Notes under the pieces: generated by a model
Database searches by the model: none
The model's input: only the letters and a program-made list of their open reading frames with translations
What the model was told of the DNA's origin: nothing
Shown: positions 1 through 64,000 of the stretch, in pieces
How positions within the stretch are numbered: the first letter of the stretch is position 1
Layout of the letters: each line of letters opens with the position of its first letter
Program-made: the position numbers and the translations under genes
Source: Thermopolyspora flexuosa
GTDB lineage: Bacteria; Actinomycetota; Actinomycetes; Streptosporangiales; Streptosporangiaceae
Length of the DNA: 64,000 bases
Direction of reading: 5' to 3'
Assembly (NCBI RefSeq): GCF_006716785.1
Contig: NZ_VFPQ01000002.1
Coordinates: 248,001 to 312,000, forward strand

Positions 1-862
1 TCGGCCGGGCGGTGACGATCCGCGCCCACTGCAGGGCGACCTGGGACGTGCGCACCGCGAGGCGGCCGGGCCGCCCGGCGGCGAGCGCGTCGTCGGCGAG
101 GATCACCGCGAGCGCGGAGTCGTCGCCCTCCGCGGCCTTGACGCTCGCGTCCCACAACGCGCGGATCTCATTGGTGCGGTCCACAACGTCGTGGGGGAGG
201 CCGACCGCGTCGAGCACCCGCTCCACGTACGGCAGACCGGTCTCGGTCTCCGCGAGGATGGCGGCGAGCTCGACGGCCACGTCACCGTGGACCAGCGAGA
301 GCTTCTCGGCCTGGGCGAGCGCGTGCGCCCCCAGGTCCTTGGCCCGCAGCAGGTCCCCGGCACGCTGGTAGCAGCGGCACAGCGCCACGGCGAGCGGGAG
401 GTCGGCGAGCCGCTCGGGGTGGGCGGCCGCCTCCTTCCGCAGGCGTTCGTACGCCTCCACCGCACGACCCACCTTGCCCTGACGCTCCAGTGCCCGGGCC
501 CGGCCCAGCCGGGCCTGCGCCGCCAGCATGACGTTGTCCTCGTCGGCGGCCTTGATGATCTCGCCGAAGCGCTCCGCGGCGACCGCGGGGTCGCCGTGGT
601 ACAGCTCCAGCTCCGCGTGGCGCAGCCCCAGCTCGGTGTCGATGCGCTGACGCGGCTCTATCCCGTGCAGCAGGTACTCGGTCGTGCAGCCGAGCCGCTC
701 TGCCAGCAGGCGCGCGACCACCGGGGTCGGCGTCCGCTTGCCGGATTCGATGAGCGAGACATAACTGTCTGAGAGGTCGGGCCCGGCCAGCTGGGCCTGG
801 GACATCCGTCTGCTCAGCCGTAAACCGCGGACGCGGTCACCGATGGATCCCTGACTCGGCAT
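1..862 (-). CDS. XRE-family HTH regulator with TPR-like repeats (3' end outside window)
   Basis: The reading frame starts at ATG 862-860, behind a GAGAG ribosome-binding site, and runs off the left edge, so only about 287 residues are visible. Residues 8-62 form a Cro/CI helix-turn-helix (MSQAQLA for helix 2, DSYVSLIESGKRTP for the recognition part). What follows is alpha-helical and rich in A, E, L and R, in a TPR-like pattern (for example HAELELYHGDPAVAAERF). Such HTH-TPR proteins are DNA-binding regulators whose repeats sense a partner or peptide; the target is unknown. The protein belongs to no visible operon; the PH-domain gene ends 133 bp upstream on the same strand. The family call is firm, the role is not. 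Confidence 0.85.
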   Translation of the reverse strand, partial: MPSQGSIGDRVRGLRLSRRMSQAQLAGPDLSDSYVSLIESGKRTPTPVVARLLAERLGCTTEYLLHGIEPRQRIDTELGLRHAELELYHGDPAVAAERFGEIIKAADEDNVMLAAQARLGRARALERQGKVGRAVEAYERLRKEAAAHPERLADLPLAVALCRCYQRAGDLLRAKDLGAHALAQAEKLSLVHGDVAVELAAILAETETGLPYVERVLDAVGLPHDVVDRTNEIRALWDASVKAAEGDDSALAVILADDALAAGRPGRLAVRTSQVALQWARIVTARP

Positions 863-994
863 CTGATCTCTCACGGCGGGGGATTGGTCAATGGTGTCGC
901 CATGATGGCACGAACAGGCCGAATCGGGTAACCCTCAGTTAAGATCTGAGTGGCCGAAGTAGGCCACAAGCCTGAGAATCCCGGACATTCGGCC

Positions 995-1522
995 TCAATC
1001 GTCATCGTCTTTGCCGGGGAAAATCAGTTGGCACACCTCGAGGTACAGCGTCTCGGGGTAGGGCAGGTAATCGACCTGCCGCAGAGCCTGGTCCTGACCG
1101 GCCGATTCGGTGATGAACGACCCGTACCCGAGCAGGCGACCGAGCAGGGACCGCTCGAAGCGCATGTCGGTGACCTTGCTGAGCGGCAGCATGTTCACCT
1201 GCCGGGTGATCAGCCCGTGCGTGGAGATCATGCGCTGGTTGGTCACCACGAAGTAGTCGACCGACCACTCCGCCACCTTCCACACGAAGCGGATCAGCAG
1301 CAGCAGCCAGGCCCACCAGACGACCAGCAGCAGGTTGCCCTGGCCCTGGTCGTTGAGCCACTTGCTCAGCAGCCCCGCGACGATGAGGCCGCCGAAGATC
1401 TCCGCCACCGGGCGCAGCAGCACCGCCGGGTGGTGGCGGACCATGATGACGGAGGTTTCGTGGGGGAGGAGGTACCGGCTGACCGACGCCGGGGTGGACT
1501 CTCCGTGGGTGACCAGTCTCAT
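995..1522 (-). CDS. PH domain-containing membrane protein (bPH2/YdbT-like)
   Basis: The protein has 175 residues. Two hydrophobic stretches (about residues 33-55 and 61-83) form a membrane hairpin. They are followed by a bacterial PH domain (about 85-165), recognisable from the pattern YFVVTNQRMISTHGLITRQV and then LPLSKVTDMRFERSLLGRLLGYG. The tail is acidic (KDDDD). This family sits in the inner membrane, and no enzymatic activity is established. Start ATG 1522 overlaps the stop codon of the small ORF upstream (ATGA), which indicates translational coupling with that peptide. I see no nearby partner of the YdbS/YdbT type. The domain call is confident and the function unknown. Confidence 0.88.
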   Translation of the reverse strand: MRLVTHGESTPASVSRYLLPHETSVIMVRHHPAVLLRPVAEIFGGLIVAGLLSKWLNDQGQGNLLLVVWWAWLLLLIRFVWKVAEWSVDYFVVTNQRMISTHGLITRQVNMLPLSKVTDMRFERSLLGRLLGYGSFITESAGQDQALRQVDYLPYPETLYLEVCQLIFPGKDDDD

Positions 1523-1677
1523 GTCAATGCCGAGAAGAATTGCGCGAGTGAATCGGCCGCCCCAAGCACGGTGTCCAGCGCGCCTCTGACGGCGCTGGCC
1601 GCGTCACCGGGTCTGGTGAACAGGTAGAACGCCACAAAGGCGATACCCGTATACTGGAGCACCTTCTTTACTTGCAC
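1519..1677 (-). CDS. Small membrane protein, 52 aa, coupled to the PH-domain gene
   Basis: GTG at 1677-1675 opens a 52-codon frame that ends in TGA at 1521-1519, inside the ATGA overlap with the PH-domain gene. An AGAGGGG ribosome-binding site lies about 5 bases before the GTG. The N-terminal part is basic (VQVKKV) and is followed by a hydrophobic segment (YTGIAFVAFYLF), then a more polar amphipathic tail (DSLAQFFSAL). Third positions are mostly G or C. The tight overlap, ribosome-binding site and composition argue for a real gene below usual length cut-offs. I do not recognise the family; it is probably a single-pass membrane peptide acting with the PH-domain protein. Confidence 0.6.
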   Translation of the reverse strand: MQVKKVLQYTGIAFVAFYLFTRPGDAASAVRGALDTVLGAADSLAQFFSALT

Positions 1678-1893
1678 TGCCGCCCCTCTCGCCCTTGGAC
1701 ACCCACCGATCTACATTACCCGCGCCATAGCCGGGGTAAAGCGCGACACAGCGCCCAGTATGCGTTCGTCATGCGCCCCTTACCAGACCGCCAAGGATGG
1801 TTGTGCGTGACCTGCGGGAACGGCCCGCGTTCGGGCGGCGTTCCGTCAGGCACACCCCGCCTCGGCAGTACCCGGGGTCACAGTCCCGGAAAC

Positions 1894-2112
1894 TCACCGC
1901 CGGCCGGTCGCCCCCATGGCGAGCACCTGTAGGTGCCTGCGCGCGATGCGCTCGACGAGCACGGGGTGAGCGTGGCCGACCACCTCCAGCGCGCCGTACC
2001 GCGCCGCGTCGACGCACCGCATCACGGTCGCCGCCGGATGCACCGCGGCGAACTCGTCCCGCAGCGTCGCCGCGACCTGCTCGTACGGCCCGGCCCCGGG
2101 AATCTGGCCCAT
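1894..2112 (-). CDS. Three-helix bundle dimerization domain protein, 72 aa
   Basis: This is a 72-residue acidic-to-neutral helical protein. The pattern is VAATLRDEFAAVHP, a middle helix (VMRCVDAARYGA), and a C-terminal PVLVERIARRHLQVLA. It matches the small actinobacterial three-helix-bundle family, whose hallmark is a C-terminal P-x-LVER-xAR-x-L. A strong AAGGAG ribosome-binding site precedes ATG 2112. The upstream DNA carries an unusual cluster of GTGTC repeats (2203-2277) that may control it. Family members are found beside many kinds of genes, and no defined role is established. Confidence 0.65.
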   Translation of the reverse strand: MGQIPGAGPYEQVAATLRDEFAAVHPAATVMRCVDAARYGALEVVGHAHPVLVERIARRHLQVLAMGATGRR

Positions 2113-2435
2113 ACCGCTCCTTCACCCCCGCGTCCGCGCCCGGCGTCGCCGGGTGTCAGGGAACGCGTGTGCCGCCGCCTGACATCACCGTCCGGTCGGA
2201 GTGTGTCGTCTCAGTGTGTCGTGTCGCCGTGTGGTGTCACTGTGTCGTGTGTCATCACAGTATGTGTCCACAGTATGGCGGACGGTAACCGACAATGGGT
2301 GTCGTTTCCCGCAGGATCGTTCCATCCGCTCGAAAAGAACCCGCCAAGCGCGGCGGACGGTACGGCCGGCCGCCGCCGCGGGCGAGGGCGCGGCCGGCCG
2401 GAGCGGGAGCGGAGGGGCGGGCGGGGCGGCCGGGG
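2113..2435. other. Intergenic region with GTGTC repeat cluster
   Basis: These 323 bp lie between the upp stop codon and the start of the three-helix-bundle gene, both on the minus strand. No coding frame is credible. The middle part, 2203-2277, holds the repeat cluster listed separately. The part next to upp (2340-2435) is very GC-rich simple sequence. Confidence 0.7.
2203..2277. repeat. Cluster of seven GTGTC pentamers and a CACAGTATG direct repeat
   Basis: GTGTC starts at 2203, 2216, 2221, 2234, 2242, 2249 and 2264. The nonamer CACAGTATG occurs twice, at 2256-2264 and 2269-2277, 13 bp apart. CTGTG (2240-2244) and CACAG (2256-2260) are inverted arms. The array lies 90-165 bp upstream of the minus-strand three-helix-bundle gene. 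It resembles a multi-site operator more than a coding region or a microsatellite, because spacings vary and both strands carry related words. Confidence 0.6.
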
Positions 2436-3074
2436 TCAGACCACGCCGTAGAGCCGGTCCCCGGCGTCGCCGAGGCCGGGCACGATGAAGCCCTGCTCGT
2501 TGAGCCGCTCGTCGACGGCGGCGGTCACCACGCGGATCGGCTTGCCGCTGTCGCCGAACACCTCCTCCAGCCGGGCGAGGCCCTCGGGCGCGGCGAGCAG
2601 GCAGATCGCGGTCACGTCGGTCGCGCCCCGGTCGAACAGCAGCTCGATCGCGGCGGCGAGGGTGCCGCCGGTGGCGAGCATCGGGTCGAGCACGTAGCAC
2701 TGCCGCCCGGACAGGTCCTCGGGCAGCCGGGTCGCGTAGGTCTCCGCCTTGAGCGTGCCCTCGTCGCGGACCATGCCGAGGAAGCCGACCTCCGCGGTGG
2801 GCAGCAGCCGCACCATGCCGTCGAGCATGCCGAGGCCGGCGCGCAGGATCGGCACCACGAGCGGGGCCGGGCGGGCGAGGTGACGGCCGTGCGCGGGCGC
2901 GAGCGGGGTCTGGACCGTGAACTCGACCGTCCGCACGTCCCGGGTCGCCTCGTAGGCGAGCAGGGTCACCAGCTCGTCGGCGAGGCGGCGGAAGGTCGGC
3001 GAGTCGGTGCGCACGTCGCGGAGGGTGGTGAGCTTGTGCGCCACCAGGGGGTGATCTACGACGAGGGTGTCCAT
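2436..3074 (-). CDS. upp: Uracil phosphoribosyltransferase
   Basis: Upp makes UMP from uracil and PRPP in pyrimidine salvage. The 212-residue protein has the usual family length. Visible features are the PRPP loop [15 protein letters not shown] (about residues 127-141) and the C-terminal uracil-binding segment [12 protein letters not shown] start at ATG 3074 ([11 protein letters not shown]), because that begins where Upp proteins normally begin; the longer upstream frame is low-complexity serine-rich translation of a promoter region. The gene is divergent from the TadA-associated operon across 124-136 bp. This neighbourhood of upp and tadA is common in actinobacteria. Confidence 0.96.
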
Positions 3075-3210
3075 GAAAGCCAACGCTACAGCAGCGGAAA
3101 CGCGGGGTAATGACCGCCGGTTTTGATCACAATTTGGGCTGTCCGCCGTACGTGAGGACGGTGAGTCTGAAACGATTGGGTCACAGGGCGATGCGTCGAT
3201 GGGGTGGACG

Positions 3211-3801
3211 ATGATGGACCGTAGTGACGCGGACCACCGGGACGGCCTCCGGATCGCGGACGACCCCGATGACCGCGAGCTGGAGGACGAGGAGGACGAC
3301 GCCGCCCTCAGTTTCGCCATCGCGGTCTACCGCGAGGACGACCAGTGGGAGGCGGACATGCTCCCGTTCGCCCTCACCTCGAACCTCGACCGGCTCATCC
3401 ACGCGCTGCGGCAGCAGCCGAGCATCAGCGGCACGATTGGCCTCGTCGACATTGGGGATGAGTTCTTCGTGGCGCTGCGTGTGCTTGGCGACCGGGTGAG
3501 CGTGTTCCTGTCCGACATCACGGCCGCATGGGACTGGCCGCTCGCCGAGCAGGTCCTGGAGTACCTCGACATCCCGGTTCCCGACGAGGAGGAGCTCGAG
3601 GCGGTCCTGCAGGAGGGCAAGCAGATGGTGCTGCCGGTCGGGGACCTGTCGATCTTCGCGGACCTCGGCATGGACGAGATGGAGCTGGTCGCGCTCTCCG
3701 GGGACCGCGAGCTGCTCCCCGACGAGGTGCTGTCGAGCATCGCGGCGCGCCTGGGCTTCTCCCAGCCGTACGAGCGCGCGGTCGACGCCGCCCTCGGGTG
3801 A
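3211..3801 (+). CDS. tRNA adenosine deaminase-associated protein, copy 1
   Basis: This 196-residue acidic protein belongs to the actinobacterial family encoded next to tadA. The N-terminal 35 residues are very rich in D and E. The conserved part reads [15 protein letters not shown], then [19 protein letters not shown], and ends with [19 protein letters not shown] and [16 protein letters not shown]. An in-frame ATG lies at 3199, but the GGGTGG motif at 3202-3207 fits ATG 3211 better. The next gene is a paralog 16 bp downstream, followed by tadA. The family has no proven biochemistry; partnership with TadA is inferred from constant gene linkage. Confidence 0.85.
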
Positions 3802-3817
3802 GCGCGGGGAGCGCGCC

Positions 3818-4300
3818 ATGTCCACCGCACCGCCGAACCTGTTCGCCGCCGCGTTCGTCCGCAACGGCGACCACTGGACCGGTGCCGAGGTCGACCTCTC
3901 CGCCGCGGAGTACCCCGACGACGTGACCGACCTCGTGCAGGAGGCGCTCGGCCTCACCGGTGACGAGCTCGCGATCCTGTGCGTGGAGGTCGAGGACGAG
4001 TGGTTCGCGCTCGTCCGCTTCGAGGGCGACCGCGAGCCCCGGGCGTTCATCTCCGACGTGCAGACGAGCGGCGACCGGTACGGCGAGATGTTCAGCGAGC
4101 TCGCCGGGGCGGCCCCGGACGCGGAGGCGAACGGCCTCGGCGTGCGGCCCGCGGGCGACTTCGAGCTGTTGAGCGACCTCGGGGTGTCCGCCGACGAGCT
4201 GCTGGAGCTGAGCATGGAGGAGGGCGGGCTGCCCGGCGACATCCTCAGCGTCATCGCGGAACGCCTCGCCTTCGGCGAGGAACTGGACCGGCTCCGGTGA
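3818..4300 (+). CDS. tRNA adenosine deaminase-associated protein, copy 2
   Basis: This 160-residue paralog of the preceding gene has the same architecture without the acidic N-terminal extension. Shared blocks are FAAAFVRNGDHWTGAEVD at the start, FISDVQTSGDRYGEMF in the middle, and GDFELLSDLGVSADELLEL with LPGDILSVIAERLAF at the end. The two copies share about the last 50 residues best, which indicates an old tandem duplication. It starts at ATG 3818 behind GGGGAGCG. tadA begins 7 bp after its stop codon, so the three genes should be one transcript. Function is inferred only from linkage with tadA. Confidence 0.83.
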   Translation: MSTAPPNLFAAAFVRNGDHWTGAEVDLSAAEYPDDVTDLVQEALGLTGDELAILCVEVEDEWFALVRFEGDREPRAFISDVQTSGDRYGEMFSELAGAAPDAEANGLGVRPAGDFELLSDLGVSADELLELSMEEGGLPGDILSVIAERLAFGEELDRLR

Positions 4301-4307
4301 TCCTCCG

Positions 4308-4835
4308 GTGAGCGCCGTGCACGCCGACGATCAGGCCAGCGCCGGGTACGGCTCGGCCGGCGCGGCCGGTGTCCCGCCCCCGCCGCCCGGCTACGAGGAG
4401 GCGATGCGGCTCGCCCTCGCCGAGGCGGAGCGGGCCGCGGCCCGCGGCGAGGTCCCGGTCGGGGCGGTCGTGCTCGACGAGGAGGGCCGCACGCTCGCCG
4501 CCGCGGGCAACGACCGCGAGGCCTCCGGCGACCCCACCGGGCACGCCGAGGTGCTCGCCCTGCGCGCCGCCGCGGCCGCCCGCGGCACCTGGCGGCTCGA
4601 CGGCTGCACCCTCGTCGTCACCCTGGAGCCGTGCACGATGTGCGCGGGCGCGGCGGTCCAGTCCCGCGTCTCCCGCGTCGTCTACGGCGCCGTGGACGAG
4701 CGCGGCGGGGCCGCCGGGTCGCTGTGGGACGTGCTGCGGGACCGCCGCCTCTACCACCGCCCCGAGGTCGTCATGGGCGTGCTCGCCGAGGAGTGCGCCG
4801 CCCTCCTGTCCGCCTTCTTCGCCGCCCGCCGCTGA
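4308..4835 (+). CDS. tadA: tRNA-specific adenosine deaminase TadA
   Basis: TadA converts adenosine 34 to inosine in the anticodon of tRNA-Arg(ACG), an essential wobble modification. The 175-residue cytidine-deaminase-fold protein shows the zinc ligand and proton shuttle H79-A-E81 and the second zinc motif P108-C-T-M-C112. A C-terminal LLSAFFAARR matches the tRNA-binding helix. The N-terminal 25 residues (Ala, Gly and Pro-rich) go beyond the core fold, so initiation at an internal ATG (4404) is possible, though GTG 4308 is well placed after the upstream stop. It is third gene of the operon with the two TadA-associated proteins. Confidence 0.94.
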   Translation: MSAVHADDQASAGYGSAGAAGVPPPPPGYEEAMRLALAEAERAAARGEVPVGAVVLDEEGRTLAAAGNDREASGDPTGHAEVLALRAAAAARGTWRLDGCTLVVTLEPCTMCAGAAVQSRVSRVVYGAVDERGGAAGSLWDVLRDRRLYHRPEVVMGVLAEECAALLSAFFAARR

Positions 4836-4862
4836 CCCGCGGGTACGGCACGGCGCCCGCGG

Positions 4863-4893
4863 TTGACCTCGACCGCGGTTGAGGTCGCAGGGT
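4863..4893 (+). promoter_or_regulatory. MerR/SoxR-like promoter with 19-bp spacer
   Basis: A -35 element TTGACC (4863-4868) and a -10 candidate CAGGGT (4888-4893) are separated by 19 bp. The spacer contains most of an 18-bp near-perfect palindrome, CCTCGACCGCGGTTGAGG, with one mismatched pair. An overlong spacer carrying a CCTCAA-type palindrome is the signature of MerR-family promoters (SoxR-like). The -10 ends 6 bp before the ATG of the F420 enzyme, so the transcript should start at or next to the initiation codon. Confidence 0.65.
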
Positions 4894-4899
4894 GGAGGC

Positions 4900-5289
4900 A
4901 TGGTGTTCACGAAGGCGGAACTCGACTACCTCCGTTCGCAGCGGCTCGGCCGGCTGGCGACGGTGGCGCCGGACGGGCAGCCGCAGAACAACCCGGTCGG
5001 CTTCTTCGTCGACGCCGAGTCCGGCACGATCACGATCGGCGGGTACGCGCTCGGTACCACGAAGAAGTTCAGGAACGTGCAGCGGGGCAGCGCGGTCGCC
5101 CTCGTCGTGGACGACCTCGCCTCGGTCGATCCGTGGCGGGTCCGCGGCGTGGAGATCCGCGGCACGGCCGAGGCGCTCACGGACCACGATCCCCCGATGC
5201 CGGGCATGTCGCGGGAGATCATCAGGATCACCCCGAAGAAGATCATCTCGTGGGGCCTCGGCGGGCCGCGCTCCAGCCGTACCGTGTGA
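4900..5289 (+). CDS. PPOX-class F420-dependent oxidoreductase
   Basis: This 129-residue split-barrel flavin/F420-binding protein belongs to the pyridoxamine-5'-phosphate-oxidase-like superfamily. Recognisable blocks are LRSQRLGRLATVAPDGQPQ, NPVGFFVD, TTKKFRNVQRGSAVALVVDD, WRVRGVEIRGTAEAL and the C-terminal ITPKKIISWGL. Members reduce small molecules with F420H2 or bind F420, heme or flavin; the substrate is unknown. I start at ATG 4900: it begins the conserved domain, and GGTGGAGG lies upstream, although the promoter position suggests a nearly leaderless transcript. The MerR/SoxR-type promoter suggests induction by redox-active compounds. A downstream hairpin probably serves the convergent tRNA-Ser gene as well. 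Confidence 0.88.
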   Translation: MVFTKAELDYLRSQRLGRLATVAPDGQPQNNPVGFFVDAESGTITIGGYALGTTKKFRNVQRGSAVALVVDDLASVDPWRVRGVEIRGTAEALTDHDPPMPGMSREIIRITPKKIISWGLGGPRSSRTV

Positions 5290-5314
5290 CGTCCCGTGTG
5301 ACGCCGGGCATGCG

Positions 5315-5350
5315 AAAGGCCTCCGAACCGGCGGGCGGCTCAGAGGCCTT
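5315..5350 (-). terminator. Terminator hairpin after tRNA-Ser(CGA)
   Basis: AAGGCCTC (from 5316) pairs with GAGGCCTT (5343-5350), with partial pairing inside. It lies directly downstream of the tRNA on the minus strand and is probably bidirectional, as the F420 gene ends just before it. Confidence 0.65.
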
Positions 5351-5354
5351 CGAG

Positions 5355-5444
5355 TGGCGGTGGAGGTGGGATTTGAACCCACGGATGGGTTGCCCCATCA
5401 CACGCTTTCGAGGCGTGCGCCCTCGGCCGCTAGGCGACTCCACC
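5355..5444 (-). tRNA. tRNA-Ser (anticodon CGA)
   Basis: Acceptor arms GGTGGAG and CTCCACC pair, with discriminator G at 5358. CCA appears encoded (5357-5355). The anticodon arm CACGC-CTCGAAA-GCGTG gives anticodon CGA for UCG codons. A long variable arm (GATGGGGCAACCCATC) is typical of class II serine tRNA. The T arm contains GGTTCAAAT. Confidence 0.96.
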
Positions 5445-5521
5445 GCGCAGCAGCCTACCCGATGTTCGGAGGAACCTGTGCACGATGGCCGGCGTACGCG
5501 TTCCGGACGGACGCCGGCGGG

Positions 5522-5860
5522 TCACTCGCCGCCGTCGCCGCTGCCGTTGGCGGCGTTCTCGCCGGTGTCGTCGAGCTCGAGGACGCGGGCGTGGAGCACG
5601 GAACGCTGGTGCAGGGCGGCGCGCAGCGCCCGGTGGAGCCCGTCCTCGAGGTAGAGCTCACCCTTCCACCGGACGACGTGCGGGAACAGGTCGCCGTAGA
5701 ACGTGGAGTCCTTGGCGAGCAGGGAGTGAAGGTCGAGGACGGCCTTGGTGGTGATCAACGAGTCGAGGCGGACCTGCCGAGGGGGGATCTGCGCCCAGTC
5801 CCGGTTGGTGAGTCCGTGCTCGGGATATGGGCGTCCGTCGCCGACCATCTTGAAGATCAC
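5522..5860 (-). CDS. Small conserved actinobacterial protein (VapB-type antitoxin in some annotations)
   Basis: The 112-residue protein starts at GTG 5860 with VIFKMVGDGRPYPEHG. Conserved blocks are PPRQVRLDSLITTKAVLDL, DSTFYGDLFPHVV and LYLEDGLHRALRAALHQR. The family occurs throughout Streptomyces and relatives near the tRNA-Ser genes and is sometimes labelled VapB antitoxin. I see neither a ribbon-helix-helix nor an AbrB domain, and no PIN-domain toxin gene adjoins it, so the antitoxin label is doubtful. A -10-like TAAACT lies 7 bp before the GTG, which suggests a leaderless transcript. The C-terminal tail (NAANGSGDGGE) is disordered. Confidence 0.75.
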   Translation of the reverse strand: MIFKMVGDGRPYPEHGLTNRDWAQIPPRQVRLDSLITTKAVLDLHSLLAKDSTFYGDLFPHVVRWKGELYLEDGLHRALRAALHQRSVLHARVLELDDTGENAANGSGDGGE

Positions 5861-6079
5861 CCTACGTAGTTTAGGAGAGATTCGGCCGCCCGCCGCACGG
5901 CCGAACCGCGGCGGTCCCGGCGGTACGGCCGCCGGTCGAGGCCGCGACGGGACGGCGAGGGCCGGTCGAGGTCGGGGCCGGTGGGCGGTGCCGCCGCAGG
6001 TCACGCGGGCCGTTCGGGGCACGCGGGCGGTACGGCTCCGCGGTACGCCGGGGCGCCGCCGGTGACGGCGCCGGAAACG

Positions 6080-6114
6080 CGTCGAGGGCCGCCCTGCGTG
6101 GACGGCCCTCGACG
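6080..6114 (-). terminator. Terminator hairpin after tRNA-Ser(GGA)
   Basis: CGTCGAGGGCCG (from 6080) and CGGCCCTCGACG (to 6114) form a 12-bp perfect stem, immediately downstream of the tRNA on the minus strand. There is no clear U-tract, as is usual in high-GC actinobacteria. Confidence 0.75.
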
Positions 6115-6127
6115 TACTGCTCAACCG

Positions 6128-6213
6128 CGGAGGATGCGAGATTCGAACTCGCGAGGGGTTGCCCCCAACACGCTTTCCAAGCGTGCGCCCTAGGCCAACT
6201 AGGCGAATCCTCC
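6128..6213 (-). tRNA. tRNA-Ser (anticodon GGA)
   Basis: Acceptor arms GGAGGAT and ATCCTCC pair, with discriminator G at 6128. CCA is not encoded. The anticodon arm CACGC-TTGGAAA-GCGTG gives GGA, reading UCC and UCU. The long variable arm and T arm (AGTTCGAATC) are typical of tRNA-Ser. The anticodon stem is identical to that of the CGA tRNA 680 bp away. Confidence 0.96.
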
Positions 6214-6365
6214 GCCCAGAAGGTTACCTAACTTTCTCGGGTGCGGTGACCACCTTTCCGTGCCGTGGTTGGTCACGAATCGGCCGCCTTGTGGTCTCGT
6301 GGCCGTTGGAGCACCGGCCAAGCCGCGACCGGACCTGCGACCTGCGTGTTCCATCGGGCACTGAG

Positions 6366-6381
6366 TGTGATGTAAATCACA
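6366..6381. promoter_or_regulatory. Perfect CRP-type box
   Basis: TGTGATGTAAATCACA matches TGTGA-N6-TCACA with no mismatch, the consensus of CRP/FNR-superfamily cAMP regulators. It lies about 150 bp upstream of the minus-strand tRNA-Ser(GGA) and about 200 bp upstream of ffs and dnaX. No protein gene begins within 300 bp, so the target is unclear. Confidence 0.6.
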
Positions 6382-6569
6382 GTCGCGGCGGTTTGGGAGG
6401 GTTCGCCGGGAGCCGCCGGGAGGGGCGGACGGGTACGGCCGGGACGGGCCGGCCGAGATCGCGTCCCGGGGGTCCGGCGTTCCCGCCCGGCCCGGGACGG
6501 TTCGGGCGGCCGCGACCGCCGGGGCGAATGTGATGAGTGAGGAGTGGCCCAGGCACCGCCGTACATGAC

Positions 6570-6575
6570 TAGACT
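6570..6575 (+). promoter_or_regulatory. ffs -10 element TAGACT
   Basis: TAGACT matches the actinobacterial TA-N3-T pattern and lies just upstream of the 5' arm of the SRP RNA. No good -35 is visible. Confidence 0.5.
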
Positions 6576-6576
6576 G

Positions 6577-6676
6577 GGCTGCGACCCCCCGTGCGGCGTC
6601 ATCCTGTGAACCTCCCCAGGGCCGGAAGGCAGCAAGGATAAGCAGGCTCTGGCGGGTGCGCGGGGGGTCCCCAGCC
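6577..6676 (+). ncRNA. ffs: Signal recognition particle RNA (small bacterial type)
   Basis: The conserved domain IV is present: GTGAACCTCCCCAGG, GGAAGGCAGCAAGGA and CTCTGGCGGGTG. The outer arms pair (GGCTG with CAGCC, and ACCCCCCG with CGGGGGGT). At about 100 nt it is the Alu-less 4.5S-like form used by actinobacteria. The ends are estimated from pairing. dnaX follows 26 bp downstream, the usual order in this phylum. Confidence 0.94.
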
Positions 6677-6702
6677 TTAGCCACCGGACGGGGACACCCC
6701 TC

Positions 6703-8997
6703 ATGAGTCTTGCGCTCTACCGCAAGTACCGGCCCGGGACGTTCGCCGAGGTCAAGGGTCAAGAACATGTCACCGAGCCGCTGCGGCAGGCGCTGCGTAC
6801 CGGCCGGATCCACCACGCCTACCTGTTCAGCGGGCCGCGCGGATGCGGCAAGACCTCCAGCGCGCGGATCCTCGCCCGGTCGCTCAACTGCGAGAAGGGG
6901 CCCACTCCCGATCCGTGTGGCGAATGCGAGTCGTGTGTCGCGCTCGCGCCCACCGGCCCCGGACACCTCGACGTCATAGAGATCGACGCGGCGTCGCACG
7001 GCGGCGTGGACGACGCCCGTGACCTGCGGGAGCGCGCGATCTTCGCCCCGGTCTCCGCGCGCTACAAGATCTACATCATCGACGAGGCGCACATGGTGAC
7101 CCGGGAAGGGTTCAACGCGCTGCTGAAGCTCGTCGAGGAACCGCCGCCGCACCTGAAGTTCGTGTTCGCGACGACCGAGCCGGACAAGGTCATCGGCACG
7201 ATCAAGTCGCGTACCCACCACTACCCGTTCCGGCTGCTCCCGCCGTCCACGCTGCGGCAGCTCATCGAGGAGATCCTGCAGGCCGAGGGCGTGCCGTACG
7301 AGCCCGCCGCGCTGCAGCCCGCGATCCGGGCCGGCGGCGGGTCGGCGCGCGACACGCTGTCGATCCTCGACCAGCTGCTCGCCGGGTCCGACGAGCGGGG
7401 CATCACCTACCAGCGCGCGATCGCGCTGCTCGGCTACACCGACGCCGACCTGCTCGACGAGATCGTGGACGCGTTCGCCCGGCGGGACGGCGCCGCGGTC
7501 TTCCAGACCGTGCACCGGGTGATCGAGGGCGGGCACGATCCGCGGCGGTTCGCCACCGACCTGCTCGAGCGGTTCCGCGACCTGGTGGTGCTCGCCAACG
7601 TGCCGGACGCGGCCGAGAAGGGGCTGCTCGACCGGCCCGAGGACGAGTTGGAGCGGTTGAAGGCCCAGGCCGCGGCGATGGGCCCGGCCGAGCTCACCCG
7701 GGCCGCCGAGGTGTTCAACGCCGGGCTGATCGAGATGCGCGGCGCGGCCTCGCCGCGGCTGCAGCTCGAGCTCATGTGCGCCCGCGTGCTGCTCCCGGCC
7801 GCCGACGAGGGCGAGGCGTCGATCCTCGCCCGCCTGGAGCGCCTGGAGCGCGGCGGCCTCGCGGCCGCCGCCGCTGCCGCCCCGGCCCCGCCGGTCGTGC
7901 AGGCTCCGGTCCAGGCCCCGGGCGCCGTCCCGGCCCAGCCGTCCGGCGGCCCCGCACCGGCCGCGCCGGCCGTACCGCCGCAGGCGCAGCGCGCCGAGCC
8001 CGCGAGCGGTGCCTCGTCCCGAGGTGCCGCCGCCCCGGTACGGCCCGCCGACGACTGGCCCGAGCCGGTCCGGCCCGGGGCCCCGCGCGCCGCGCAGCAG
8101 CCCGCCCCGGCGCCCGCCGCACCCACCCGGCCCGCACCGGCCGTGCCGCCGGGTTCGCCCGCGGCGGCGGCCGTGCAGCAGGCCTGGCCCCGGGTGCTGG
8201 AGGCGGTCAAGCAGCGGCAGCGGGTGACGTGGAGCATCCTCAGCACCGAGGGCCAGGTGATCGGGGTCGAGGGCACCACGGTGACGCTCGGCTTCGAGCG
8301 GCCCGGCACGATGAAGGGCTTCCTCGCCGGCAAGCGGGACGAGGTGGTCGCGGCGGCGCTCGGCGAGGTGCTGGGCGGCCAGTGGCGCGTCGAGGCGGTG
8401 GTGGGCGGCACGGGCGCGCCCGCCCCGGCCGGTGGTGCGCCCGCGGCACGCCGCGGCGGACCGGCGGCCCCCTCCGGCCCTGCGGCCCCGGGCCCGGCCG
8501 CCCGCACGGCCACCGCGGGCGTCGCCACGGCGGGCGGCCCGCAGACCGCCCCGGGTGCCGGGGCGACGGCGCCGGGCACGCCCGGCCCTGCGACCGCGCC
8601 CGGCCCCGTGGCCGGGAACGGTGGCGGAGCGGCGGGCGGTCCCGCCGCCGGGAACGGCGCGGCCGTGCCGGCCGCCGCGCCCGCCCCGAACGCGGCCCGG
8701 CCGCACCCTCCCACCACCGACGAGTCTTGGCCGGACGCCCCCATCGACGACTACGAGCCCGAACCCCCCGGCCCGCCGCCGGGCCCCGCGACGGCGCAGC
8801 CGCGCCCCCGCCCGGCCGGCGGAGGCGGTGCCGCCGCCTGGCCGGACGCGATCCCGGGGCGGCGCGGAACCTCTGACCTGGACGAGGTCGACCCGGACAA
8901 CGACCTGGACGCCGAGGGCGACGGCCTGGTGGGCCTCGAGCTCATCAAGCGCGAGCTCGGCGGCGAGATCATCGACGAGATCGACCACAGCGCCTGA
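6703..8997 (+). CDS. dnaX: DNA polymerase III subunit gamma/tau
   Basis: DnaX is the clamp-loader ATPase and replisome organiser. The 764-residue protein has the Walker A loop GPRGCGKTS (44-52), zinc-binding cysteines C63, C72, C75 and C78, the DEAH Walker B box (about 127-130), and the sensor region of the AAA+ core to about residue 350. After it comes a long Ala/Pro-rich linker, then a tau-like domain around 500-570 (WPRVLEAVKQRQRVTWSIL, EGTTVTLGFERPG). A second disordered stretch ends in an acidic tail (DEVDPDNDLDAEGDGLVGL). I see no programmed frameshift signal. ATG 6703 begins the canonical SLALYRKYRP. Confidence 0.96.
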   Translation: MSLALYRKYRPGTFAEVKGQEHVTEPLRQALRTGRIHHAYLFSGPRGCGKTSSARILARSLNCEKGPTPDPCGECESCVALAPTGPGHLDVIEIDAASHGGVDDARDLRERAIFAPVSARYKIYIIDEAHMVTREGFNALLKLVEEPPPHLKFVFATTEPDKVIGTIKSRTHHYPFRLLPPSTLRQLIEEILQAEGVPYEPAALQPAIRAGGGSARDTLSILDQLLAGSDERGITYQRAIALLGYTDADLLDEIVDAFARRDGAAVFQTVHRVIEGGHDPRRFATDLLERFRDLVVLANVPDAAEKGLLDRPEDELERLKAQAAAMGPAELTRAAEVFNAGLIEMRGAASPRLQLELMCARVLLPAADEGEASILARLERLERGGLAAAAAAAPAPPVVQAPVQAPGAVPAQPSGGPAPAAPAVPPQAQRAEPASGASSRGAAAPVRPADDWPEPVRPGAPRAAQQPAPAPAAPTRPAPAVPPGSPAAAAVQQAWPRVLEAVKQRQRVTWSILSTEGQVIGVEGTTVTLGFERPGTMKGFLAGKRDEVVAAALGEVLGGQWRVEAVVGGTGAPAPAGGAPAARRGGPAAPSGPAAPGPAARTATAGVATAGGPQTAPGAGATAPGTPGPATAPGPVAGNGGGAAGGPAAGNGAAVPAAAPAPNAARPHPPTTDESWPDAPIDDYEPEPPGPPPGPATAQPRPRPAGGGGAAAWPDAIPGRRGTSDLDEVDPDNDLDAEGDGLVGLELIKRELGGEIIDEIDHSA

Positions 8998-9401
8998 GGC
9001 TCCCCGGCGCGCGGGACGACGCCTTGCGGCGAGCGTGTCCGCGGGAAAGGTGTGCCGGCCGCGTGCACCATCGCCGCGGGCACCCTCGGCCGGCTCCCGG
9101 CCCCGCCTGCCGAGTACGCCGCCAGGCCCGGCTCCGGGCCGGGCGGTCGACGAACGATCAGGTCACCGCCGAACCCGCGGGCTGCGGTCAATGCCCGGGC
9201 GTTCGCCGGGTAGTGGCCCGGCGTAACACCGGGACCGCCGGCACCTCGGCCCGCCGTACCGCGACCGCACGGGCACCGTGCGCACGCCGTACGGCGCGGC
9301 GGCGGGCGGGTTGTCGCGGAACACAGGCGCTCCCCGGTGTAACTCCACGGGCAAACGCCGTAGGCTCGGGAGAACAAGCGAGCCACAAGGAGCGCACCAT
9401 C
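8998..9401. other. Intergenic region between dnaX and ybaB
   Basis: I see no credible gene in these 404 bp. Short GC-rich inverted repeats around 9120-9220 may end dnaX transcription. A -10-like TAGGCT at 9361-9366 and the ribosome-binding site AAGGAG at 9387-9392 belong to ybaB. Confidence 0.6.
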
Positions 9402-9752
9402 GTGAACCCAGGGGACATCAACCTGCGGCAGGTGCTGGAGCAAGCCCAGCTCATGCAGCAGCAGTTCGTCAACGCGCAGCAGGAGCTCAGCGAGGCCAAG
9501 GTCGAGGGCACGGCCGGGGGCGGGCTCGTCGTGGCGACCGTCAGCGGCGGCGGCGACCTGCTCGAGCTGAAGATCAGCCCCAAGGTCATCGACGCCGAGA
9601 ACCCCGAGGAGACCGCCGAGACGATCGCCGACCTGGTGATCGCGGCGGTGCGGGACGCCACCCGGGCCGCGGCCGAGCTGCAGCAGGAGAAGCTTGGCCC
9701 GCTGACCCAGGGGCTGGGGGGCGCCTTCGGCGGTGCCTTCCCGGGGGTCTGA
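9402..9752 (+). CDS. YbaB/EbfC family nucleoid-associated protein
   Basis: The 116-residue protein starts at GTG 9402, 9 bp after AAGGAG. The N-terminal helix (LRQVLEQAQLMQQQFVNAQQ), the central TAGGGLVVATVSGGGDLLELKIS strand pair, and the helix IADLVIAAVRDATRAAAELQ match the YbaB/EbfC dimer that binds DNA and is coupled to recR in most bacteria. It is probably co-transcribed with recR, which begins 15 bp downstream. The Gly-rich tail is usual for actinobacterial members. Confidence 0.92.
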   Translation: MNPGDINLRQVLEQAQLMQQQFVNAQQELSEAKVEGTAGGGLVVATVSGGGDLLELKISPKVIDAENPEETAETIADLVIAAVRDATRAAAELQQEKLGPLTQGLGGAFGGAFPGV

Positions 9753-9767
9753 GCACGGACGTCGGCG

Positions 9768-10367
9768 ATGTACGAAGGGGTCGTCCAGAACCTGATCGAC
9801 GAGCTGGGCCTGCTGCCCGGCATCGGTCCCAAGAGCGCGCAGCGCATCGCGTTCCACCTGCTCGCCGCCGACCCGGCGGACGTCAAGCGGCTCGCGCACG
9901 TGCTGCTTGAGGTGAAGGAGAAGGTGCGCTTCTGCCGGGTGTGCGGGAACGTGGCCGCGGAGGAGGAGTGCCGGATCTGCCGCGACCCGCGGCGCGACCC
10001 CCACGTCATCTGTGTCGTCGAGGAGCCCAAGGACGTCGTCGCGATCGAGCGCACCCGCGAGTTCCGCGGGCGGTACCACGTGCTGGGCGGCGCGATCAGC
10101 CCGATCGACGGCGTCGGCCCGGACGATCTGCGGATCAAGGAGCTCATGACGCGGCTGGCCGACGGCCAGGTCACCGAGCTGATCCTCGCCACCGACCCGA
10201 ACCTCGAAGGCGAGGCGACCGCGACCTACCTCGCCCGGCTGGTCAAACCGATGGGTCTGAAGGTGACACGGCTCGCCAGCGGGCTGCCCGTCGGCGGCGA
10301 CCTGGAGTACGCCGACGAGGTCACGCTGGGCCGTGCGTTCGAAGGACGGAGACTGCTGGATGTATGA
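9768..10367 (+). CDS. recR: Recombination mediator RecR
   Basis: RecR works with RecO and RecF to load RecA at gaps. The 199-residue length is normal. Visible are the helix-hairpin-helix ([17 protein letters not shown], about 16-32), the zinc finger C56-RV-C59 and C68-RI-C71, and the Toprim domain from residue 80 ([42 protein letters not shown]). Its stop codon overlaps the start of the DUF5063 gene by 8 bp, so the three genes ybaB, recR and DUF5063 form an operon. Confidence 0.97.
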
Positions 10368-10890
10368 CGAGTGGAAAGCCCTCGCCGACCGGGTCGCGGG
10401 GCACGCGCAGAACTTCCTCGACGGTCTGACCAGGCTCGCCAACGGGGAGGGCGGCGACGCGTTCCTGCCGCTGCTGCTGGTGGAGGTCTCCCAGCTCAGC
10501 CTCGCCGGCGCGCAGCTCGCCGCCGCCGAGGACGTCATCCTGCCCGGCAACTTCGAGCCGCCGATCGGCCCCGACCCGGACATCGACCCGCTGCGCACCG
10601 CGCTCGCGGCGCGGCTCGGGCCGGTCGACGACTACGTCGAGGTGTTCGACCCGTACAAGGACACCAAGGTCACGCCGTACCGCCTCTCCGACGACCTCGC
10701 CGCGGTCGCGGCCGACCTCACCCACGGCCTGCGCCACTACCGGGCCGGGCGGCCGATGGAGGCCCTGTGGTGGCTGCAGTACTCCTACTTCAACTCCTGG
10801 GGCAACCACGCCGGTGCGGCGCTGCGCGCCCTCCAGGCGCTGGTCGCGCACTCCCGTCTCGACGTCGAGGAGGAGAAGACCCCGGTCTGA
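10360..10890 (+). CDS. DUF5063 domain-containing protein
   Basis: The 176-residue protein starts at ATG 10360 ([12 protein letters not shown]), overlapping the recR stop codon. The ribosome-binding site GGACGGAGA lies inside recR. The conserved features are [33 protein letters not shown], and the aromatic block [24 protein letters not shown] near the C terminus. The family is restricted mainly to actinobacteria, follows recR, and has no known activity. Its coupling to recR suggests a role in replication or repair, but that is inference only. Confidence 0.88.
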
Positions 10891-11209
10891 TCACCGGAAC
10901 ACGGACAGCGCCACGGCACGGGACACGGCGCACGCCTCCCCGGCGGGACCGATCGGCCCACCGCACGCCCCGCCGTACGGGACCTGTGACGACGCCGTGA
11001 TACCCCCGTGACCGATCTCACAGCCGGGCGAAGGGCCCGGTGTCACGCGGCGTCCGCCGGGACAAAACCGCGGGCCGTGCCGGATCGCCGCGCTTTCGGA
11101 CAGGCCGGGTGGCACGGCCATGGGTGTCCACATACTGGGCGGACCTGCGGTGATCCGGCCGAGCCTCAGTAAACTGAGACGTCCGCAGTCTGACCTTCGG
11201 AGACAAGTC
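10891..11209. other. Intergenic region upstream of ask
   Basis: No gene was found in these 319 bp. The right part contains the promoter-like palindrome at 11165-11178. I see no lysine riboswitch fold, which is consistent with actinobacterial ask genes. Confidence 0.6.
11165..11178. promoter_or_regulatory. Palindrome covering a -10 element before ask
   Basis: CTCAGT-AA-ACTGAG is a perfect 14-bp inverted repeat. Its centre contains TAAACT (11170-11175), a plausible -10 about 35 bp before the ask GTG. A repressor bound here would block transcription directly. Confidence 0.4.
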
Positions 11210-12484
11210 GTGGCGCTCGTTGTCCAGAAATACGGTGGTTCGTCCGTCGCCGATGCTGCCTGCATCAAGCGGGTCGCGCAGCGGATCGTCGCGACGAAAA
11301 AAGCCGGCAACGACGTCGTCGTGGCGGTCTCCGCGATGGGCGACACCACCGACGAGTTGCTGGACCTCGCCCAGCAGGTTTCGCCGATGCCGCCCGGGCG
11401 CGAGCTCGACATGCTGCTCACCGCGGGCGAGCGCATCTCGATGGCGCTGCTGGCGATGGCGATCGGCAACCTGGGCGTCGAGGCCCGGTCGTTCACCGGC
11501 TCCCAGGCCGGCGTGATCACCGACTCCACGCACGGCAAGGCCCGCATCATCGACGTCACGCCCGGCCGGATCCGGGAGGCGATCGACAAGGGCCAGATCG
11601 CGATCGTCGCGGGGTTCCAGGGCGTGTCCCGGGACACCAAGGACATCACCACCCTCGGTCGCGGCGGCTCGGACACCACGGCCGTCGCGCTCGCGGCGGC
11701 GCTCAACGCCGACGTTTGTGAGATCTACACCGACGTGGACGGCGTGTTCACCGCCGACCCGCGCATCGTGCCCACGGCGCGCCGCATCCCGCGCATCTCG
11801 TACGAGGAGATGCTGGAGATGGCCGCGTGCGGCGCCAAGATCCTGCACCTGCGCTGTGTCGAGTACGCCCGCCGGTTCAACCTGCCGATCCACGTCAGAA
11901 GCTCGTTCAGCAACAAGGAAGGCACGTGGGTCGTTGCCGACCCCGTCAGTGAGGAAGGGCAGATGGAGCAGCCGATCATCTCCGGCGTCGCGCATGACCG
12001 GAGCGAGGCCAAGATCACCGTTGTCGGCGTGCCCGACAAGGTCGGAGAGGCCGCCTCCATCTTCAAAGCCCTCGCCGACGCCGAGATCAACATCGACATG
12101 ATCGTGCAGAACGTGTCGGCGGCGGCGACCGGGCGGACCGACATCTCGTTCACCCTTCCCGCGACCGACGGGCCGACCGCCATCAACGCGCTCAAGAAGA
12201 TCCAGGACGACGTCGGGTTCGAGTCGCTGCTCTACGACGACCGGATCGGCAAGGTCTCGCTGATCGGCGCGGGCATGCGCTCGCACCCGGGCGTGACCGC
12301 GAAGTTCTTCGGCGCGCTCGCCGACGCCGGCGTGAACATCGAGATGATCTCGACCTCCGAGATCCGCATCTCGGTGATCGTGAGCCAGGACGACGTCGAC
12401 GCCGCGGTGACCGCCGCGCACAGCGCGTTCAACCTGGACGCCGACCAGGTGGAGGCCGTGGTCTACGGAGGTACCGGACGATGA
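11210..12484 (+). CDS. ask: Aspartokinase (alpha subunit frame)
   Basis: Aspartokinase phosphorylates aspartate, the first step to lysine, threonine, methionine and diaminopimelate. The 424-residue protein begins [12 protein letters not shown] (K7 and the glycine loop at 7-12) and carries [17 protein letters not shown] and [19 protein letters not shown] for aspartate and ATP. Two ACT domains follow from about residue 265 ([21 protein letters not shown] and [20 protein letters not shown]). GTG 11210 follows GGAGA and gives the standard family length. An internal start at 11963 probably makes the beta subunit. The stop overlaps asd (ATGA). Confidence 0.95.
11963..12484 (+). CDS. Probable internal start: aspartokinase beta subunit
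   Basis: ATG 11963, in frame with ask and preceded by GGAAGGG, opens a 173-residue product that begins [17 protein letters not shown] and contains only the two ACT domains. Corynebacterium and Bacillus aspartokinases are alpha2-beta2 enzymes whose beta subunit starts at the equivalent place. The beta chain binds effectors (lysine and threonine) and modulates the alpha chain. The ribosome-binding site and position support it; expression is inferred. Confidence 0.6.
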
Positions 12485-13545
12485 GCGAACGCAAGCCCAC
12501 CCTCGCCGTCGTCGGCGCCACCGGCGCGGTCGGCACCGTGATGCTCGACATCCTCTCGAACCGCCCGAACGTGTGGGGGGAGATCCGCCTCATCGCCTCG
12601 GCCCGGTCGGCGGGCAAGGTGCTGCGGGTGCGCGGGGAGGACGTGGTCGTCCAGGCGCTCAGCCCCGAGGTGTTCGACGGCGTCGACGTGGCGATGTTCG
12701 ACGTCCCGGACGAGGTGTCGGCCGAGTGGGCCCCGATCGCCGCCTCCCGCGGCGCGGTCGTGGTCGACAACTCCGGCGCCTTCCGCATGGACCCGGACGT
12801 GCCGCTGGTGGTGCCGGAGGTCAACCCCGAGCAGGTGCGCAACCGGCCCAAGGGCATCATCTCCAACCCCAACTGCACGACGCTGTCGATGATGGCCGCG
12901 CTCGGCGCGCTGCACCGCGAGTACGGCCTGCGCGAGCTCGTCGTCGCCTCCTACCAGGCGGTGTCCGGCGCGGGCGTGGCCGGTTCGCAGCGGCTGTACG
13001 ACGAGCTCGAGGCGGTGGCGGGCGACCGCACGCTCGGCACCGTCGCCGGTGACGTGCGCAAGGCCGTGCCGGACCTCGCGGGCTCGCCGTTCGCGGCGCC
13101 GATCGCGCTCAACGTGGTCCCGGCGGCCGGCTCGTACAAGGGCGACGGCTGGTTCTCCGAGGAGCTCAAGGTCCGCAACGAGTCGCGGAAGATCCTCGGC
13201 ATCCCGGACCTGAAGGTCTCCGCGACCTGCGTCCGGGTGCCGGTGGTCACCACCCACTCGCTCGCGGTCCACGCGACCTTCGCCAAGGAGGTCACGGTCG
13301 AGGGTGCCCGGCGGGTGCTGGACGCCGTGCCCACCGTGGTGGTGCTCGACGACCCGGAGAACAACGTCTTCCCGACCCCGGCCGACGTCGTGGGCACCGA
13401 CCCCACCTACGTGGGCCGGATCCGGCAGGCGCTGGACTTCCCGAACACGCTCGACCTGTTCATCTGCGGCGACAACCTGCGCAAGGGCGCGGCGCTCAAC
13501 ACCGCGGAGATCGCCGAGCTGGTCGCGGCCGAGCTCACCTCCTGA
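12481..13545 (+). CDS. asd: Aspartate-semialdehyde dehydrogenase
   Basis: Asd reduces aspartyl phosphate to the semialdehyde with NADPH. The 354-residue protein shows the N-terminal Rossmann motif [13 protein letters not shown], the catalytic cysteine in SNPNCTT (C132), the substrate-binding QAVSGAG, and the catalytic histidine near [11 protein letters not shown]. It overlaps ask by four bases (ATGA), so translation is coupled. Together they commit aspartate to the lysine/DAP and threonine branches. Confidence 0.96.
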
Positions 13546-13816
13546 CCTCCCGGCCGCACGTCGCACCTCGCATCCGGCCGTCTCGCGCCGAGGCCCCGGC
13601 CACGGCCGGTCGGCCGGATGCGCCGTCGCGGCCGCGCGTGGCGAGCCGTCTCGCGCGGTCGGGCGCGGGTGTTTTCGGAGGGTTCCCCCGCCGTTCGCGG
13701 CCGGAGACGGTGGCGAAGGCCGCGCGGCGGCGGGCGTGAGACGGGTCCGCGGGCCCGTGGGACGGCCGGAGGGGGTTCTCCGGTGCCGTGTCGCGTCCCG
13801 GGACGCCGGGAGGGAC

Positions 13817-14662
13817 TCACCGGAACGTGATGTCCCAGTGGTTGTGCTCCAGGGCGTAGGTGTCGTCGCCCGCCTGGTAGAGCCGGGCGCCGTCCGAGCG
13901 CACGCCGACGTATCGGGCGTGCCGCCGGATGTAGGAGTCGAGGCACGTGTTCCGCGACACGTCCACCTTGTAGCCGTTGCCGTGGCTGTGCCGTCCGGGG
14001 GCGTGGCCGACCTCGGTGCCGCCGGTGACGACGACCGGGCAGCCGCTGCGGTGCTTGAGCCGGATCAGCTTCGCCACCGTGTTCGCCCGGATGCCGTCGT
14101 AGGACGTGCAGGTGGGCCGGTGCTTGCTGGTGCACCTGCCGGACGACCGCCGCTTGATGCCGGCCGCGCGCAGCCGCCGGGCGACGAAGCCGTGTGACAA
14201 CCGCGCGTACGCCCGGAACCACCGGTGCCGGGTACGCCGCTGCGGTTGCTCGAGTGTTGCGGACCCCGAGGACATCCCCAGCAGCTTCACCAGCCCGCCC
14301 GCGCGGCCGTACCCGCCGGAGACCGGATCGGCGCGGTCGCCGCCGATGAGCGGGGCGAACGCCGCGCCGGGCACGCGTGCCGGCGCGGCCGGTGCGATCG
14401 CGACGCGGGCGGCCCCGGTACGGCCCCGCCCGGTGCGCGCCACCGCGAGCCGGCCGAGCCGGTGCGCCGGAACGCCGCCGAGCCGGTGGGCCGGACCCGC
14501 GGCGGCCGGGCCGTACGGGTCGACCGGGTCGCCGGGACCTGCCGACGGCGGCGTCGGCGGGGCGCCGACCCACGGGACGAAGGCCGTGATCGCCATCTGG
14601 ACGGTGAGCAGCGCGGCCGCGGACATCCGGGCGCGCACCCGCCGTAACGGACGAGTTTCCAT
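13817..14662 (-). CDS. Secreted M15/hedgehog-fold peptidase-like protein
   Basis: The 281-residue protein starts at ATG 14662 after a GAGGAAC ribosome-binding site. Residues 1-37 form a signal peptide (RRVRAR, then AALLTVQMAITAFV). A Pro/Gly/Ala-rich linker of about 90 residues follows. The C-terminal 120 residues carry HSHGNGYKVDV and, near the end, NHWDITF. The H-x6-D and HxD patterns match zinc ligands of D-Ala-D-Ala carboxypeptidase/hedgehog-type M15 enzymes. Cysteines in CTSKHRPTC and GCPVVV may form disulfides. Likely a cell-wall amidase or carboxypeptidase, but the fold is assigned from short motifs only. Confidence 0.65.
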   Translation of the reverse strand: METRPLRRVRARMSAAALLTVQMAITAFVPWVGAPPTPPSAGPGDPVDPYGPAAAGPAHRLGGVPAHRLGRLAVARTGRGRTGAARVAIAPAAPARVPGAAFAPLIGGDRADPVSGGYGRAGGLVKLLGMSSGSATLEQPQRRTRHRWFRAYARLSHGFVARRLRAAGIKRRSSGRCTSKHRPTCTSYDGIRANTVAKLIRLKHRSGCPVVVTGGTEVGHAPGRHSHGNGYKVDVSRNTCLDSYIRRHARYVGVRSDGARLYQAGDDTYALEHNHWDITFR

Positions 14663-15019
14663 AAGTGGTTCCTCATCAGGCCGATCCAAACGCTGAAACA
14701 TCGATCCCACGGCAGACCGGGACTGATCCCTCAATCCGGATGATCTTTGTGGGAACCTGGCGATCACCGGGACATGCCCTGACCAGAGGACGAATCGACC
14801 TGACGGGGGCGATAGCCGCACACAGGCGAATGTGGGGGCGCACGGACGCCGCGGACACGGCGCCGATCGGGCGGCGCGCGTGCGCGGCGAGATGGTCGGC
14901 CGGCCGCGGGCTGACCGGAAGGACACAGGAACGACACCTCGGGCACATCGCGGGCCGCCCGTTCGTTATGTCCATGTCGGGCCACGGGGGACCGACTGAG
15001 GGGGGAAGGTGAGCGGCCG
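14663..15019. other. Intergenic region, no feature recognised
   Basis: These 357 bp separate the divergent M15-like and YkvA genes and must hold both promoters. No coding frame, repeat or clear -10/-35 pair stands out. The YkvA ribosome-binding site GGGGGAAGG lies at the right end. Confidence 0.5.
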
Positions 15020-15430
15020 ATGAAGAAGGCGGCACGGGCGCTCGCGGTGTGGCGCGTGGTGCGTGAGGCGCAGCGGCCGGGTACGCCCGGGGTGCTGACC
15101 CGCATGCGGGCGATCCCGCGCATGCTGCGCGGCGCGCTGCGGGGCGACTACCCGCACCTGAGCAAATCGAAGATCGGCATGGTGGGGCTCGGGCTGGCCT
15201 ACATCCTGTCGCCGATCGACGTCGTGCCCGAGTTCCTCGCGGTGATCGGCGCGGTCGACGACTTCGGCGTGCTCCTCTGGCTGCTCACCGCGCTGCTCGG
15301 CGAGAGCGGGCGGTACCTCGAGTGGGAACGCGGGCGGCCGGCCGGCTCGGCCGGGTACGGCCCGATCCCGGGCTCCGTGACCGGCTCCGGCCCTGGACTC
15401 GGAACCCGCCGCGCCCGCGTCGTGCCCTGA
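15020..15430 (+). CDS. YkvA family (DUF1232) membrane protein
   Basis: The 136-residue protein has the family core LSKSKIGMVGLGLAYILSPIDVVPEFL followed by IGAVDDFGVLLWLLTALL (about residues 47-95), which is DUF1232. The two hydrophobic helices probably insert in the membrane. The C-terminal 40 residues are Gly/Pro-rich and probably disordered. No enzymatic role is known. The gene stands alone and ends before a strong bidirectional terminator. Confidence 0.85.
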   Translation: MKKAARALAVWRVVREAQRPGTPGVLTRMRAIPRMLRGALRGDYPHLSKSKIGMVGLGLAYILSPIDVVPEFLAVIGAVDDFGVLLWLLTALLGESGRYLEWERGRPAGSAGYGPIPGSVTGSGPGLGTRRARVVP

Positions 15431-15804
15431 GGCACGGCGGCCCCGGGTGAATCCGGGCCGCACACACCACCGAGGCGGCATTCGAGGGGCCCGACGAGCG
15501 TTCCACGCGGCGCGAGCGTGCGGCCAGGCGGCCGGAGCGCCCGCCGCGGCACCCGAGCGTGCACGTCTCCGAACCCGAGGCGGCCGAGGCATGGCGCCGC
15601 CATCCGTCCCGCGGAGACGAAGACGAGGCGGCCTGAGGGACGAGGACGGCCATCACCGCATCGGCCGTACCGGCGGCCACGGGACGGCGCGCGGAGCGCT
15701 TGGCGGGAGGGGAGGCGTCCGCCGTGAGGGCGGGGGTGGGCGCGCCGGGGCGTGGGCGCCCACCCCCGCCTGCGGCCAGGCGTTGGGGTGGTGTCGGACG
15801 ACCG
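15431..15804. other. Convergent intergenic region with terminator
   Basis: These 374 bp lie between two convergent genes. I see no gene, and the only structure is the 15-bp-stem hairpin at 15729-15770. Confidence 0.65.
15729..15770. terminator. Strong bidirectional terminator
   Basis: GGCGGGGGTGGGCGC (15729-15743) and GCGCCCACCCCCGCC (15756-15770) form a perfect 15-bp stem with a 12-nt loop. It is placed to end both the YkvA gene and the amidohydrolase gene. Confidence 0.8.
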
Positions 15805-17034
15805 TCAGATGGATTCCATGCGCAGCCACGCGCGCGACGGCAGCGGGTGGCCGAAGAGGCGGGCGGCGTTGCCGTACGCGACGCGCGCGATGTCGGTCGG
15901 AGGCAGCGTGCCGAGGTTGCGGGCGACGACCCGCTGCGTGTCCGGCCAGGTCGAGTCCGCGTGGGGGTAGCCGCTCTCCAGCAGCACGTGCTCCAGGCCC
16001 ACGGCGAGCCGTACCCCGGAGAGGGCGTGGTCGTTGAGGGTGCCGAAGAAGAAGTTGCGGCGCAGCACCTCGCTGGGGCGCAGCCCGCTGTCCCACTCGA
16101 TCTCCCCGACCGGATGGTCCAGCGCGTAGTCGGCCCGCTCGGCGAGCATGGGAAGCCAGCCGACCCCACCCTCCACGATGAGGATGCGCAGTTTCGGGAA
16201 CCGCAGCGGGATCCCGGACCAGAGCCAGTCGGCGCAGGCGAACATGGCGCTCGCCGGCATGAGCGTGGTGATCGCCTCAATGGGGGTGTCGGGCGACGGC
16301 ACCGGCGTCCACGACCCGGAACCCGTGTGCAGGCAGACCACGGTGCCCGTCTCCTCGCAGGCGGCGAAGAACGGGTCCCAGTGCCGGGTGTGGATCGACG
16401 GCAGTCGCAGCCGGGTGGGGAATTCCGGGAAAAGCACCGCCTTGAAACCGCGTTCGGCGTTCGCCCGGATCTCCTTTCCGGCGAGCTCCGGATCCGGCAG
16501 CCACGGAAGCTGGAGCGCGATGATCCGCTCGGGATAGGTACCGGCCCAGACCTCCACGTGCCAGTCGTTCCAGGCGCGGATCAGGGCGAGGCCGAGATCC
16601 TGGTCCCGGGTCCTGGAGAAGACCGTTCCAGCCTCGCCCGCGAGCATGCCTGGAAAACACAGCGCCGCCCAGATTCCCGCCCGATCCATGTCCGCGATCC
16701 GCGCCTCGATGTCGTAGCAGCCGGGACGCATCTGGTCGAAGCGCACCGGCTCGAGGGTGCGGTTCTCGACGGGCAGCCCGGCACCGACGTCGAGCCCGGC
16801 GCACGGAAAGGTCGCCCCGTTGTAGCGCCACACCTGGTGCCCCGCCTCGGTCTCCACCACCTTCGGGGCGAGATCGACGTACTTCTCGGGCAGGCGGCCT
16901 TCGAACAGGTCGGGCGGTTCGATGAGGTGGTCGTCCGCCGAGATGATCACATAATCCCGCCGCCTGGGCTCGGGATCGGGAAGAGACGGCGGAGTAGTCA
17001 CAGGGAAAACCGTAAGCCCAGGGAATAACGCCAT
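15805..17034 (-). CDS. Amidohydrolase family protein (amidohydro_2)
   Basis: The 409-residue TIM-barrel metal-dependent hydrolase or decarboxylase resembles ACMS decarboxylase-like proteins. Visible motifs are SADDHLIEPPDLFEGRLP near residue 32, the metal histidine in VCLHTGSGSW (about 240), and YPHADSTWP near the C terminus (about 360) with the Asp-His pair typical of the family. The family includes decarboxylases and lactonases acting on carboxylic acids; the substrate here is unknown. A SURF1 gene lies 48 bp upstream on the same strand, so they may be co-transcribed. Confidence 0.85.
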   Translation of the reverse strand: MALFPGLTVFPVTTPPSLPDPEPRRRDYVIISADDHLIEPPDLFEGRLPEKYVDLAPKVVETEAGHQVWRYNGATFPCAGLDVGAGLPVENRTLEPVRFDQMRPGCYDIEARIADMDRAGIWAALCFPGMLAGEAGTVFSRTRDQDLGLALIRAWNDWHVEVWAGTYPERIIALQLPWLPDPELAGKEIRANAERGFKAVLFPEFPTRLRLPSIHTRHWDPFFAACEETGTVVCLHTGSGSWTPVPSPDTPIEAITTLMPASAMFACADWLWSGIPLRFPKLRILIVEGGVGWLPMLAERADYALDHPVGEIEWDSGLRPSEVLRRNFFFGTLNDHALSGVRLAVGLEHVLLESGYPHADSTWPDTQRVVARNLGTLPPTDIARVAYGNAARLFGHPLPSRAWLRMESI

Positions 17035-17082
17035 TCAAGCCGCCAGGTCTCCGGTCGGTATCCTTTCGTTCACCCGGAGCGG

Positions 17083-17889
17083 TCAGCCGGTTACTTTTTC
17101 GGGTGATTCCGCGTTTTTCCCGGTTGAGGCGGCCTCCGCGGCGGCCCTGCGGTCACGCGCCTCACGGCGGATGAGCACGAACCAGCCGCCCACCGCGATG
17201 GGAATGAACACCCACCACTGGAAACTGTAGGCGAGATTGAGCGCGCCGCCGCCGTCCGGTTCCGGATCGGGCAGCGGGGTGGGCGCGTTCGCGGCCGGCG
17301 GGTTCTGCGAGCCGAGCTGGACGTAGCCGCCGTGGAGCCGGTACGGCAGGCGCTTGCCGAGCGCGGCGGTGTCGATCAGCATGATATGCCCCTGGGGCAG
17401 CCCGGACCGTTCGGAGATGCCGGTGGTCTCCTCGGTCTCGGCGGGCATGAGCCGGCCGGTCACGGTCACCTCGCCGGTGGACGGGGGCGGCACCTTGGGC
17501 GCGGCCTCCGCGGTCGGGCCCATCGGCACCCAGCCGCGGACCACGAGCACGGCCTCGCCGTCGCGGACCACGAGCGGGGTGAGCACGTAGTAGCCGACCT
17601 TGCCGTTCAGGGTGCGGCGCCGTACCAGCAGCTCGTTGCCCGCGTCGAAGCGCCCGCCCACCGTGACGGCCCGGTACTTCAGCTTCGCGTCCACCGAGCC
17701 GCCGACCGTGCTGAGCCGTTCCAGCGGCTCGGCCGGGGCCGCGAGGTTCGCCTGGGTGCGCTCCTGCGCGGCCGAGCGCATCTCGTATCGGCTGAACTGC
17801 CACTTGCCCAGCAGCAGGAAGGCGGGGACGGCCAGCAGCACCACCAGGTGCAACGCCAGCCAGCGCGGGGCGAGCAGGAACCGATACAC
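17083..17889 (-). CDS. SURF1 family cytochrome oxidase biogenesis protein
   Basis: The 268-residue protein has the SURF1 topology: a transmembrane helix at residues 9-27 (ALHLVVLLAVPAFLLLG), a periplasmic beta domain (YRAVTVGGRFD, LLVRRRTLNGKVGYYVLTPL, VLVVRGWVP), and a second transmembrane helix near 222-243 (FQWWVFIPIAVGGWFVLI). WQFSRYEMR follows the first helix, as in the family. SURF1 assists heme a insertion into cytochrome c oxidase. The C-terminal tail is cytoplasmic and charged. No cox genes are in the window. Confidence 0.9.
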   Translation of the reverse strand: MYRFLLAPRWLALHLVVLLAVPAFLLLGKWQFSRYEMRSAAQERTQANLAAPAEPLERLSTVGGSVDAKLKYRAVTVGGRFDAGNELLVRRRTLNGKVGYYVLTPLVVRDGEAVLVVRGWVPMGPTAEAAPKVPPPSTGEVTVTGRLMPAETEETTGISERSGLPQGHIMLIDTAALGKRLPYRLHGGYVQLGSQNPPAANAPTPLPDPEPDGGGALNLAYSFQWWVFIPIAVGGWFVLIRREARDRRAAAEAASTGKNAESPEKVTG

Positions 17890-17969
17890 GACTCCAGGGT
17901 ATGTACGCCGAGGCGCGGTCCCGCACTTGGGAACGCCCGTGACGAGCGGGTACGGCCGGCCCGGGCCGG

Positions 17970-18545
17970 TCAGGCGACGCGCGCGCCGGGGCCGGGGAGC
18001 GGGGTGACCTCGCGGGCCCCGCCCACCTCGTGGCCTTCGTCACAGCGCAGGTACTGCCGTACCGGGGCGCCGCAGCCGCGGTGGGTGAGCACGACCGGCG
18101 GGCCGGCCGGGTCGGCGAGGTGGCGGTCGCCCCAGTGCATGAGCGCGACCATGATCGGGTAGAGGTCGACGCCCTTCTCGGTGAGCCGGTACTCGTACCG
18201 GCGGCGCTGCCCGGGCTCCTGGTACGGCGTGCGGCGCAGCAGCCCCTCGTCGACGAGGCGGGCGAGCCGGGCGCTGAGCACCTGCCGCGGGGCCCCGGTG
18301 GCCTCCTGGAAGTCGGCGAACCGGCGCACCCCGAGGAACGCCTCGCGCAGCACGAGGAAGGTCCACTTCTCGCCGAGGATGGCGAGGGTGCGCGCGATCG
18401 AGCAGTTCTCGTTGGAGAAGCGCAGCCGCTCCCGGGTCGCGGCGCGGTCCTGATCGCCCGGCGCGGGTGGCGCGGCCGACTCGGACGGGCCCGGTGCGGG
18501 CGCGTCGGGTCCCCGCTCCTGGGCGGTGTGCTGCGTCCGGGTCAT
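17970..18545 (-). CDS. HxlR-family transcriptional regulator
   Basis: The 191-residue winged-helix protein has the HxlR signature CSIARTLAILGEKWTFLVLREAF (about residues 49-71), FQEATGAPRQVLSARLARL as recognition helix, and YEYRLTEKGVDLYPIMVAL as wing. The N-terminal 40 residues are disordered. The single cysteine before the domain (C49) sits where some HxlR regulators sense electrophiles or redox change. I start at ATG 18545; longer upstream frames read promoter DNA. It is divergent from a GNAT gene, with a GGAACGTTCC palindrome between them that may be its operator. Confidence 0.88.
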   Translation of the reverse strand: MTRTQHTAQERGPDAPAPGPSESAAPPAPGDQDRAATRERLRFSNENCSIARTLAILGEKWTFLVLREAFLGVRRFADFQEATGAPRQVLSARLARLVDEGLLRRTPYQEPGQRRRYEYRLTEKGVDLYPIMVALMHWGDRHLADPAGPPVVLTHRGCGAPVRQYLRCDEGHEVGGAREVTPLPGPGARVA

Positions 18546-18598
18546 GGGCAAATCGTATGGTTCCCTTCCCCGCCGCGACCAGCGTCCTTGGCACCGGT

Positions 18599-18627
18599 TT
18601 GACAGACGGAACGTTCCCGCCAATGCT
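18599..18627 (+). promoter_or_regulatory. GNAT promoter candidate with GGAACGTTCC palindrome
   Basis: TTGACA (18599-18604) is a consensus -35. The perfect palindrome GGAACGTTCC (18608-18617) sits in the spacer, and a weak -10 (AATGCT, 18622-18627) follows 17 bp after the -35. A regulator such as the divergent HxlR protein could repress here. Confidence 0.45.
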
Positions 18628-18633
18628 GAGTCT

Positions 18634-19233
18634 ATGCAACGAACTCAGGTCCTCCGGCCGCACGCGCCCGCCTGTCTCGCGTCCCGGCCGCCGGCGGCGA
18701 CGGCGGCGGTGGAGATCCGCCCGGCCCGCCCGGACGACGCCGAGCGGGTGCGGGACTTCCTCACCCGCCTGTCCCCGGACACCCGGGCGCTCCGGTTCTT
18801 CACCGGGATCGGCCGCCCCACCCCGGCCCTGGTGCGCGCGCTCGTGACCCGCGACGACCGGCGCGACGTGCTGCTCGCGGTACGGCGCACGCCGTACGGC
18901 GACGAGGTGGTGGGGCACGCGATGAGCTGCCACGTGGTCCCGCCCGGCGGGACCGGCGAGGGCGACGGCGCGGCGCGGCCGGTCGCGGAGATCGGGATCG
19001 TGGTGGCCGACGACTGGCAGGGCCGGGGGATCGGCGAGCGGATGCTGCGGCGGCTGCTGCTGCGCGCCGCGGCGCGCGGCGCGACCGAGGCGGTGATGGA
19101 CGTGCTCGCCGAGAACCACAGGCTGCTGCGGGCGATCCGCCGCCGGTGGCCGGATGCGATAATGCGGATGAGCTACGGAACGGTCGAGGTGCGGACGCGT
19201 CTTACGGCTCGGGGAACTTCGTTTGCAGAATAA
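18634..19233 (+). CDS. GNAT family N-acetyltransferase
   Basis: The 199-residue protein starts at ATG 18634. The acetyl-CoA-binding fold is visible as VEIRPARPDDAERVRDFL at the start, AEIGIVVADDWQGRGIGERMLRRLL (motif A, Q-x-x-GIG, about residues 128-152), and an end strand. Some residues between 88 and 128 are Gly-rich. The family acetylates amines of antibiotics, amino acids or proteins; the substrate is unknown. The TetR gene follows 25 bp after the stop codon, so the two could be co-transcribed. The TAA stop sits inside a TetR-like inverted repeat. Confidence 0.85.
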   Translation: MQRTQVLRPHAPACLASRPPAATAAVEIRPARPDDAERVRDFLTRLSPDTRALRFFTGIGRPTPALVRALVTRDDRRDVLLAVRRTPYGDEVVGHAMSCHVVPPGGTGEGDGAARPVAEIGIVVADDWQGRGIGERMLRRLLLRAAARGATEAVMDVLAENHRLLRAIRRRWPDAIMRMSYGTVEVRTRLTARGTSFAE

Positions 19234-19240
19234 CGTTCTG
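19226..19240. promoter_or_regulatory. Inverted repeat before the TetR gene
   Basis: CAGAA-TAACG-TTCTG has perfect 5-bp arms, 18 bp before the TetR GTG. TetR regulators commonly bind such sites before their own gene. It overlaps the GNAT stop codon. Confidence 0.4.
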
Positions 19241-19258
19241 TTGCGTCACCATTGACAT

Positions 19259-19867
19259 GTGACGAACGCGAGGACGAGCCGCGACGGCCGGAGCCGGATC
19301 CTCGAGGGCGCGTTGCGGCGCTTCAGCCGGGACGGCGTGTCGGCCACCACGCTCGCCAGCCTCCGGCAGGAAAGCGGAGTGAGCGTAGGTAGTTTTTACC
19401 ATCACTTCGCCAGCAAAGAACACGTTTTCGGCGTCCTGTACCACGACATCTGCCGGATGTACTACGACGCCTTCCTCAAGGAGCTGCTCCGGCACGAGGA
19501 CGCGCGGTCGGGGATCGAGGCCATCGTGGCCATGCACATGAAATGGTGCCTCGACAACCCCGAGCGGGCCCGCGTGTTCATCAGCGAGCGCCCGCCGCGG
19601 CGTCACGAGCCGGGCGGCCCCGAGGTCGCCGAGACCCGGCGCACCTTCCTCCGCCAGGTCGCGGACTGGTGGCGGCCGCACATGAACGCGCGGCTGCTGC
19701 GCGAGGTCCCCCCGACGCTGTGCTACGTGCTCTGGCTGGGCCCGGCGAACGAGATGTGCCGGCTGTGGTTCGCGGGCGCGCACCAGCCCACCGAGGAGGA
19801 GATCAAGGAGCTCGGCGTGGCCGCCTGGCACTGCCTGCGCGAGCCCAACCCGGGGGAGGTCCGCTAG
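19259..19867 (+). CDS. TetR/AcrR-family transcriptional regulator
   Basis: The 202-residue protein has the N-terminal HTH at residues 12-58 (ILEGALRRFSRDGVSATTLASL, then GVSVGSFYHHFASKEHVF). The C-terminal ligand-binding domain is helical, with aromatic-rich segments (YHDICRMYYDAFL and RQVADWWRPHMN). GTG 19259 is chosen because it begins the domain at the usual distance. The ligand and target are not evident. It may control the GNAT gene in front of it and itself. Confidence 0.9.
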   Translation: MTNARTSRDGRSRILEGALRRFSRDGVSATTLASLRQESGVSVGSFYHHFASKEHVFGVLYHDICRMYYDAFLKELLRHEDARSGIEAIVAMHMKWCLDNPERARVFISERPPRRHEPGGPEVAETRRTFLRQVADWWRPHMNARLLREVPPTLCYVLWLGPANEMCRLWFAGAHQPTEEEIKELGVAAWHCLREPNPGEVR

Positions 19868-19874
19868 GCGTCGC

Positions 19875-20189
19875 TCAGGCCCCGCAGCGCGCCGGCTGTG
19901 CCGTACGGCTCGGCACCCGCCAGACCCGCTTGTCGAGGCTGATGTCCAGCCGCAGCTCGGCCCGGCGCCGCCGCAGGCCGGGCACCCGGAACCGGTCCTC
20001 CACCGTGAACCTGCCGCGCGAGGGATAGCCGAAGCCGAGCTCGCCCGGCAGCACGCGCAACTCGTCCCGGTTGCCGCAGCGGGGGCAGGTCCACGCGACG
20101 AGATCCCGGCCGCGGTGGTAGTCGTGGCACGCGGCGAAGTACTCGTCGGGGGTGAACCGGGCTTCGCAGGCGAAGCAGGGGATCAACAT
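19875..20189 (-). CDS. Small zinc-ribbon protein, unknown function
   Basis: The 104-residue protein starts at ATG 20189 with MLIPCFAC. Two CxxC knuckles, C5-FA-C8 and C35-PR-C38, separated by 26 residues, predict one zinc site. C21 is isolated. The C-terminal half is basic and probably beta-rich (FTVEDRFRVPGLRRRR, LRLDISLDKRVWRV). I do not recognise the family. It is convergent with the TetR gene (7 bp between stops) and divergent from the methyltransferase. Confidence 0.6.
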   Translation of the reverse strand: MLIPCFACEARFTPDEYFAACHDYHRGRDLVAWTCPRCGNRDELRVLPGELGFGYPSRGRFTVEDRFRVPGLRRRRAELRLDISLDKRVWRVPSRTAQPARCGA

Positions 20190-20270
20190 CAGGCCGTCCT
20201 CGTCGTGAGTTCCGTCGTCGGGTCACCCAGCCGGTGACCGTAGGTCGGTAACCGTCCGCTCACACGGTCC

Positions 20271-20284
20271 TACGCATATGCGTA
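20271..20284. promoter_or_regulatory. 14-bp perfect palindrome
   Basis: TACGCATATGCGTA is a perfect palindrome in the 167-bp divergent space between the zinc-ribbon gene and the methyltransferase gene, 73 bp before the methyltransferase GTG. It is a possible operator for either gene. Confidence 0.45.
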
Positions 20285-20356
20285 CCCCGGCCCGCTTGAT
20301 CGGCACTTACAGGCCGCTGACCGGGGCCGGACGCGGGACCCGCTAGATTCGGGGCC

Positions 20357-21820
20357 GTGGACGTCCCCGCCGACCTGCTCGCCCGGCTCCGCGACCGGCT
20401 CGTCACCACCGGCTACACGATCGACGGCGTACGCGAGCGCCTCGGGGACGTCGCCGCCGCCGCGCTCGCCCGCGAGGAGCTCGTCCCCGCCGAGCGCGCC
20501 ACCCGCGACCCCGACCCGCTCGGCGCGCTGATCCGGCTGTGGTGGCTCGGGCTCGCCGTACCCGAGCGGCACCTGGAGTTGCCGGTCGCCGAGCTCGCCG
20601 CCGCGGGCCTGCTGCGGCGCGACGGCGACGAGGTGCGCGCGGCCGTGCACCTGCAGCCCTGGGAGACCGGCGGCTACCTCGTCTCCGACCGCAAGGTACG
20701 GCCCGGCGACCCGGCGCTGCGCCCCGACCACGTGGTCGGCGCGGGCGGCGCCTCGGCGAACCTCGCCTCCCTCGTCACCCGCCGTCCCGTGGAGTCCGCG
20801 CTCGACCTCGGCACCGGGTGCGGCGTGCAGGTCCTCCACCTCGCCGGCCGGGCCGGGCGCGTCACCGCCACCGACGTAAACCCGCGGGCGCTGCGCCTCG
20901 CCCGGCTGAGCTGGGCGCTCTCCGGGATCGAGGGCGTGGACGCGCGGCTCGGCTCCGGCTTCGACCCGGTCGCGGATGAACGGTTCGACCTGGTGGTGAG
21001 CAACCCGCCGTTCGTGATCTCGCCGCGCGGCCGGTTCACCTACCGCGAGTCCGGCGCGGCCGCCGACGACTTCTGCCGCGACCTGGTCCGCGACGCCCCG
21101 CGGCACCTCAACCCGGGCGGGTACTGCCAGATCCTCGCCAACTGGCTGCACGTGGCGGGGGAGGACTGGCGGGACCGGGTCGGCGGCTGGCTCGCCGCCA
21201 CCGGCTGCGACGGCTGGGCCGTACAGCGGGACGTGCTCGACCCGGCCGAGTACGTCGAGCTGTGGCTGCGGGACTCCGCCGAGCAGGGCACCCCCGCCTA
21301 CCGGGAGCGGTACGACGAGTGGCTCACCTGGCTGGAGTCGCTCGGCGTCACCGGGATCGGGTTCGGCTGGATCACGCTGCGCGACGGCGGCAGCCTCGAC
21401 CCGGTGGTGCGGGTCGAGGAGCTCACCACGCCGGTCGAGCAGCCGGTGGGCGCCTACGTCGACGAGGTGCTCGACGCGATCGTGACCGCGCACCGGATCG
21501 GCGCGGACGAGCTGCGCCACGCCCGCCTGGTGACCCGGCCGGACGTGGTCGAGGAGCGGATCGGGCCGCCGGGCGCCGAGGACCCCGCGCGCATCGTGCT
21601 CCGCCAGACCGGCGGGCTGCGCCGGCACGCCCGGGTCGGCACGGTGGAGGCCGCGCTCGCCGGGGTCTGCGACGGCGAGCTGCCGCTCGGCGCGCTGCTC
21701 GCCGCGATCGCCGAGCTGACCGGGGCCGACCCGGACGAGACCATGGCGCGGATCGACGAGCTGCGCCCGCTGATCGCCGAGGGCTTCTTCCGGATCAAGG
21801 AACCCGCAAACGATCGATAA
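20357..21820 (+). CDS. SAM-dependent methyltransferase with NPPF motif
   Basis: The 487-residue protein has an N-terminal helical domain (residues 1-130), a Rossmann methyltransferase core with ALDLGTGCGVQVLHLA (D150) and the target-binding N216-P-P-F219, then a C-terminal accessory region (about 330-487). NPPF/NPPY occurs in enzymes that methylate planar amide or amine nitrogens, such as PrmC (glutamine of release factors) and rRNA methyltransferases. The large N- and C-terminal additions mark an actinobacterial subfamily (annotated with DUF7059 in relatives). The substrate is unknown. GTG 20357 begins the conserved LLARLRDRLV region. Confidence 0.88.
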   Translation: MDVPADLLARLRDRLVTTGYTIDGVRERLGDVAAAALAREELVPAERATRDPDPLGALIRLWWLGLAVPERHLELPVAELAAAGLLRRDGDEVRAAVHLQPWETGGYLVSDRKVRPGDPALRPDHVVGAGGASANLASLVTRRPVESALDLGTGCGVQVLHLAGRAGRVTATDVNPRALRLARLSWALSGIEGVDARLGSGFDPVADERFDLVVSNPPFVISPRGRFTYRESGAAADDFCRDLVRDAPRHLNPGGYCQILANWLHVAGEDWRDRVGGWLAATGCDGWAVQRDVLDPAEYVELWLRDSAEQGTPAYRERYDEWLTWLESLGVTGIGFGWITLRDGGSLDPVVRVEELTTPVEQPVGAYVDEVLDAIVTAHRIGADELRHARLVTRPDVVEERIGPPGAEDPARIVLRQTGGLRRHARVGTVEAALAGVCDGELPLGALLAAIAELTGADPDETMARIDELRPLIAEGFFRIKEPANDR

Positions 21821-22276
21821 AGCGATCTTTGAGCGGATATTGAGTGGCGCGCGGGAAGGTGGGACCGGGCGCCGGCTCAAAGGGGTTCGGGGCCGCGCCC
21901 CGTCCGGCCGGTCACCACGAGGCGGCGGCCACCGTCGGCGGCTCTCGGGACCCGTCGACGGTGGCCGGGGAGGCCGGCCGGACGCCCGCTTTCGTGCCCG
22001 CGACGACGGGAAACCGACGTGATCAACCACTTCGCCATGACCCGGCTGGACGAGGACCTGTTCGCCGGGGTCGACGTCCCCGCCGCCCTGACGCATCCGG
22101 CGGGGCCTTCCTCCGATCCATCCACGCCCGCGGCCGGCGATCCGTGCCCCGGCCGTGCCGCGCCGCCGGACGAGGCCGCCGGGCACTGAGCACCCCGCGG
22201 CGGCCCCACCAGGCCATCGGGCCGCCGCGGGTCGTGCCCGCGCCGATCTCCGCCCGGTACGGCCGCGCGGGGCGGG
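21821..22276. other. Convergent intergenic region with a small candidate ORF
   Basis: These 456 bp separate the convergent methyltransferase and SARP genes. The one plausible coding stretch is the 56-codon frame at 22019-22189. The rest shows no structure beyond GC-rich simple sequence. Confidence 0.55.
22019..22189 (+). CDS. Hypothetical small ORF, 56 aa
   Basis: GTG 22019 opens a frame of 56 codons that starts VINHFAMTRLDEDLFAGV. Third positions are G or C in nearly all of the first 25 codons, stronger than expected by chance, and the GGGAAA upstream is a weak ribosome-binding site. The C-terminal half is Pro/Ala-rich with one cysteine. I recognise no family. It could be a regulatory peptide or a chance frame. 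Confidence 0.3.
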   Translation: MINHFAMTRLDEDLFAGVDVPAALTHPAGPSSDPSTPAAGDPCPGRAAPPDEAAGH

Positions 22277-25200
22277 TCAGCTGCCCACGCCGTTGCGCTC
22301 GAGCAGCGGGCGCAGGTCGTCCGCCTCGGGCGCGCCGAGGCGGCGGAAGATGTCGTGCGCGGCGCGCAGGCACTCCGCGCTGCGCTCGGTCCTGCCGAGG
22401 CCGGCGAGGGCCTTGCCGAGCACCGCGAGCGACTGGGCCTCGCCGTACGGGTGGGCGATCTCCCGGCTCACCGCGAGGGCCTGCTCGGCGTGCCGGGCCG
22501 CGTCCGCGTGGCGGCCCGCGGCGACGAAGGTCTCCGCGAGGCGGCAGCACACCCGCTGCTCCCAGACCCGCTGCCGGCTCGCCCGGAAGAACTCCAGGCA
22601 CTCGGCGTGGTGCACCACCGCCTCGGTGAACCGGCCCACCCGGGAGAGCACGATGCCGAGGTGGTACCGGGCCCGCGCCATCCCGGCCCCGCTGCCGAGC
22701 TCGGTGAAGATGGCGAGCCCGCGCTCGGCCGCGGCGATCGCCGCCTCCGGGTTCCCGAGGCCGAGGTGGTCGCGGGCCGAGTAGCTGAGCACGAGCGCCT
22801 CGCCCGCGGGCACCCCGGTCGACCGGTAGACCTTGAGCGCCGCGTCGAACCAGTCCAGCGCCTCCTCGTGGCGGCGCTTACGCCCGGCGACCACGCCGAG
22901 GCCGTTGAGGATCTCGCCGGTGAGCACGGGGTCGCCGGTCGCCTCGGTGAGGTCGAGCGCGCGGCGGAACTCCTGCTCGGCCTCGTCCAGCCGGTTCGCC
23001 CCGAACCGCACCCGGGCGAGCACGTAGCGGCAGCGCAGCTCGCTCGCCGCGTCCCCGGCCGCGCGCGCGGCGGCGAGCACGGCCCGGGCGCGCCGGTCGA
23101 ACTCGCGGGCGTAGGTGCCGGTCTCCAGCAGCGGCTCCATCGCCACCAGCAGGTCGGCGGCGGTGAGCAGCGGCACCGGCCCGTCCCCCGGCTCGCCGAC
23201 CGCCTGCCCGATCGCGGCGAACATGTCCTCGCCCTCCACCGCGAGCCACGCCACGGCCTCGTCCGCCGAGGAGAAGGTACGGCCGGGCACGGCGGGCTTC
23301 GACAGCCGGTCGGCCATGAGACTGCCCTCGTAGGCGAGCCGGTGGGCCGCCTGCGCCGAGGCGAGGTAGAAGTCGAGCAGCCGGCGCAGCGCCCGCGCGG
23401 TCTCCGCCACGTCCTCGGTCCGCTCGGCCTGGCGCCGGGCGAACAGCTTGAGCAGGTCGTGGAAGCGGTACCGGCCGGGCGCCGGGGCCTCGAGCAGGCT
23501 CGCGTCGACGAGCGACTCGAGCACGTGCTCGGTCTCGACCGGGTCGTGGCCGAGCATCGCGGCCGCGGCGAGCACCGAGATCGCCGGGCCGCTCGGCAGC
23601 GACAGCAGCCGGAACGCCCGGGCCTGCCGCTCGTCGAGCTGGCCGTACCCGAGGGCGAAGGTGGCGCTCACCGCGAGGTTGCCGACCCGCAGCTCGTCGA
23701 GGCGGCGCCGCTCGTCGGCAAGCCGGGGCACGATCGAGGCGATCGTCCACGCGGGCCGCGCGGCGAGCCGCGCCGCCACGATGCGCACCGCGAGCGGCAG
23801 GAACCCGCAGGCGGCGACCACGTCCATCGCGGCCGCGCGCTCGGCCGCCACCCGATCCGGCCCGGCGACCGCGGCGAACAGGTCGAGCGCCTCGTCCGGC
23901 TCCATCACGTCGAGGTCGACGAGCCGGGCCGCCGGCAGGTCGGCGAACTTGACCCGGCCGGTGACGATCGCCGCGCAGCCCGGCGCGCCGGGCAGCAGCG
24001 GCGTCACCTGCTCCGCGTCCCGCGCGTTGTCGAGCAGCACGAGGATGCGCCGGTCGGCGAGGAGCGAGCGGTACAGCGCGGCCCGCTCGGCCGTGCCCTC
24101 GGGGATGACGTCCATCGGCACGCCGAGGCCGCGCAGGAACGCGGCGAGCACGGTCTCCGGCGCGATCGGATCCTCGCCGTAGCCGCGCAGGTCCGCGTAG
24201 AGCTGGCCGTCGGGGAACCGGTCCTGCACCAGGTGCGCCACGTGTACGGCGAGCGTCGTCTTGCCCACGCCGCCGATGCCGGAGATCGCGGCGATCGGCA
24301 CCGCCTCGGGCGTGGCCGGGTCGGTGAGCAGCGCGCAGAGCCGGTTGACGAGCTTCTTGCGGCCGGTGAAGTCGGCGACCGCGGGGGGCAGCTGGGCGGG
24401 CCGGGGCGGCTCGGCCGTCCGGGCCGGCGCGACCTGGTGGGCCGTGGCGGGTGCGGAAGGGGCGTCCGGTACGGCCGGGCCGTCGGATCGCGCGGCGGGC
24501 GAGGCGGCCTCGTTCCCGCCGTCCTGCGCGTCGTCCGGCGTGCCTTCCTGCGCGCCGTCCGCGGGGGTGCGTGGGTCCGGCACCTGGGCGCGGGAGGGCG
24601 CCATGAGCGTGGGGTCGCCGGCGAGGATGCGCCGGTGGAGCGTGGCGAGCTCGGGCCCGGGCTCCACGCCCAGCTCCTCGACGAGCACCCGCCGGGTCTC
24701 GGTGAACACGTTCAGCGCCTCGGCCTGCCGCCCGCAGCGGTAGTAGGCGAGCATGAGCTGGGCGCGCAGCCGTTCGCGCAGCGGATGCTCGCCGGTGAGC
24801 GCGCGCAGCTCGGCGACGAGGTCGGCGTGCCGGCCGAGCCCCAGGTCGAGGTCGACGAGGTTCTCCACCACGGTCATGCGGCGCTCGGCCAGCCGTTCCC
24901 GCTGGTTCTCCGCGAACGGGCCGACCGCGCCGGTGAGCGGCTCCCCGGCCCACAGCCCGAGGGCGGTGCGCAGCGTCTCCGCGGCCTCGGCGAGCCGTCC
25001 GTCCCGCCGCCAGGACTCGGCGTCGGTGACGAGGCGCTCGAACTCGGCGAGGTCGAGCGCGCCCTCGGCGAGGCGCAGCGCGTACCCGCGGCCCACCGAG
25101 GTGAGCAGCTGCGGCCGGGAGCGCGGGGAACGGCCCGGCTCGAGCACGCCGCGCAGCCGTGAGACGTAGGTGCGCAGCGCGCCGAGCGCGCGGGGCGGCG

Positions 25201-25387
25201 CACCCTCCCCCCAGACCCCGTCGATGATCTCCTCGGGAGTGACCACGCGACCCGCGCGGATCAGCAGCATCGCGAGGATCGAGCGCTGCAGCGGGGTGCC
25301 CAGATCGAGCTCCTGGCCGTCACGCCAGGCCCGGACCGGCCCGAGAATGGCGAAACGCAGCCCATCTCCCCCACCCTGACCAGCCAT
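22277..25387 (-). CDS. AfsR/SARP-family regulator with NB-ARC and TPR domains
   Basis: The 1,036-residue protein starts at ATG 25387. Residues 8-100 are the OmpR-type winged helix (RSILAMLLIRAGRVV, LRTYVSRLR). Residues 105-250 are the bacterial transcriptional activator domain. A Pro/Ala linker (255-340) is followed by an NB-ARC STAND ATPase with P-loop GIGGVGKTT (K376) and LVLLDNARD as Walker B. After it, residues about 700-1030 hold seven or more TPR-like helices. AfsR-type regulators activate secondary metabolism or development after phosphorylation and nucleotide binding. A -10-like TATGAT lies at 25426-25431. No biosynthetic cluster adjoins it. Confidence 0.95.
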   Translation of the reverse strand: MAGQGGGDGLRFAILGPVRAWRDGQELDLGTPLQRSILAMLLIRAGRVVTPEEIIDGVWGEGAPPRALGALRTYVSRLRGVLEPGRSPRSRPQLLTSVGRGYALRLAEGALDLAEFERLVTDAESWRRDGRLAEAAETLRTALGLWAGEPLTGAVGPFAENQRERLAERRMTVVENLVDLDLGLGRHADLVAELRALTGEHPLRERLRAQLMLAYYRCGRQAEALNVFTETRRVLVEELGVEPGPELATLHRRILAGDPTLMAPSRAQVPDPRTPADGAQEGTPDDAQDGGNEAASPAARSDGPAVPDAPSAPATAHQVAPARTAEPPRPAQLPPAVADFTGRKKLVNRLCALLTDPATPEAVPIAAISGIGGVGKTTLAVHVAHLVQDRFPDGQLYADLRGYGEDPIAPETVLAAFLRGLGVPMDVIPEGTAERAALYRSLLADRRILVLLDNARDAEQVTPLLPGAPGCAAIVTGRVKFADLPAARLVDLDVMEPDEALDLFAAVAGPDRVAAERAAAMDVVAACGFLPLAVRIVAARLAARPAWTIASIVPRLADERRRLDELRVGNLAVSATFALGYGQLDERQARAFRLLSLPSGPAISVLAAAAMLGHDPVETEHVLESLVDASLLEAPAPGRYRFHDLLKLFARRQAERTEDVAETARALRRLLDFYLASAQAAHRLAYEGSLMADRLSKPAVPGRTFSSADEAVAWLAVEGEDMFAAIGQAVGEPGDGPVPLLTAADLLVAMEPLLETGTYAREFDRRARAVLAAARAAGDAASELRCRYVLARVRFGANRLDEAEQEFRRALDLTEATGDPVLTGEILNGLGVVAGRKRRHEEALDWFDAALKVYRSTGVPAGEALVLSYSARDHLGLGNPEAAIAAAERGLAIFTELGSGAGMARARYHLGIVLSRVGRFTEAVVHHAECLEFFRASRQRVWEQRVCCRLAETFVAAGRHADAARHAEQALAVSREIAHPYGEAQSLAVLGKALAGLGRTERSAECLRAAHDIFRRLGAPEADDLRPLLERNGVGS

Positions 25388-26261
25388 TCTCTGTTTTCTC
25401 CGCCCCTGGTGCTGATTTTCACCGCATCATAGATCCCCGTATTGCGCGCGCCCTAGACACGGAGGATAACGCTGGCCGAAGTGTTGATTCGCCATTGATC
25501 AGGTTTCACCCGGCATCGGGGATTCTTGATGGCGAGCGCGCGTGGTCTCCACGGGGGCGGCCACGCCGAGATGATATTCGCGGCCCGCTCGTTTCCGGGT
25601 CGATAGGCCGGTCCCGCGGCGCACGATTCCCGGTGGGATGCGCCCGGCGCCGTGCCGCGTGCAGACCGTACCCGGTCTCGTCCTCCGCGGTGCCCAGGGG
25701 GCCGCGGAGGACCTTGCGCCGCCCCGGCGGCCTCCCGCGGGGCCGGCGACGGCGGGCCGCGCACCGCCGTCCCTCCCGAACCGGCCACACCATCCTTCAC
25801 CTGCGCGTTCGTGCCGTTCGTCGACCCGCGTGCCGGGCCGTTGCGCCGGGGGTGTAGCGTGGCCCGCGCCGATCGGGGTCCGCGTCCCGGCAGGCGGTGC
25901 GCGCCCGCGGTGCGCGTGCGCCGCCGTGGCCCGGTGCCGGTCGAACCGGCCCGGTGACCGCACCGGGCGCATGGAGATCGATTCCGCCGTGCCGTACTCC
26001 GCGACGTGGGACGTTGGAACCCGGATGCGCAATGCGAAGCGGTGGCCTATGGCGGCATTGTCGGACTTGTCCTGTAGGTGAAAATCCCGCTAGCCAGTTG
26101 CGATCGGTCTGCATACGCGACTTCAGCGGTCTGTAAGCGGAGCCCGGTCGGATGCAAGCGGTATGCAGGCGGCGCCGGTTTCACTAACGGTGCGAGCTCG
26201 TCCGGAAGGAAGACGACTCGCACCTCGCTCCCCGCAGCCTCGTCAAAACGGAGGGAATGTC
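25388..26261. other. 874-bp region without a convincing gene
   Basis: The region lies between the divergent SARP gene and a secreted-protein gene. Several long frames exist on both strands, but all are Arg/Pro/Gly-rich, lack ribosome-binding sites and codon bias, and look like GC-rich artefacts. It holds the SARP promoter (-10 TATGAT, 25426-25431) at the left and the CGGTNNG heptamers (26105-26165) at the right. The length is unusual here, and a small RNA could be present. Confidence 0.55.
26105..26165 (+). repeat. CGGTNNG heptamer repeats upstream of a secreted-protein gene
   Basis: CGGTCTG starts at 26105 and again at 26127 (22 bp, two helical turns). CGGTCGG starts at 26145 and CGGTATG at 26159 (32 bp after the second copy). 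SARP proteins bind heptamer direct repeats in register with the helix. The repeats end about 97 bp before the secreted-protein ATG, facing away from the SARP gene. Confidence 0.4.
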
Positions 26262-26771
26262 ATGCGCCGCTCGATCAGCACCCTGCTCGGTGTGACCGCC
26301 GCCGCCGGTATCGTCGCCTTCGGCGTCCCGGCCCTCGCCTCGCCGGCCGCGGCCTCCACCGCCTCGCCCGACCCGCGGGCCGCCCTGACCGACGACGTCG
26401 ACCGCTGGGGCCCGATCTTCGCCAGAAACCGTCTGGCGAGCGCCAGAGGCCTGGTGGCGGACCGGTGGTTCGGGGTCCGCAGAAACACGGTGCGGGTGTC
26501 CGGTCAGCTCACCGACCTCGACTTCCGCACCTTCCGCCGGGGCGGTAAGTGCGCCTACGTCAACTTCGACATGCGTCGCCTGGGCGCGCCGCGCTTCGCC
26601 TTCTTCGAGGGCCCGACCTACACCTGGTGCGGCGCCGACAAGGCCCCGCGCTCCTTCTCCTTCGCCCGGAACAACATCAGCGGCGTCCGGGCCACGGTCT
26701 GCCAGGTCGACCGCTTCGGCGGCCGTCCGATCGCCTGCCGGACGCAGGTCATCTACGACGCCCGGCGATAG
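26262..26771 (+). CDS. Small secreted protein, unknown function
   Basis: The 169-residue protein starts at ATG 26262 after GGAGGGA. Residues 1-33 form a signal peptide (RRSISTLLGVTAAAGIVAFG) with an AAS cleavage site. The mature part has four cysteines (GKCAYVNFD, YTWCGAD, TVCQVDR and IACRTQV), enough for two disulfides. It is rich in Phe, Arg and Tyr and is probably a beta-sheet fold. I do not recognise the family. It stands alone, divergent from the SARP gene across 874 bp, and may be one of its targets. Confidence 0.7.
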   Translation: MRRSISTLLGVTAAAGIVAFGVPALASPAAASTASPDPRAALTDDVDRWGPIFARNRLASARGLVADRWFGVRRNTVRVSGQLTDLDFRTFRRGGKCAYVNFDMRRLGAPRFAFFEGPTYTWCGADKAPRSFSFARNNISGVRATVCQVDRFGGRPIACRTQVIYDARR

Positions 26772-26868
26772 TTTCCACACCGCGCCGCGCGGCGCGTCCG
26801 GCCCCGCCCGGACGTGACCGCGCGGCCCACTCCTCGGCCTTCCTGAGCAACACCCACACCCACACCAC

Positions 26869-26904
26869 GACGGCCCGCCCGGATCGGCATCCGGGCGGGC
26901 CGTC
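26869..26904. terminator. Bidirectional terminator, 16-bp stem
   Basis: GACGGCCCGCCCGGAT (26869-26884) and ATCCGGGCGGGCCGTC (26889-26904) pair perfectly around a CGGC loop. It sits between the convergent secreted-protein and aminotransferase genes. Confidence 0.85.
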
Positions 26905-26988
26905 CGGCGTTCCGGGCCACGTGGTGTCCCGCCGGCGCGACCGGGTACGGCACGCGGCATCGGCGGCCGTGCCGCGCAGGGGACCGGG

Positions 26989-28263
26989 TCAGAGCGAGGT
27001 GTGGGCGAGCGACCGGGCGGCCGGGCCGACGTCGTTGCCGGTGATGCCGGCGAGCGCCTCGGCGAGGTGGTCGAGCGCCTCGGCGATCCACGGCAGGCGC
27101 AGCGGGTCCGCGGCGTCCAGGGCGGCCAGCCGCTGCTCCTCGGTCTCGCCGTACATCATGCTCGTCGCCACCCGCACCCGCAGCGCCCGCGGGTCGTCGC
27201 CGAACGCGCTGCCGGGGAGCACGCCCACGCCGTACCGGTCGAGCAGCGCCGCGGCGAACTCGTCCGAGGTGGCGAACTCGGTGAGGAAGCCGAAGTCGGG
27301 GTAGAGGTAGAAGCCGCCCTGCGGCATGTGCAGGGCCGCCCCGGCGGCGAGGAACCGCTCGGCCACCGCCCGCACCACGGTGGCGTGCAGCCGCCTGCTG
27401 TCGGCGATCCGGGCGACGAGCTCGACCGGCTCGGAGAAGGCGTAGGCGGCCGCGTGCTGGATGGGCGCCGCCGGGCTCGACCAGATCTCGCTCGCGATGG
27501 CGAGCATGCTCGCGCGCAGGTCGTGGGCGTCGTCGGGGAGCCGGGCCACGCCGATGCGCCAGCCGCCCAGGGCGAGGCTCTTGCTCAGCCCGGTCGTGAT
27601 CACGGTGCGCTCGGGGGCGAGGGCGGCGGGGCTCGGGCACCGGTTGAGGGGGTTGTGCACGAGGTCGCCGTAGATCTCGTCGGAGATGATCGTCAGGTCG
27701 AGCTCGCGGGCCACCTCGACCAGCCCGTGCACGGTCTCCGGCCGGGGGAGCAGCCCGGTGGGGTTGTCGGGCAGGGTGACGAGCAGCGAGCGGACGTCGC
27801 GGCCGCGGGCGCGGGCCTCGCGCACCGCGTCGGCCACGAGCCCGGGGTCGGGCACCCCGCCCTCACCGGGCGGTGGCGGCAGCAACAGCGGACGCACCCC
27901 GATCAGCTCGGCCTGCGCGGCGTAGCTCACCCAGCTCGGCCGCGGCAGCACGATGTCCCCGCCGATCGCCATGAGGAGGGCGTACAGCAACGGCTTGCTG
28001 CCGGGGCCGCAGATCACCAGCTCCGGGTCGGTCGGCAGGCCGCGGCGCGCCCAGTAGCCCGCCGCCGCCTCGCGCAGCTTCGCCGTACCCGCGACCGGGC
28101 CGTAGCCGTTCTGCGCGGAGGACGCCTCCAGGCGCTCCCGTAACGAGGGGTGGACCGGAAGTCCTGCCTCCCCGAACGCCATGTGGAGCACCCGCTCTCC
28201 CGCCATACGCCGACGAGCTATCTCCTCATTTGCCGCCAAGGTGGCAGAAAGCGTCACGTTCAT
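26989..28263 (-). CDS. Pyridoxal phosphate-dependent aminotransferase (class I/II)
   Basis: The 424-residue protein starts at ATG 28263 (MNVTLSATLAANEEI). Fold-type I aminotransferase motifs are GYGPVAGTAKLREAAAGYW, VTLPDNPTGLLP (substrate Asn), ISDEIYGDLVH (Asp-x-x-Tyr), and the PLP lysine in GLSKSLALGG (K228), followed by WRIGVARLP. The substrate is not obvious; aspartate, aromatic or valine-type enzymes all fit. A LysR gene is divergent with 94 bp between, and LysR proteins usually regulate the adjacent divergent gene. The longer upstream frame runs into the LysR promoter and is not used. Confidence 0.9.
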   Translation of the reverse strand: MNVTLSATLAANEEIARRRMAGERVLHMAFGEAGLPVHPSLRERLEASSAQNGYGPVAGTAKLREAAAGYWARRGLPTDPELVICGPGSKPLLYALLMAIGGDIVLPRPSWVSYAAQAELIGVRPLLLPPPPGEGGVPDPGLVADAVREARARGRDVRSLLVTLPDNPTGLLPRPETVHGLVEVARELDLTIISDEIYGDLVHNPLNRCPSPAALAPERTVITTGLSKSLALGGWRIGVARLPDDAHDLRASMLAIASEIWSSPAAPIQHAAAYAFSEPVELVARIADSRRLHATVVRAVAERFLAAGAALHMPQGGFYLYPDFGFLTEFATSDEFAAALLDRYGVGVLPGSAFGDDPRALRVRVATSMMYGETEEQRLAALDAADPLRLPWIAEALDHLAEALAGITGNDVGPAARSLAHTSL

Positions 28264-28284
28264 GGACAAACCCTTCGTGTGCTC

Positions 28285-28295
28285 GGAACCGTTCC
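28285..28295. promoter_or_regulatory. GGAAC-C-GTTCC inverted repeat
   Basis: Perfect 5-bp arms around one base, in the 94-bp divergent space between the aminotransferase and LysR genes. It could be the LysR regulator's site, although it does not have the classic T-N11-A spacing. Confidence 0.35.
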
Positions 28296-28357
28296 CAGGG
28301 TGCGTCGGCGTAGGCGTAAGTACAAGCGAGGGTTGCCGGGGGTGGGCATAAGATTTA

Positions 28358-29320
28358 GTGATGCTAGATATCCGGCGCCTGGCCCTGATCTGTGAATTCG
28401 CCCGTAGGGGGAGCATTGCGGCGACGGCGGCCGCGTTGGGTTACACGCCGAGTGCGGTTTCCCAACAGCTCGCCACGCTGGAGCGTGAGGCGGGCACCGC
28501 GTTGCTCGACCGGACCTCGCGCAGCGCGGAGCTCACCGACGCCGGCCGCCGGCTCGTCGCGCACGCCGAGCGCATCCTCGCCATGGTCGAGGAGGCCGAG
28601 GCGGACCTGTCCGCGCACGCCGCCACGCCGCGGGGGCGGGTGGTGGTCACCGCCTTCCCCACGGCCGCCGTGGCGTTCGCCCCGGCGCTCGCCCGCTCGC
28701 TGCGGCGGCACAGGGAGCTCACCCTGCGGCTGCGGCAGAGCCGCTCCGGCCGCGGGCTGCGCGAGGTGCAGTCCGGCGAGGTGGACATCGCGCTCGTGGA
28801 CGACTGGTACGGCCGCGCCCGCGGCTACGACAACCTGCAGGTGTTCCCGCTGCTGCGGGACCCGCTCGTGCTCGTGGTGCCCCGTAGGCACCCGATGGCC
28901 GACCCGGCGGTGCCGGTCGACCTGAAGGCGCTGCGGGACGAGCCGTGGATGGCGACCCCGGAGGGCGAGCCCTCCCGGCTCGCCGTGGACCGGCTGCTCG
29001 CCGACGTGGGCGGGGCCCAGCCGGTGGCGTGGGAGTTCGAGGGGCTCGGCACGATCCTCGGCCTGGTGGCGAAGGGGGTCGGCATCGCCGCGGTGCCCTC
29101 GCTCGCCCTCGCCGCCGGGGTGCGCGGCATCGCGGTACGGCGGCTGCCCGGCGACCCGCCCGCCCGCGAGGTGCACGCGGTGGTGCGGCCGTCGAGCACC
29201 CACCGGCCGTCGGTCGCCGCCACGCTGCGGGCGATCCACGTGGCCGCGCGGTACATCGCCGCGGATCTGGAACCCGTGCAGTCCCTGCTGCCGCGGGATG
29301 GGGCACGATCGGCGGGGTAG
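28358..29320 (+). CDS. LysR-family transcriptional regulator
   Basis: The 320-residue protein has the LysR winged helix at residues 1-62 (FARRGSIAATAAALGYTPSAVSQQLATLE) and a periplasmic-binding-like effector domain (about 90-300, with VVTAFPTAAVAFAPAL and GLGTILGLVAKGVGIAAVPSL). GTG 28358 and ATG 28361 are adjacent possible starts. A -10-like TAAGAT (28348-28353) ends 5-8 bp before them, suggesting a leaderless transcript. It probably controls the divergent aminotransferase. The inducer is unknown. Confidence 0.9.
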   Translation: MMLDIRRLALICEFARRGSIAATAAALGYTPSAVSQQLATLEREAGTALLDRTSRSAELTDAGRRLVAHAERILAMVEEAEADLSAHAATPRGRVVVTAFPTAAVAFAPALARSLRRHRELTLRLRQSRSGRGLREVQSGEVDIALVDDWYGRARGYDNLQVFPLLRDPLVLVVPRRHPMADPAVPVDLKALRDEPWMATPEGEPSRLAVDRLLADVGGAQPVAWEFEGLGTILGLVAKGVGIAAVPSLALAAGVRGIAVRRLPGDPPAREVHAVVRPSSTHRPSVAATLRAIHVAARYIAADLEPVQSLLPRDGARSAG

Positions 29321-29370
29321 GTCCCCCCTTGCGTCATGACGACGCCAGGCCCCCGTCAAGGAGGATCCCC

Positions 29371-30144
29371 GTGCCGACATCGGTTCCCCGTCGCTTCGAG
29401 GGCAGGTACGCGCTGGTCACCGGAGCCGCGCAGGGCATCGGCGCCGCCACCGCGCGGCGGCTCGCCGCCGAGGGCGCCGCGGTCGCGGTGGTGGACCTCG
29501 ACGCCGGCCGCTGCGGCCCGGTCGTGGACGAGATCAAACAGGCCGGCGGCGAGGCGATCGCGCTCGCCTGCGACGTGTCCGACGCCGCCCAGGTGGAGGC
29601 CATGGTCGACGCGGCCGTCGCCGCCTTCGGCCGTATCGACGTGCTCGTGAACAACGCCGGGATCACCCGCGACAACCTGCTGTTCAAGATGTCCGAGGAG
29701 GACTGGGACCGGGTCGTCGACGTCAACCTCAAGAGCGTCTTCCTGGTCTCCAGGGCGGTGCAGCGCCACATGGTCGCCCAGCGGTACGGCGCGATCGTCA
29801 ACCTGTCGAGCCGTTCCGCGCTCGGCAACCGTGGCCAGGCGAACTACTCGGCGGCGAAGGCCGGGATCCAGGGCCTCACCGCCACGATGGCGATCGAGCT
29901 CGGCCCGTTCGGCATCCGGGTGAACGCCGTCGCCCCCGGCTACATCGTCACCGCGATGACCGAGGCCACGGCGGTCCGGGTCGGGGTCACCCCCGAGGAC
30001 CACCAGGCGGCCGCCGCGGCGAACACCCCGCTGCGCCGCGTCGGCCGGCCGGAGGAGGTCGCGGCCGTGGTGGCGTTCCTCGCCTCCGACGACGCCTCGT
30101 ACGTCAGCGGCCAGACCCTCTACGTCAACGGGGGCGCCCGCTAG
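29371..30144 (+). CDS. SDR-family oxidoreductase (FabG-like)
   Basis: The 257-residue protein starts at GTG 29371, 6 bp after the strong ribosome-binding site AAGGAGG (29358-29364). It has the NAD(P)-binding TGAAQGIGAATARRLA, NNAG in LVNNAGITRDNLLF, and the catalytic triad S146, Y159, K163 (NLSSRSALGNRGQANYSAAK). The C-terminal VNAVAPGYIVTAMT and SYVSGQTLYVNGG are FabG-like. It would reduce a 3-oxoacyl-thioester or an alcohol/ketone with NADPH. No acyl-carrier or other fatty-acid gene is near, so the substrate is open. Confidence 0.9.
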   Translation: MPTSVPRRFEGRYALVTGAAQGIGAATARRLAAEGAAVAVVDLDAGRCGPVVDEIKQAGGEAIALACDVSDAAQVEAMVDAAVAAFGRIDVLVNNAGITRDNLLFKMSEEDWDRVVDVNLKSVFLVSRAVQRHMVAQRYGAIVNLSSRSALGNRGQANYSAAKAGIQGLTATMAIELGPFGIRVNAVAPGYIVTAMTEATAVRVGVTPEDHQAAAAANTPLRRVGRPEEVAAVVAFLASDDASYVSGQTLYVNGGAR

Positions 30145-30169
30145 GGCGGACGCGCCCGGAGCGGCGAAA

Positions 30170-30198
30170 CGGGCGGACCGGCTCGGCCGGCCCGCCCG
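30170..30198. terminator. Terminator hairpin between convergent genes
   Basis: CGGGCGGaCCGG (30170-30181) pairs with CCGGcCCGCCCG (30187-30198), with one A/C mismatch, between the FabG-like gene and the SCO5389-family gene. Confidence 0.6.
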
Positions 30199-30217
30199 CT
30201 CGCGTCGTCCGGTGCGC

Positions 30218-30604
30218 TCAGCAGTCGACCAGCTCGGGCTTCTGGTTGAGGATCTGCGCGCGCGGGGTGATGAACTCGGCGTACGCCTCGGTCGCGGTGG
30301 GCGCGAACACGGCGACCCGGTGGCAGTTCTGGAAGGCGAGCCGCACGCCGAAGTGGCGCTCCAGCGCGCCGCGCATGGCGTCGCTCGCCATGCAGCGCAG
30401 CAGCTGGCCGCGGGCGGCCTCGTCCGGCGGCGGGACCTGGTTGTCGGCGAAGTCGGCGCCGGTCCGGTTACGCTCCTCGACGAGCCCGCTGATCAGCGAC
30501 CAGGCGTACGGCAGGGAGTCGCGGATGCAGGCGACGAACGCCTCGTCGTCCACCTCCCCGGCCTGGGCCTGGTCGAGCAGATCGTTGGGAACGGTCAGCG
30601 ACAT
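30218..30604 (-). CDS. SCO5389 family protein
   Basis: The 128-residue protein starts at ATG 30604 (MSLTVPNDLLDQAQAGEVDD). The conserved pattern is FVACIRDSLPYAWSLISGLVEE, RGQLLRCMASDAMRGALERHFGVRLAFQNCHRVAVF and a C-terminal ITPRAQILNQKPELVDC. It is a small protein conserved throughout Streptomyces and relatives, with no known activity. C73, C98 and the last residue are cysteines. The ATPase gene lies 215 bp upstream on the same strand. In this family gene order is not fixed, so linkage is suggestive only. Confidence 0.85.
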   Translation of the reverse strand: MSLTVPNDLLDQAQAGEVDDEAFVACIRDSLPYAWSLISGLVEERNRTGADFADNQVPPPDEAARGQLLRCMASDAMRGALERHFGVRLAFQNCHRVAVFAPTATEAYAEFITPRAQILNQKPELVDC

Positions 30605-30818
30605 GTGCGTGCTCCTCTCGCATCGACATGACGGGCGGATGTGCCTCGGGAGCTGATCAACCGGTGGCGGGGCAACCGCTTCGACGCTAGGCCGATCAGC
30701 CGATCGGCATCCAGCCACCGGGAGGCGACACTCGCCGGACGCGAAGGCGAGATCAGATCTGTCTTGCGCGCGGCTCGCGTACCGGCTAACGCCGCCACCG
30801 CGTGGCCGGATCGCCGGG

Positions 30819-31772
30819 TCACGCGGGCGATCCCGCGGCGACCGGGCCGAAGACGAAGTCCGGGTCGATCTGGGCGCGCAGGTCCTCGCCGACCGCCCGG
30901 TTCGCCCACGCCTCGGCGTTGCGCAGGTGGAACTCGATCGCCTGGCGGCCGAACTTCTCCCAGTCCTTGGGCTGCGCGTCGAGCCGGCGCAGCATCGTGG
31001 CGAGGGCCTCGCGGTTGACCGGCTCCAGGTCGTCGAGGGTGAACGGGCGGCCCTGCTCCATGCCGCGCACCGCGCGCGAGTGCTCCAGCCAGACGAGCAG
31101 GTCGTCGCCCACCTGGTCGCGCAGGAACGCGACGTCGCCGTCGTCCTGCACCTTGTTGCCCACGACCACGATCGGCACGTCGTAGTCGGCGGCGTACTCG
31201 CGGTACTGGCGGTAGACGCCGACGCCCTGCCGGGTGGGCTCGGCGACGAGGAACGTCAGGTCGAACCGCGTGAACAGGCCGGAGGCGAACGAGTCGGCGC
31301 CGGCCGTCATGTCGACGACCACGTACTCGCCCGGGCCGTCGACCAGGTGGTTGAGGTAGAGCTCGACCGCCCCGACCTTCGAGTGGTAGCAGGCGACCCC
31401 CAGGTCCTCCTCGGCGAACGGGCCGGTGACCATGAGCCGCAGCCCTTCGGCCTCGACGCTGAACTTGCCGAAGAACGGGTCGTCGACCCGCACCAGCCGG
31501 GAGCCCCGCCCCGGCGGGGTCGTCTTGACCATGGCCGCGGCCGAGCGGATGCGCGGGTTGTCGCCGCGCAGGTAGTCCTTGATCTCGGTCAGGTGAGCGC
31601 CGAGCGGCTCCGGCAGGCGGTCCTGCTCGAGCCCGAGCACGAGCCCGAGGTGCTGGTTGATGTCCGCGTCGATGGCGATCACCGTGCCGCCCTCGGCGGC
31701 GACGTACCTCGCGAACAGCGACGACAGCGTCGTCTTCCCGCTGCCGCCCTTGCCGACGAAGGCAACCCTCAC
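30819..31772 (-). CDS. MinD/CooC-like P-loop ATPase
   Basis: The 317-residue protein has the deviant Walker A GKGGSGKTTL (about residues 7-16), DADINQHLGLVLGL (switch region), VVVDMTAGADSFASGLF (Walker B-like) and VVVGNKVQDDGD for nucleotide specificity. The family of ParA/MinD/CooC ATPases moves or inserts cargo, including metal into carbonic oxide dehydrogenase or nitrogenase-like enzymes. There is no ParB or CODH gene here. GTG 31772 is the first codon of the conserved RVAFVGKGG. The inverted repeat at 31794-31808 lies just upstream. Confidence 0.88.
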   Translation of the reverse strand: MRVAFVGKGGSGKTTLSSLFARYVAAEGGTVIAIDADINQHLGLVLGLEQDRLPEPLGAHLTEIKDYLRGDNPRIRSAAAMVKTTPPGRGSRLVRVDDPFFGKFSVEAEGLRLMVTGPFAEEDLGVACYHSKVGAVELYLNHLVDGPGEYVVVDMTAGADSFASGLFTRFDLTFLVAEPTRQGVGVYRQYREYAADYDVPIVVVGNKVQDDGDVAFLRDQVGDDLLVWLEHSRAVRGMEQGRPFTLDDLEPVNREALATMLRRLDAQPKDWEKFGRQAIEFHLRNAEAWANRAVGEDLRAQIDPDFVFGPVAAGSPA

Positions 31773-32275
31773 GTCCCCGATCCAATCTGACGATGAAAAT
31801 CACTTTCACCTGACGCGACCCCATGATGCCACGCCACCGGCCCGCGCGTCCCCCGTTTCCGGCGTGTCGTAGGCCCGCTTTCGCCGTACGGCACGCCCAT
31901 CCACCTGCGAAAACGACAGTCGGGGATACGGCGGGCGAGAAGGATGAAACAGGCGACGAGTGGGCGTTCCCGTCACTCCGTCGGTGGCGTCGGGCGGGCC
32001 GGAGACCCGGTCGGCGAGCGGACGCGGCGGTGCCGGATCCGTGATCGCGGGGCCGCCGCCGAGGACGGGTTCGTGCGCGCCGCCCGTGCGAGGGGGTCAC
32101 GTTGCCGGGGCGCCGTCCCGCCTCGGCGGCATCCGAGCGGGCGGCAGGAGGGCGGTGCCGCCGGCGTCCTGGCGCGTCACCGGCGTACCGCGCACACGCT
32201 TACGCGGACCGTTCCGGCGCGGGACGGACACGGTCGGTCGCGCTCGCGGAGCCCGTGGGGCGAGTGGGTCGTGGC
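31773..32275. other. 503-bp region upstream of the ATPase gene
   Basis: I see no convincing gene. The segment holds the stop of the kinase gene at the right and the ATPase promoter at the left, with the TGAAA-N5-TTTCA repeat at 31794-31808. Frames in the rest are Arg/Gly/Ala-rich and lack start signals. Confidence 0.55.
31794..31808. promoter_or_regulatory. TGAAA-N5-TTTCA inverted repeat
   Basis: Perfect 5-bp arms with a 5-bp spacer, 22 bp upstream of the ATPase start. The AT content is high for this genome. A repressor binding here would cover the promoter. Confidence 0.4.
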
Positions 32276-33838
32276 CTACGGCGTGCGCGGGGCGGGCAGC
32301 AGGTCGCCCTCGGGCACGCGGTAGAGGCGGAGGACCGCGCGCATCGTCGGGCGGAGCTCGGCCCACTTCGCCTCGGGGGTGACCCAGGTGAGGATCGTGG
32401 TGGTCTTGCCGGTCCAGATCACCCGGCGCAGCTCGCGGTAGACCGTGTTCTTCACCGACCAGGGGTAGGGGCGCAGCCCGGACGCCTTCCAGCGCGCCTC
32501 CCACTCGGCGGCCTTGGCGTCCTTGAACTCGATGCGCTCCATTCTGATCTTGCGGTACGACTTCACCGACGCCGACAGGTTCGACTCGGCGTCCTGCAGC
32601 ACGATGAGCGGGTCCTGGCCACCCCAGTCGATGACGCTGATCCGCAGGTGGCCGGAGCCGTCCGGGGCGGACCACTCCTGGTGGTCGGTGTGGTCGGTGC
32701 GCTTCCAGCCCTTGGGCACCGCGGCCTCCCAGCCGGTGCCGGGCCGGTACCACTTCAGCGGCAGCCGGGCCGGTGCCGTGGGCGAGGGTGTGGGGGTCGG
32801 GGTGGCGGCGACCGTGACCTCCGGGGACGGCCTGCCGGATGCCACCGCGGCGGGGGCGGCCTGGGAGGCGCCGGTGGAGCGTAACAAGGCGAACCCGCCG
32901 AGCGCGCCGGCGAGCACCACGCCCCCGGCGACCGCGGCGACGAGCACGCCCCGTCGCCGTCTCGGCCCGCCGACGGCCCCGGACGCCCCTGCCGCACCGG
33001 GGATCGCGAGGGCGCCGGGCCGCGCGTCCTCGCCCGGCTCGCCGGGGCGGGTCGCCCTGCCGCGTTTCCGGGAGACCGGCGCGGCGGGCTCCTCGGGCGG
33101 CACCAGCTCCGCCAGCATCGCGTCCGCCTGCGCCGCCCGCAGCCGGGCCGCCGGATCCGTGGCCAGCAGGCCGGAGAGCACCGGCCGGAGCGCCTCCGGG
33201 GCGCGCGCCAGCTCGTCGGCCGACACCCCGTCCTCGACCACGGGCGGCGTGCCGACCGCGGCGGTGAAGAGGGTGGCGCCGAGCGCCCACAGGTCCGCGG
33301 CCGGGCCGGACCGTGCGCCCTCGGGGGCGCGGTACGGCGGCTCGCCGTCGGTCACCGGGACGCCGAGGTCGGCGAGCGCGACGCGGCCCTCGTACCCGAT
33401 GAGCACGTTCGCCGGCCGTACGTCGCCGTGCACCAGCCCGGCGGCGTGCGCGGCGGAGAGCGCGTCGAGCACCCGCCGCCCGATCGCCGCGACCCGCTCC
33501 GGCGGCAGCGGCCCGTCGTTGGCGACGATCGCCGCGAGCGACCGGGACGGCAGCAGTTCCATGATCACCCAGAGGCGCTCGTCGTCCTCGGCCACGTCGT
33601 AGACGGCAACCAGGTTCCGGTTGGCGACGCGGGTCGCCGCGTTCGCGGTGAGGGTGATCCGGCGGATGAACTCGGCCCGGCCCTTGAGGCCCAGCCCGGG
33701 CGGCGGCACCACCTCCTTGGCCGCCACCGGGCGGTCGAGCAGGGTGTCGTGCCCCTCCCACACGGTGCCCGCGCGCCCCTGCCCCAGCGCTCGCACGAGT
33801 CGGTACCGGTTGACGATGAGTCGGCCAGGAGCACCCAT
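32276..33838 (-). CDS. Transmembrane serine/threonine protein kinase
   Basis: The 520-residue protein starts at ATG 33838 (MGAPGRLIVNRYRLVRALG). The kinase domain (about 11-265) has the glycine loop GQGRAGTV, the lysine in VAAKE (K41), catalytic H137-G-D139-VRPANVL, and DLG in ADLGVPVTD. The usual Arg of HRD is Gly, so it is a non-RD kinase, and the activation segment to RAPE is unusually short with one Thr. A transmembrane helix lies near 307-327, then an Ala/Pro/Thr linker and an extracellular domain of about 160 residues (RPGTGWEAAVPKGWKRTDH). Ligand and substrates are unknown. Confidence 0.92.
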   Translation of the reverse strand: MGAPGRLIVNRYRLVRALGQGRAGTVWEGHDTLLDRPVAAKEVVPPPGLGLKGRAEFIRRITLTANAATRVANRNLVAVYDVAEDDERLWVIMELLPSRSLAAIVANDGPLPPERVAAIGRRVLDALSAAHAAGLVHGDVRPANVLIGYEGRVALADLGVPVTDGEPPYRAPEGARSGPAADLWALGATLFTAAVGTPPVVEDGVSADELARAPEALRPVLSGLLATDPAARLRAAQADAMLAELVPPEEPAAPVSRKRGRATRPGEPGEDARPGALAIPGAAGASGAVGGPRRRRGVLVAAVAGGVVLAGALGGFALLRSTGASQAAPAAVASGRPSPEVTVAATPTPTPSPTAPARLPLKWYRPGTGWEAAVPKGWKRTDHTDHQEWSAPDGSGHLRISVIDWGGQDPLIVLQDAESNLSASVKSYRKIRMERIEFKDAKAAEWEARWKASGLRPYPWSVKNTVYRELRRVIWTGKTTTILTWVTPEAKWAELRPTMRAVLRLYRVPEGDLLPAPRTP

Positions 33839-33931
33839 GCGCAAGCCCTTCCGCGGGCGACATGCCAAGCGACACCAGCAGAGCGGCAGTCTGCCACAAA
33901 ACCGCCCGGTCGGGGCAGGTCCGTGACCGGA

Positions 33932-35311
33932 TCAGTCACAGATGGCGGCGAGGTTCGCGGGCCGGTCGGGCCCGGGCGCGGGGCGGGGCGTCGCCGCCGG
34001 GGAGGCGGAGCGGCGCGGGCGGCTCCGCTCGGTCTCGAGGGCCTCGGCGACCTTGCGGCGGATGAGGGACCAGTCGGGGGCGGAGGGGTCGATGAGCGGC
34101 GGGACGAACTGGAGGGTGCGCAGCTCGGCGGCGTCCATCCGGGACGCCAGGTCGGCGAGGGCGGGCAGCATGTCGCGGGGGATGTCGGTGGACACGTGCC
34201 GCTTGGCGGCCTCGGCGATGCGCTCGAACCCGCGGATCACCGCCGCCGGGTCGGCCTGCCGGGCCACGGCGTACAGCAGGCACTTCTGCCGCGTCATGCG
34301 CACGTAGTCGTCGCTGTCGCTGCGCGAGCGCCCGAACCAGAGCGCCTCCGTGCCGGACAGCCGCCGGGTGCCCGCCTGCAGCACGCGCCCCTGCCTGCCG
34401 TACGGGATGTCGGACTTGATGGTGACGGTGACGCCGCCGATCGCGTCGATCAGCTCGGCGAAGCCCCGCATGTCCACCATCACGTAGTGGTCCACCGGAA
34501 TGCCGAGGATGAGCTCGGCGGTCTGCTTGAGCAGCGTGGGACCGCGGCGGCCGTCCGGCACCCCCGGCATGATCTCCGGATGGTCCTCGGCCCACTGGTG
34601 GACCTCGTTGAGCAGCCCGGGGTTGCGCAGGCTGCCGTCGCCTGTGAACCCGAACGGGAAGTGCCGGCGCGCCGGGCCGGGCATCGGGGCCCGCTCCAGG
34701 TTGCGCGGCAGCCCGAACAGCACGGTGCGGCCGGTCCGCACGTCGATGGTGGCGACCGTCATGCTGTCGGTGCGCGCCCCCGGCCGGTTCTTCGCCGCGT
34801 CGGCGCCGATCAGCAGGATGCTCACCCGGGAGCGGCCCCGCCACGGGTCGTCCCCCTCGGTCTCCGGGGCGAACAGGGTGATGAGCACGTCCCGCGACAC
34901 GTACGCGAGCCGCGCCGTGTGCACGAACGGCACGCAGATGGCCGCGCACAGCGCGGCGACCACCGCGCCCGCGAGGACCCGCCCCGGCCCGGCCGCCTCG
35001 GCGGGCCGTACCACCCGGTAGGAGCAGACCACCACGGCCACCCAGACCGCGCCGATGCCCAGGATCGCGACGATCAGCCCGGTGAGCCACCCCGGCTGTA
35101 CGGCGAGCGGCAGCAGCCGCAGCCGCAGCGCGGTGAGCGCGACGAGCGCGATCGCGATGAGCCCGGCCTGCAGCGCCAGCAGGGCGACGCCCGCCCGGGT
35201 ACGCCCGGCGACCAGGTGGGCGACGCCCCACAGCAGCGCCGAGGCCACGGTGAGGGCGACGGCGGACGGCAGGCTCCGGACCTCGTGATCGACGGGTGCT
35301 CGGACGGCCAT
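33932..35311 (-). CDS. LytR-CpsA-Psr (LCP) family protein
   Basis: The 459-residue protein starts at ATG 35311. Four hydrophobic helices (about 14-34, 41-63, 74-98 and 108-130) are followed by an extracellular LCP domain (about 160-330) with ILLIGADAAKNRPGARTDSM, LFGLPRNLE and IDHYVMVDMRGFAELIDAIGGV-type patterns (split here to stay short). LCP enzymes attach polymers such as teichoic acid, arabinogalactan or capsule to peptidoglycan. The C-terminal 50 residues are Pro/Arg/Ala-rich. The extra N-terminal helices mark an actinobacterial subgroup. Confidence 0.92.
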   Translation of the reverse strand: MAVRAPVDHEVRSLPSAVALTVASALLWGVAHLVAGRTRAGVALLALQAGLIAIALVALTALRLRLLPLAVQPGWLTGLIVAILGIGAVWVAVVVCSYRVVRPAEAAGPGRVLAGAVVAALCAAICVPFVHTARLAYVSRDVLITLFAPETEGDDPWRGRSRVSILLIGADAAKNRPGARTDSMTVATIDVRTGRTVLFGLPRNLERAPMPGPARRHFPFGFTGDGSLRNPGLLNEVHQWAEDHPEIMPGVPDGRRGPTLLKQTAELILGIPVDHYVMVDMRGFAELIDAIGGVTVTIKSDIPYGRQGRVLQAGTRRLSGTEALWFGRSRSDSDDYVRMTRQKCLLYAVARQADPAAVIRGFERIAEAAKRHVSTDIPRDMLPALADLASRMDAAELRTLQFVPPLIDPSAPDWSLIRRKVAEALETERSRPRRSASPAATPRPAPGPDRPANLAAICD

Positions 35312-35500
35312 ACCGGATTGATAACCGTCCGCGACCGGGCCAGTCGGAGGTGACGCACCTGCTGTGGAAAACCCGGTACAGCTCTTGGCCTGACCTTATT
35401 TACTTTTGGTCACGGCGCGCCTCCGCGTCGTGGTGTCCGGAAGCGATCCGACCGGGGGCGACGGGCGCGCCACCCGGCCGGACACCGGCCCGTGGCCCGG

Positions 35501-36928
35501 TCAGGCACCGACCTCCGGCCGGTCGGGCAGCTCCCAGCGGGTGTGGAAGGAGCCCTCGCGGTCGACGCGGCGGTAGGTGTGCGCCCCGAAGAAGTCCCGC
35601 TGCGCCTGGGTGAGCGCGGCCGGCAGCCGCTCGGCGCGCAGCGCGTCGTAGTAGGCGAGCGCGGTGGCGAAGCCCGGGGTGGGGATGCCGAGCTGGGCCG
35701 AGATCGACACCACGGTCCGCCAGGAGTCCTGCGCGTCCCCGAGCGCCCCGGCGAAGTGGTCGTCGGTGAGCAGCGTCGGGGTGCGCGGGTCGGCCGCGTA
35801 CGCGGCGCGGATGCGGTCGAGGAACCGGGCCCGGATGATGCACCCGCCCCGCCAGATCGTCGCCATCGCGCCGAGGTCGATGCCCCAGCCGTACTCGTCG
35901 CTCGCCGCCTGGATCTGGTTGAAGCCCTGCGCGTAGGCCACGATCTTCGAGGCGTACAGGGCCTGCTCGACGTCGTCGGCGAACCGCTGCTCCAGCTTGA
36001 ACCGGGACGGCCCGGGCAGGCGGCGCGCCGCCTCGCGCAGCCGCGGGCTGCCGGACAGCGACCGGGCGAACACCGCCTCGGCGATGCCGCTCACCGGCAC
36101 CCCGAGGTCGAGCGCGGTCTGCACGGTCCACCGGCCGGTGCCCTTCTGCTCGGCCTGGTCGACCACGACGTCGACGAACGGCCGCCCGGTGGCCGGGTCG
36201 GTGTGCGCGAGCACCTCGGCGGTGATCTCGATCAGGTACGACTCGAGCCGCCCGTTGTTCCAGCTCCGGAACACCTCGGCGATCTCGGCCGGGGGCATGC
36301 CCAGGCCGTGCCGCAGCAGGTCGTACGCCTCGGCGATGAGCTGCATGTCGGCGTACTCGATGCCGTTGTGCACCATCTTCACGAAGTGCCCGGCGCCGTC
36401 CGGGCCGACGTGGGTGCAGCACGGCACGCCCTCCACCTTGGCGGCGATGCTCTCCAGCAGCGGGCCGAGCGCCTCGTACGACTCCGGCGACCCGCCGGGC
36501 ATGATGCTCGGCCCGTTGAGCGCGCCCTCCTCGCCGCCGGAGATGCCCGTGCCGACGAAGTGGATGCCGCGCTCGCGCAGCTCACGCTCGCGGCGCCGGG
36601 TGTCCTCGAAGTGGGCGTTGCCGCCGTCGACGATCATGTCGCCCGGCTCGAGCAGCGGCGCGAACTCCTGGATCACCGCGTCGGTGGCCGCGCCCGCCTT
36701 CACCATGATCACAATGCGCCTGGGCCGCTCCAGGGAGCGCACGAACTCCTCGGGCGTCTCCGCGGGCAGGAACACGCCCTCGTGCCCGTACTCGGTGACC
36801 AGCGCCTTCGTCCTGGCCGGCGTCCGGTTGTGCACCGCGACGGCGTGCCCGTGCCGGGCGAGATTGCGGGCGAGGTTCCGGCCCATCGTGGCGAGGCCGG
36901 TAACGCCGATGACTGCCTTCTTCGTCAT
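35501..36928 (-). CDS. gnd: 6-phosphogluconate dehydrogenase (decarboxylating)
   Basis: Gnd oxidises and decarboxylates 6-phosphogluconate to ribulose 5-phosphate, giving NADPH. The 475-residue protein has VTGLATMGRNLARNL (NADP Rossmann), VDGGNAHFEDT, GTGISGGEEGALNGPSIMPGG, and the active-site HFVKMVHNGIEYADMQL lysine region. It ends RVDREGSFHTRWE. I start at ATG 36928 (MTKKAVIGV); GTG 36937 is an alternative three codons earlier. The long form (about 470) is the classical type, not the short GndA-like form. No other pentose-phosphate gene adjoins it. Confidence 0.96.
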   Translation of the reverse strand: MTKKAVIGVTGLATMGRNLARNLARHGHAVAVHNRTPARTKALVTEYGHEGVFLPAETPEEFVRSLERPRRIVIMVKAGAATDAVIQEFAPLLEPGDMIVDGGNAHFEDTRRRERELRERGIHFVGTGISGGEEGALNGPSIMPGGSPESYEALGPLLESIAAKVEGVPCCTHVGPDGAGHFVKMVHNGIEYADMQLIAEAYDLLRHGLGMPPAEIAEVFRSWNNGRLESYLIEITAEVLAHTDPATGRPFVDVVVDQAEQKGTGRWTVQTALDLGVPVSGIAEAVFARSLSGSPRLREAARRLPGPSRFKLEQRFADDVEQALYASKIVAYAQGFNQIQAASDEYGWGIDLGAMATIWRGGCIIRARFLDRIRAAYAADPRTPTLLTDDHFAGALGDAQDSWRTVVSISAQLGIPTPGFATALAYYDALRAERLPAALTQAQRDFFGAHTYRRVDREGSFHTRWELPDRPEVGA

Positions 36929-37178
36929 GTCTCCCACTCTTCCTCACCTCGGTGCGCCACGCCCGCCGTGTCCGCGCGGTTCTCCCGGCGCCCACCCGGC
37001 GTACCGTACCGTGCGCGCCTGACGAGCGGTCCCCGCGGCCGGGTCCGGCGTGCGGGCGTCCGGTCACGGGTGAATCGTTCGGGCGCGCTCGGGCATCAGC
37101 AGGGGGTACGCCGGGAGTGATCTCCGGGTTCAGCGCCGCCCGGGCCGCCTCCGGCCCCCGGTACGGCTCACGCGCGGC

Positions 37179-39446
37179 TCAGGCCAGGGGCGGCCGGCCG
37201 ACCAGCGCGTCGAGGCGGATGGGCAGGTCGCGCACGCGGATCCCGGTCGCGTGGTACACGGCGTTGGCGATCGCGGCGGCCGCGCCGACCGTGCCGACGC
37301 CCGCCAGGTGGCCGGCGGACGGCGGCTCGGGGCCGAGGCCGTCGCCCGGGACGAGGTGGGCCTCGACGTACGGGGCGTCGGCGAAGGTGGCGAGCAGGTA
37401 GTGGGACAGGTCCTGGTTGAGGAAGCCGCCCCACCGCTCGTCGATCTCGCCCTCCTCGAACAGGGTCATCGACAGGCCGAGCGTCATCGCCCCGGCGAAG
37501 AGGGCACGCAGCTCGTCCTCCTCGGCGGCGCCGCCGGCCGCGCCGCCGACGGTGAACACGCCGAGCAGCCGCGGCACCCGGATCTCGCCGGTGTCGGCGT
37601 TCACCCGCACCTCGGCGAACTGCGCGCCGTACACGTGCCGCCGGTCCGGGTCGTCGGCCCGCGCGCTCACCGCCACGGGCGTGCCCTCGGCGTGCCCGCC
37701 CGGCCGGCCGCCGCGCCCGTGCTCCGCCGCGCCGAGCAGCTCCAGCAGCGCCTCGCAGGCGCGCACCACGGGCATGCTCCACCGGACCACGTCCTCCGGC
37801 TCGTCGCCGCGTGCGGCGCCGCCCGGCGGCCCCGCCGCGCCGCCCTCGCCGCCCACCTCGATCTCCACCCGCTCCGGGGTGACGCCGAGCACGACCGCGG
37901 CGATCGTGGTGAGCGCGGCCCGCTCCTCGGGCCGCATGCGCGCGGCGGCGAGGCGCACCCGGTAGCGGCCGTCGTCGTCCCGCCACGCGGTCGCCTCCGG
38001 ACGCGGCTGCCGCGCCGGGTACGCCGAGACCGCCACCCCGGTGCCGACCAGCCGGCGCCCGTCCCACCGCACGCCCGGCGCCGGGTCGCGCCCCGCCCAG
38101 CCGAAGTGCTCGGCCCCGGTCCGCAGGCAGGCCGCGACGGCCGCGGACGCGGCGGTGCCGTACCCCTGCCGGTCCGCCCCCGGCAGGTTGCGCAGCCGCA
38201 GCTCGATCGGGTCGAGGCCGCAGGCGGCGGCGAGCTCGTCCATCGCCGACTCCAGCGCGAACGTGCCGGGGAACTCCCCGTACGTGCGCGACCACGACGG
38301 CGTCGGCACGTCGAGCGGCACGACCGTGTGCGTGCGGTACCGGAGCGGCACGTCGTAGACGAGCCGGGCCATGCCGGTCGCGGCCTCGGCCGCGGGGCCG
38401 CTCGCCGGGCCGGAGGACTCCGTGCCGCGACCCGGATCGGCGACCGTGGAGGTCTGCTCGACCACGTCGTGGCCGAGCGCGACGAGGCGGCCGCGGCCGT
38501 CCGCGCCGAGCCGTACCCGCTGCACGAGCGGCGTGCGGTAGCCGGTCACCGCGAACATCTGCCGCCGGGTGAGCGTGACCTTCACCGGCCGCCCGGTCAC
38601 CTGCGCCGCGATCGCGGCGAGCACGGTCTGCGGCCGGGCCTCGGGCGTGCTGCCGTACCCGACGCCGACGTGCGGCGTGATCACCCGCACCAGGCTCGGC
38701 GGCAGCGTGAACAGCTCGGCGAGGGTCTCCCGGACCGCGGTCGCGCCCGGGCAGGAGTCGTAGAGCACCAGGCCCCGCTCGTCCCAGACCGCCACGGTGC
38801 TGTGCGGCTCCATCGGGTTGTGGTGGTAGGCGGGGGTGGTGTAGGTGAGGTCGAGCCGCACGGCCGCCTCCCGCAGCGCCCGCTCCACCGCGTCGCGGCC
38901 GTCCTCCTCCGGTGCCTCCTCCCAGGTCCGGTACGCCCGCGGGTGGTCCTCGCGGAGCACCACGTCGTGCGGCTCGGGGGCGTAGTCGACGCGCACCCGG
39001 GCCGCGGCGTCGTACGCGGTCTCCAGCGTCTCGGCGACGACCGCGGCGACGAACTGCCCTCGGTAGGCGATCTTCGGCGACTGGAACAGCGCGAGGTCGG
39101 ACTCCTCGGGCACGCCCAGCCCGGGCGCGTTGCCGTGCCAGAGCACCGCGAGCATGCCGGGCATGGTGAGGATCGTCTCGGAGTCGACGTTGACCACCTC
39201 GCCGCGGGCGATCGTCGCCTGCACGGGTACGGCGTAGGCGAGCGCGGCGCCGGGGGAGTACTCGGCGGCGAACCTCGCCCGGCCGGTGACCTTGGCCCAC
39301 TCGTCACCGTCCCGCCGGTCGCGGTTCCGGCGGTCACCGTTCGCCCGGCCGCCGCCGTGGCGGCCCCCGTTCCACGGCGCGTCGTGCCACGGGTCGTCCC
39401 GGTGGCCCGACACGGCGGTCGCCTGGTCCGCGTACCGGTGGTCCAT
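37179..39446 (-). CDS. Molybdenum hydroxylase large subunit (YagR/PaoC-like), motifs degenerate
   Basis: The 755-residue protein belongs to the xanthine dehydrogenase/aldehyde oxidase family, YagR subgroup. The fold is complete: WAKVTGRARFAAEY, HHNPMEPHSTVAVWD, CPGATAVRETLAEL, YGEFPGTFALESAMDELA and the end block AAAIANAVYHATGIRVRDLPI. Several active-site motifs are changed. The GGGFGSK loop reads GVGYGST. The GTG(S/T)YT pterin-binding loop reads RPEERAA. The GEIG loop with the catalytic Glu reads AGVG. Loss of three cofactor or catalytic motifs predicts no normal hydroxylase activity. It overlaps the FAD subunit by 1 bp (TGATG). Confidence 0.88.
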   Translation of the reverse strand: MDHRYADQATAVSGHRDDPWHDAPWNGGRHGGGRANGDRRNRDRRDGDEWAKVTGRARFAAEYSPGAALAYAVPVQATIARGEVVNVDSETILTMPGMLAVLWHGNAPGLGVPEESDLALFQSPKIAYRGQFVAAVVAETLETAYDAAARVRVDYAPEPHDVVLREDHPRAYRTWEEAPEEDGRDAVERALREAAVRLDLTYTTPAYHHNPMEPHSTVAVWDERGLVLYDSCPGATAVRETLAELFTLPPSLVRVITPHVGVGYGSTPEARPQTVLAAIAAQVTGRPVKVTLTRRQMFAVTGYRTPLVQRVRLGADGRGRLVALGHDVVEQTSTVADPGRGTESSGPASGPAAEAATGMARLVYDVPLRYRTHTVVPLDVPTPSWSRTYGEFPGTFALESAMDELAAACGLDPIELRLRNLPGADRQGYGTAASAAVAACLRTGAEHFGWAGRDPAPGVRWDGRRLVGTGVAVSAYPARQPRPEATAWRDDDGRYRVRLAAARMRPEERAALTTIAAVVLGVTPERVEIEVGGEGGAAGPPGGAARGDEPEDVVRWSMPVVRACEALLELLGAAEHGRGGRPGGHAEGTPVAVSARADDPDRRHVYGAQFAEVRVNADTGEIRVPRLLGVFTVGGAAGGAAEEDELRALFAGAMTLGLSMTLFEEGEIDERWGGFLNQDLSHYLLATFADAPYVEAHLVPGDGLGPEPPSAGHLAGVGTVGAAAAIANAVYHATGIRVRDLPIRLDALVGRPPLA

Positions 39447-40432
39447 CAGCGTCCCTCCGTGGCGAGCTCGGTGAGCGTGCGGGTGAGCAGGTTGCGCACG
39501 AGCGGCACCTTGTAGGCGTTGTCGCGCAGCGGGCGGGCCCCGGCCGGCTCGGTCCGGGCCGCGCGGGCGAAGTTCTCCTCGGTGGCGTCCGCGCCGTACA
39601 GCGCCTCCTCCGCGCGCTCGGCCCGCCACGGTTTCGGCGCGACACCGCCGAACGCGACCCGGCACTCCCGCACCACCCCGCCGGTCACCTCGAGCACCAC
39701 CGCGACCGACACCACGGCGAACGCGAACGACGTGCGGTCGCACACCTTGCGGTAGCGGGAGCGCTCCGCGCCGGTGGGCGGCACCTCGATCCCGGTGATG
39801 AGGTCGGCGTGCTCGAGCACGGTGTCCCGCCGGGGATCGTCGCCGGGGTCCCGGTACAGCCCGGTGATCGGCAGCCGCCGCGGCCCGGCCGCGCCCTCGA
39901 CGCGCACCACCGCGTCGAGCGCGGCGAGCGCGACGGCGAGGTCGGACGGGTGGGTGGCGACGCACGACGGCGAGTACCCGACGATCGCCAGGTTGCGGTG
40001 CACGCCCTCCATCGCCGGGCAGCCGCTGCCGGGCTCCCGCTTGTTGCACGGCTTGCTGATGTCGCTGAAGTACGCGCACCGGGTGCGCTGCAGCAGGTTC
40101 CCGGCGACCGTGCCCATGTTCCTGATCTGCCCGGACCCGACGGACAGCGCGGCCTGCGCCAGCACCGGGTAGCGCCGCCGTACCCCGAGGTGGGTGGCGA
40201 GGTCCGCGGTGCGCACCGCCGCGCCGATCACCAGCCCGCCGTCCCCGGTCTCCTCGATGCGGTCGAACGGCAGCCGGCTCACGTCGACGAGCAGCTCCGG
40301 GGCGAGCACCCCGAGCCGCATCAGGTCGATGAGGTTGGTGCCGCCGCCGAGGTACATCGCCCCGGGCGTGTCGCGCACCGTGGCGAGGGCCGCGTCGATG
40401 TTCCACGGCCGCTCGTAGTCGAAGGGCCTCAC
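39446..40432 (-). CDS. FAD-binding subunit of molybdenum hydroxylase (YagS/PaoB-like)
   Basis: The 328-residue protein has the FAD-binding YLGGGTNLIDLM and GSGQIRNMGTVAGNLLQ motifs. Four cysteines in RCAYFSDISKPCNKREPGSGC and, later, YSPSCVATHPSD match the extra [4Fe-4S] cluster of the YagS/PaoB subgroup, so electrons can pass from the molybdenum centre to FAD. The motif residues look intact. It starts at ATG 40432 and is followed directly by the large-subunit gene. The small subunit gene lies 46 bp upstream, so the three form an operon. Confidence 0.93.
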   Translation of the reverse strand: MRPFDYERPWNIDAALATVRDTPGAMYLGGGTNLIDLMRLGVLAPELLVDVSRLPFDRIEETGDGGLVIGAAVRTADLATHLGVRRRYPVLAQAALSVGSGQIRNMGTVAGNLLQRTRCAYFSDISKPCNKREPGSGCPAMEGVHRNLAIVGYSPSCVATHPSDLAVALAALDAVVRVEGAAGPRRLPITGLYRDPGDDPRRDTVLEHADLITGIEVPPTGAERSRYRKVCDRTSFAFAVVSVAVVLEVTGGVVRECRVAFGGVAPKPWRAERAEEALYGADATEENFARAARTEPAGARPLRDNAYKVPLVRNLLTRTLTELATEGR

Positions 40433-40478
40433 CGCGACCGCCTCCGCGCGTGCGCCCGGTCCCGGGTACGGCGGGCCG

Positions 40479-41012
40479 TCACCGGGCCACCTCCGCGATC
40501 GCCACGGCGATGCGGCCGTAGCAGCCGCAGCGGCACAGGTTCCCGCTCATCCGCTCGCGGGTCTCGGCGGGGTCGAGGGCGGGCGGGGCGGACAGGTCGG
40601 GGGTGACCGCGCTCGGCATGCCCGCCTCCGCCTCGGCGAGCACCGCGACCGCGGCGCAGAGCTGGCCGGGGGCGCAGTAGCCGCACTGCACGGCGCGGTG
40701 CTCGACGAAGGCGCGCTGCAGCGGGTGCGGCCCGCCGTCGCCGGCGAGGCCCTCCACGGTGGTGACCTCGGCGCCGTCGACCGCCACGGTGAGGGTGAGG
40801 CAGGAGTACACGCGGCGGCCGCCGACGAGCACCGTGCAGGTGCCGCACTCGCCGTGGTCACAGCCCTTCTTCGCGCCGGTGAGGCCGAGCCGTTCCCGCA
40901 GCGTGTCGAGGAGCGTGGCCCGCGTGTCCACGCGGATGTGGTGCGGCACCCCGTTGACGGTCAGCCGGACCGTGCGGGTGCGCACCCGTGCGGAGTGGAG
41001 CTCGTCGGTCAC
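40479..41012 (-). CDS. [2Fe-2S] small subunit of molybdenum hydroxylase (YagT/PaoA-like)
   Basis: The 177-residue protein starts at GTG 41012 after GAGGG. All eight cysteine ligands are visible: KGCDHGECGTCTV with VYSCLT for the first [2Fe-2S] cluster, and VQCGYCAPGQ with LCRCGCYGRI for the second. YGRI is preceded by CGC rather than CGA or CGT, one extra cysteine. The family carries electrons from Moco to FAD. It is the first gene of the operon with the FAD and Mo subunits. No twin-arginine signal is visible, so the complex is probably cytoplasmic. Confidence 0.94.
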   Translation of the reverse strand: MTDELHSARVRTRTVRLTVNGVPHHIRVDTRATLLDTLRERLGLTGAKKGCDHGECGTCTVLVGGRRVYSCLTLTVAVDGAEVTTVEGLAGDGGPHPLQRAFVEHRAVQCGYCAPGQLCAAVAVLAEAEAGMPSAVTPDLSAPPALDPAETRERMSGNLCRCGCYGRIAVAIAEVAR

Positions 41013-41174
41013 GCAGCCCTCACTACCCCTGTCAGGTGGTTTATCCCAAAAATTGGCCACCTGCCCTAATTTCTGGCGGCGGCCCGCGTCGGGCCGGTGG
41101 GCACGGCGCCGGCCCCGCCGTACGCTGGCCGGAGAGCGGGCCGCGGAGGGCCGGACGACCACGGAGGTGGAGCC

Positions 41175-42038
41175 GTGCGCGAGACCCACGCGTGGATCTG
41201 CGCGACCTGCGGCAACCAGGCGGCGCCGAGCGAGCGGCCGCCCGGGCACTGCCGCATCTGCGAGGACGAACGGCAGTACGTCGGGCCCGAGGGGCAGCGG
41301 TGGACGACGCTGGCGGAGCTCGCCGCCGCGGGCCACCGCGGCGAGGTGCGCGAGGTCGAGCCCGGCCTGCTCGGCATCGGCGTGCGCCCCCAGGTCGCCA
41401 TCGGCCAGCGGGCGCTGGTGGTCGCCACCCCGGCCGGGCAGGTGCTGTGGGACGTGCCGGGCTTCGTCGACGCCGCGGCGATCGAGGCGGTCCGCGCGCG
41501 GGGTCCGCTGCTCGCGGTCACCGCCTCCCACCCGCACTTCTACGGCGTGGCCGTGGAGTGGAGCCGGGCCTTCGGCGGCGCGCCGATCCTCATCCCGGAG
41601 GCGGACGCCGAGTGGCTCATGCGCCCCGACCCGGCGGTGCGGCTGTGGCGCGGCCGGTACGAGATCGCCCCGGGCGTGACGCTGGTGCAGTGCGGCGGCC
41701 ACTTCCCCGGCAGCGCGGTCCTGCACTGGGCCGGCGGCGCGGACGGCCGCGGCGCGCTGCTCACCGGCGACACGATCACGGTGGTGCGGGACCGCCGGTA
41801 CGTCACGTTCATGCGCAGCTACCCCAATCAGATCCCGCTCCCGGAACGGGCGATCCGCCACATCCTCGACCGCCTGGAGCCGCTCGCCTTCGACCGGGTG
41901 TACGGCGGCTGGTGGGACAGCGTGATCCCGTCCGGCGCGAAGGCCGCGGTGTGGCGCTCGGCCGAGCGCTATATCCGGTGGGCCACCGGCGCGGCCGATC
42001 CCGCGAGCTACCTCGGCGACGGCGGCGATCCGGCCTAG
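41175..42038 (+). CDS. MBL-fold metallo-hydrolase with N-terminal zinc-ribbon
   Basis: The 287-residue protein starts at GTG 41175 after GGAGGTGGAG. The N terminus has a zinc ribbon, WICATCGNQ and CRICEDERQYVG. The metallo-beta-lactamase core follows: ASHPHFYGVAVEW in place of the usual HxHxDH, GGHFPGSAVLHW (HxxGS), and LLTGDTITVV (TGD). The metal ligands appear partly altered. Function in the family is unassigned hydrolase. It is divergent from the molybdenum hydroxylase operon across 162 bp, so it may share control with it. Confidence 0.85.
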   Translation: MRETHAWICATCGNQAAPSERPPGHCRICEDERQYVGPEGQRWTTLAELAAAGHRGEVREVEPGLLGIGVRPQVAIGQRALVVATPAGQVLWDVPGFVDAAAIEAVRARGPLLAVTASHPHFYGVAVEWSRAFGGAPILIPEADAEWLMRPDPAVRLWRGRYEIAPGVTLVQCGGHFPGSAVLHWAGGADGRGALLTGDTITVVRDRRYVTFMRSYPNQIPLPERAIRHILDRLEPLAFDRVYGGWWDSVIPSGAKAAVWRSAERYIRWATGAADPASYLGDGGDPA

Positions 42039-42409
42039 CCACGGACGCGCCGGCGGGCCGGACGACCGGATCCGGACGCGGTACGGCGACGCGCGGCGAT
42101 CAAGCCCCCGGACTGTCGGTGCCGGGCGGTATCGTGCTGCCGCACGGGCCGGACACGTCGGAGCCCCCCGCCCTGAAACCCTGTGGGTCCTTGGATTCTC
42201 CTTTGCGAGTGACGTGGCGGGGGATTACTGGTAGACAGGACACTGCGAAACGTAGTCACGTGACCACTCACTGCGCCTGTCGTCGCATGGCGGTGAGCGG
42301 CGCCCGCGCCGGACGGGAGGGGAATGCCGGCGTCGGGCGACGGCGAGCGGCACGGTCCCTACGACGGGGCGACCAGGTGCGTCGATCCACCACGAGCGGA
42401 ACAGGGGGA
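42039..42409. other. Intergenic region upstream of the SpoIIE-type phosphatase
   Basis: These 371 bp contain no convincing gene. A perfect 10-bp palindrome GTCACGTGAC lies at 42255-42264, about 150 bp before the phosphatase start, and GTGACGTGG at 42209-42217 is a related word. The phosphatase ribosome-binding site AGGGGGA is at the right end. Confidence 0.5.
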
Positions 42410-44092
42410 ATGGTGGGGTACTTACCGGACGGCCGCGAGACGCGGGAGGTCACCGTCAACCCCTCGACGGTCGTCGAGGAGCCGGAGTGGCCGCTCGCCG
42501 GGCGCATGGGCTGCACCCCCGACGAGGTGCTCGACCACCTGCAGCGGATCACCGGCGACGAGCGGGTCGTCCCGCGGGCGCACGCGCACCGTCCCGAGGC
42601 GGCCGAGCCGGTCCCGCCCTGGATCGACGCGCTGCTCGACGTGGTCCCGACCCCGGCGGCGCTGCTGGTGCCGATCCGCGACCCGGGCGGGACGATCGTG
42701 GAGTTCCGCATCGACCGGTGCAACGGCGAGGCCGCCGACCTGATGGGCCGCGCCGCCCGGCGGATCATCGGCCGCCGCCTGTGCGAGGTGTTCCCCGGCA
42801 TCGGGCCCTCCGGCCTCTTCGAGGCGTACGTCAAGGTCATGCGGACCGGCGAGCCGGTACGGCTCGGCCCGCTCACCTACCAGGAGCCGGTCAACGGCGT
42901 GCTGTGCCCCGTGGTGCTCAGCGTGCGGGCCCGGAGGGTCGCCGACGGGCTGCTGGTGAGCTGGCAGTTCCACGACGACCAGGCCCGCCTCGCCGCGCAC
43001 CTGCGGGACGTGGAGCGCATGGGGCGGCTCGGCTGGGCCGAGTGGAACCTCGTCACCGGCAAGATCTCCTGGACCGGGCAGCTCTACGAGATCTTCCGCG
43101 GCCATGCGCCGCGGCTGCCGCTCCCGCTGGACGAGATCCCCGACCACGTCCACCCCGACGACGCTCCCGAGGCGCGCCGCGCCCTCACCGCGCTCACCGA
43201 GCTGCACCGGCCCCAGGCGTTCGAGTTCCGCGTGGGCGAGCGGCACGTCGCCGCGACCGTCGAGCCGGTGCTCGACAACCTCGGCCGGCCGATCGCGTTC
43301 CGCGGCGTGATGCAGGACGTCACCCTCCGCCGCCGCATCGAGGAGCAGCTCGCCCGGTCCCAGGTGGAGCTGGAGCGGCACAGGGTACGGCTCGCCGAGG
43401 AGATGCAGCGCGCCCTGCTGCCGGACGCGCACCCGGAGCTGCCCGGCCTGCGCTTCGCGGTCCGCTACCACCCCGCGGAGAACACCGCCCAGGTGGGCGG
43501 CGACTGGTACGAGGCGACCACGCTGCCGGACGGCCGGGTGCTGATCGTCATCGGCGACGCGAGCGGGCACGGCCTGACCGCGGCCGCCCGCATGGCCCAG
43601 CTCCGCAACGCCCTGCTTGGCGTGGCGTTCACCGGCGCCGACCCGGCCGCGATCCTGCGCTGCCTCAACCGGCTCGTGCTCCACGTGCAGGAGCAGACCG
43701 CCACGGCGACCGCGGTCGTGGCCCACTTCGACCCGGCCACCCGGCGGCTCACCTGGGCCCGTGCCGGGCACCCCGCCCCCATCCTCGTCCGTGACGGCCG
43801 CGCCCGGCGGCTGCGCAACGACTTCGGGCCGCTGCTCGGCGCCACCGAGGAGGCCGACTACCGCGCCACCACCACCGCGCTGCGCCCGGGCGACCTCGTG
43901 CTGCTCTACACCGACGGCCTCGTGGAGCGGCGCGGCGGCGACCTCGCCGACCCGGCCCGCGCCCTGCGGCGCACGGTACTCGGCGACGACCCGGCCGCCG
44001 ACCCCGACCGCATGCTCGCCGCCTTCGACATCGGCAACCCCGAGGACGACACCTGCGTGCTCGCCTTCCAGGTCGTCCCGGAGCCCTGCTGA
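42410..44092 (+). CDS. PAS-PP2C (SpoIIE-type) serine phosphatase
   Basis: The 560-residue protein starts at ATG 42410. A short N-terminal region is followed by two PAS domains (about 70-185, and 200-320 with RMGRLGWAEWNLVTGKISW). A linker helix (LARSQVELERHRVRLAEEM) leads to the SpoIIE-type PP2C domain (about 340-555). The metal aspartates are in GGDWYEA and GDASGHG, with LLYTDGLVERRGG and DDTCVLAF later. Such proteins dephosphorylate anti-sigma-factor antagonists in response to PAS signals. No partner anti-sigma genes are near. A frame continuing upstream is non-coding. Confidence 0.92.
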   Translation: MVGYLPDGRETREVTVNPSTVVEEPEWPLAGRMGCTPDEVLDHLQRITGDERVVPRAHAHRPEAAEPVPPWIDALLDVVPTPAALLVPIRDPGGTIVEFRIDRCNGEAADLMGRAARRIIGRRLCEVFPGIGPSGLFEAYVKVMRTGEPVRLGPLTYQEPVNGVLCPVVLSVRARRVADGLLVSWQFHDDQARLAAHLRDVERMGRLGWAEWNLVTGKISWTGQLYEIFRGHAPRLPLPLDEIPDHVHPDDAPEARRALTALTELHRPQAFEFRVGERHVAATVEPVLDNLGRPIAFRGVMQDVTLRRRIEEQLARSQVELERHRVRLAEEMQRALLPDAHPELPGLRFAVRYHPAENTAQVGGDWYEATTLPDGRVLIVIGDASGHGLTAAARMAQLRNALLGVAFTGADPAAILRCLNRLVLHVQEQTATATAVVAHFDPATRRLTWARAGHPAPILVRDGRARRLRNDFGPLLGATEEADYRATTTALRPGDLVLLYTDGLVERRGGDLADPARALRRTVLGDDPAADPDRMLAAFDIGNPEDDTCVLAFQVVPEPC

Positions 44093-44276
44093 GACCGTCC
44101 CGCGCCGGAACCGGCCGGGGCCCGGGGCAGGCCGGCCGGACCGGGGCCCGCGAGGGGCCGTGCGGGCGAGCGGCCAAGCCATGGCCGCGCCCGCCGGTCC
44201 GTACCGGGCACCGGCACTTGCGGCCCGGGTGGCGCTGCGCCGTACGCCCCCCGTTCGCGTGCGTCCACGGCGGGGC

Positions 44277-46559
44277 CTAGCGCCTCGCGCCGTTGCGGGC
44301 GGCGTCGAGGGCGGCGGCGATCGCGGCCTGGCCGAAGCTGATGCCGCCGTCGTTCGGCGGCACGCGCCGGTGGGTGAGCACCCGGAAGCCGCGCTCCTGC
44401 AGCGCGGGCACGAGCCTGTCGAGCAGGAGCTGGTTCTGGAAGACGCCGCCGGACAGCGCGACCGTGCCGATGCTCGTGGCGGTGCGCACCCGCTCGCACG
44501 CCTCGACGACCAGCTTGGCGAGGCTATTGTGGAAGCGGGCGGCGATCACCGGCGTCTCGGTGCCCGCGTTGAGGTCGTCGGCGACCGAGCGGACCAGGTC
44601 CGGGCCGTCGAGCAGCAGCGGCTGGCCGCCGAGCACCCGCACCGGGTAGTCATCGCGTACCGTGGGGTCGGCGTGCTGCTCCAGCTCGATCGCGGCCTGC
44701 CCGTCGTAGTTGATCATCTCGCGCACGCCGAGCAGCGCCGACACCGCGTCGAACAGCCGCCCCGCGCTCGAGGTCAGCGGGCTGTTGGTCCCGCTGCGTG
44801 CGGACCGCACCACCAGCTCCCACCGGCTCGCGCGCCGCTCGCGCAGCGGCGTCGTCTCCGGCGCCCCGGGGGCCGCGTCGAGGTAGGCGGCGGCCATCCG
44901 CCACGGCTCCCGGATCGCGAGCTGGCCGCCCGGCATCGGCACCGGCAGCAGGTGCCCGACCCGCCGGTACCCCAGCAAATCGGCGACGAGGATCTCGCCG
45001 CCCCAGATCGTGCCGTCCGGGCCGTACCCGAGCCCGTCGAACGCCACCCCGATGGCCGGTCCGGCCTCCTCGTTGTCGGCGAGGCAGGAGGCGATGTGCG
45101 CGTGGTGGTGCTGCACCGCCACCAGCTCCACGCCCTGCGACTCCCGGGCGTACTTCGTGGTGAGGAACTCCGGGTTGAGGTCGTACGCGATCACGCGGGG
45201 AACGATGTCGACCAGCCGCCCGAAGTGCGCGATGCCCTCCCGGAACGTCTTGAGCGCGGCGAGGTCCCGCACGTCCCCGATGTGGTGCGACAGGTACGCG
45301 TGCCCGTCCTTGGCGAGGCAGAACGTGTTGCGCAGCTCGGCCCCGCAGCCGAGCACCGGCCGCGGCGGCGCCACCGGCAGCGGCAGCGGCTGCGGCGCGT
45401 ACCCGCGGGACCGGCGCAGCGGGGTCACCGTGCCGTTGCAGGCCCGCACCACCGAGTCCTCGGTGCGCACGTGGATCGGCCGGTCGTGCAGGAGGAACGC
45501 GTCGGCGATCTCGCCGAGCCGCTTCACCACGCGCTCGTCGTCGTGCTCCATCGGCTCGCCGGAGGCGTTCCCGCCGGTGAGGATGAACGGCGCGGCGAGC
45601 TCGGCGGCGAGCAGGTGGTGCAGCGGCGTGTACGGCAGCAGCAGCCCGAGGAACCGGTGGTCCGGCGCGACCGCGGACGCGATCCGGGCGCCCTCGCGCA
45701 GCGGCGCCACCACGATCGGCCGCCGCGGCCCGGCGAGCAGCCGCCGCGCGGTGTCGTCGAGCTCGCACAGCTCCTCGGCCGTGGCGAGGTCGGGCACCAT
45801 CACCGGGAACGGCTTGTCCTCCCGGATCTTGCGCGCCCGCAGCGTGATCGCCGCGTTCTCGTCCCGGGCGTCGGCGGCGAGGTGGTAGCCGCCCAACCCC
45901 TTGATCGCGACGATCCGCCCGGCCCGGATGAGCCGCGCCGCCGCCACGATCGGGTCCCCCTGGACCGTCTCGCCGTCGGCGGTCACGATGCGCAGCTTCG
46001 GCCCGCAGGTCGGGCAGCAGTTCTGCTCGGCGTGAAAGCGCCGGTCCGCCGGGTCGTTGTACTCCCGCTCGCAGGCCGCGCACATGGTGAAGCCCGCCAT
46101 CGTCGTCGCCGCCCGCTGGTACGGCACGTCCTTGGCGATGGTGAACCGGGGGCCGCAGTTCGCACAGCCGGTGAACGCGTAACGGTACCGGCGGTCGATG
46201 GGGTCGAACAGCTCGCGCAGGCAGTCGGCGCAGGTCGCGGTGTCGGGCGGGATCGACGCCTGCCGCTCGTCGCCACGGCTGGCGATGATCGCGAACCCCT
46301 GCTCGCCGAGCGCCGGGATCGGCTCGACCACCACGCGCGAGATCACGGCGAGCGGCGGCGCGTCCCGCCGTACCGACCGCTCGAACCGGGAGATCGCGGT
46401 CATCGGCCCCTCGACCTCGATCACCACCCCGCCGGCGTCGTCGCTCACCAGCCCGGCGAGGCCCAGTTCCCGCGCGAGCGCGTACACGAACGACCGGAAC
46501 CCGACGCCCTGCACGATGCCCTCGACCCGAATGCGGCACCGAATACGTGCCTCACTCAT
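44277..46559 (-). CDS. hypF: Carbamoyltransferase HypF ([NiFe]-hydrogenase maturation)
   Basis: HypF makes the thiocarboxamide precursor of hydrogenase cyanide ligands from carbamoyl phosphate. The 760-residue protein contains, in order, an acylphosphatase domain (GIVQGVGFRSFVYAL), two zinc fingers (CADC...CANC and CAAC...CPTC, about residues 110-185), a YrdC-like domain (KGLGGYHLAADARDENAAI) and the Kae1-like domain with VAVQHHHAHIAS and LSGGVFQNQLLLDRL. I start at ATG 46559, where the acylphosphatase domain begins. No other hyp gene or hydrogenase is present here, so the other genes must be elsewhere or missing. Confidence 0.95.
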   Translation of the reverse strand: MSEARIRCRIRVEGIVQGVGFRSFVYALARELGLAGLVSDDAGGVVIEVEGPMTAISRFERSVRRDAPPLAVISRVVVEPIPALGEQGFAIIASRGDERQASIPPDTATCADCLRELFDPIDRRYRYAFTGCANCGPRFTIAKDVPYQRAATTMAGFTMCAACEREYNDPADRRFHAEQNCCPTCGPKLRIVTADGETVQGDPIVAAARLIRAGRIVAIKGLGGYHLAADARDENAAITLRARKIREDKPFPVMVPDLATAEELCELDDTARRLLAGPRRPIVVAPLREGARIASAVAPDHRFLGLLLPYTPLHHLLAAELAAPFILTGGNASGEPMEHDDERVVKRLGEIADAFLLHDRPIHVRTEDSVVRACNGTVTPLRRSRGYAPQPLPLPVAPPRPVLGCGAELRNTFCLAKDGHAYLSHHIGDVRDLAALKTFREGIAHFGRLVDIVPRVIAYDLNPEFLTTKYARESQGVELVAVQHHHAHIASCLADNEEAGPAIGVAFDGLGYGPDGTIWGGEILVADLLGYRRVGHLLPVPMPGGQLAIREPWRMAAAYLDAAPGAPETTPLRERRASRWELVVRSARSGTNSPLTSSAGRLFDAVSALLGVREMINYDGQAAIELEQHADPTVRDDYPVRVLGGQPLLLDGPDLVRSVADDLNAGTETPVIAARFHNSLAKLVVEACERVRTATSIGTVALSGGVFQNQLLLDRLVPALQERGFRVLTHRRVPPNDGGISFGQAAIAAALDAARNGARR

Positions 46560-46938
46560 GTTTTCGGGCCTCAGCATGCCCACCGACACACCCGCCACCC
46601 CTTCCCGCAGGGCAGAGCCGCCATAGGAATCACCGACCGGTGCATATCCATCGCGTCGTCTCGTGATACGCACAAAACCGGACATCGGTTCATGACCATC
46701 GACGGGATGTCGGGAGCTTTCGGCCGATCGGCGGCTGGGCCGGAGAGGGTAAGCCGGATCGAACCGTTACAAGGCCGATGAGAACAATTTTTAGGATTCA
46801 GTATCCAATATCTGACTATTCACTTAATTGTGCGCGAGACCGGCGAATAATGACGAATCATCGAGGCTTCTGATTTTGTCGGCCCGGAGAGGTCGAAAAT
46901 GCGCACGCGTTTCGCCTTCTCTCGGTAATGTGACGGTC
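46560..46938. other. Divergent intergenic region with AT-rich patch
   Basis: These 379 bp separate hypF and the Rpn gene. Between about 46780 and 46860 the sequence is markedly AT-rich (for example AACAATTTTTAGGATTCAG), unlike any other stretch in the window. It includes GGAT-TCAGT-ATCC and the inverted pair CGATGA/TCATCG flanking the patch. Possible left edge of an acquired segment. Confidence 0.55.
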
Positions 46939-47886
46939 ATGATTTCGGAAGAACACGAGATGACCGCGGAGCTCTTCCGAAACCGTCCCGAGCTTGCCCG
47001 CGAACTGCTCGAGGGAACTTTCGGCATAGAGCTACCGGAATACGACAAAGCCCGCACCGATGCGGGCGACTGCACCGACTTCGCGCCGGTGCCGTACCGC
47101 GCGGATGCCGTGGTGGTCTTCCTCTCCGCCGACATCCTGCACAAGGAGCGGTTCGGCTCCGACGTCGTCATGACCGTGGTCGTCGAGGTCCAGCGGAAGT
47201 ACAAGGACAGCAAGGCGTGGACCTGGCCGCTGTACCTGGCGACCCTGCGGGCGCGGAACAAGTCGCCCGTCATGCTCCTGGTCATATGCCCGGACGAGAA
47301 AGAAGCCAGGAAATGTCGTCAGGAGATCTATTTGGGGCATCCCGGGTGGGTTCTCTGCCCGCTGGTCGTCAGTCCGGCCTCGATCCCCACCATCACCGAT
47401 TCCGACGTCGCCGCACAATCGCCCGAGCTCGCGGTGCTTTCCGCCGTCACCCACGGCGCCGATCCCGCGAAGGGTAAAGACATCCTGCGCGCGATGCACG
47501 ACGGCTTCGCCGCGCTCGACCCGGATAAAGCGTACCTGTACGCTGATTACGTTCTCAGGATGCTTCCAGCGGCACCAAGGGCATACCTGGAGGAACTATT
47601 GACAACCGGAACTGCCAAGTACCGCAGTGACTACGCACTTCGATGCAAGGCCGAAGGCCGAGCCGAAGGACTGGCGGAAGGACGAGCGGAAGGACGAGCG
47701 GAAGGGCTCGTTGAGGGGCGAGCCGAAGGGTACGCGATGGCGGTTCTCGACGCGCTCAGCCAGCGTGGTGTCGCCGTACCACAGGAGGCCGCCGAGCGGA
47801 TTCAGCGATGCACGGACCTCGCGCAGCTGAAGGAGTGGCACGGCCGGGCCCTCACCGCCGAATCGGTCGATGAGCTGTTCGCCTGA
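46939..47886 (+). CDS. Rpn/PD-(D/E)XK-like nuclease family protein
   Basis: The 315-residue protein starts at ATG 46939. The PD-(D/E)XK core is visible as RADAVVVF (Asp) and VVVEVQRKYK (Glu-x-Gln), with AWTWPLYLATLRARN in the typical next helix. The C terminus carries charged repeats of the type RAEGLAEGRAEG (about residues 237-262), which is common in recombination-promoting nuclease (Rpn) and transposase-31-like proteins. These are DNA endonucleases linked to mobile DNA. The AT-rich promoter and a degenerate copy downstream suggest acquisition. The start follows NGTCAT without a clear ribosome-binding site. Confidence 0.75.
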   Translation: MISEEHEMTAELFRNRPELARELLEGTFGIELPEYDKARTDAGDCTDFAPVPYRADAVVVFLSADILHKERFGSDVVMTVVVEVQRKYKDSKAWTWPLYLATLRARNKSPVMLLVICPDEKEARKCRQEIYLGHPGWVLCPLVVSPASIPTITDSDVAAQSPELAVLSAVTHGADPAKGKDILRAMHDGFAALDPDKAYLYADYVLRMLPAAPRAYLEELLTTGTAKYRSDYALRCKAEGRAEGLAEGRAEGRAEGLVEGRAEGYAMAVLDALSQRGVAVPQEAAERIQRCTDLAQLKEWHGRALTAESVDELFA

Positions 47887-47920
47887 CAGGACCGGCTCGG
47901 CCTGTTCGCGGAGTCCGGCC

Positions 47921-48049
47921 GTGTTTCGCAGTGACGTTGCCCGGCGGTACTTCGCCTCGGGGCACGCCGAAGGCGGGGCGCGATCTGGATCGGCCGAGTG
48001 GATGGATCGCGCCACCGCCGTACGCTCGGTGGACGAGCTGTTCGCCTGA
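47921..48049 (+). pseudogene. 3' remnant of a second Rpn-type gene
   Basis: In frame from 47921 the translation reads VFRSDVARRYFASGHAEGGA and ends AEWMDRATAVRSVDELFA-stop. The complete gene just upstream ends YRSDYALRCKAEGRAEG, then LKEWHGRALTAESVDELFA-stop. Thus the repeat segment and the last 18 residues are matched, but the middle is missing. There is no start or nuclease core. It is the decayed tail of a tandem duplicate or of an older copy. Confidence 0.7.
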
Positions 48050-48061
48050 CCGCGGGCCCGG

Positions 48062-50134
48062 TCAGATCATCACGTGGGCCTCGGGGTTGCCGACGAAGCA
48101 GAACTGTGCGTTGCGCAGCAGCTTGTAGTCGGGGGCCTGCCAGGTGTGCGTGGTGGGGTCGGCCGAGCGCATGTAGACGAAGTTGAACCGGTCGGCCGAG
48201 TAGATGCGCACCCCCTCCTCCTTGCACCGGCGCACCAGCCGGGTGTCCTCGCCGGCGTTGACCGGCTCGAACCGCATCTCGCGCAGCAGGTCGGCCTTGG
48301 CGAGGATGGTGGCGCCCTGGATCAGGTGGGCGTACCGGTGCTCGAGACCGGGCAGGCGCAGCACCGTGGTGTTCGTGGCCGGGAAGTACGTGTAGTGCGC
48401 GCCCTTGCCGACCATCTCGGCGTCCGCGTAGTCGAAGGCGCGGATCAGGTCGGACAGGTAGTGCTCGCCGTACAGGTTGTCGTCGTCCATCTTGGCGATG
48501 TAGTCGCCGTCCGCGACCTCGATGCCGAGGTTGAGCACCTCCCCGAGGGTGAGCGAGGGGTCGGCGAGGCGCACCTTGACGTCCGGGATGCCGGCGGCGA
48601 GCGCCTTCTCCCGCACCACGTTCGGCTCGATGTCGATGCCGTGCAGCACGAGCACGAGCTGTAGCTCGCGGTGCCGCTGCCGGGCGACCTGGTGGATGGC
48701 GTGCTCGAGCTGCCCGGCCCGGTTGGTGGGGAGCACCACGGTGATCGGGCGGCTGCGCGGGCGCACCTCCCGGCCGATCGCCCGGAGGATCTGGTCGACC
48801 CGGTGCGTGAAGGTGTGCTTGTCGTGCACCAGGCGCATCGCGAGGTGGCCCTGCCGGGCCCGGTACTCGGGGCTGTTGATCAGGTAGAGGGCCTGGTTGT
48901 AGGCCTCCTCCTGGGTGTGGGCGATCGGGATGAGCGAGCCGAAGGTCTCCTCGATCGCGCGCGACCAGCCGGACAGCACCGTGGTGGCGCAGGCCGACAG
49001 CTCGAACACCCGCCGCGCGCACATCGTCGGTGAGTCGATCACCGAGTTCACGTTGAGGAAGACCTTGTACATCTTGTACGCGGCGAGCATCTGCTCGTAC
49101 GGCAGCTCGCCGACGATGTGCGGCCGGTACTCGTCCGGCCACTGGTACTTCTCGCCCGCGCTGTCGTTGCGGGCGTAGATGTGCAGGCCGAGCGGGCGCA
49201 CCGGGGCGATCACGGTCTCCATCTGCTCGCGGCGCTCGGGATGCTTGTCCCGGAAGTACATGCCCGCGAAGACGATGTCGTAGGTGCGCCCCCACCGGGT
49301 CTGGATCGGGTTGTGGATGCGCGGCTGCGCGGCGAACTGCAGCACGCCCACGCGGTCGTGCCCGAGGATCTCCCGGTACTTCGGGATCATGTCGCCGTCG
49401 CAGGTGAAGACGTAGTCGAAGAGCTTCGCCGTCTCGATGAAGTGGTCGAAGTTCGGCGGGTCCTCCTTGTTCCAGAAGACCGTGGGGATGCCCTCCTCCT
49501 TGAACCACGCGACCAGCTCGCGCAGCTCCTTCTTGGGGGCGTTCGTCCCGGTCATCTGGTACCGCCAGCGCCCCTGGTTGCCGAACCAGGCCGACTCGAC
49601 GAAGAGCAGCTCGGGCCGCTTCTCGGCGAAGATCTCCCGCCAGTCGGTGAGGCCGAACTCGATCTGGTCCCACTCGTACCGGAACGCGAGCCGGGAGAAG
49701 TCGTCGAGGATCACCGCCACCGGCAGGTCCGGCCGTACGATCGGCCCCTCGGGCCAGGCGAGCTTGGGGATCTTCACCTCGGGCCGCCGGTTCGCCGCGG
49801 CCTCCGCGGCCTCCGCGACCGACATGGGCGCCTTCGGGCTCTTCTTCACCTTCAGCGCGCGGCGCAGGTCGGCCGGGAGCCGTACCAGCTTCGACGGGCG
49901 GCGGGCGCCGGTGAGCGCCTCGGCGACCCGGTAGGGCCGCTGGTTCTGGGTGGCGCGCAGCTTCCAGATCGCGTAGTCGGCGCGGGCGGTCTGGATCGCG
50001 AGCTTCTCCTCCAGCTCGCGGATCCGCTCCTCGTACCGCTCGATCTCCTTGCGCTCCTCAGGCAGCCAGTTGACCGCCCCGAGGCGCTGGAAACGCGGCT
50101 GGTCCTGCTGCTCGTCCTGCTTCTCGTCGGCCAT
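48062..50134 (-). CDS. Two-domain glycosyltransferase (CgeB-like plus GT2)
   Basis: The 690-residue protein starts at ATG 50134. Residues 1-60 contain a coiled coil (EERIRELEEKLAIQTARA). The middle (about 130-430) is a CgeB/GT1-like region with VAVILDDFSRLAFRYEWD, TVFWNKEDPPNF and LFDYVFTCDGDMIPKYREILG. The C-terminal domain (about 445-660) is GT2 fold with PITVVLPTNRAGQLEHAI and the metal-binding KMDDDN in place of DXD. Such proteins build spore or cell-surface polysaccharides. It sits 31 bp downstream of wecB on the same strand, so they should be co-transcribed. Confidence 0.85.
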   Translation of the reverse strand: MADEKQDEQQDQPRFQRLGAVNWLPEERKEIERYEERIRELEEKLAIQTARADYAIWKLRATQNQRPYRVAEALTGARRPSKLVRLPADLRRALKVKKSPKAPMSVAEAAEAAANRRPEVKIPKLAWPEGPIVRPDLPVAVILDDFSRLAFRYEWDQIEFGLTDWREIFAEKRPELLFVESAWFGNQGRWRYQMTGTNAPKKELRELVAWFKEEGIPTVFWNKEDPPNFDHFIETAKLFDYVFTCDGDMIPKYREILGHDRVGVLQFAAQPRIHNPIQTRWGRTYDIVFAGMYFRDKHPERREQMETVIAPVRPLGLHIYARNDSAGEKYQWPDEYRPHIVGELPYEQMLAAYKMYKVFLNVNSVIDSPTMCARRVFELSACATTVLSGWSRAIEETFGSLIPIAHTQEEAYNQALYLINSPEYRARQGHLAMRLVHDKHTFTHRVDQILRAIGREVRPRSRPITVVLPTNRAGQLEHAIHQVARQRHRELQLVLVLHGIDIEPNVVREKALAAGIPDVKVRLADPSLTLGEVLNLGIEVADGDYIAKMDDDNLYGEHYLSDLIRAFDYADAEMVGKGAHYTYFPATNTTVLRLPGLEHRYAHLIQGATILAKADLLREMRFEPVNAGEDTRLVRRCKEEGVRIYSADRFNFVYMRSADPTTHTWQAPDYKLLRNAQFCFVGNPEAHVMI

Positions 50135-50164
50135 GTCCTGTCCTGCCTGTCGAATCGCGTCGCG

Positions 50165-51331
50165 CTAGTCGCCTGACGTGCGTACGGTCTGGGCCGCCGC
50201 CGGGGCAAGGTTGTCGCCGCGCAGCCAGGCCGCGATCACGCGGGCGATGCGCGGGCCGGCCTTGCCGTCCCACAGCGGGGGCAGCTCGCCGGTCGGGGTG
50301 GCCGCGCCGTCGGCGAGGGCCTTCGCGGCCGCCGCGGGCAACGTGGCCGGGGTGACCAGGAGGTTCGTGCCGTGCGTGATCGTGATCGGCCGCTCGGTGT
50401 TGGGCCGCACGGTGAGGCAGGGCACGCCGAGCATGGTCGTCTCCTCCTGCACGCCGCCGGAGTCGGTGACGACCAGGGCCGCGCCCTTGACCAGCGACAG
50501 GAAGTCGAGGTAGCCGAGCGGGTCGATGATCGTGAGGTTGCCCCCGGTGACGAGGCCGGCCTCGGCGAGCCGGGTACGGCCCCGCGGGTGCAGCGGGACC
50601 ACGATCGGCACGAGCTCGCTCACCTCGCGCACCGCGTCGACGACCTCCCGGGCGGCCGCGGCGTCGTCCACGTTGCCGGGCCGGTGCAGCGTCGCCACCG
50701 CGTAGCGCTCGGGCAGGCCGAGGCGGGCGCGGATGCGCTCCGGGTCGAGCGAGGGCAGCGCCGCGAACAGGCTGTCGATCATCGGGTTGCCGACGAAGTG
50801 CACCTTGCGCGGGTCCACGCCCTCGTTGGCGAGGTGGGCGATCGCGTCCGGGCTGGTGCACAGCAGGATGTCGGCGAGCGCGTCGGTGACCACCCGGTTG
50901 ATCTCCTCCGGCATGGTCCGGTCGAACGACCGCAGCCCCGCCTCGACGTGCGCGGTGGGCACGCCGAGCTTCGCGCACACGAGGATGGCGGCGAGGGTCG
51001 AGTTCACGTCGCCGTAGACGACGACGAGGTCCGGCCGGTGCTCGGTGATGACGTCCTCAAGCCCGGTGAGCAGCGCCGCGGTCTGCCGGGCGTGGGTGCC
51101 GGACCCCACGCCGAGGTTGGCGATCGGCTCGGGCAGGCCCAGGTCGGCGAAGAACACGTCCGACATCAGGGCGTCGTAGTGCTGGCCGGTGTGGATGATG
51201 CCCTGCCGCAGGGCGAATCCGGTGCCGTCCGCGGACGCGCCGAGTTCGGCAAGGCCGCGCACGACCGGGGCCGCCTTGACGAAGTTGGGGCGTGCGCCGA
51301 GAACATGCAGGACGAGGGGGGTTTCCCTCAT
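50165..51331 (-). CDS. wecB: UDP-N-acetylglucosamine 2-epimerase (non-hydrolysing)
   Basis: WecB interconverts UDP-GlcNAc and UDP-ManNAc. The 388-residue GT-B-fold enzyme has VLGARPNFVKAAPV, IIHTGQHYDALMSDVFF (His, Gln), YGDVNSTLAA, AHVEAGLRSFDRTMPEEINR and TDSGGVQEETTMLG. ATG 51331 is the first Met. It is divergent from a GT4 gene with 57 bp between. A UDP-sugar dehydrogenase lies further on the other strand, so the locus can make UDP-ManNAcA. Confidence 0.95.
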   Translation of the reverse strand: MRETPLVLHVLGARPNFVKAAPVVRGLAELGASADGTGFALRQGIIHTGQHYDALMSDVFFADLGLPEPIANLGVGSGTHARQTAALLTGLEDVITEHRPDLVVVYGDVNSTLAAILVCAKLGVPTAHVEAGLRSFDRTMPEEINRVVTDALADILLCTSPDAIAHLANEGVDPRKVHFVGNPMIDSLFAALPSLDPERIRARLGLPERYAVATLHRPGNVDDAAAAREVVDAVREVSELVPIVVPLHPRGRTRLAEAGLVTGGNLTIIDPLGYLDFLSLVKGAALVVTDSGGVQEETTMLGVPCLTVRPNTERPITITHGTNLLVTPATLPAAAAKALADGAATPTGELPPLWDGKAGPRIARVIAAWLRGDNLAPAAAQTVRTSGD

Positions 51332-51370
51332 TGACCTTGCCTTTCATATAGCAGTGGGACAAACGTTGCC

Positions 51371-51376
51371 TATGGT
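51371..51376 (+). promoter_or_regulatory. -10 element TATGGT before the GT4 gene
   Basis: TATGGT matches TA-N3-T and ends 12 bp before the GTG start. It lies in the 57-bp divergent space shared with wecB. Confidence 0.4.
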
Positions 51377-51388
51377 ACGGTCACCGGC

Positions 51389-53053
51389 GTGGTGTCCAAT
51401 GCCAGGCCGAAGCAAAAGGTGTCCCCCCGGCTGGCCAAGGCGGGCGTGCGGGGATTCCTCCGGGGATTGCTCCGGCATCCGGTCATTGTCTCCAAAATAG
51501 TGATCACTAGGGTCAGAACAGACCCACTTCGTGTCGCGCAGGCCGTCGCCGAGGCGACCCCGCCCCGGCTGCGCCCGCTGATCGGCAGCGTCGCCTGGCC
51601 GGTCGCGCGCAAGGTCAGGCGGGTCGCGGGCCACATTTCGATGCGCCGGGCACGGGGGCCGCTGCGCGAGGCGAAGGCGCTTTTCGATTCCGGCCGGATC
51701 AGCGAGGCGTTCGAGGTCCTCCGCCCGCACGAGCGCTGGGCCTTCACCAAGCGGCGGCTCGCCTATTACCAGGGCGAGGTGGCCGCGCTGAAGCCGAACC
51801 CGATCCCGCCCGGCCCCAAGGTCACGATCGGGCCGCGCGTGGAGAACCGGGTGCTCCACCTGGTCACCAACGCCCTGCCGTACACGCAGGCGGGATACAC
51901 CGTGCGCACCCACCGCATCGTCACCGCGCAGAAGGCCGCGGGCCTCGACCCGCACGTGGTGACGAGCTGGGGCTGGCCGATGCTCCAGGGGCACACCGCG
52001 GTCGAGCCGTACGAGGAGATCGACGGCATCCCCTACCACCGGCTGCTGCCGCACGGCGAGGTGCCGAAGCACGCCCACGACCGGCTGCTCCGCGGCGCCG
52101 AGGACGTCACCCGGCTCGTGCAGGAGCTGCGGCCGAGGGTGCTGCACGCGGCCACCGACCACCGCAACGGCAACGTGGCGATGGCGGTGCGCCAGCGCAC
52201 CGACACCCCGTTCGTCTACGAGGTGCGCGGCTTCCTCGAGGAGACCTGGGCCTCCCGCGACCCGGCGCGGGTGGGCACCGAGCGGCACCGCATGCAGCGG
52301 GAGACCGAGGCGAACCTCATGCGGTCGGCGGACGCGGTGGTGACCCTCGCCGAGACCATGGCCGCCGAGATCGTCGAGCGCGGGGTTCCGCGGGAGCGCA
52401 TCTTCCTCGCCCCGAACGCGGTCGACGACTCGCTGCTGACCGCCGAGTACGACGGCGCCGCGTTCCGGCGCGCGTACGGCATCGCCGACGACGAGGTGGT
52501 GATCGGCTCGGTGTCGAGCATCGTCGGCTACGAGGGCTTCGGCGTGCTGCTCGACGCCGCCGCGGTGCTGCGCGACCGGGGCGTGCCGATCCGCGTGCTG
52601 CTCGTCGGCGACGGGGCCGAGCGGGAGAACCTGCTCGCGAAGGTGAAGGAGCTGAACCTCGGCGACCGGGCGATCCTGCCCGGCCGGGTGGGCCCCGAGG
52701 AGGCGCTGCAGGCGCAGTCGGCGCTCGACATCTTCGTCTGCCCCCGGCTCGACCTGCGGGTGACCCGGCTCGTCACCCCGCTCAAGCCGGTCGAGGCGAT
52801 GGCCCTCGGCAAGCCCGTCGTGCTCAGCGACCTGCCCGCGCTCGCCGAGCTGCTCGGCGGCTCCGAGGCCGGCCTGCTGGTACGGCCCGGCGACCCCGAG
52901 GCGCTCGCCGACGCCGTCGCCGCGCTGCGCGACGACCCCAAGCGGCGCGCCGAGATGGGCGAGGCGGGCCGCGCGGAGGTGGCGGCGAAGCGTACGTGGA
53001 GTCGCATCGCCGAAACCTACCGGGAAGTTTACAGATTCGTTACGGAACGATAG
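51389..53053 (+). CDS. Glycosyltransferase family 4 protein
   Basis: The 554-residue GT-B enzyme starts at GTG 51389. An N-terminal extension of about 145 residues, with TPR-like helices, precedes the GT4 fold. The fold is seen as NRVLHLVTNALPYTQAGYTVRTHRI and VVTSWGWPMLQG, then VIGSVSSIVGYEGFGVLLDAA and the donor-binding EALQAQSALDIFVCPRL with PLKPVEAMALGKPVV (E-x7-E). It would transfer a sugar from an NDP-sugar to a lipid-linked or polymer acceptor. The gene is divergent from wecB. Confidence 0.9.
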   Translation: MVSNARPKQKVSPRLAKAGVRGFLRGLLRHPVIVSKIVITRVRTDPLRVAQAVAEATPPRLRPLIGSVAWPVARKVRRVAGHISMRRARGPLREAKALFDSGRISEAFEVLRPHERWAFTKRRLAYYQGEVAALKPNPIPPGPKVTIGPRVENRVLHLVTNALPYTQAGYTVRTHRIVTAQKAAGLDPHVVTSWGWPMLQGHTAVEPYEEIDGIPYHRLLPHGEVPKHAHDRLLRGAEDVTRLVQELRPRVLHAATDHRNGNVAMAVRQRTDTPFVYEVRGFLEETWASRDPARVGTERHRMQRETEANLMRSADAVVTLAETMAAEIVERGVPRERIFLAPNAVDDSLLTAEYDGAAFRRAYGIADDEVVIGSVSSIVGYEGFGVLLDAAAVLRDRGVPIRVLLVGDGAERENLLAKVKELNLGDRAILPGRVGPEEALQAQSALDIFVCPRLDLRVTRLVTPLKPVEAMALGKPVVLSDLPALAELLGGSEAGLLVRPGDPEALADAVAALRDDPKRRAEMGEAGRAEVAAKRTWSRIAETYREVYRFVTER

Positions 53054-53130
53054 TCCCGTGCTTGGCGTGGCTTGGGCATCCGTATGTGATGCATTCACCC
53101 GCATTAGACGTGCTTGGTGCCAAGTTGAGA

Positions 53131-53183
53131 TAGCCTTTGCGACCATGATGAGTTGTATCCGACCTTCCGCGGTGTCGTCGTGA
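53131..53183 (+). promoter_or_regulatory. Leader with short uORF before the UDP-sugar dehydrogenase gene
   Basis: A -10-like TAGCCT (53131-53136) is followed by ATG at 53145 and 53148. From 53148 the frame codes 11 residues (MSCIRPSAVSS) and stops with TGA at 53181-53183, overlapping the dehydrogenase GTG (GTGA). A leaderless uORF with a translational-coupling overlap would explain why the dehydrogenase has no visible ribosome-binding site. Confidence 0.4.
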
Positions 53184-54442
53184 CCGCCTTCGATCTCGCG
53201 ATCGTCGGTCTCGGCTATGTCGGCATGCCGTTGGCCAAGGAGGCCACGGCCGCCGGGATGCGGGTGGTCGGCCTGGATGTGGATCCACGGAAGGTGGAGG
53301 CGCTCACCTCCGGGCGGTCCTACATCGACGACCTCAGCGACGCCGATCTCGATGAGATGCTGCGGAGCGGCTTCACGGCGACCCTCGACGACGCCGTGCT
53401 CGCCGCGAGCGAGGTCATCGTCATCTGCGTGCCGACGCCGCTCGACGACGACCGTCGCCCCGACCTGTCGGCGGTGGAGGGCGCGGCGAAGACGATCGCC
53501 CGCCGGTTGAAGCCGGGCACGCTCGTCGTGCTCGAGTCCACCACCTACCCGGGCACCACCGACGGCCTGGTCCGTCCGCTGCTTGAGACCTCCGGGCTGG
53601 TGGCCGGCAAGGACTTCCACCTCGCCTTCTCGCCCGAGCGCATCGACCCCGGCAACCCCAAGTACGGCCTGCGCAACACGCCGAAGGTCGTCGGCGGCTA
53701 CACCCCGGCCTGCCGGGAGCGCGCGGTGGCGTTCTACTCGCGCATCGTCGAGCAGGTGGTGCCGGTGAGCGGCACCCGCGAGGCCGAGATGGCGAAGCTG
53801 CTGGAGAACACCTACCGGCACGTGAACATCGCCCTCGTCAACGAGATGGCGATCTTCTGCGACGAGCTCGGCATCGACCTCTGGGAGGCGATCGAGGCCG
53901 CCTCGACCAAGCCGTTCGGGTTCCAGAAGTTCCTGCCCGGCCCGGGCGTGGGCGGTCACTGCATCCCGGTCGACCCCTCCTACCTGTCCTTCACCGTGCG
54001 CCGCCTCGGCTACCCGTTCCGCTTCGTCGAGCTGGCGCAGGAGGTCAACGAGCGCATGCCGGCCTACGTGGTGGCCCGGGTGCAGCGGCTGCTCAACCGG
54101 CACAGCAAGCCGGTCAACGGGGCGAACGTGCTGCTGCTCGGCGTCACGTACAAGCCGGACATCGCCGACGAGCGGGAGACTCCCGCCCTGCCGATCGCCC
54201 GCAGGCTGCTGGATCTCGGGGCGAGGCTCTCCTACCTCGACCCGCACGTGCCGGTGTGGAGCGTCGACGGCGTTCCGGTACGGCGGGCCGGGGACCTGGA
54301 GACCGCGGTACAGGAGGCGGACGTGACCGTGCTGCTGCAGCAGCACTCCGCCTTCGATCTCGGCGTCGTGGAGGAGAAGGGCCGGCTCGTTCTGGACACC
54401 CGCGGCGTGCTGGTCGAGAACGAGCGCGTGGAACGGCTGTAG
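53180..54442 (+). CDS. Nucleotide-sugar dehydrogenase (WecC/UDP-ManNAc dehydrogenase type)
   Basis: The 420-residue enzyme oxidises an NDP-sugar C6 to the acid with NAD, using the catalytic cysteine in GVGGHCIPVDP (C261). Other motifs are IVGLGYVGMPLAKEA (NAD), ESTTYPGTT, FHLAFSPERIDPG and LLGVTYKPDIADERETPA. The neighbouring wecB supports UDP-ManNAc as the substrate, making UDP-ManNAcA. I start at GTG 53180; TTG 53153 is an alternative in frame. No ribosome-binding site precedes the GTG, but a short uORF overlaps it. Confidence 0.9.
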   Translation: MTAFDLAIVGLGYVGMPLAKEATAAGMRVVGLDVDPRKVEALTSGRSYIDDLSDADLDEMLRSGFTATLDDAVLAASEVIVICVPTPLDDDRRPDLSAVEGAAKTIARRLKPGTLVVLESTTYPGTTDGLVRPLLETSGLVAGKDFHLAFSPERIDPGNPKYGLRNTPKVVGGYTPACRERAVAFYSRIVEQVVPVSGTREAEMAKLLENTYRHVNIALVNEMAIFCDELGIDLWEAIEAASTKPFGFQKFLPGPGVGGHCIPVDPSYLSFTVRRLGYPFRFVELAQEVNERMPAYVVARVQRLLNRHSKPVNGANVLLLGVTYKPDIADERETPALPIARRLLDLGARLSYLDPHVPVWSVDGVPVRRAGDLETAVQEADVTVLLQQHSAFDLGVVEEKGRLVLDTRGVLVENERVERL

Positions 54443-54455
54443 GGGGGACCGGCGC

Positions 54456-55637
54456 GTGCACGTGCTCGTCATGACTGTGGTGCATCATCCGGAGGACGCG
54501 CGGATCCTGCACCGCCAGGTCCGGGCGCTGGTGGACGCCGGTCATGAGGTCACGTACGCGGCGCCGTACACGGCCCGGGGGGTGGTGCCGCGACCGTGGG
54601 TCACGGGCATCGACCTGCCGCGGGCCTCCGAGCGCAGGCGGCTGAAGGCGGTGATCGCCGCCCGCCGGGTGTTCCGGGAAATGCGCGACAAGGTCGACCT
54701 CGTGCTGCTGCACGACGTCGAGCTGCTGCTCGCCGTGGTGGGGGTGCGCAACCGGCCGCCGGTGGTGTGGGACGTGCACGAGGACACCCCGGCGACGCTG
54801 TCGCTCAAGCCGTGGCTGCCGCCGTTCCTGCGGCCCCCGGTGCGGTTCTTCGCCCGCCTGCTGGAGAGCGCCGCGGAGCGGCGGCTGCACCTGCTGCTCG
54901 CGGAGACCGCCTACGCGGGCCGGTTCCGCAAGGCCCACCTGGTGGTGCCGAACGAGACCTGGGTGCCCGACCACGTCAGCCCGCCCGGGGACGACCGGGT
55001 GGTGTACCTGGGCTGGCTGTCGGAGGCGCGCGGGGTGCGCGAGGCCGTCGAGGTGGCCCGGCTGCTGCGGCCGCACCGGATCTCGGTGGAGCTCATCGGG
55101 TACGCCGACCCGCAGAGCCGCCCGCTGCTCGAGCAGGCGGTCGCGGAGGGGCTGCTCGAGTGGCGTGACTTCATGCCGAACGACGAGGCGCTCAAGCGGC
55201 TCGACGGCGCGCTCGCCGGGCTCTCGCTGCTGCGCGACGAGCCGAACTACCGGCACTCCATGCCCACCAAGATCGTCGAGTACATGGCGCACGGCATCCC
55301 GGTGATCACCACGCCGTCGCCGCGCGCCGTGGAGCTGGTCGAGCGGTACGCCAGCGGCGTGGTGGTGCCGTGGCGGGACCCGGAGGCCGTGGTGCGGGCG
55401 GTGCTGCGGCTGCGGGACAACCCGGAGGAGCGGCGCGCCGAGGGGGCCCGCGGGTACGCCGCCGCCCGGGCGAACCACCACTGGCCGAACTCGGCCCGCC
55501 GGTTCGTCGCCCAGCTCGAGGAGTGGGCCGAGGAGGGCAAGCGGCGCCGGAACGCGGGCAAGGACCGCGGGCGCCGGCCGTCCGGCGGGGCGGTCGAGCC
55601 CGGTCCGGCCGAGCGGGTGGAGAAGGCCGAGCAGTAG
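54456..55637 (+). CDS. Glycosyltransferase (GT4-like)
   Basis: The 393-residue protein starts at GTG 54456, 13 bp after the dehydrogenase. It has the GT-B pattern VVHHPEDARILHRQVRALVDAGHEVTY at the N terminus, VVYLGWLSEARGVREAVEVARLL for the donor-binding half, and LLRDEPNYRHSMPTKIVEYMAHGIPVITT (E-x7-E). A disordered, charged C-terminal tail (GKDRGRRPSGGAVEP) follows. It should be co-transcribed with the dehydrogenase and act in the same polysaccharide pathway. Confidence 0.88.
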   Translation: MHVLVMTVVHHPEDARILHRQVRALVDAGHEVTYAAPYTARGVVPRPWVTGIDLPRASERRRLKAVIAARRVFREMRDKVDLVLLHDVELLLAVVGVRNRPPVVWDVHEDTPATLSLKPWLPPFLRPPVRFFARLLESAAERRLHLLLAETAYAGRFRKAHLVVPNETWVPDHVSPPGDDRVVYLGWLSEARGVREAVEVARLLRPHRISVELIGYADPQSRPLLEQAVAEGLLEWRDFMPNDEALKRLDGALAGLSLLRDEPNYRHSMPTKIVEYMAHGIPVITTPSPRAVELVERYASGVVVPWRDPEAVVRAVLRLRDNPEERRAEGARGYAAARANHHWPNSARRFVAQLEEWAEEGKRRRNAGKDRGRRPSGGAVEPGPAERVEKAEQ

Positions 55638-55709
55638 GCGTTCGCGGACGGAAGTCGCCGCCGGGCGGTTTTACGCCCGCCTGATCGTAAGGACGGTACT
55701 CTCCTGAAG

Positions 55710-57512
55710 GTGCGCTGGGTTGCCCTGGTCGTTGGCTTGGCGATCATCACCGCGGTCGGCATCGTCGTGAACATGCAGCGGCAGGACGCCGGGGCCGCCC
55801 GGGACGCCGCCGCCACCGCCTCCCGGACCCCGACGCCGGCCGCCTCGTTCACCGACCCCTGCGGCACGTTCGACACCACGGTGCGCACGCCGTACCCGAT
55901 CACCGGGTACTGGATCATCCCGACCGCGGACCCGTGCACCTGGCGCTCCCAGTTCCAGGCGATCCACCGGGTCGGCGGCGACACCGTGATCCGGCTCGGC
56001 CACGGCCTCTCGCCGCGCCGGGTGGACGACGAGACCGGGCTCGTGCTCGACGCCGCGGGGGACAAGCCCGACCCGCGGTACGCCAAGTGCGTGGAGGGCG
56101 AGCTCACCTGCGTGCAGGCGGCCGAGAAGGCGCTCAAGGACGCCCACCCGGACAACCGCATCACCTGGACGTACGTCTTCCGGACCGACGAGCAGTACGG
56201 CGACGGCGTGTTCCGCTGCCCCGACATCGAGCGCAAGATCGTCGTGGGCGACGCGGTGTTCTTCCGGATCATCGCCCCGGACGACGGCACCGACGACGCG
56301 TCCTGCGACTTCTCCTCCCGGGGCCGGGGCTACCACCTGATCCTGGTCTCCGCCGGGAAGGAGGACAGCCTCACCACCCTGCTCGACCTCGGCGACCGGT
56401 TCGGCATCCGGGTCTTCCCCGCGCTGCCGCTCGCGCCGCGCGACCCGACCGGCCCGACCCGGGCGAACCCGCGGCACATCGGCACGCTCACCACGCTCAC
56501 CCGCCGCATCCTGCAGGACTACGGCGACCGGTTCGCCGGCCGGGAGTCCCTCGGCGGCGTCTACCAGCCGTTCGAGCTGCAGATCCGGGACTGGCCGGAC
56601 CCGTCGAAGGTGGACACCCTCAAGGTGCTCGCCGAGCAGCACCTCATCGTCGAGCAGGAGCTCGCGGGCAAGCCGATCCTGATCAGCCCGTACCTGGACG
56701 CGCGCCGGGACCGGAAGTTCACCTCCACCCCGAAGCAGGTGGGCAAGGGTTTCAAGGTGCTCGCCCGCACCGGCGTGGGGATCATCGCGCCGCAGGACGG
56801 CCGGGGCACCGGCAAGGGCGGCCTGTTCTGGCCGAACTGGAAGAACAAGCCGGTCGACGAGCGGCTGCGCCCGGTGGTGGGCGACACCACGTACGCCAAG
56901 GCCTACTACGGCGGCACCCGCGACTACTACCGGGAGATGGCCCAGGCCCGCGACGAGCTGCTCAAGGAGGGCGTGCGGGTCGAGCTGTGGGCGAACATCG
57001 AGGCGTTCGAACCGACCCGCAGGGAGGGCGAGAAGCGGTGCAGCTCGCAGAGCGACCGCGGCGCCACCGACAAGCCCCGGCTCGACACCCAGGTGACGCT
57101 GGTCGGGCCGTACGTCTCGAAGATCATCTCCTACATGTGGTCGGACTACTTCACCTGCGGCTCGCCGTCGCTCGCCGAGCAGATCGCGCAGGACTGGACC
57201 CGGCCGATCGCGATCCAGGCGTTCCGCAGCCGGCGGGACATCCAGAACGGGCTGGAGATCCGCGGCTACAACCTCGCCGGGGCGACGGTCACGCTGAGCT
57301 GGCCGGGGGTGGACGAGCCGCGGGTGGTCGACTCGACGGTGGCCGGGGTGCACGAGACCGACCCGGTTCCGGGGCTGCCGGAGCGGGTGGAGCGGCTGTG
57401 GATACCCTTCGACCTGGACGAGGTGCCGGACGGCAGGTGGGTCCGGGTCGGGGTGACCGCCCCCGACGGGCGCATCGCCGCCGAACCCGTCTACTACCAG
57501 CACACGACCTAG
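55710..57512 (+). CDS. Exported DUF4434-like protein (TIM-barrel, glycosidase-like)
   Basis: The 600-residue protein starts at GTG 55710. A signal anchor (RWVALVVGLAIITAVGIVVNM) is followed by a linker and a globular domain with paired cysteines (DPCGTFDTT, ADPCTW, AKCVEG and ELTCVQ). The central part has the DUF4434 pattern GITGYWI-like start (ITGYWIIPTADPCTW), QYGDGVFRCPDIE, GYHLILVSAGKE and ILISPYLDARRDRKF. The C-terminal region is a beta domain (ITVLSWPG-like strands). DUF4434 proteins are TIM-barrel glycoside-hydrolase relatives in polysaccharide loci. It may trim or check the polymer outside. No catalytic pair is proven. Confidence 0.75.
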   Translation: MRWVALVVGLAIITAVGIVVNMQRQDAGAARDAAATASRTPTPAASFTDPCGTFDTTVRTPYPITGYWIIPTADPCTWRSQFQAIHRVGGDTVIRLGHGLSPRRVDDETGLVLDAAGDKPDPRYAKCVEGELTCVQAAEKALKDAHPDNRITWTYVFRTDEQYGDGVFRCPDIERKIVVGDAVFFRIIAPDDGTDDASCDFSSRGRGYHLILVSAGKEDSLTTLLDLGDRFGIRVFPALPLAPRDPTGPTRANPRHIGTLTTLTRRILQDYGDRFAGRESLGGVYQPFELQIRDWPDPSKVDTLKVLAEQHLIVEQELAGKPILISPYLDARRDRKFTSTPKQVGKGFKVLARTGVGIIAPQDGRGTGKGGLFWPNWKNKPVDERLRPVVGDTTYAKAYYGGTRDYYREMAQARDELLKEGVRVELWANIEAFEPTRREGEKRCSSQSDRGATDKPRLDTQVTLVGPYVSKIISYMWSDYFTCGSPSLAEQIAQDWTRPIAIQAFRSRRDIQNGLEIRGYNLAGATVTLSWPGVDEPRVVDSTVAGVHETDPVPGLPERVERLWIPFDLDEVPDGRWVRVGVTAPDGRIAAEPVYYQHTT

Positions 57513-57514
57513 TG

Positions 57515-57536
57515 CCGCGTCCTGATCGGGACGCGG
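57515..57536. terminator. Terminator hairpin
   Basis: CCGCGTCC (57515-57522) and GGACGCGG (57529-57536) pair perfectly around TGATCG, just after the stop codon of the DUF4434-like gene. Confidence 0.65.
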
Positions 57537-57570
57537 ACCGTGCGCATGCGGGTGGTGAGTTTCCGGTAGC

Positions 57571-58296
57571 GTGCGAAACGTGATCCCGACACTTCCCGTC
57601 AGCGTCGATCTCGTCGTGCTCACGGTCCGTGAGCAAACGCTCATGGCGCTGGTCTGGCGTCGGGACCGGCCCCCGTACGAGGGACGCTGGGCGCTGTCGG
57701 GCGGGTTCATCAAGCTCGACGAGGACCTGTCCGCCGCGGCCGAACGCGTGCTCGCCGAGCGGGCCGGCCTGCCCGGCGCACCCGTCCACCTCGAGCAGCT
57801 GCAGTCCTACGGCTACCCGGACCGTGACCCGCGGCGGCGCGTGGTGAGCGTCGCCTACCTCGGCATCGCCCCCGACCTGCCCGCCTCCACCGAGGCCCAC
57901 ATGAGCTGGCAGCCGGTGGACTCGCTCACCGAGATGGCCTTCGACCACCGGCGGATCATGCTCGACGGCGTGGAGCGGGCGCGCAGCAAGCTGGAGTACA
58001 CCTCGCTCGGGGCGGCGTTCTGCCCGCCCGAGTTCACCGTGGCCGAGCTGCGCCGGGTGTACGAGATCGTGTGGGGCCGCCCGCTCGACCCGCGCAACTT
58101 CCACCGCAAGGTCACCAGGGCCGAGGGCTTCCTCATCCCGACCGGGAAGACCACGACCCGCGACGGCGGACGCCCGGCGATGCTCTACCGCCGCGGCCCG
58201 GCCGAGCTGCTGCACCCCCCGATGCTGCGCACGAGCACGTACGGCGGGTGCGCCGGCGGGTCCTCCGGCGCGGGCCTGGCGACCTCGGGCAGGTGA
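57571..58296 (+). CDS. NrtR-like NUDIX-domain regulator
   Basis: The 241-residue protein has an N-terminal NUDIX fold (residues 10-140) and a C-terminal winged helix (about 150-215: FTVAELRRVYEIVWGR, DPRNFHRKV). The NUDIX box keeps the first Gly, Glu and Arg, but REUxEE is replaced by RVLAER, so hydrolase activity is unlikely. This combination is typical of NrtR repressors, which sense ADP-ribose and control NAD synthesis. No NAD gene is nearby. The C-terminal tail (CAGGSSGAG) is Gly-rich. GTG 57571 starts the conserved region. Confidence 0.85.
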   Translation: MRNVIPTLPVSVDLVVLTVREQTLMALVWRRDRPPYEGRWALSGGFIKLDEDLSAAAERVLAERAGLPGAPVHLEQLQSYGYPDRDPRRRVVSVAYLGIAPDLPASTEAHMSWQPVDSLTEMAFDHRRIMLDGVERARSKLEYTSLGAAFCPPEFTVAELRRVYEIVWGRPLDPRNFHRKVTRAEGFLIPTGKTTTRDGGRPAMLYRRGPAELLHPPMLRTSTYGGCAGGSSGAGLATSGR

Positions 58297-58539
58297 TCCC
58301 CGCCCCGCCGCCGCGGGTGCGCGCCCCGCGGCCGGGCCGGCGGGGACACCTCCGCCGTGCCGTACCGCGCCGCCTTCCCCGGAGCCGCCCCGCGTGCAAT
58401 CGTCCTGCGTGAGCCTGCGTGAGATCGTCGCGCGGCCGCCGCTCCCCGGTGGCGAGGACGGCCTTCGCCCTGGTTTCGTCGCAGGTGGAGCGATCCGCCG
58501 CGCGATAAGGTTGGACGCGCGGAGTGAGGGAGGACGAGG

Positions 58540-59595
58540 ATGCGTTTCAGGGCGATTCTGGACACGATGCCGGTCTACAAGCCGGGCAAGCGGGTCACGG
58601 CGCCGGACGGCCGGTCGTTCAAGCTCTCCTCCAACGAGTCGCCCTTCCCGCCGCCTCCCTCGGTGCTGGAGGCGATCCGCCGCGCCGCCACGGAGATCAA
58701 CCGCTACCCCGACGCCTCCTGCCACCGGCTCACCGAGGCGATCGCCGAGCGGTACGGCGTGCCGTACGACCACGTCGCGCTCGGGCCCGGGTCGGTGACC
58801 GTGGCGCAGCAGCTGCTGGAGGCCGTGGGTGAGCCGGGCGTCGAGGTCGTCTACGCCTGGCGGTCGTTCGAGGCCTACCCGCTGCTCGCGGACATGGCCG
58901 GGGTGACCTCGGTGCGGGTGCCGCTGCGCGACGAGGCGCACGACCTGGAGGCGATGGCCGAGGCGATCACCGACCGCACCCGGCTGGTGTTCGTGTGCAA
59001 CCCGAACAACCCGACCGGCACGGCCTCCCGCACCGCCGAGCTGGCCGCGTTCCTCGACCGGGTGCCGGAGCACGTCATCGTCGCCCTCGACGAGGCCTAC
59101 CGCGAGTACGTGCGCGACGAGGACGTGCCCGACGGGCTCACCCTCTACCGCGAGCGGCCGAACGTGGTGGTGCTGCGCACCTTCTCCAAGGCGTACGGCC
59201 TCGCCGGGCTGCGCGTCGGCTACCTGATCGGGCAGCGCGAGGCCGCGGAGGCGGTGCGCAAGGTCATGATCCCGTTCGCGGTGAGCCACGTGGCGCAGGC
59301 CGCCGCGGTGGCCGCGCTCGAGGCCGAGCAGGAGCTGCTGGCCCGGGTGGAGGAGATCGTCAAGGAGCGCACCCGGGTGCGCGACGCGCTGCTCGGCCAG
59401 GGCTGGCAGGTGCCGCCCACCGAGGCGAACTTCGTCTGGCTGCGCCTCGGCGACCGCACGACCGAGTTCGCCGAGCACTGCGCCCGGTACGGCGTGGCCG
59501 TGCGGCCCTTCCCCGGCGAGGGCGCCCGCGTGTCGATCGGCGACGCCGAGGAGAACGACGCCTTCCTCACCGCCGCGGCCGAGTTCCCCCGGTAG
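58540..59595 (+). CDS. hisC: Histidinol-phosphate aminotransferase-type enzyme
   Basis: The 351-residue class I/II aminotransferase starts at ATG 58540 after GAGGACGAGG. It has [50 protein letters not shown] and the PLP lysine in [12 protein letters not shown] (K217). HisC-type enzymes transaminate histidinol phosphate, and aromatic aminotransferases (pat) in actinobacteria are close relatives; lacking neighbouring his genes, either is possible. It is convergent with the lipoprotein gene. I keep hisC as the family symbol, not as proof of substrate. Confidence 0.85.
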
Positions 59596-59612
59596 GCCGG
59601 TTACGCGGCCTG

Positions 59613-59684
59613 GCGGCCCGTAGGCGGGCCGCAGGGGTGAGGGCGGGCAGGGTCGGCGACGGCCACTGCGTCGCGCCCGCCCTC
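59613..59684. terminator. Two hairpins between convergent genes
   Basis: GCGGCCCG (59613-59620) pairs with CGGGCCGC (59625-59632) around TAGG. GAGGGCGGGC (59639-59648) pairs with GCCCGCCCTC (59675-59684). They serve the hisC-type gene and the lipoprotein gene. Confidence 0.7.
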
Positions 59685-59724
59685 GGCCGTACGGCCCCGC
59701 CCGTGCGGGGCACGGCGCGGCGGG

Positions 59725-61104
59725 TCAGTGGCCCGTGCCGCTGTCCTCGAACCACACGTCGCCGCCGGAGCCGTCGCCCGTGCCGTCGTTCCCGCCGGAG
59801 CCCGCGGCGCCGCCGTTCCCGCCGGAGCCGTCGCCGCCGGGGGCCTGGGTCCTGGCCGGGGTGGCGGTGCCGGTGGGCGCGGGGGCGGCGGTGTCGGCCG
59901 GGGTGGCGGTGTCGGCAGGCGCGGGGGTGTCGCTCGGCGCGGGGGCGCCGCCGCCACCGTTGCCGGCGTTGTTCCCGTTGTCCTCCAGCACGCCGCCGTT
60001 GTTCAGCTCGCAGGCGGCGAGGCTGTTCAGGTCACCCGTGACCTGCCCGCCGGACCGGTCGAGCAGGGTGGCGATGCGGGCGAGGTTCCGGGTGCGCTCC
60101 TGGGCGAGCCGCTGCAGCAGGGCGTCCTGGTCGGCCTGGCTCTGGGTGGTGGCGAGCCGGGCGTTGACCGTGGCCGCCTGCAGCTCCATCAGGCCGAGCT
60201 CGAGCGCGACCGCCGAGCGCACGTCGCGCGGGATCACGATCTGGTCGGCGACCGATGGGCAGGCGAGCAGCCGGGAGCCGGTCGGCGCCGGCGTGGGGGT
60301 CGCGGTGCCGGTGCCGGTCGGGGTCGCCGAGGCCGACGGGCTCGCCGTACCGGTGGCGGTCGGGGACGGCGTCGCCTCCGGGGCCTGCGTCGCCGTGGCG
60401 GTGGGGACGGCCGTGGCGGTGGCGGACGGGTTCCGGAACGGGGCGGGCTCGGCCGCCGCGTTGGCGACCGTGAGCTCCACCGCACCGGCCGTCGCCGACG
60501 GGTCCGGCGCGGGCTGCGTGGGGACGGTCGTGTCGCCGCCGGGCGCGGCCGGGGCGTCGGTCGGCGTGGCGCCGGTCGTGGGGGCGGCGGTCTCGGTGGG
60601 GGCGGCACCGTCGGTGGGGTTCGCGGTGGGCGCGGCGCTGCCGGTGGGGGCCGGATCCACCGTGCCGCCGTTGCGGAGCGTGCAGGCGGCGAGGTCGGCC
60701 AGGTTCTGCGGGAGCGTCACGCCGCTGAGCGCGTTCGCGATGCGCTCGATGGTGACCGTGCGCTGGTTGGTGAGGGTGGTGAGCACGGCCTGCTGGGCGG
60801 CCGCGGCGTTCTGGTCGCCGACGGTCTGGGCGAGGCGGCGGTTCGCGTCGGCGACCTGGATCTCCAGCACGCCGAGGTTCCTCGCGACCGTGCGGCGGAC
60901 CGCGTTCGACACCCGGACGCTCGGCAGCGCGTCGGCCACCTTCGGGCACTCGACGGTCACCGCGACCGCGGTCCCGGCCGCGGAACCGTCGCCCGCGCTG
61001 AACTGTGAGGGGCTCTCCGTTCGCGACGAGCAACCCGCCAGCACCGCCACCCCTAACGCGGTGAGCAGGGCCGGGGTAACCCGTCGCCGCAGGTCAGGAC
61101 GCAT
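59725..61104 (-). CDS. Lipoprotein with duplicated helical domain
   Basis: The 459-residue protein starts at ATG 61104 after GGGAGAGA. Residues 1-25 are a lipoprotein signal with lipobox LAGC (C25). Two similar domains occur: the first (about 50-150: CPKVADALPSVRVSNAVRR, LGVLEIQVADANRRLAQT, LADLAACTLRNGG) and the second (about 285-385: CPSVADQIVIPRDVRSAV, LGLMELQAATVNARLATT, LNSLAACELNNGG). A Pro/Thr/Ala-rich linker of about 130 residues separates them, and a Gly/Ala/Pro tail ends the chain. The family is not known to me. Two tandem domains, each with one cysteine pair, suggest a surface protein. Confidence 0.75.
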   Translation of the reverse strand: MRPDLRRRVTPALLTALGVAVLAGCSSRTESPSQFSAGDGSAAGTAVAVTVECPKVADALPSVRVSNAVRRTVARNLGVLEIQVADANRRLAQTVGDQNAAAAQQAVLTTLTNQRTVTIERIANALSGVTLPQNLADLAACTLRNGGTVDPAPTGSAAPTANPTDGAAPTETAAPTTGATPTDAPAAPGGDTTVPTQPAPDPSATAGAVELTVANAAAEPAPFRNPSATATAVPTATATQAPEATPSPTATGTASPSASATPTGTGTATPTPAPTGSRLLACPSVADQIVIPRDVRSAVALELGLMELQAATVNARLATTQSQADQDALLQRLAQERTRNLARIATLLDRSGGQVTGDLNSLAACELNNGGVLEDNGNNAGNGGGGAPAPSDTPAPADTATPADTAAPAPTGTATPARTQAPGGDGSGGNGGAAGSGGNDGTGDGSGGDVWFEDSGTGH

Positions 61105-61350
61105 CGACTCTCTCCCTTGCGTATCTCGGATCACGTGCCCCGTCGCATGCGAGATACGGGAGGGGTTTTCGATGTGTTCGATGCGCCGGTGATTTTCCCG
61201 CTCAGGTTTCGTTCAGGCCCGCCCGCCCGCCGTACCGGGATCGCCCCCGGCGACCCGGGGCCCGTGGGTGTGGGATGGGCCCGCGGGCGCCGGGGGCGAC
61301 GGCGGCGGCGCGCGGTGGGGGGTCGGCGCCGCCGGCCTTGGGAGAAGGGC

Positions 61351-62694
61351 TCAGTGCGTGCCGAGCTTCTCCACGATCAGCCGGTACAGCTGCCGCGGAC
61401 GGCCGGGCTGGGGGGTACGGTTCGGCGGAAGCGGCCACGCGAGTCCCTCGTCAACCAACGTGCGCAGCAACCGCCGTGCCGTACGCGGGGTCACGCCGAG
61501 CATGCGGCCGGCGTTCTCGGCGTCGACCACGGTGTCCCCGCCCTCCAGCTTCGCGGCGAGCCGGGACAGCACCTCCACGCCCTTGGGCTTGGCCGGACCG
61601 GCCACCTGGGGAGGCATCCGGGGCGGCGGCACGAGGGCTCTGCCCTCGCGGTCCACCGCGAACCCCTGGGCCTGCTTGCCCGCCTGGCTGCGGGCGAGCG
61701 CGGCGCGGGCGTGGCTCTCGGCGTCGTGCGTGGTACGGCCCATGCCGACGCCCACCTCGACCGCGAGCCCGAGCTCGTCCCGGATGCGTCCGGCGAACGG
61801 CAGCACCCGGAACCCGTCGGTGGCCGCGTGGATCGAGCCGCGGGTCGCGGTCACCAGGTAGCTGTGGTCGTCGATGGGCCACACCGCGGCGTTCATCCGG
61901 TTCGCCTCCTGCACCAGCAGGCGGTGCAGGGAGAGCCGCAGCTCCTCCCGCCAGTAGCGCGGGGCGGCCCGCCGTACCGGCTCACGGAGCGTGGGCACCT
62001 CGATGATGATCACCGTGAGCTGTGACTCCTCGAGGCGGTGGTGGGCGCCGAGCAGCGCCGCGGTGTTGAGCGCGGTGCGCACCGCCCCGGCCGTGGGCCG
62101 CACCCGGATCACCGGCAGCCCGGCGGCCGACAGCCGGTCGGCCACGGCGGGGATGCAGGTGATCGCGCCGGTGGTGACGCCCTGCCGCATCAGCCGCTCG
62201 TGGTACGCCGAGATCGTGCCGGTCGCCCCGGGCTCGTCCCGGCAGTGCACCTCGTTCGACGGCAGGCCGAGGTCGGCGTACGCCTCCTCGACGTCGGCCC
62301 GGTTGAGCACGTCGGTGCTCACCCGGCGCGGGTCGATGCGCTCGTCGAGCGCGGCCCGGCCCAACGCCGCGATGAGCGCCGCACCGCCGAGCTGCACGTG
62401 CGTCGCGGGCATGGTGAGCACGCCGGCGCGGCGGGCGAGCTCGAACGGCACCGGGCTGGCGAAGAGGCACGCGTCGACGCTCGGGCCGAGCCTGAGCACC
62501 TTGTCCGCGGCCTCCTGCTCGTCCCGGTACGCCGCGGCCACCAGCCGGCACGGCACCGGTGCCGAGTTGTGCCCCATGAGCATCACCCGCTCGACGAGGT
62601 CGTGGGGCCCGACCACGCCGATCGTGAGGTCTGGGGGCGCGCCTAAGCGTGCCCCGCGCGGAGTGTCTTCCCGCTCGACCAATGTTCGTCCCAT
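61351..62694 (-). CDS. PrpR-N-like sensor/HTH regulator
   Basis: The 447-residue protein starts at ATG 62694 (MGRTLVEREDTPRGAR). Its N-terminal half (about 25-235) has a periplasmic-binding-like pattern (LTIGVVGPHDLVERVMLMG, CLFASPVPFELARRAGVLTM, GGAALIAALGRAAL) as in PrpR sensor domains. The middle (about 255-380) has a GGDEF-like fold (IIIEVPTLRE, AVWPIDDHSYLVTATRG, GLAVEVGVGMGRTTHDAESHA) without the GGDEF motif. The last 80 residues are a winged helix (AENAGRMLGVTPRTARRLLR). Ligand and targets are unknown. It is next to murA, which is on the same strand upstream. Confidence 0.7.
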   Translation of the reverse strand: MGRTLVEREDTPRGARLGAPPDLTIGVVGPHDLVERVMLMGHNSAPVPCRLVAAAYRDEQEAADKVLRLGPSVDACLFASPVPFELARRAGVLTMPATHVQLGGAALIAALGRAALDERIDPRRVSTDVLNRADVEEAYADLGLPSNEVHCRDEPGATGTISAYHERLMRQGVTTGAITCIPAVADRLSAAGLPVIRVRPTAGAVRTALNTAALLGAHHRLEESQLTVIIIEVPTLREPVRRAAPRYWREELRLSLHRLLVQEANRMNAAVWPIDDHSYLVTATRGSIHAATDGFRVLPFAGRIRDELGLAVEVGVGMGRTTHDAESHARAALARSQAGKQAQGFAVDREGRALVPPPRMPPQVAGPAKPKGVEVLSRLAAKLEGGDTVVDAENAGRMLGVTPRTARRLLRTLVDEGLAWPLPPNRTPQPGRPRQLYRLIVEKLGTH

Positions 62695-63073
62695 CTTGCG
62701 TCGCCTTCGGTCGAGGTGCCGCGCCCTGCGCGCCGGGGTCCGCGCGGCGCCGCGACGCGGCACCAGGTGCCTGAACGCGGCGCAGCCCGACCGTCGCCTC
62801 CGGGGGAATCGGTGGGATGCTCCGCCGCGCGGCCGTGGCCGCGCGTCCGGTTCGGGCACCGGCGCGCCTCCGCGACACGCGGTTCCCCTCGCCGCCCGGC
62901 GTGGCTTCCTCTCCGGTCCGAGTGATAGTTCTCTTTGGAACGATCGCTCGTGACGGCCGAAATGTCACGCCCGGATTTACCGCAATACCGTTCCGGCAGG
63001 CAGTAAAGACCCGGCTGACAGGGACATTTCAGCTGGTCAGAACCGAAATTCAGGCGACGGCCCGGAGCGGACG
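62695..63073. other. Region between murA and the PrpR-N-like regulator
   Basis: I see no gene in these 379 bp. An inverted repeat GTGAC-N9-GTCAC lies at 62950-62968. The part around 62925-63060 is less GC-rich than usual and probably holds the regulator promoter on the minus strand. Confidence 0.5.
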
Positions 63074-64000
63074 CTATGCGGAAATTTCTCGTACCACATC
63101 CGCGCCGAGGGCCCGCAGGCGCTCGGCCACGTAGGAGTGGCCGCGGTCGATGAGGTACGCCGGGGCGATGATCGTCTCGTCCTCGGCGGCGAGCCCGGCG
63201 AGCACGAGCGCGATGCCGGAGCGCAGGTCGTGGGCGTCCACGGTGGTGCCGACGAGCTTGGTGGGGCCGTGCACGATGGCGCGGCTGCCCTGCACCTCGA
63301 TCTTCGCGCCCATCTTGTTCAGCTCGCCGGCGAGCGCGAACCTGCCGTCGAAGATGCGCTCGTGGATGTAGCTCGTCCCCTCCGCCATGGTGGCGAGCGT
63401 CATGATCGGCGACTGCAGGTCGGTGGCGAACCCCGGATAGGTGTCGGTGATCACATTGATCGGCCGCAGCCGCCGGGTGCGGCGCACGTGCAGGATCGCG
63501 CCGTCGGTGGCGAACTCCACGCCCATCTGCTCGAGCTTCCACCGCACCACGCCGAGGTGCTCCAGGCAGGCGCCGACGAGGTTCACCTCGCCGCCGGTGA
63601 TCGCCGCGGCGATCGCGAACACGCCCGCGTCGAGCCGGTCGGGCATGACCGAGTACTCGACCGCGCGCAGCTCCTCCACGCCCTCGACGACGAGGAACCC
63701 GGTGCCGGAGCCGTGGATGCGGGCGCCCATGCGCCGGAGCATGTTGATCACGTCGAGGACCTCGGGCTCCAGCGCCGCGTTCTCGATCACGGTGGTGCCC
63801 TTGGCGAGGGTGGCCGCCATGACGAGGTTCTCGGTGCCGGTGTGCGAGGGGGTGTCGAGGTAGAGCGGCGCGCCGGTGAGCTGCGCGGCCTTGATGTGGA
63901 TCACCTCGTCGCCCTCGTCCACCACCGCGCCGAGGCGCTTGTACCCCAGGTAGTGGAAGTCGAGCTGGCGGCTGCCGAGGTTGCAGCCGCCGATCCCCTG
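63074..64000 (-). CDS. murA: UDP-N-acetylglucosamine 1-carboxyvinyltransferase (5' part outside window)
   Basis: MurA makes UDP-GlcNAc-enolpyruvate, the first committed step of peptidoglycan synthesis. About 309 C-terminal residues are visible; the N terminus lies beyond the right edge. The active-site loop GGCNLGSRQLDFH has the cysteine that binds fosfomycin. Other family motifs are PSHTGTENLVMAATLAKG, NAALEPEVLDVINML, PDRLDAGVFAIAAAITGG, DTYPGFATDLQSP and DLRSGIALVLAGL. The loop differs from the common GGCAIG, so this may be a paralog. The stop codon at 63074-63076 follows EISA. Confidence 0.95.
   Translation of the reverse strand, partial: QGIGGCNLGSRQLDFHYLGYKRLGAVVDEGDEVIHIKAAQLTGAPLYLDTPSHTGTENLVMAATLAKGTTVIENAALEPEVLDVINMLRRMGARIHGSGTGFLVVEGVEELRAVEYSVMPDRLDAGVFAIAAAITGGEVNLVGACLEHLGVVRWKLEQMGVEFATDGAILHVRRTRRLRPINVITDTYPGFATDLQSPIMTLATMAEGTSYIHERIFDGRFALAGELNKMGAKIEVQGSRAIVHGPTKLVGTTVDAHDLRSGIALVLAGLAAEDETIIAPAYLIDRGHSYVAERLRALGADVVREISA

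Follow-up and report, generated by a model that had tools for sequence, protein, structure and literature searches.

An operon of one Streptosporangiaceae genus appears to encode a retained PaoABC-type enzyme that does without its cofactor, the Moco loops having been lost although selection preserves all three genes; in every related genus examined the enzyme is intact. The operon lies on the minus strand (41012-37179) of a 64,000-nucleotide stretch of Thermopolyspora flexuosa DNA, the window, and encodes in turn the FeS, FAD and Mo subunits, each with the domains of its family, the ATG of the large-subunit gene overlapping the TGA of the FAD gene (Table 1). The loss of hydroxylase chemistry and the retention by selection are well supported. 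We are inclined to view the product as a Moco-free pseudo-hydroxylase, in which the large subunit would probably scaffold a flavin/iron-sulfur electron-transfer complex.

Table 1. Features of the operon and its upstream region, with changes given from the canonical to the observed state (positions of the window)
Feature	Position	Strand	Basis
Upstream element, 62 bp, probable promoter/operator	41013..41074	-	nearly identical in congener
2 x [2Fe-2S] subunit, PaoA-like, 177 aa, GTG start	40479..41012	-	Pfam Fer2 + Fer2_2
FeS subunit A164C, CRCGAY to CRCGCY, both species; A in 46/46 canonical orthologs	40521..40523	-	
FAD subunit, PaoB-like, 328 aa, with extra [4Fe-4S] cysteines	39446..40432	-	Pfam FAD_binding_5 + CO_deh_flav_C
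FAD subunit R231C, KVRDR to KVCDR, both species; R in 41/41 canonical orthologs	39740..39742	-	
Large (former Mo) subunit, 755 aa, PaoC fold, Moco motifs all lost	37179..39446	-	Pfam Ald_Xan_dh_C, MoCoBD_1, MoCoBD_2
T232C and Q233P in large subunit, both species	38748..38753	-	alignment
Moco loop I: GGGFGSK (PaoC GGGFGGK) to GVGYGST; congener GVGYGGA	38646..38666	-	alignment
Moco loop II: MRAPGE to SRTYGE; congener SRTQGD	38274..38291	-	alignment
Moco loop III: DIGTGxxT (PaoC DIGTGSYT) to RMRPEERA, same in both species	37917..37940	-	alignment
Moco loop IV: GGS(M)G (PaoC GSGGQWG) to longer AARGDEPED-type loop with insert	37794..37838	-	alignment
AGRI(I/L)NPKTARSQ segment (PaoC AAGRILNPKTARSQ) to AAGGAAEEDELRAL	37500..37541	-	alignment
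Moco loop V and catalytic base: KGIGEIG (PaoC KGVGELG) to GHLAGVG; congener DRLTGLG	37293..37313	-	alignment

The gene order, the three subunits, the Fe-S ligands and the large-subunit fold are those of PaoABC (YagTSR), the periplasmic aldehyde oxidoreductase of E. coli (PDB: 5g5g, 5g5h), from which the operon differs in having no Moco loops, catalytic Glu, Tat leader on the FeS subunit or paoD. All 8 cysteines of the two [2Fe-2S] clusters align with those of E. coli PaoA, and C119, C129, C138 and C157 of the FAD subunit with the identically numbered residues of PaoB; both sets are kept in the two species of the genus, in agreement with an earlier sequence-only reading that had described the electron-transfer subunits as intact. 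The large subunit is full length with degenerate motifs, as that reading had described it; an alignment including E. coli PaoC and some 85 further homologs bears this out. Its top match among PDB sequences is PaoC (5g5h_C, E = 1.3e-90), and a Foldseek search with its AF2 model returned the same chain first (E = 1.5e-58, TM 0.72), so that, as modeled, the PaoC fold is retained. AF2 confidence is lower than for a canonical ortholog (78, pTM 0.79 vs 90.5, pTM 0.91), with pLDDT below 50 at residues 260-265 (loop I) and 534-551 (loop IV). As a warning for annotation, the gene would be named a molybdopterin-binding subunit, its scores for the Moco-binding domains lying far above the Pfam cut-offs; against the NCBIfam PaoC equivalog it scores 400.8 bits, below the cut-off of 1180, in a comparison covering the window protein and no canonical actinobacterial ortholog.

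In the alignment, the large subunit retains none of the six Moco loops and has no catalytic Glu. Glu692 of PaoC corresponds, gap-free, to Gly716, and Pro233 replaces a Gln (Q211 of PaoC) that aligns with the Gln lying next to the Mo site of xanthine oxidase; the loss of this Gln and that of the AGRI(N)PKTARSQ segment, like the new cysteines discussed below, go beyond what had been noted earlier. Near-invariant residues altered in both species number 56, compared with a maximum of 22 and a median of 1 among the canonical orthologs, and they are concentrated within the Moco segments (27/39, as against 29/174 outside; Fisher p = 3e-10). Since every segment that holds the pyranopterin and the Mo ligands has been lost together with the catalytic Glu, the large subunit, PaoC-folded as it appears, should very probably neither bind MCD nor hydroxylate, and the earlier proposal that hydroxylation had been lost thus gains strong support from the sequence; the equivalent Glu to Gln change by itself inactivates mouse AOX1 (PMC2671166). 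A working Moco enzyme that holds its cofactor by unusual residues is very improbable, given that AOX1 result and the joint disappearance of the catalytic Glu, the Mo-site Gln and all six cofactor segments; what speaks for it is that the fold, about 70% of the near-invariant residues and, in the MRAPG loop, Arg387 have been kept, and that the host genome retains other Mo hydroxylases and XdhC/CoxI proteins. Canonical motifs elsewhere in the chain were ruled out: the match is single, full-length and collinear, and its register is fixed by canonical orthologs 52-56% identical to it. This collinearity, and the recurrence of the same losses in an independent assembly of another species, leave a sequencing, assembly or alignment artefact with a practically negligible probability.

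That second assembly, the compost MAG ZC4RG28, supplied the one further genome of the genus examined and shows the losses at 74-79% identity; its FeS and FAD subunits are 85% and 90% identical to those of the window. The degenerate motifs thus occur in 2/2 genomes of the genus and in no other homolog read, including some 50 Streptosporangiaceae orthologs whose motifs were inspected. The canonical orthologs of the family (L040-L053, L101-L121) belong to orthologous operons, are about 45-56% identical to the window protein across the whole large subunit and, unlike it, all have GGGFG(S/A/G/C)K, (M/L)R(A/G)PGE, (D/E)(I/L)GTG and GE(I/V)G. In the samples of relatives, of the family and of the order, the congener alone scored above 707 bits, so that none of the other genomes there showed a close relative of the degenerate form. 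Most simply, and with considerable confidence on our part, the motifs were lost once, on the stem of the genus, the sister orthologs remaining intact and the gene being kept as a protein since. The next homolog in the host genome is only 36% identical, leaving no close canonical copy there. An XdhC/PaoD gene was seen neither beside the operon nor as a recurrent neighbor of the canonical orthologs read.

The operon is not an ordinary pseudogene, both species having kept its frame after the motif loss. Neither a broken frame nor neutral substitution was found: no stop interrupts the large-subunit gene of either species, both genes being full length, and its omega between them, over an interval wholly post-loss, is 0.18 (2dlnL 133 vs omega = 1). 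The sequence-only reading had expected a new function to be marked by the same substitutions in all orthologs under purifying selection; the selection is borne out, whereas the substitutions go no further than one genus, the orthologs read from other genera being canonical. A slow decay, in which the enzyme has become dispensable in the genus and the operon is a pseudogene-to-be that is not yet broken, would account for several observations: selection constrains the large subunit about three times less tightly than a canonical paralog (0.18 vs 0.06), its tip branches are longer than those of its partner subunits, its N-terminus and loop IV are variable, and in the FeS subunit the congener has Gly in place of Gln109, which adjoins cluster I. 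The looser selection and variable regions also count against a Moco-free scaffold, as do the lower AF2 confidence and the restriction of the form to two species. We nevertheless consider decay unlikely, because omega stays below 1 under four codon-frequency models (with equal frequencies 0.55, 2dlnL 22), nearly all indels are in frame, and changes are most frequent at third codon positions (92, 84 and 143 for the three positions). Further, the partner subunits are under near-normal constraint (omega 0.14 for FeS, 0.08 for FAD), the upstream element is conserved, and the two species share 94% identity over residues 498-531 of the large subunit, a stretch that takes in the replaced loop III. The stem branch of the genus measures 0.82 in the large subunit as against 0.41 and 0.42 in its partners on the one topology used, which places the change mainly in that subunit.

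One novel cysteine in each subunit (C232 of the Mo subunit, C231 of the FAD subunit and C164 of the FeS subunit) is common to both species, and none of the 41-46 canonical orthologs has it. C232 adjoins the former Mo-site Gln position (233), and C164 stands beside a 2Fe-2S ligand pair. These shared cysteines and the conserved replacement of loop III could be taken to mean that the Moco pocket was rebuilt for another cofactor, metal or ligand, possibly through the cysteines, making the complex a new catalyst; against this, which we hold to be quite improbable, no metal or nucleotide site can be recognized, AF2 predicts disorder in loops I and IV, and no adjoining partner gene is linked to the operon outside the genus, where none of its neighbor genes is conserved. 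A broader formulation, also rather doubtful, is a Mo-independent redox machine, its pocket emptied or rebuilt and its FAD/[4Fe-4S]/2 x [2Fe-2S] chain kept, in which the new cysteines would support a new electron exit or thiol/metal chemistry.

In the scaffold reading that we prefer, the large subunit would be a structural piece holding the FAD/[4Fe-4S] subunit and the 2 x [2Fe-2S] subunit together. Tentatively, the complex might then act as a flavin/iron-sulfur electron carrier or reductase with no substrate site at Mo, the points where electrons enter or leave being FAD/[4Fe-4S] and the 2Fe-2S cluster formerly facing Mo. The earlier idea that the complex was repurposed for electron transfer or binding agrees with the FAD and Fe-S subunits being intact, although the analysis turned up no partner, substrate or new centre. 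Related enzymes are known without their cofactor: XDH from an xdhC mutant holds Fe-S and FAD without Moco (PMC2997495), and the structure of Hydrogenophaga pseudoflava CO dehydrogenase, of the xanthine oxidase family, was solved without the Mo-pyranopterin moiety (1ffu; PMC9103625), showing that such an enzyme can be purified and crystallized in this state. The lack in 1ffu is due to growth without Mo or with tungstate, with cytidine nucleotides filling the site, whereas that of the window operon is genetic. PaoABC of E. coli lacks MCD and is unstable when PaoD is missing (PMC2997495), so that a Moco-free version would need compensation.

Molybdoenzyme-type subunits with non-catalytic roles in iron-sulfur/flavin electron-transfer complexes include NuoG of complex I, a Mo-independent relative of the DMSO-reductase molybdoproteins (PMC6147048), and the FdhF-like domain of StnC (PMC10482914). 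These belong to the DMSO-reductase and not the xanthine oxidase family and are ancient and widespread; we claim no homology with them. For the window operon the sequence shows motif loss and constraint, and a non-catalytic part in a working redox complex would be a putative role of its large subunit. A survey of molybdoproteins raised the possibility of Mo-independent forms in both families and found no sequence feature marking them (PMC6147048), and our literature search, with subscription journals outside its scope, found no precedent for a Moco-free pseudoenzyme of the xanthine oxidase family. The operon offers a clear, sequence-marked case, and its close intact relatives allow the loss to be placed on one branch and tested against intact sisters. 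It would show a cofactor-dependent subunit outliving its cofactor, in parallel to NuoG in another molybdoenzyme family.

An inverted repeat inside the upstream element, CAGGTGG-N17-CCACCTG, is found in the window species only and is broken in the congener; as a regulon site it was rejected, CAGGTGG-N14-20-CCACCTG occurring at two sites genome-wide, no more than the reversed control. The canonical orthologs read lack the core words of the element in their upstream DNA. The DNA preceding it is not similarly kept in the congener, and the element itself is probably a promoter/operator.

All three genes of the operon were placed in the xanthine oxidase family by Pfam and NCBIfam, with E. coli PaoABC nearest for the large and FeS subunits and PaoC as the top PDB sequence match for the large subunit, the former Mo subunit (E = 1.3e-90). 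The ATG of the large-subunit gene overlaps the FAD gene stop, so that, judging by gene layout, translational coupling of the two has likely been preserved.

Features of the operon and its upstream region
Feature	Position	Strand	Remarks
2 x [2Fe-2S] subunit (177 aa), FAD subunit (328 aa), large subunit (755 aa)	41012-37179	-	adjacent genes
Codon of FeS subunit residue 109	40688-40686	-	Gln in window species, Gly in congener
A+T-rich 62-bp element before operon	41013-41074		near-identity between the two species
Divergent gene upstream of operon	41097-42038	+	no Pfam match at 1e-3

In an alignment of large subunits from about 85 loci and PaoC, all 6 cofactor segments of the window protein are replaced, and the register is certain because identity to the nearest orthologs is 50-56% over the whole protein. 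The degenerate motifs of the sequence-only reading are therefore real, the GGGFGSK, DIGTG and GEIG positions all being replaced. Gly716 is aligned with the catalytic Glu (PaoC Glu692), and Pro233 with PaoC Q211, the counterpart of bovine xanthine oxidase Gln767, a residue contacting the apical oxo ligand. On this alignment evidence, the cofactor site of the large subunit has been lost.

Cofactor segments of the large subunit and their replacements
Family	Window species	Congener
GGGFGSK	GVGYGST	GVGYGGA
MRAPGE	SRTYGE	SRTQGD
DIGTG	RMRPEERA	RMRPEERA
GGS(M)G	AARGDEPED + insert	AAGGDEPED
AGRIINPKTARSQ	AAGGAAEEDELRAL	TAGSAADADALRAR
KGIGEIG	GHLAGVG	DRLTGLG

Among the genomes read, these losses are common only to the congener MAG ZC4RG28, from thermophilic compost and described as Streptosporangiaceae (PMC8434746), so the expectation that orthologs would share the substitutions holds for the congener and fails elsewhere, every other relative retrieved and compared at the motifs having the catalytic Glu. 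Of 151 family genomes, 80 contain full-length relatives (E <= 1e-100); the congener scores 1149 bits and the next relative 707, and the order sample yielded no further close relative of the degenerate large subunit, a form known from 2 species, one of them a 78%-complete MAG. A tree built from the partner subunits groups the genus (SH-aLRT 100) with L040 as its sister, a canonical Streptosporangiaceae ortholog with Moco motifs intact. With that topology fixed, the genus stem measures 0.82 substitutions per site for the large subunit, 0.41 for FAD and 0.42 for FeS.

The alteration of the large subunit is, by column counts, targeted to the Moco segments. A set of 227 columns is at least 97% conserved among 46 canonical orthologs; both species depart from it at 56 of them, and any canonical ortholog treated likewise does so at no more than 22 (median 1). 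Lost columns make up 27/39 inside the Moco segments, the family's known loops with limits chosen after viewing the alignment, versus 29/174 outside (p = 3e-10). Such changes number 5 in the FeS and 8 in the FAD subunit, and all cluster ligands are kept in both, which upholds the claim of intact electron-transfer subunits; at sequence level, electron-transfer ligands are retained alongside a lost cofactor site. Each of the three subunits has also gained one cysteine, common to both species and found in no canonical ortholog. Residue 109 of the FeS subunit precedes the cluster-I CGYC motif; the Gln at this place contacts the pterin in xanthine oxidase, and its loss in the congener is to be expected with the pterin gone.

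AF2 models, run with 35 sequences and the same rows for L040, gave a mean pLDDT of 78.0 (pTM 0.79) for the window large subunit and 90.5 (0.91) for L040. Confidence in the window model is lowest, with values below 50, at the N-terminus, at residues 260-265 (former loop I), at 338-351 and at 534-551 (loop IV insert). PaoC was the first Foldseek match of the window model (E = 1.5e-58, TM 0.72). The predicted fold is thus kept, with two cofactor loops unstructured in the model.

Every loss is present in both species, which places their divergence after the loss. In pairwise GY94 fits the large subunit has an omega of 0.183, with 2dlnL 132.7 relative to omega = 1; the FAD subunit has 0.079 and the FeS subunit 0.141. 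Because GC3 is 98%, the fits were repeated with four codon-frequency models; large-subunit omega was 0.55 (equal), 0.37 (F1x4), 0.18 (F3x4) and 0.17 (F61), below 1 in each (2dlnL 22-139). Neither species' large-subunit gene contains a stop codon, indels are in frame except in one hypervariable patch, where the frame is also restored, and residues 498-531, including replaced loop III, are 94% identical. The codon comparisons bear out purifying selection and show that the large subunit is not neutral sequence. Both genomes also carry a canonical PaoABC-type paralog operon (C1:2797508 in the window species; L068 in the congener) with intact motifs and stronger constraint (omega 0.059 large, 0.079 FAD, 0.092 FeS), and hence Moco use persists in the genus.

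We propose that the trimer would assemble without Moco, the large subunit serving as scaffold. By analogy this is physically plausible, since Fe-S and FAD are present in the apo-XDH of an xdhC mutant (PMC2997495) and CO dehydrogenase lacking Mo-pyranopterin could be purified and crystallised (1ffu; PMC9103625), but it is not assured, as PaoABC is unstable without PaoD (PMC2997495). In the related 4-hydroxybenzoyl-CoA reductase, the extra [4Fe-4S] cluster accompanies inverted electron flow, according to the title of the structure paper cited in PMC3958847; the FAD/[4Fe-4S] end could accordingly accept or donate electrons here. We speculate that an electron path might run between this end, taking in or giving out electrons, and the 2Fe-2S cluster formerly facing Mo as its other end.

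The divergent gene and the downstream neighbour, a 6-phosphogluconate dehydrogenase gene, keep their synteny in the congener; nothing comparable was seen in other genera. The divergent product carries CxxC...CxxC in its N-terminal part and looks metallo-beta-lactamase-like; the congener copy is 91% identical, and Streptosporangium carneum has a relative of 52% identity close to the operon. DNA further upstream than the 62-bp element is not near-identical between the species. With the divergent gene starting nearby, the element could, from its position, serve transcription in either direction. It holds a CAGGTGG-N17-CCACCTG inverted repeat, perfect in the window species and broken in the congener.
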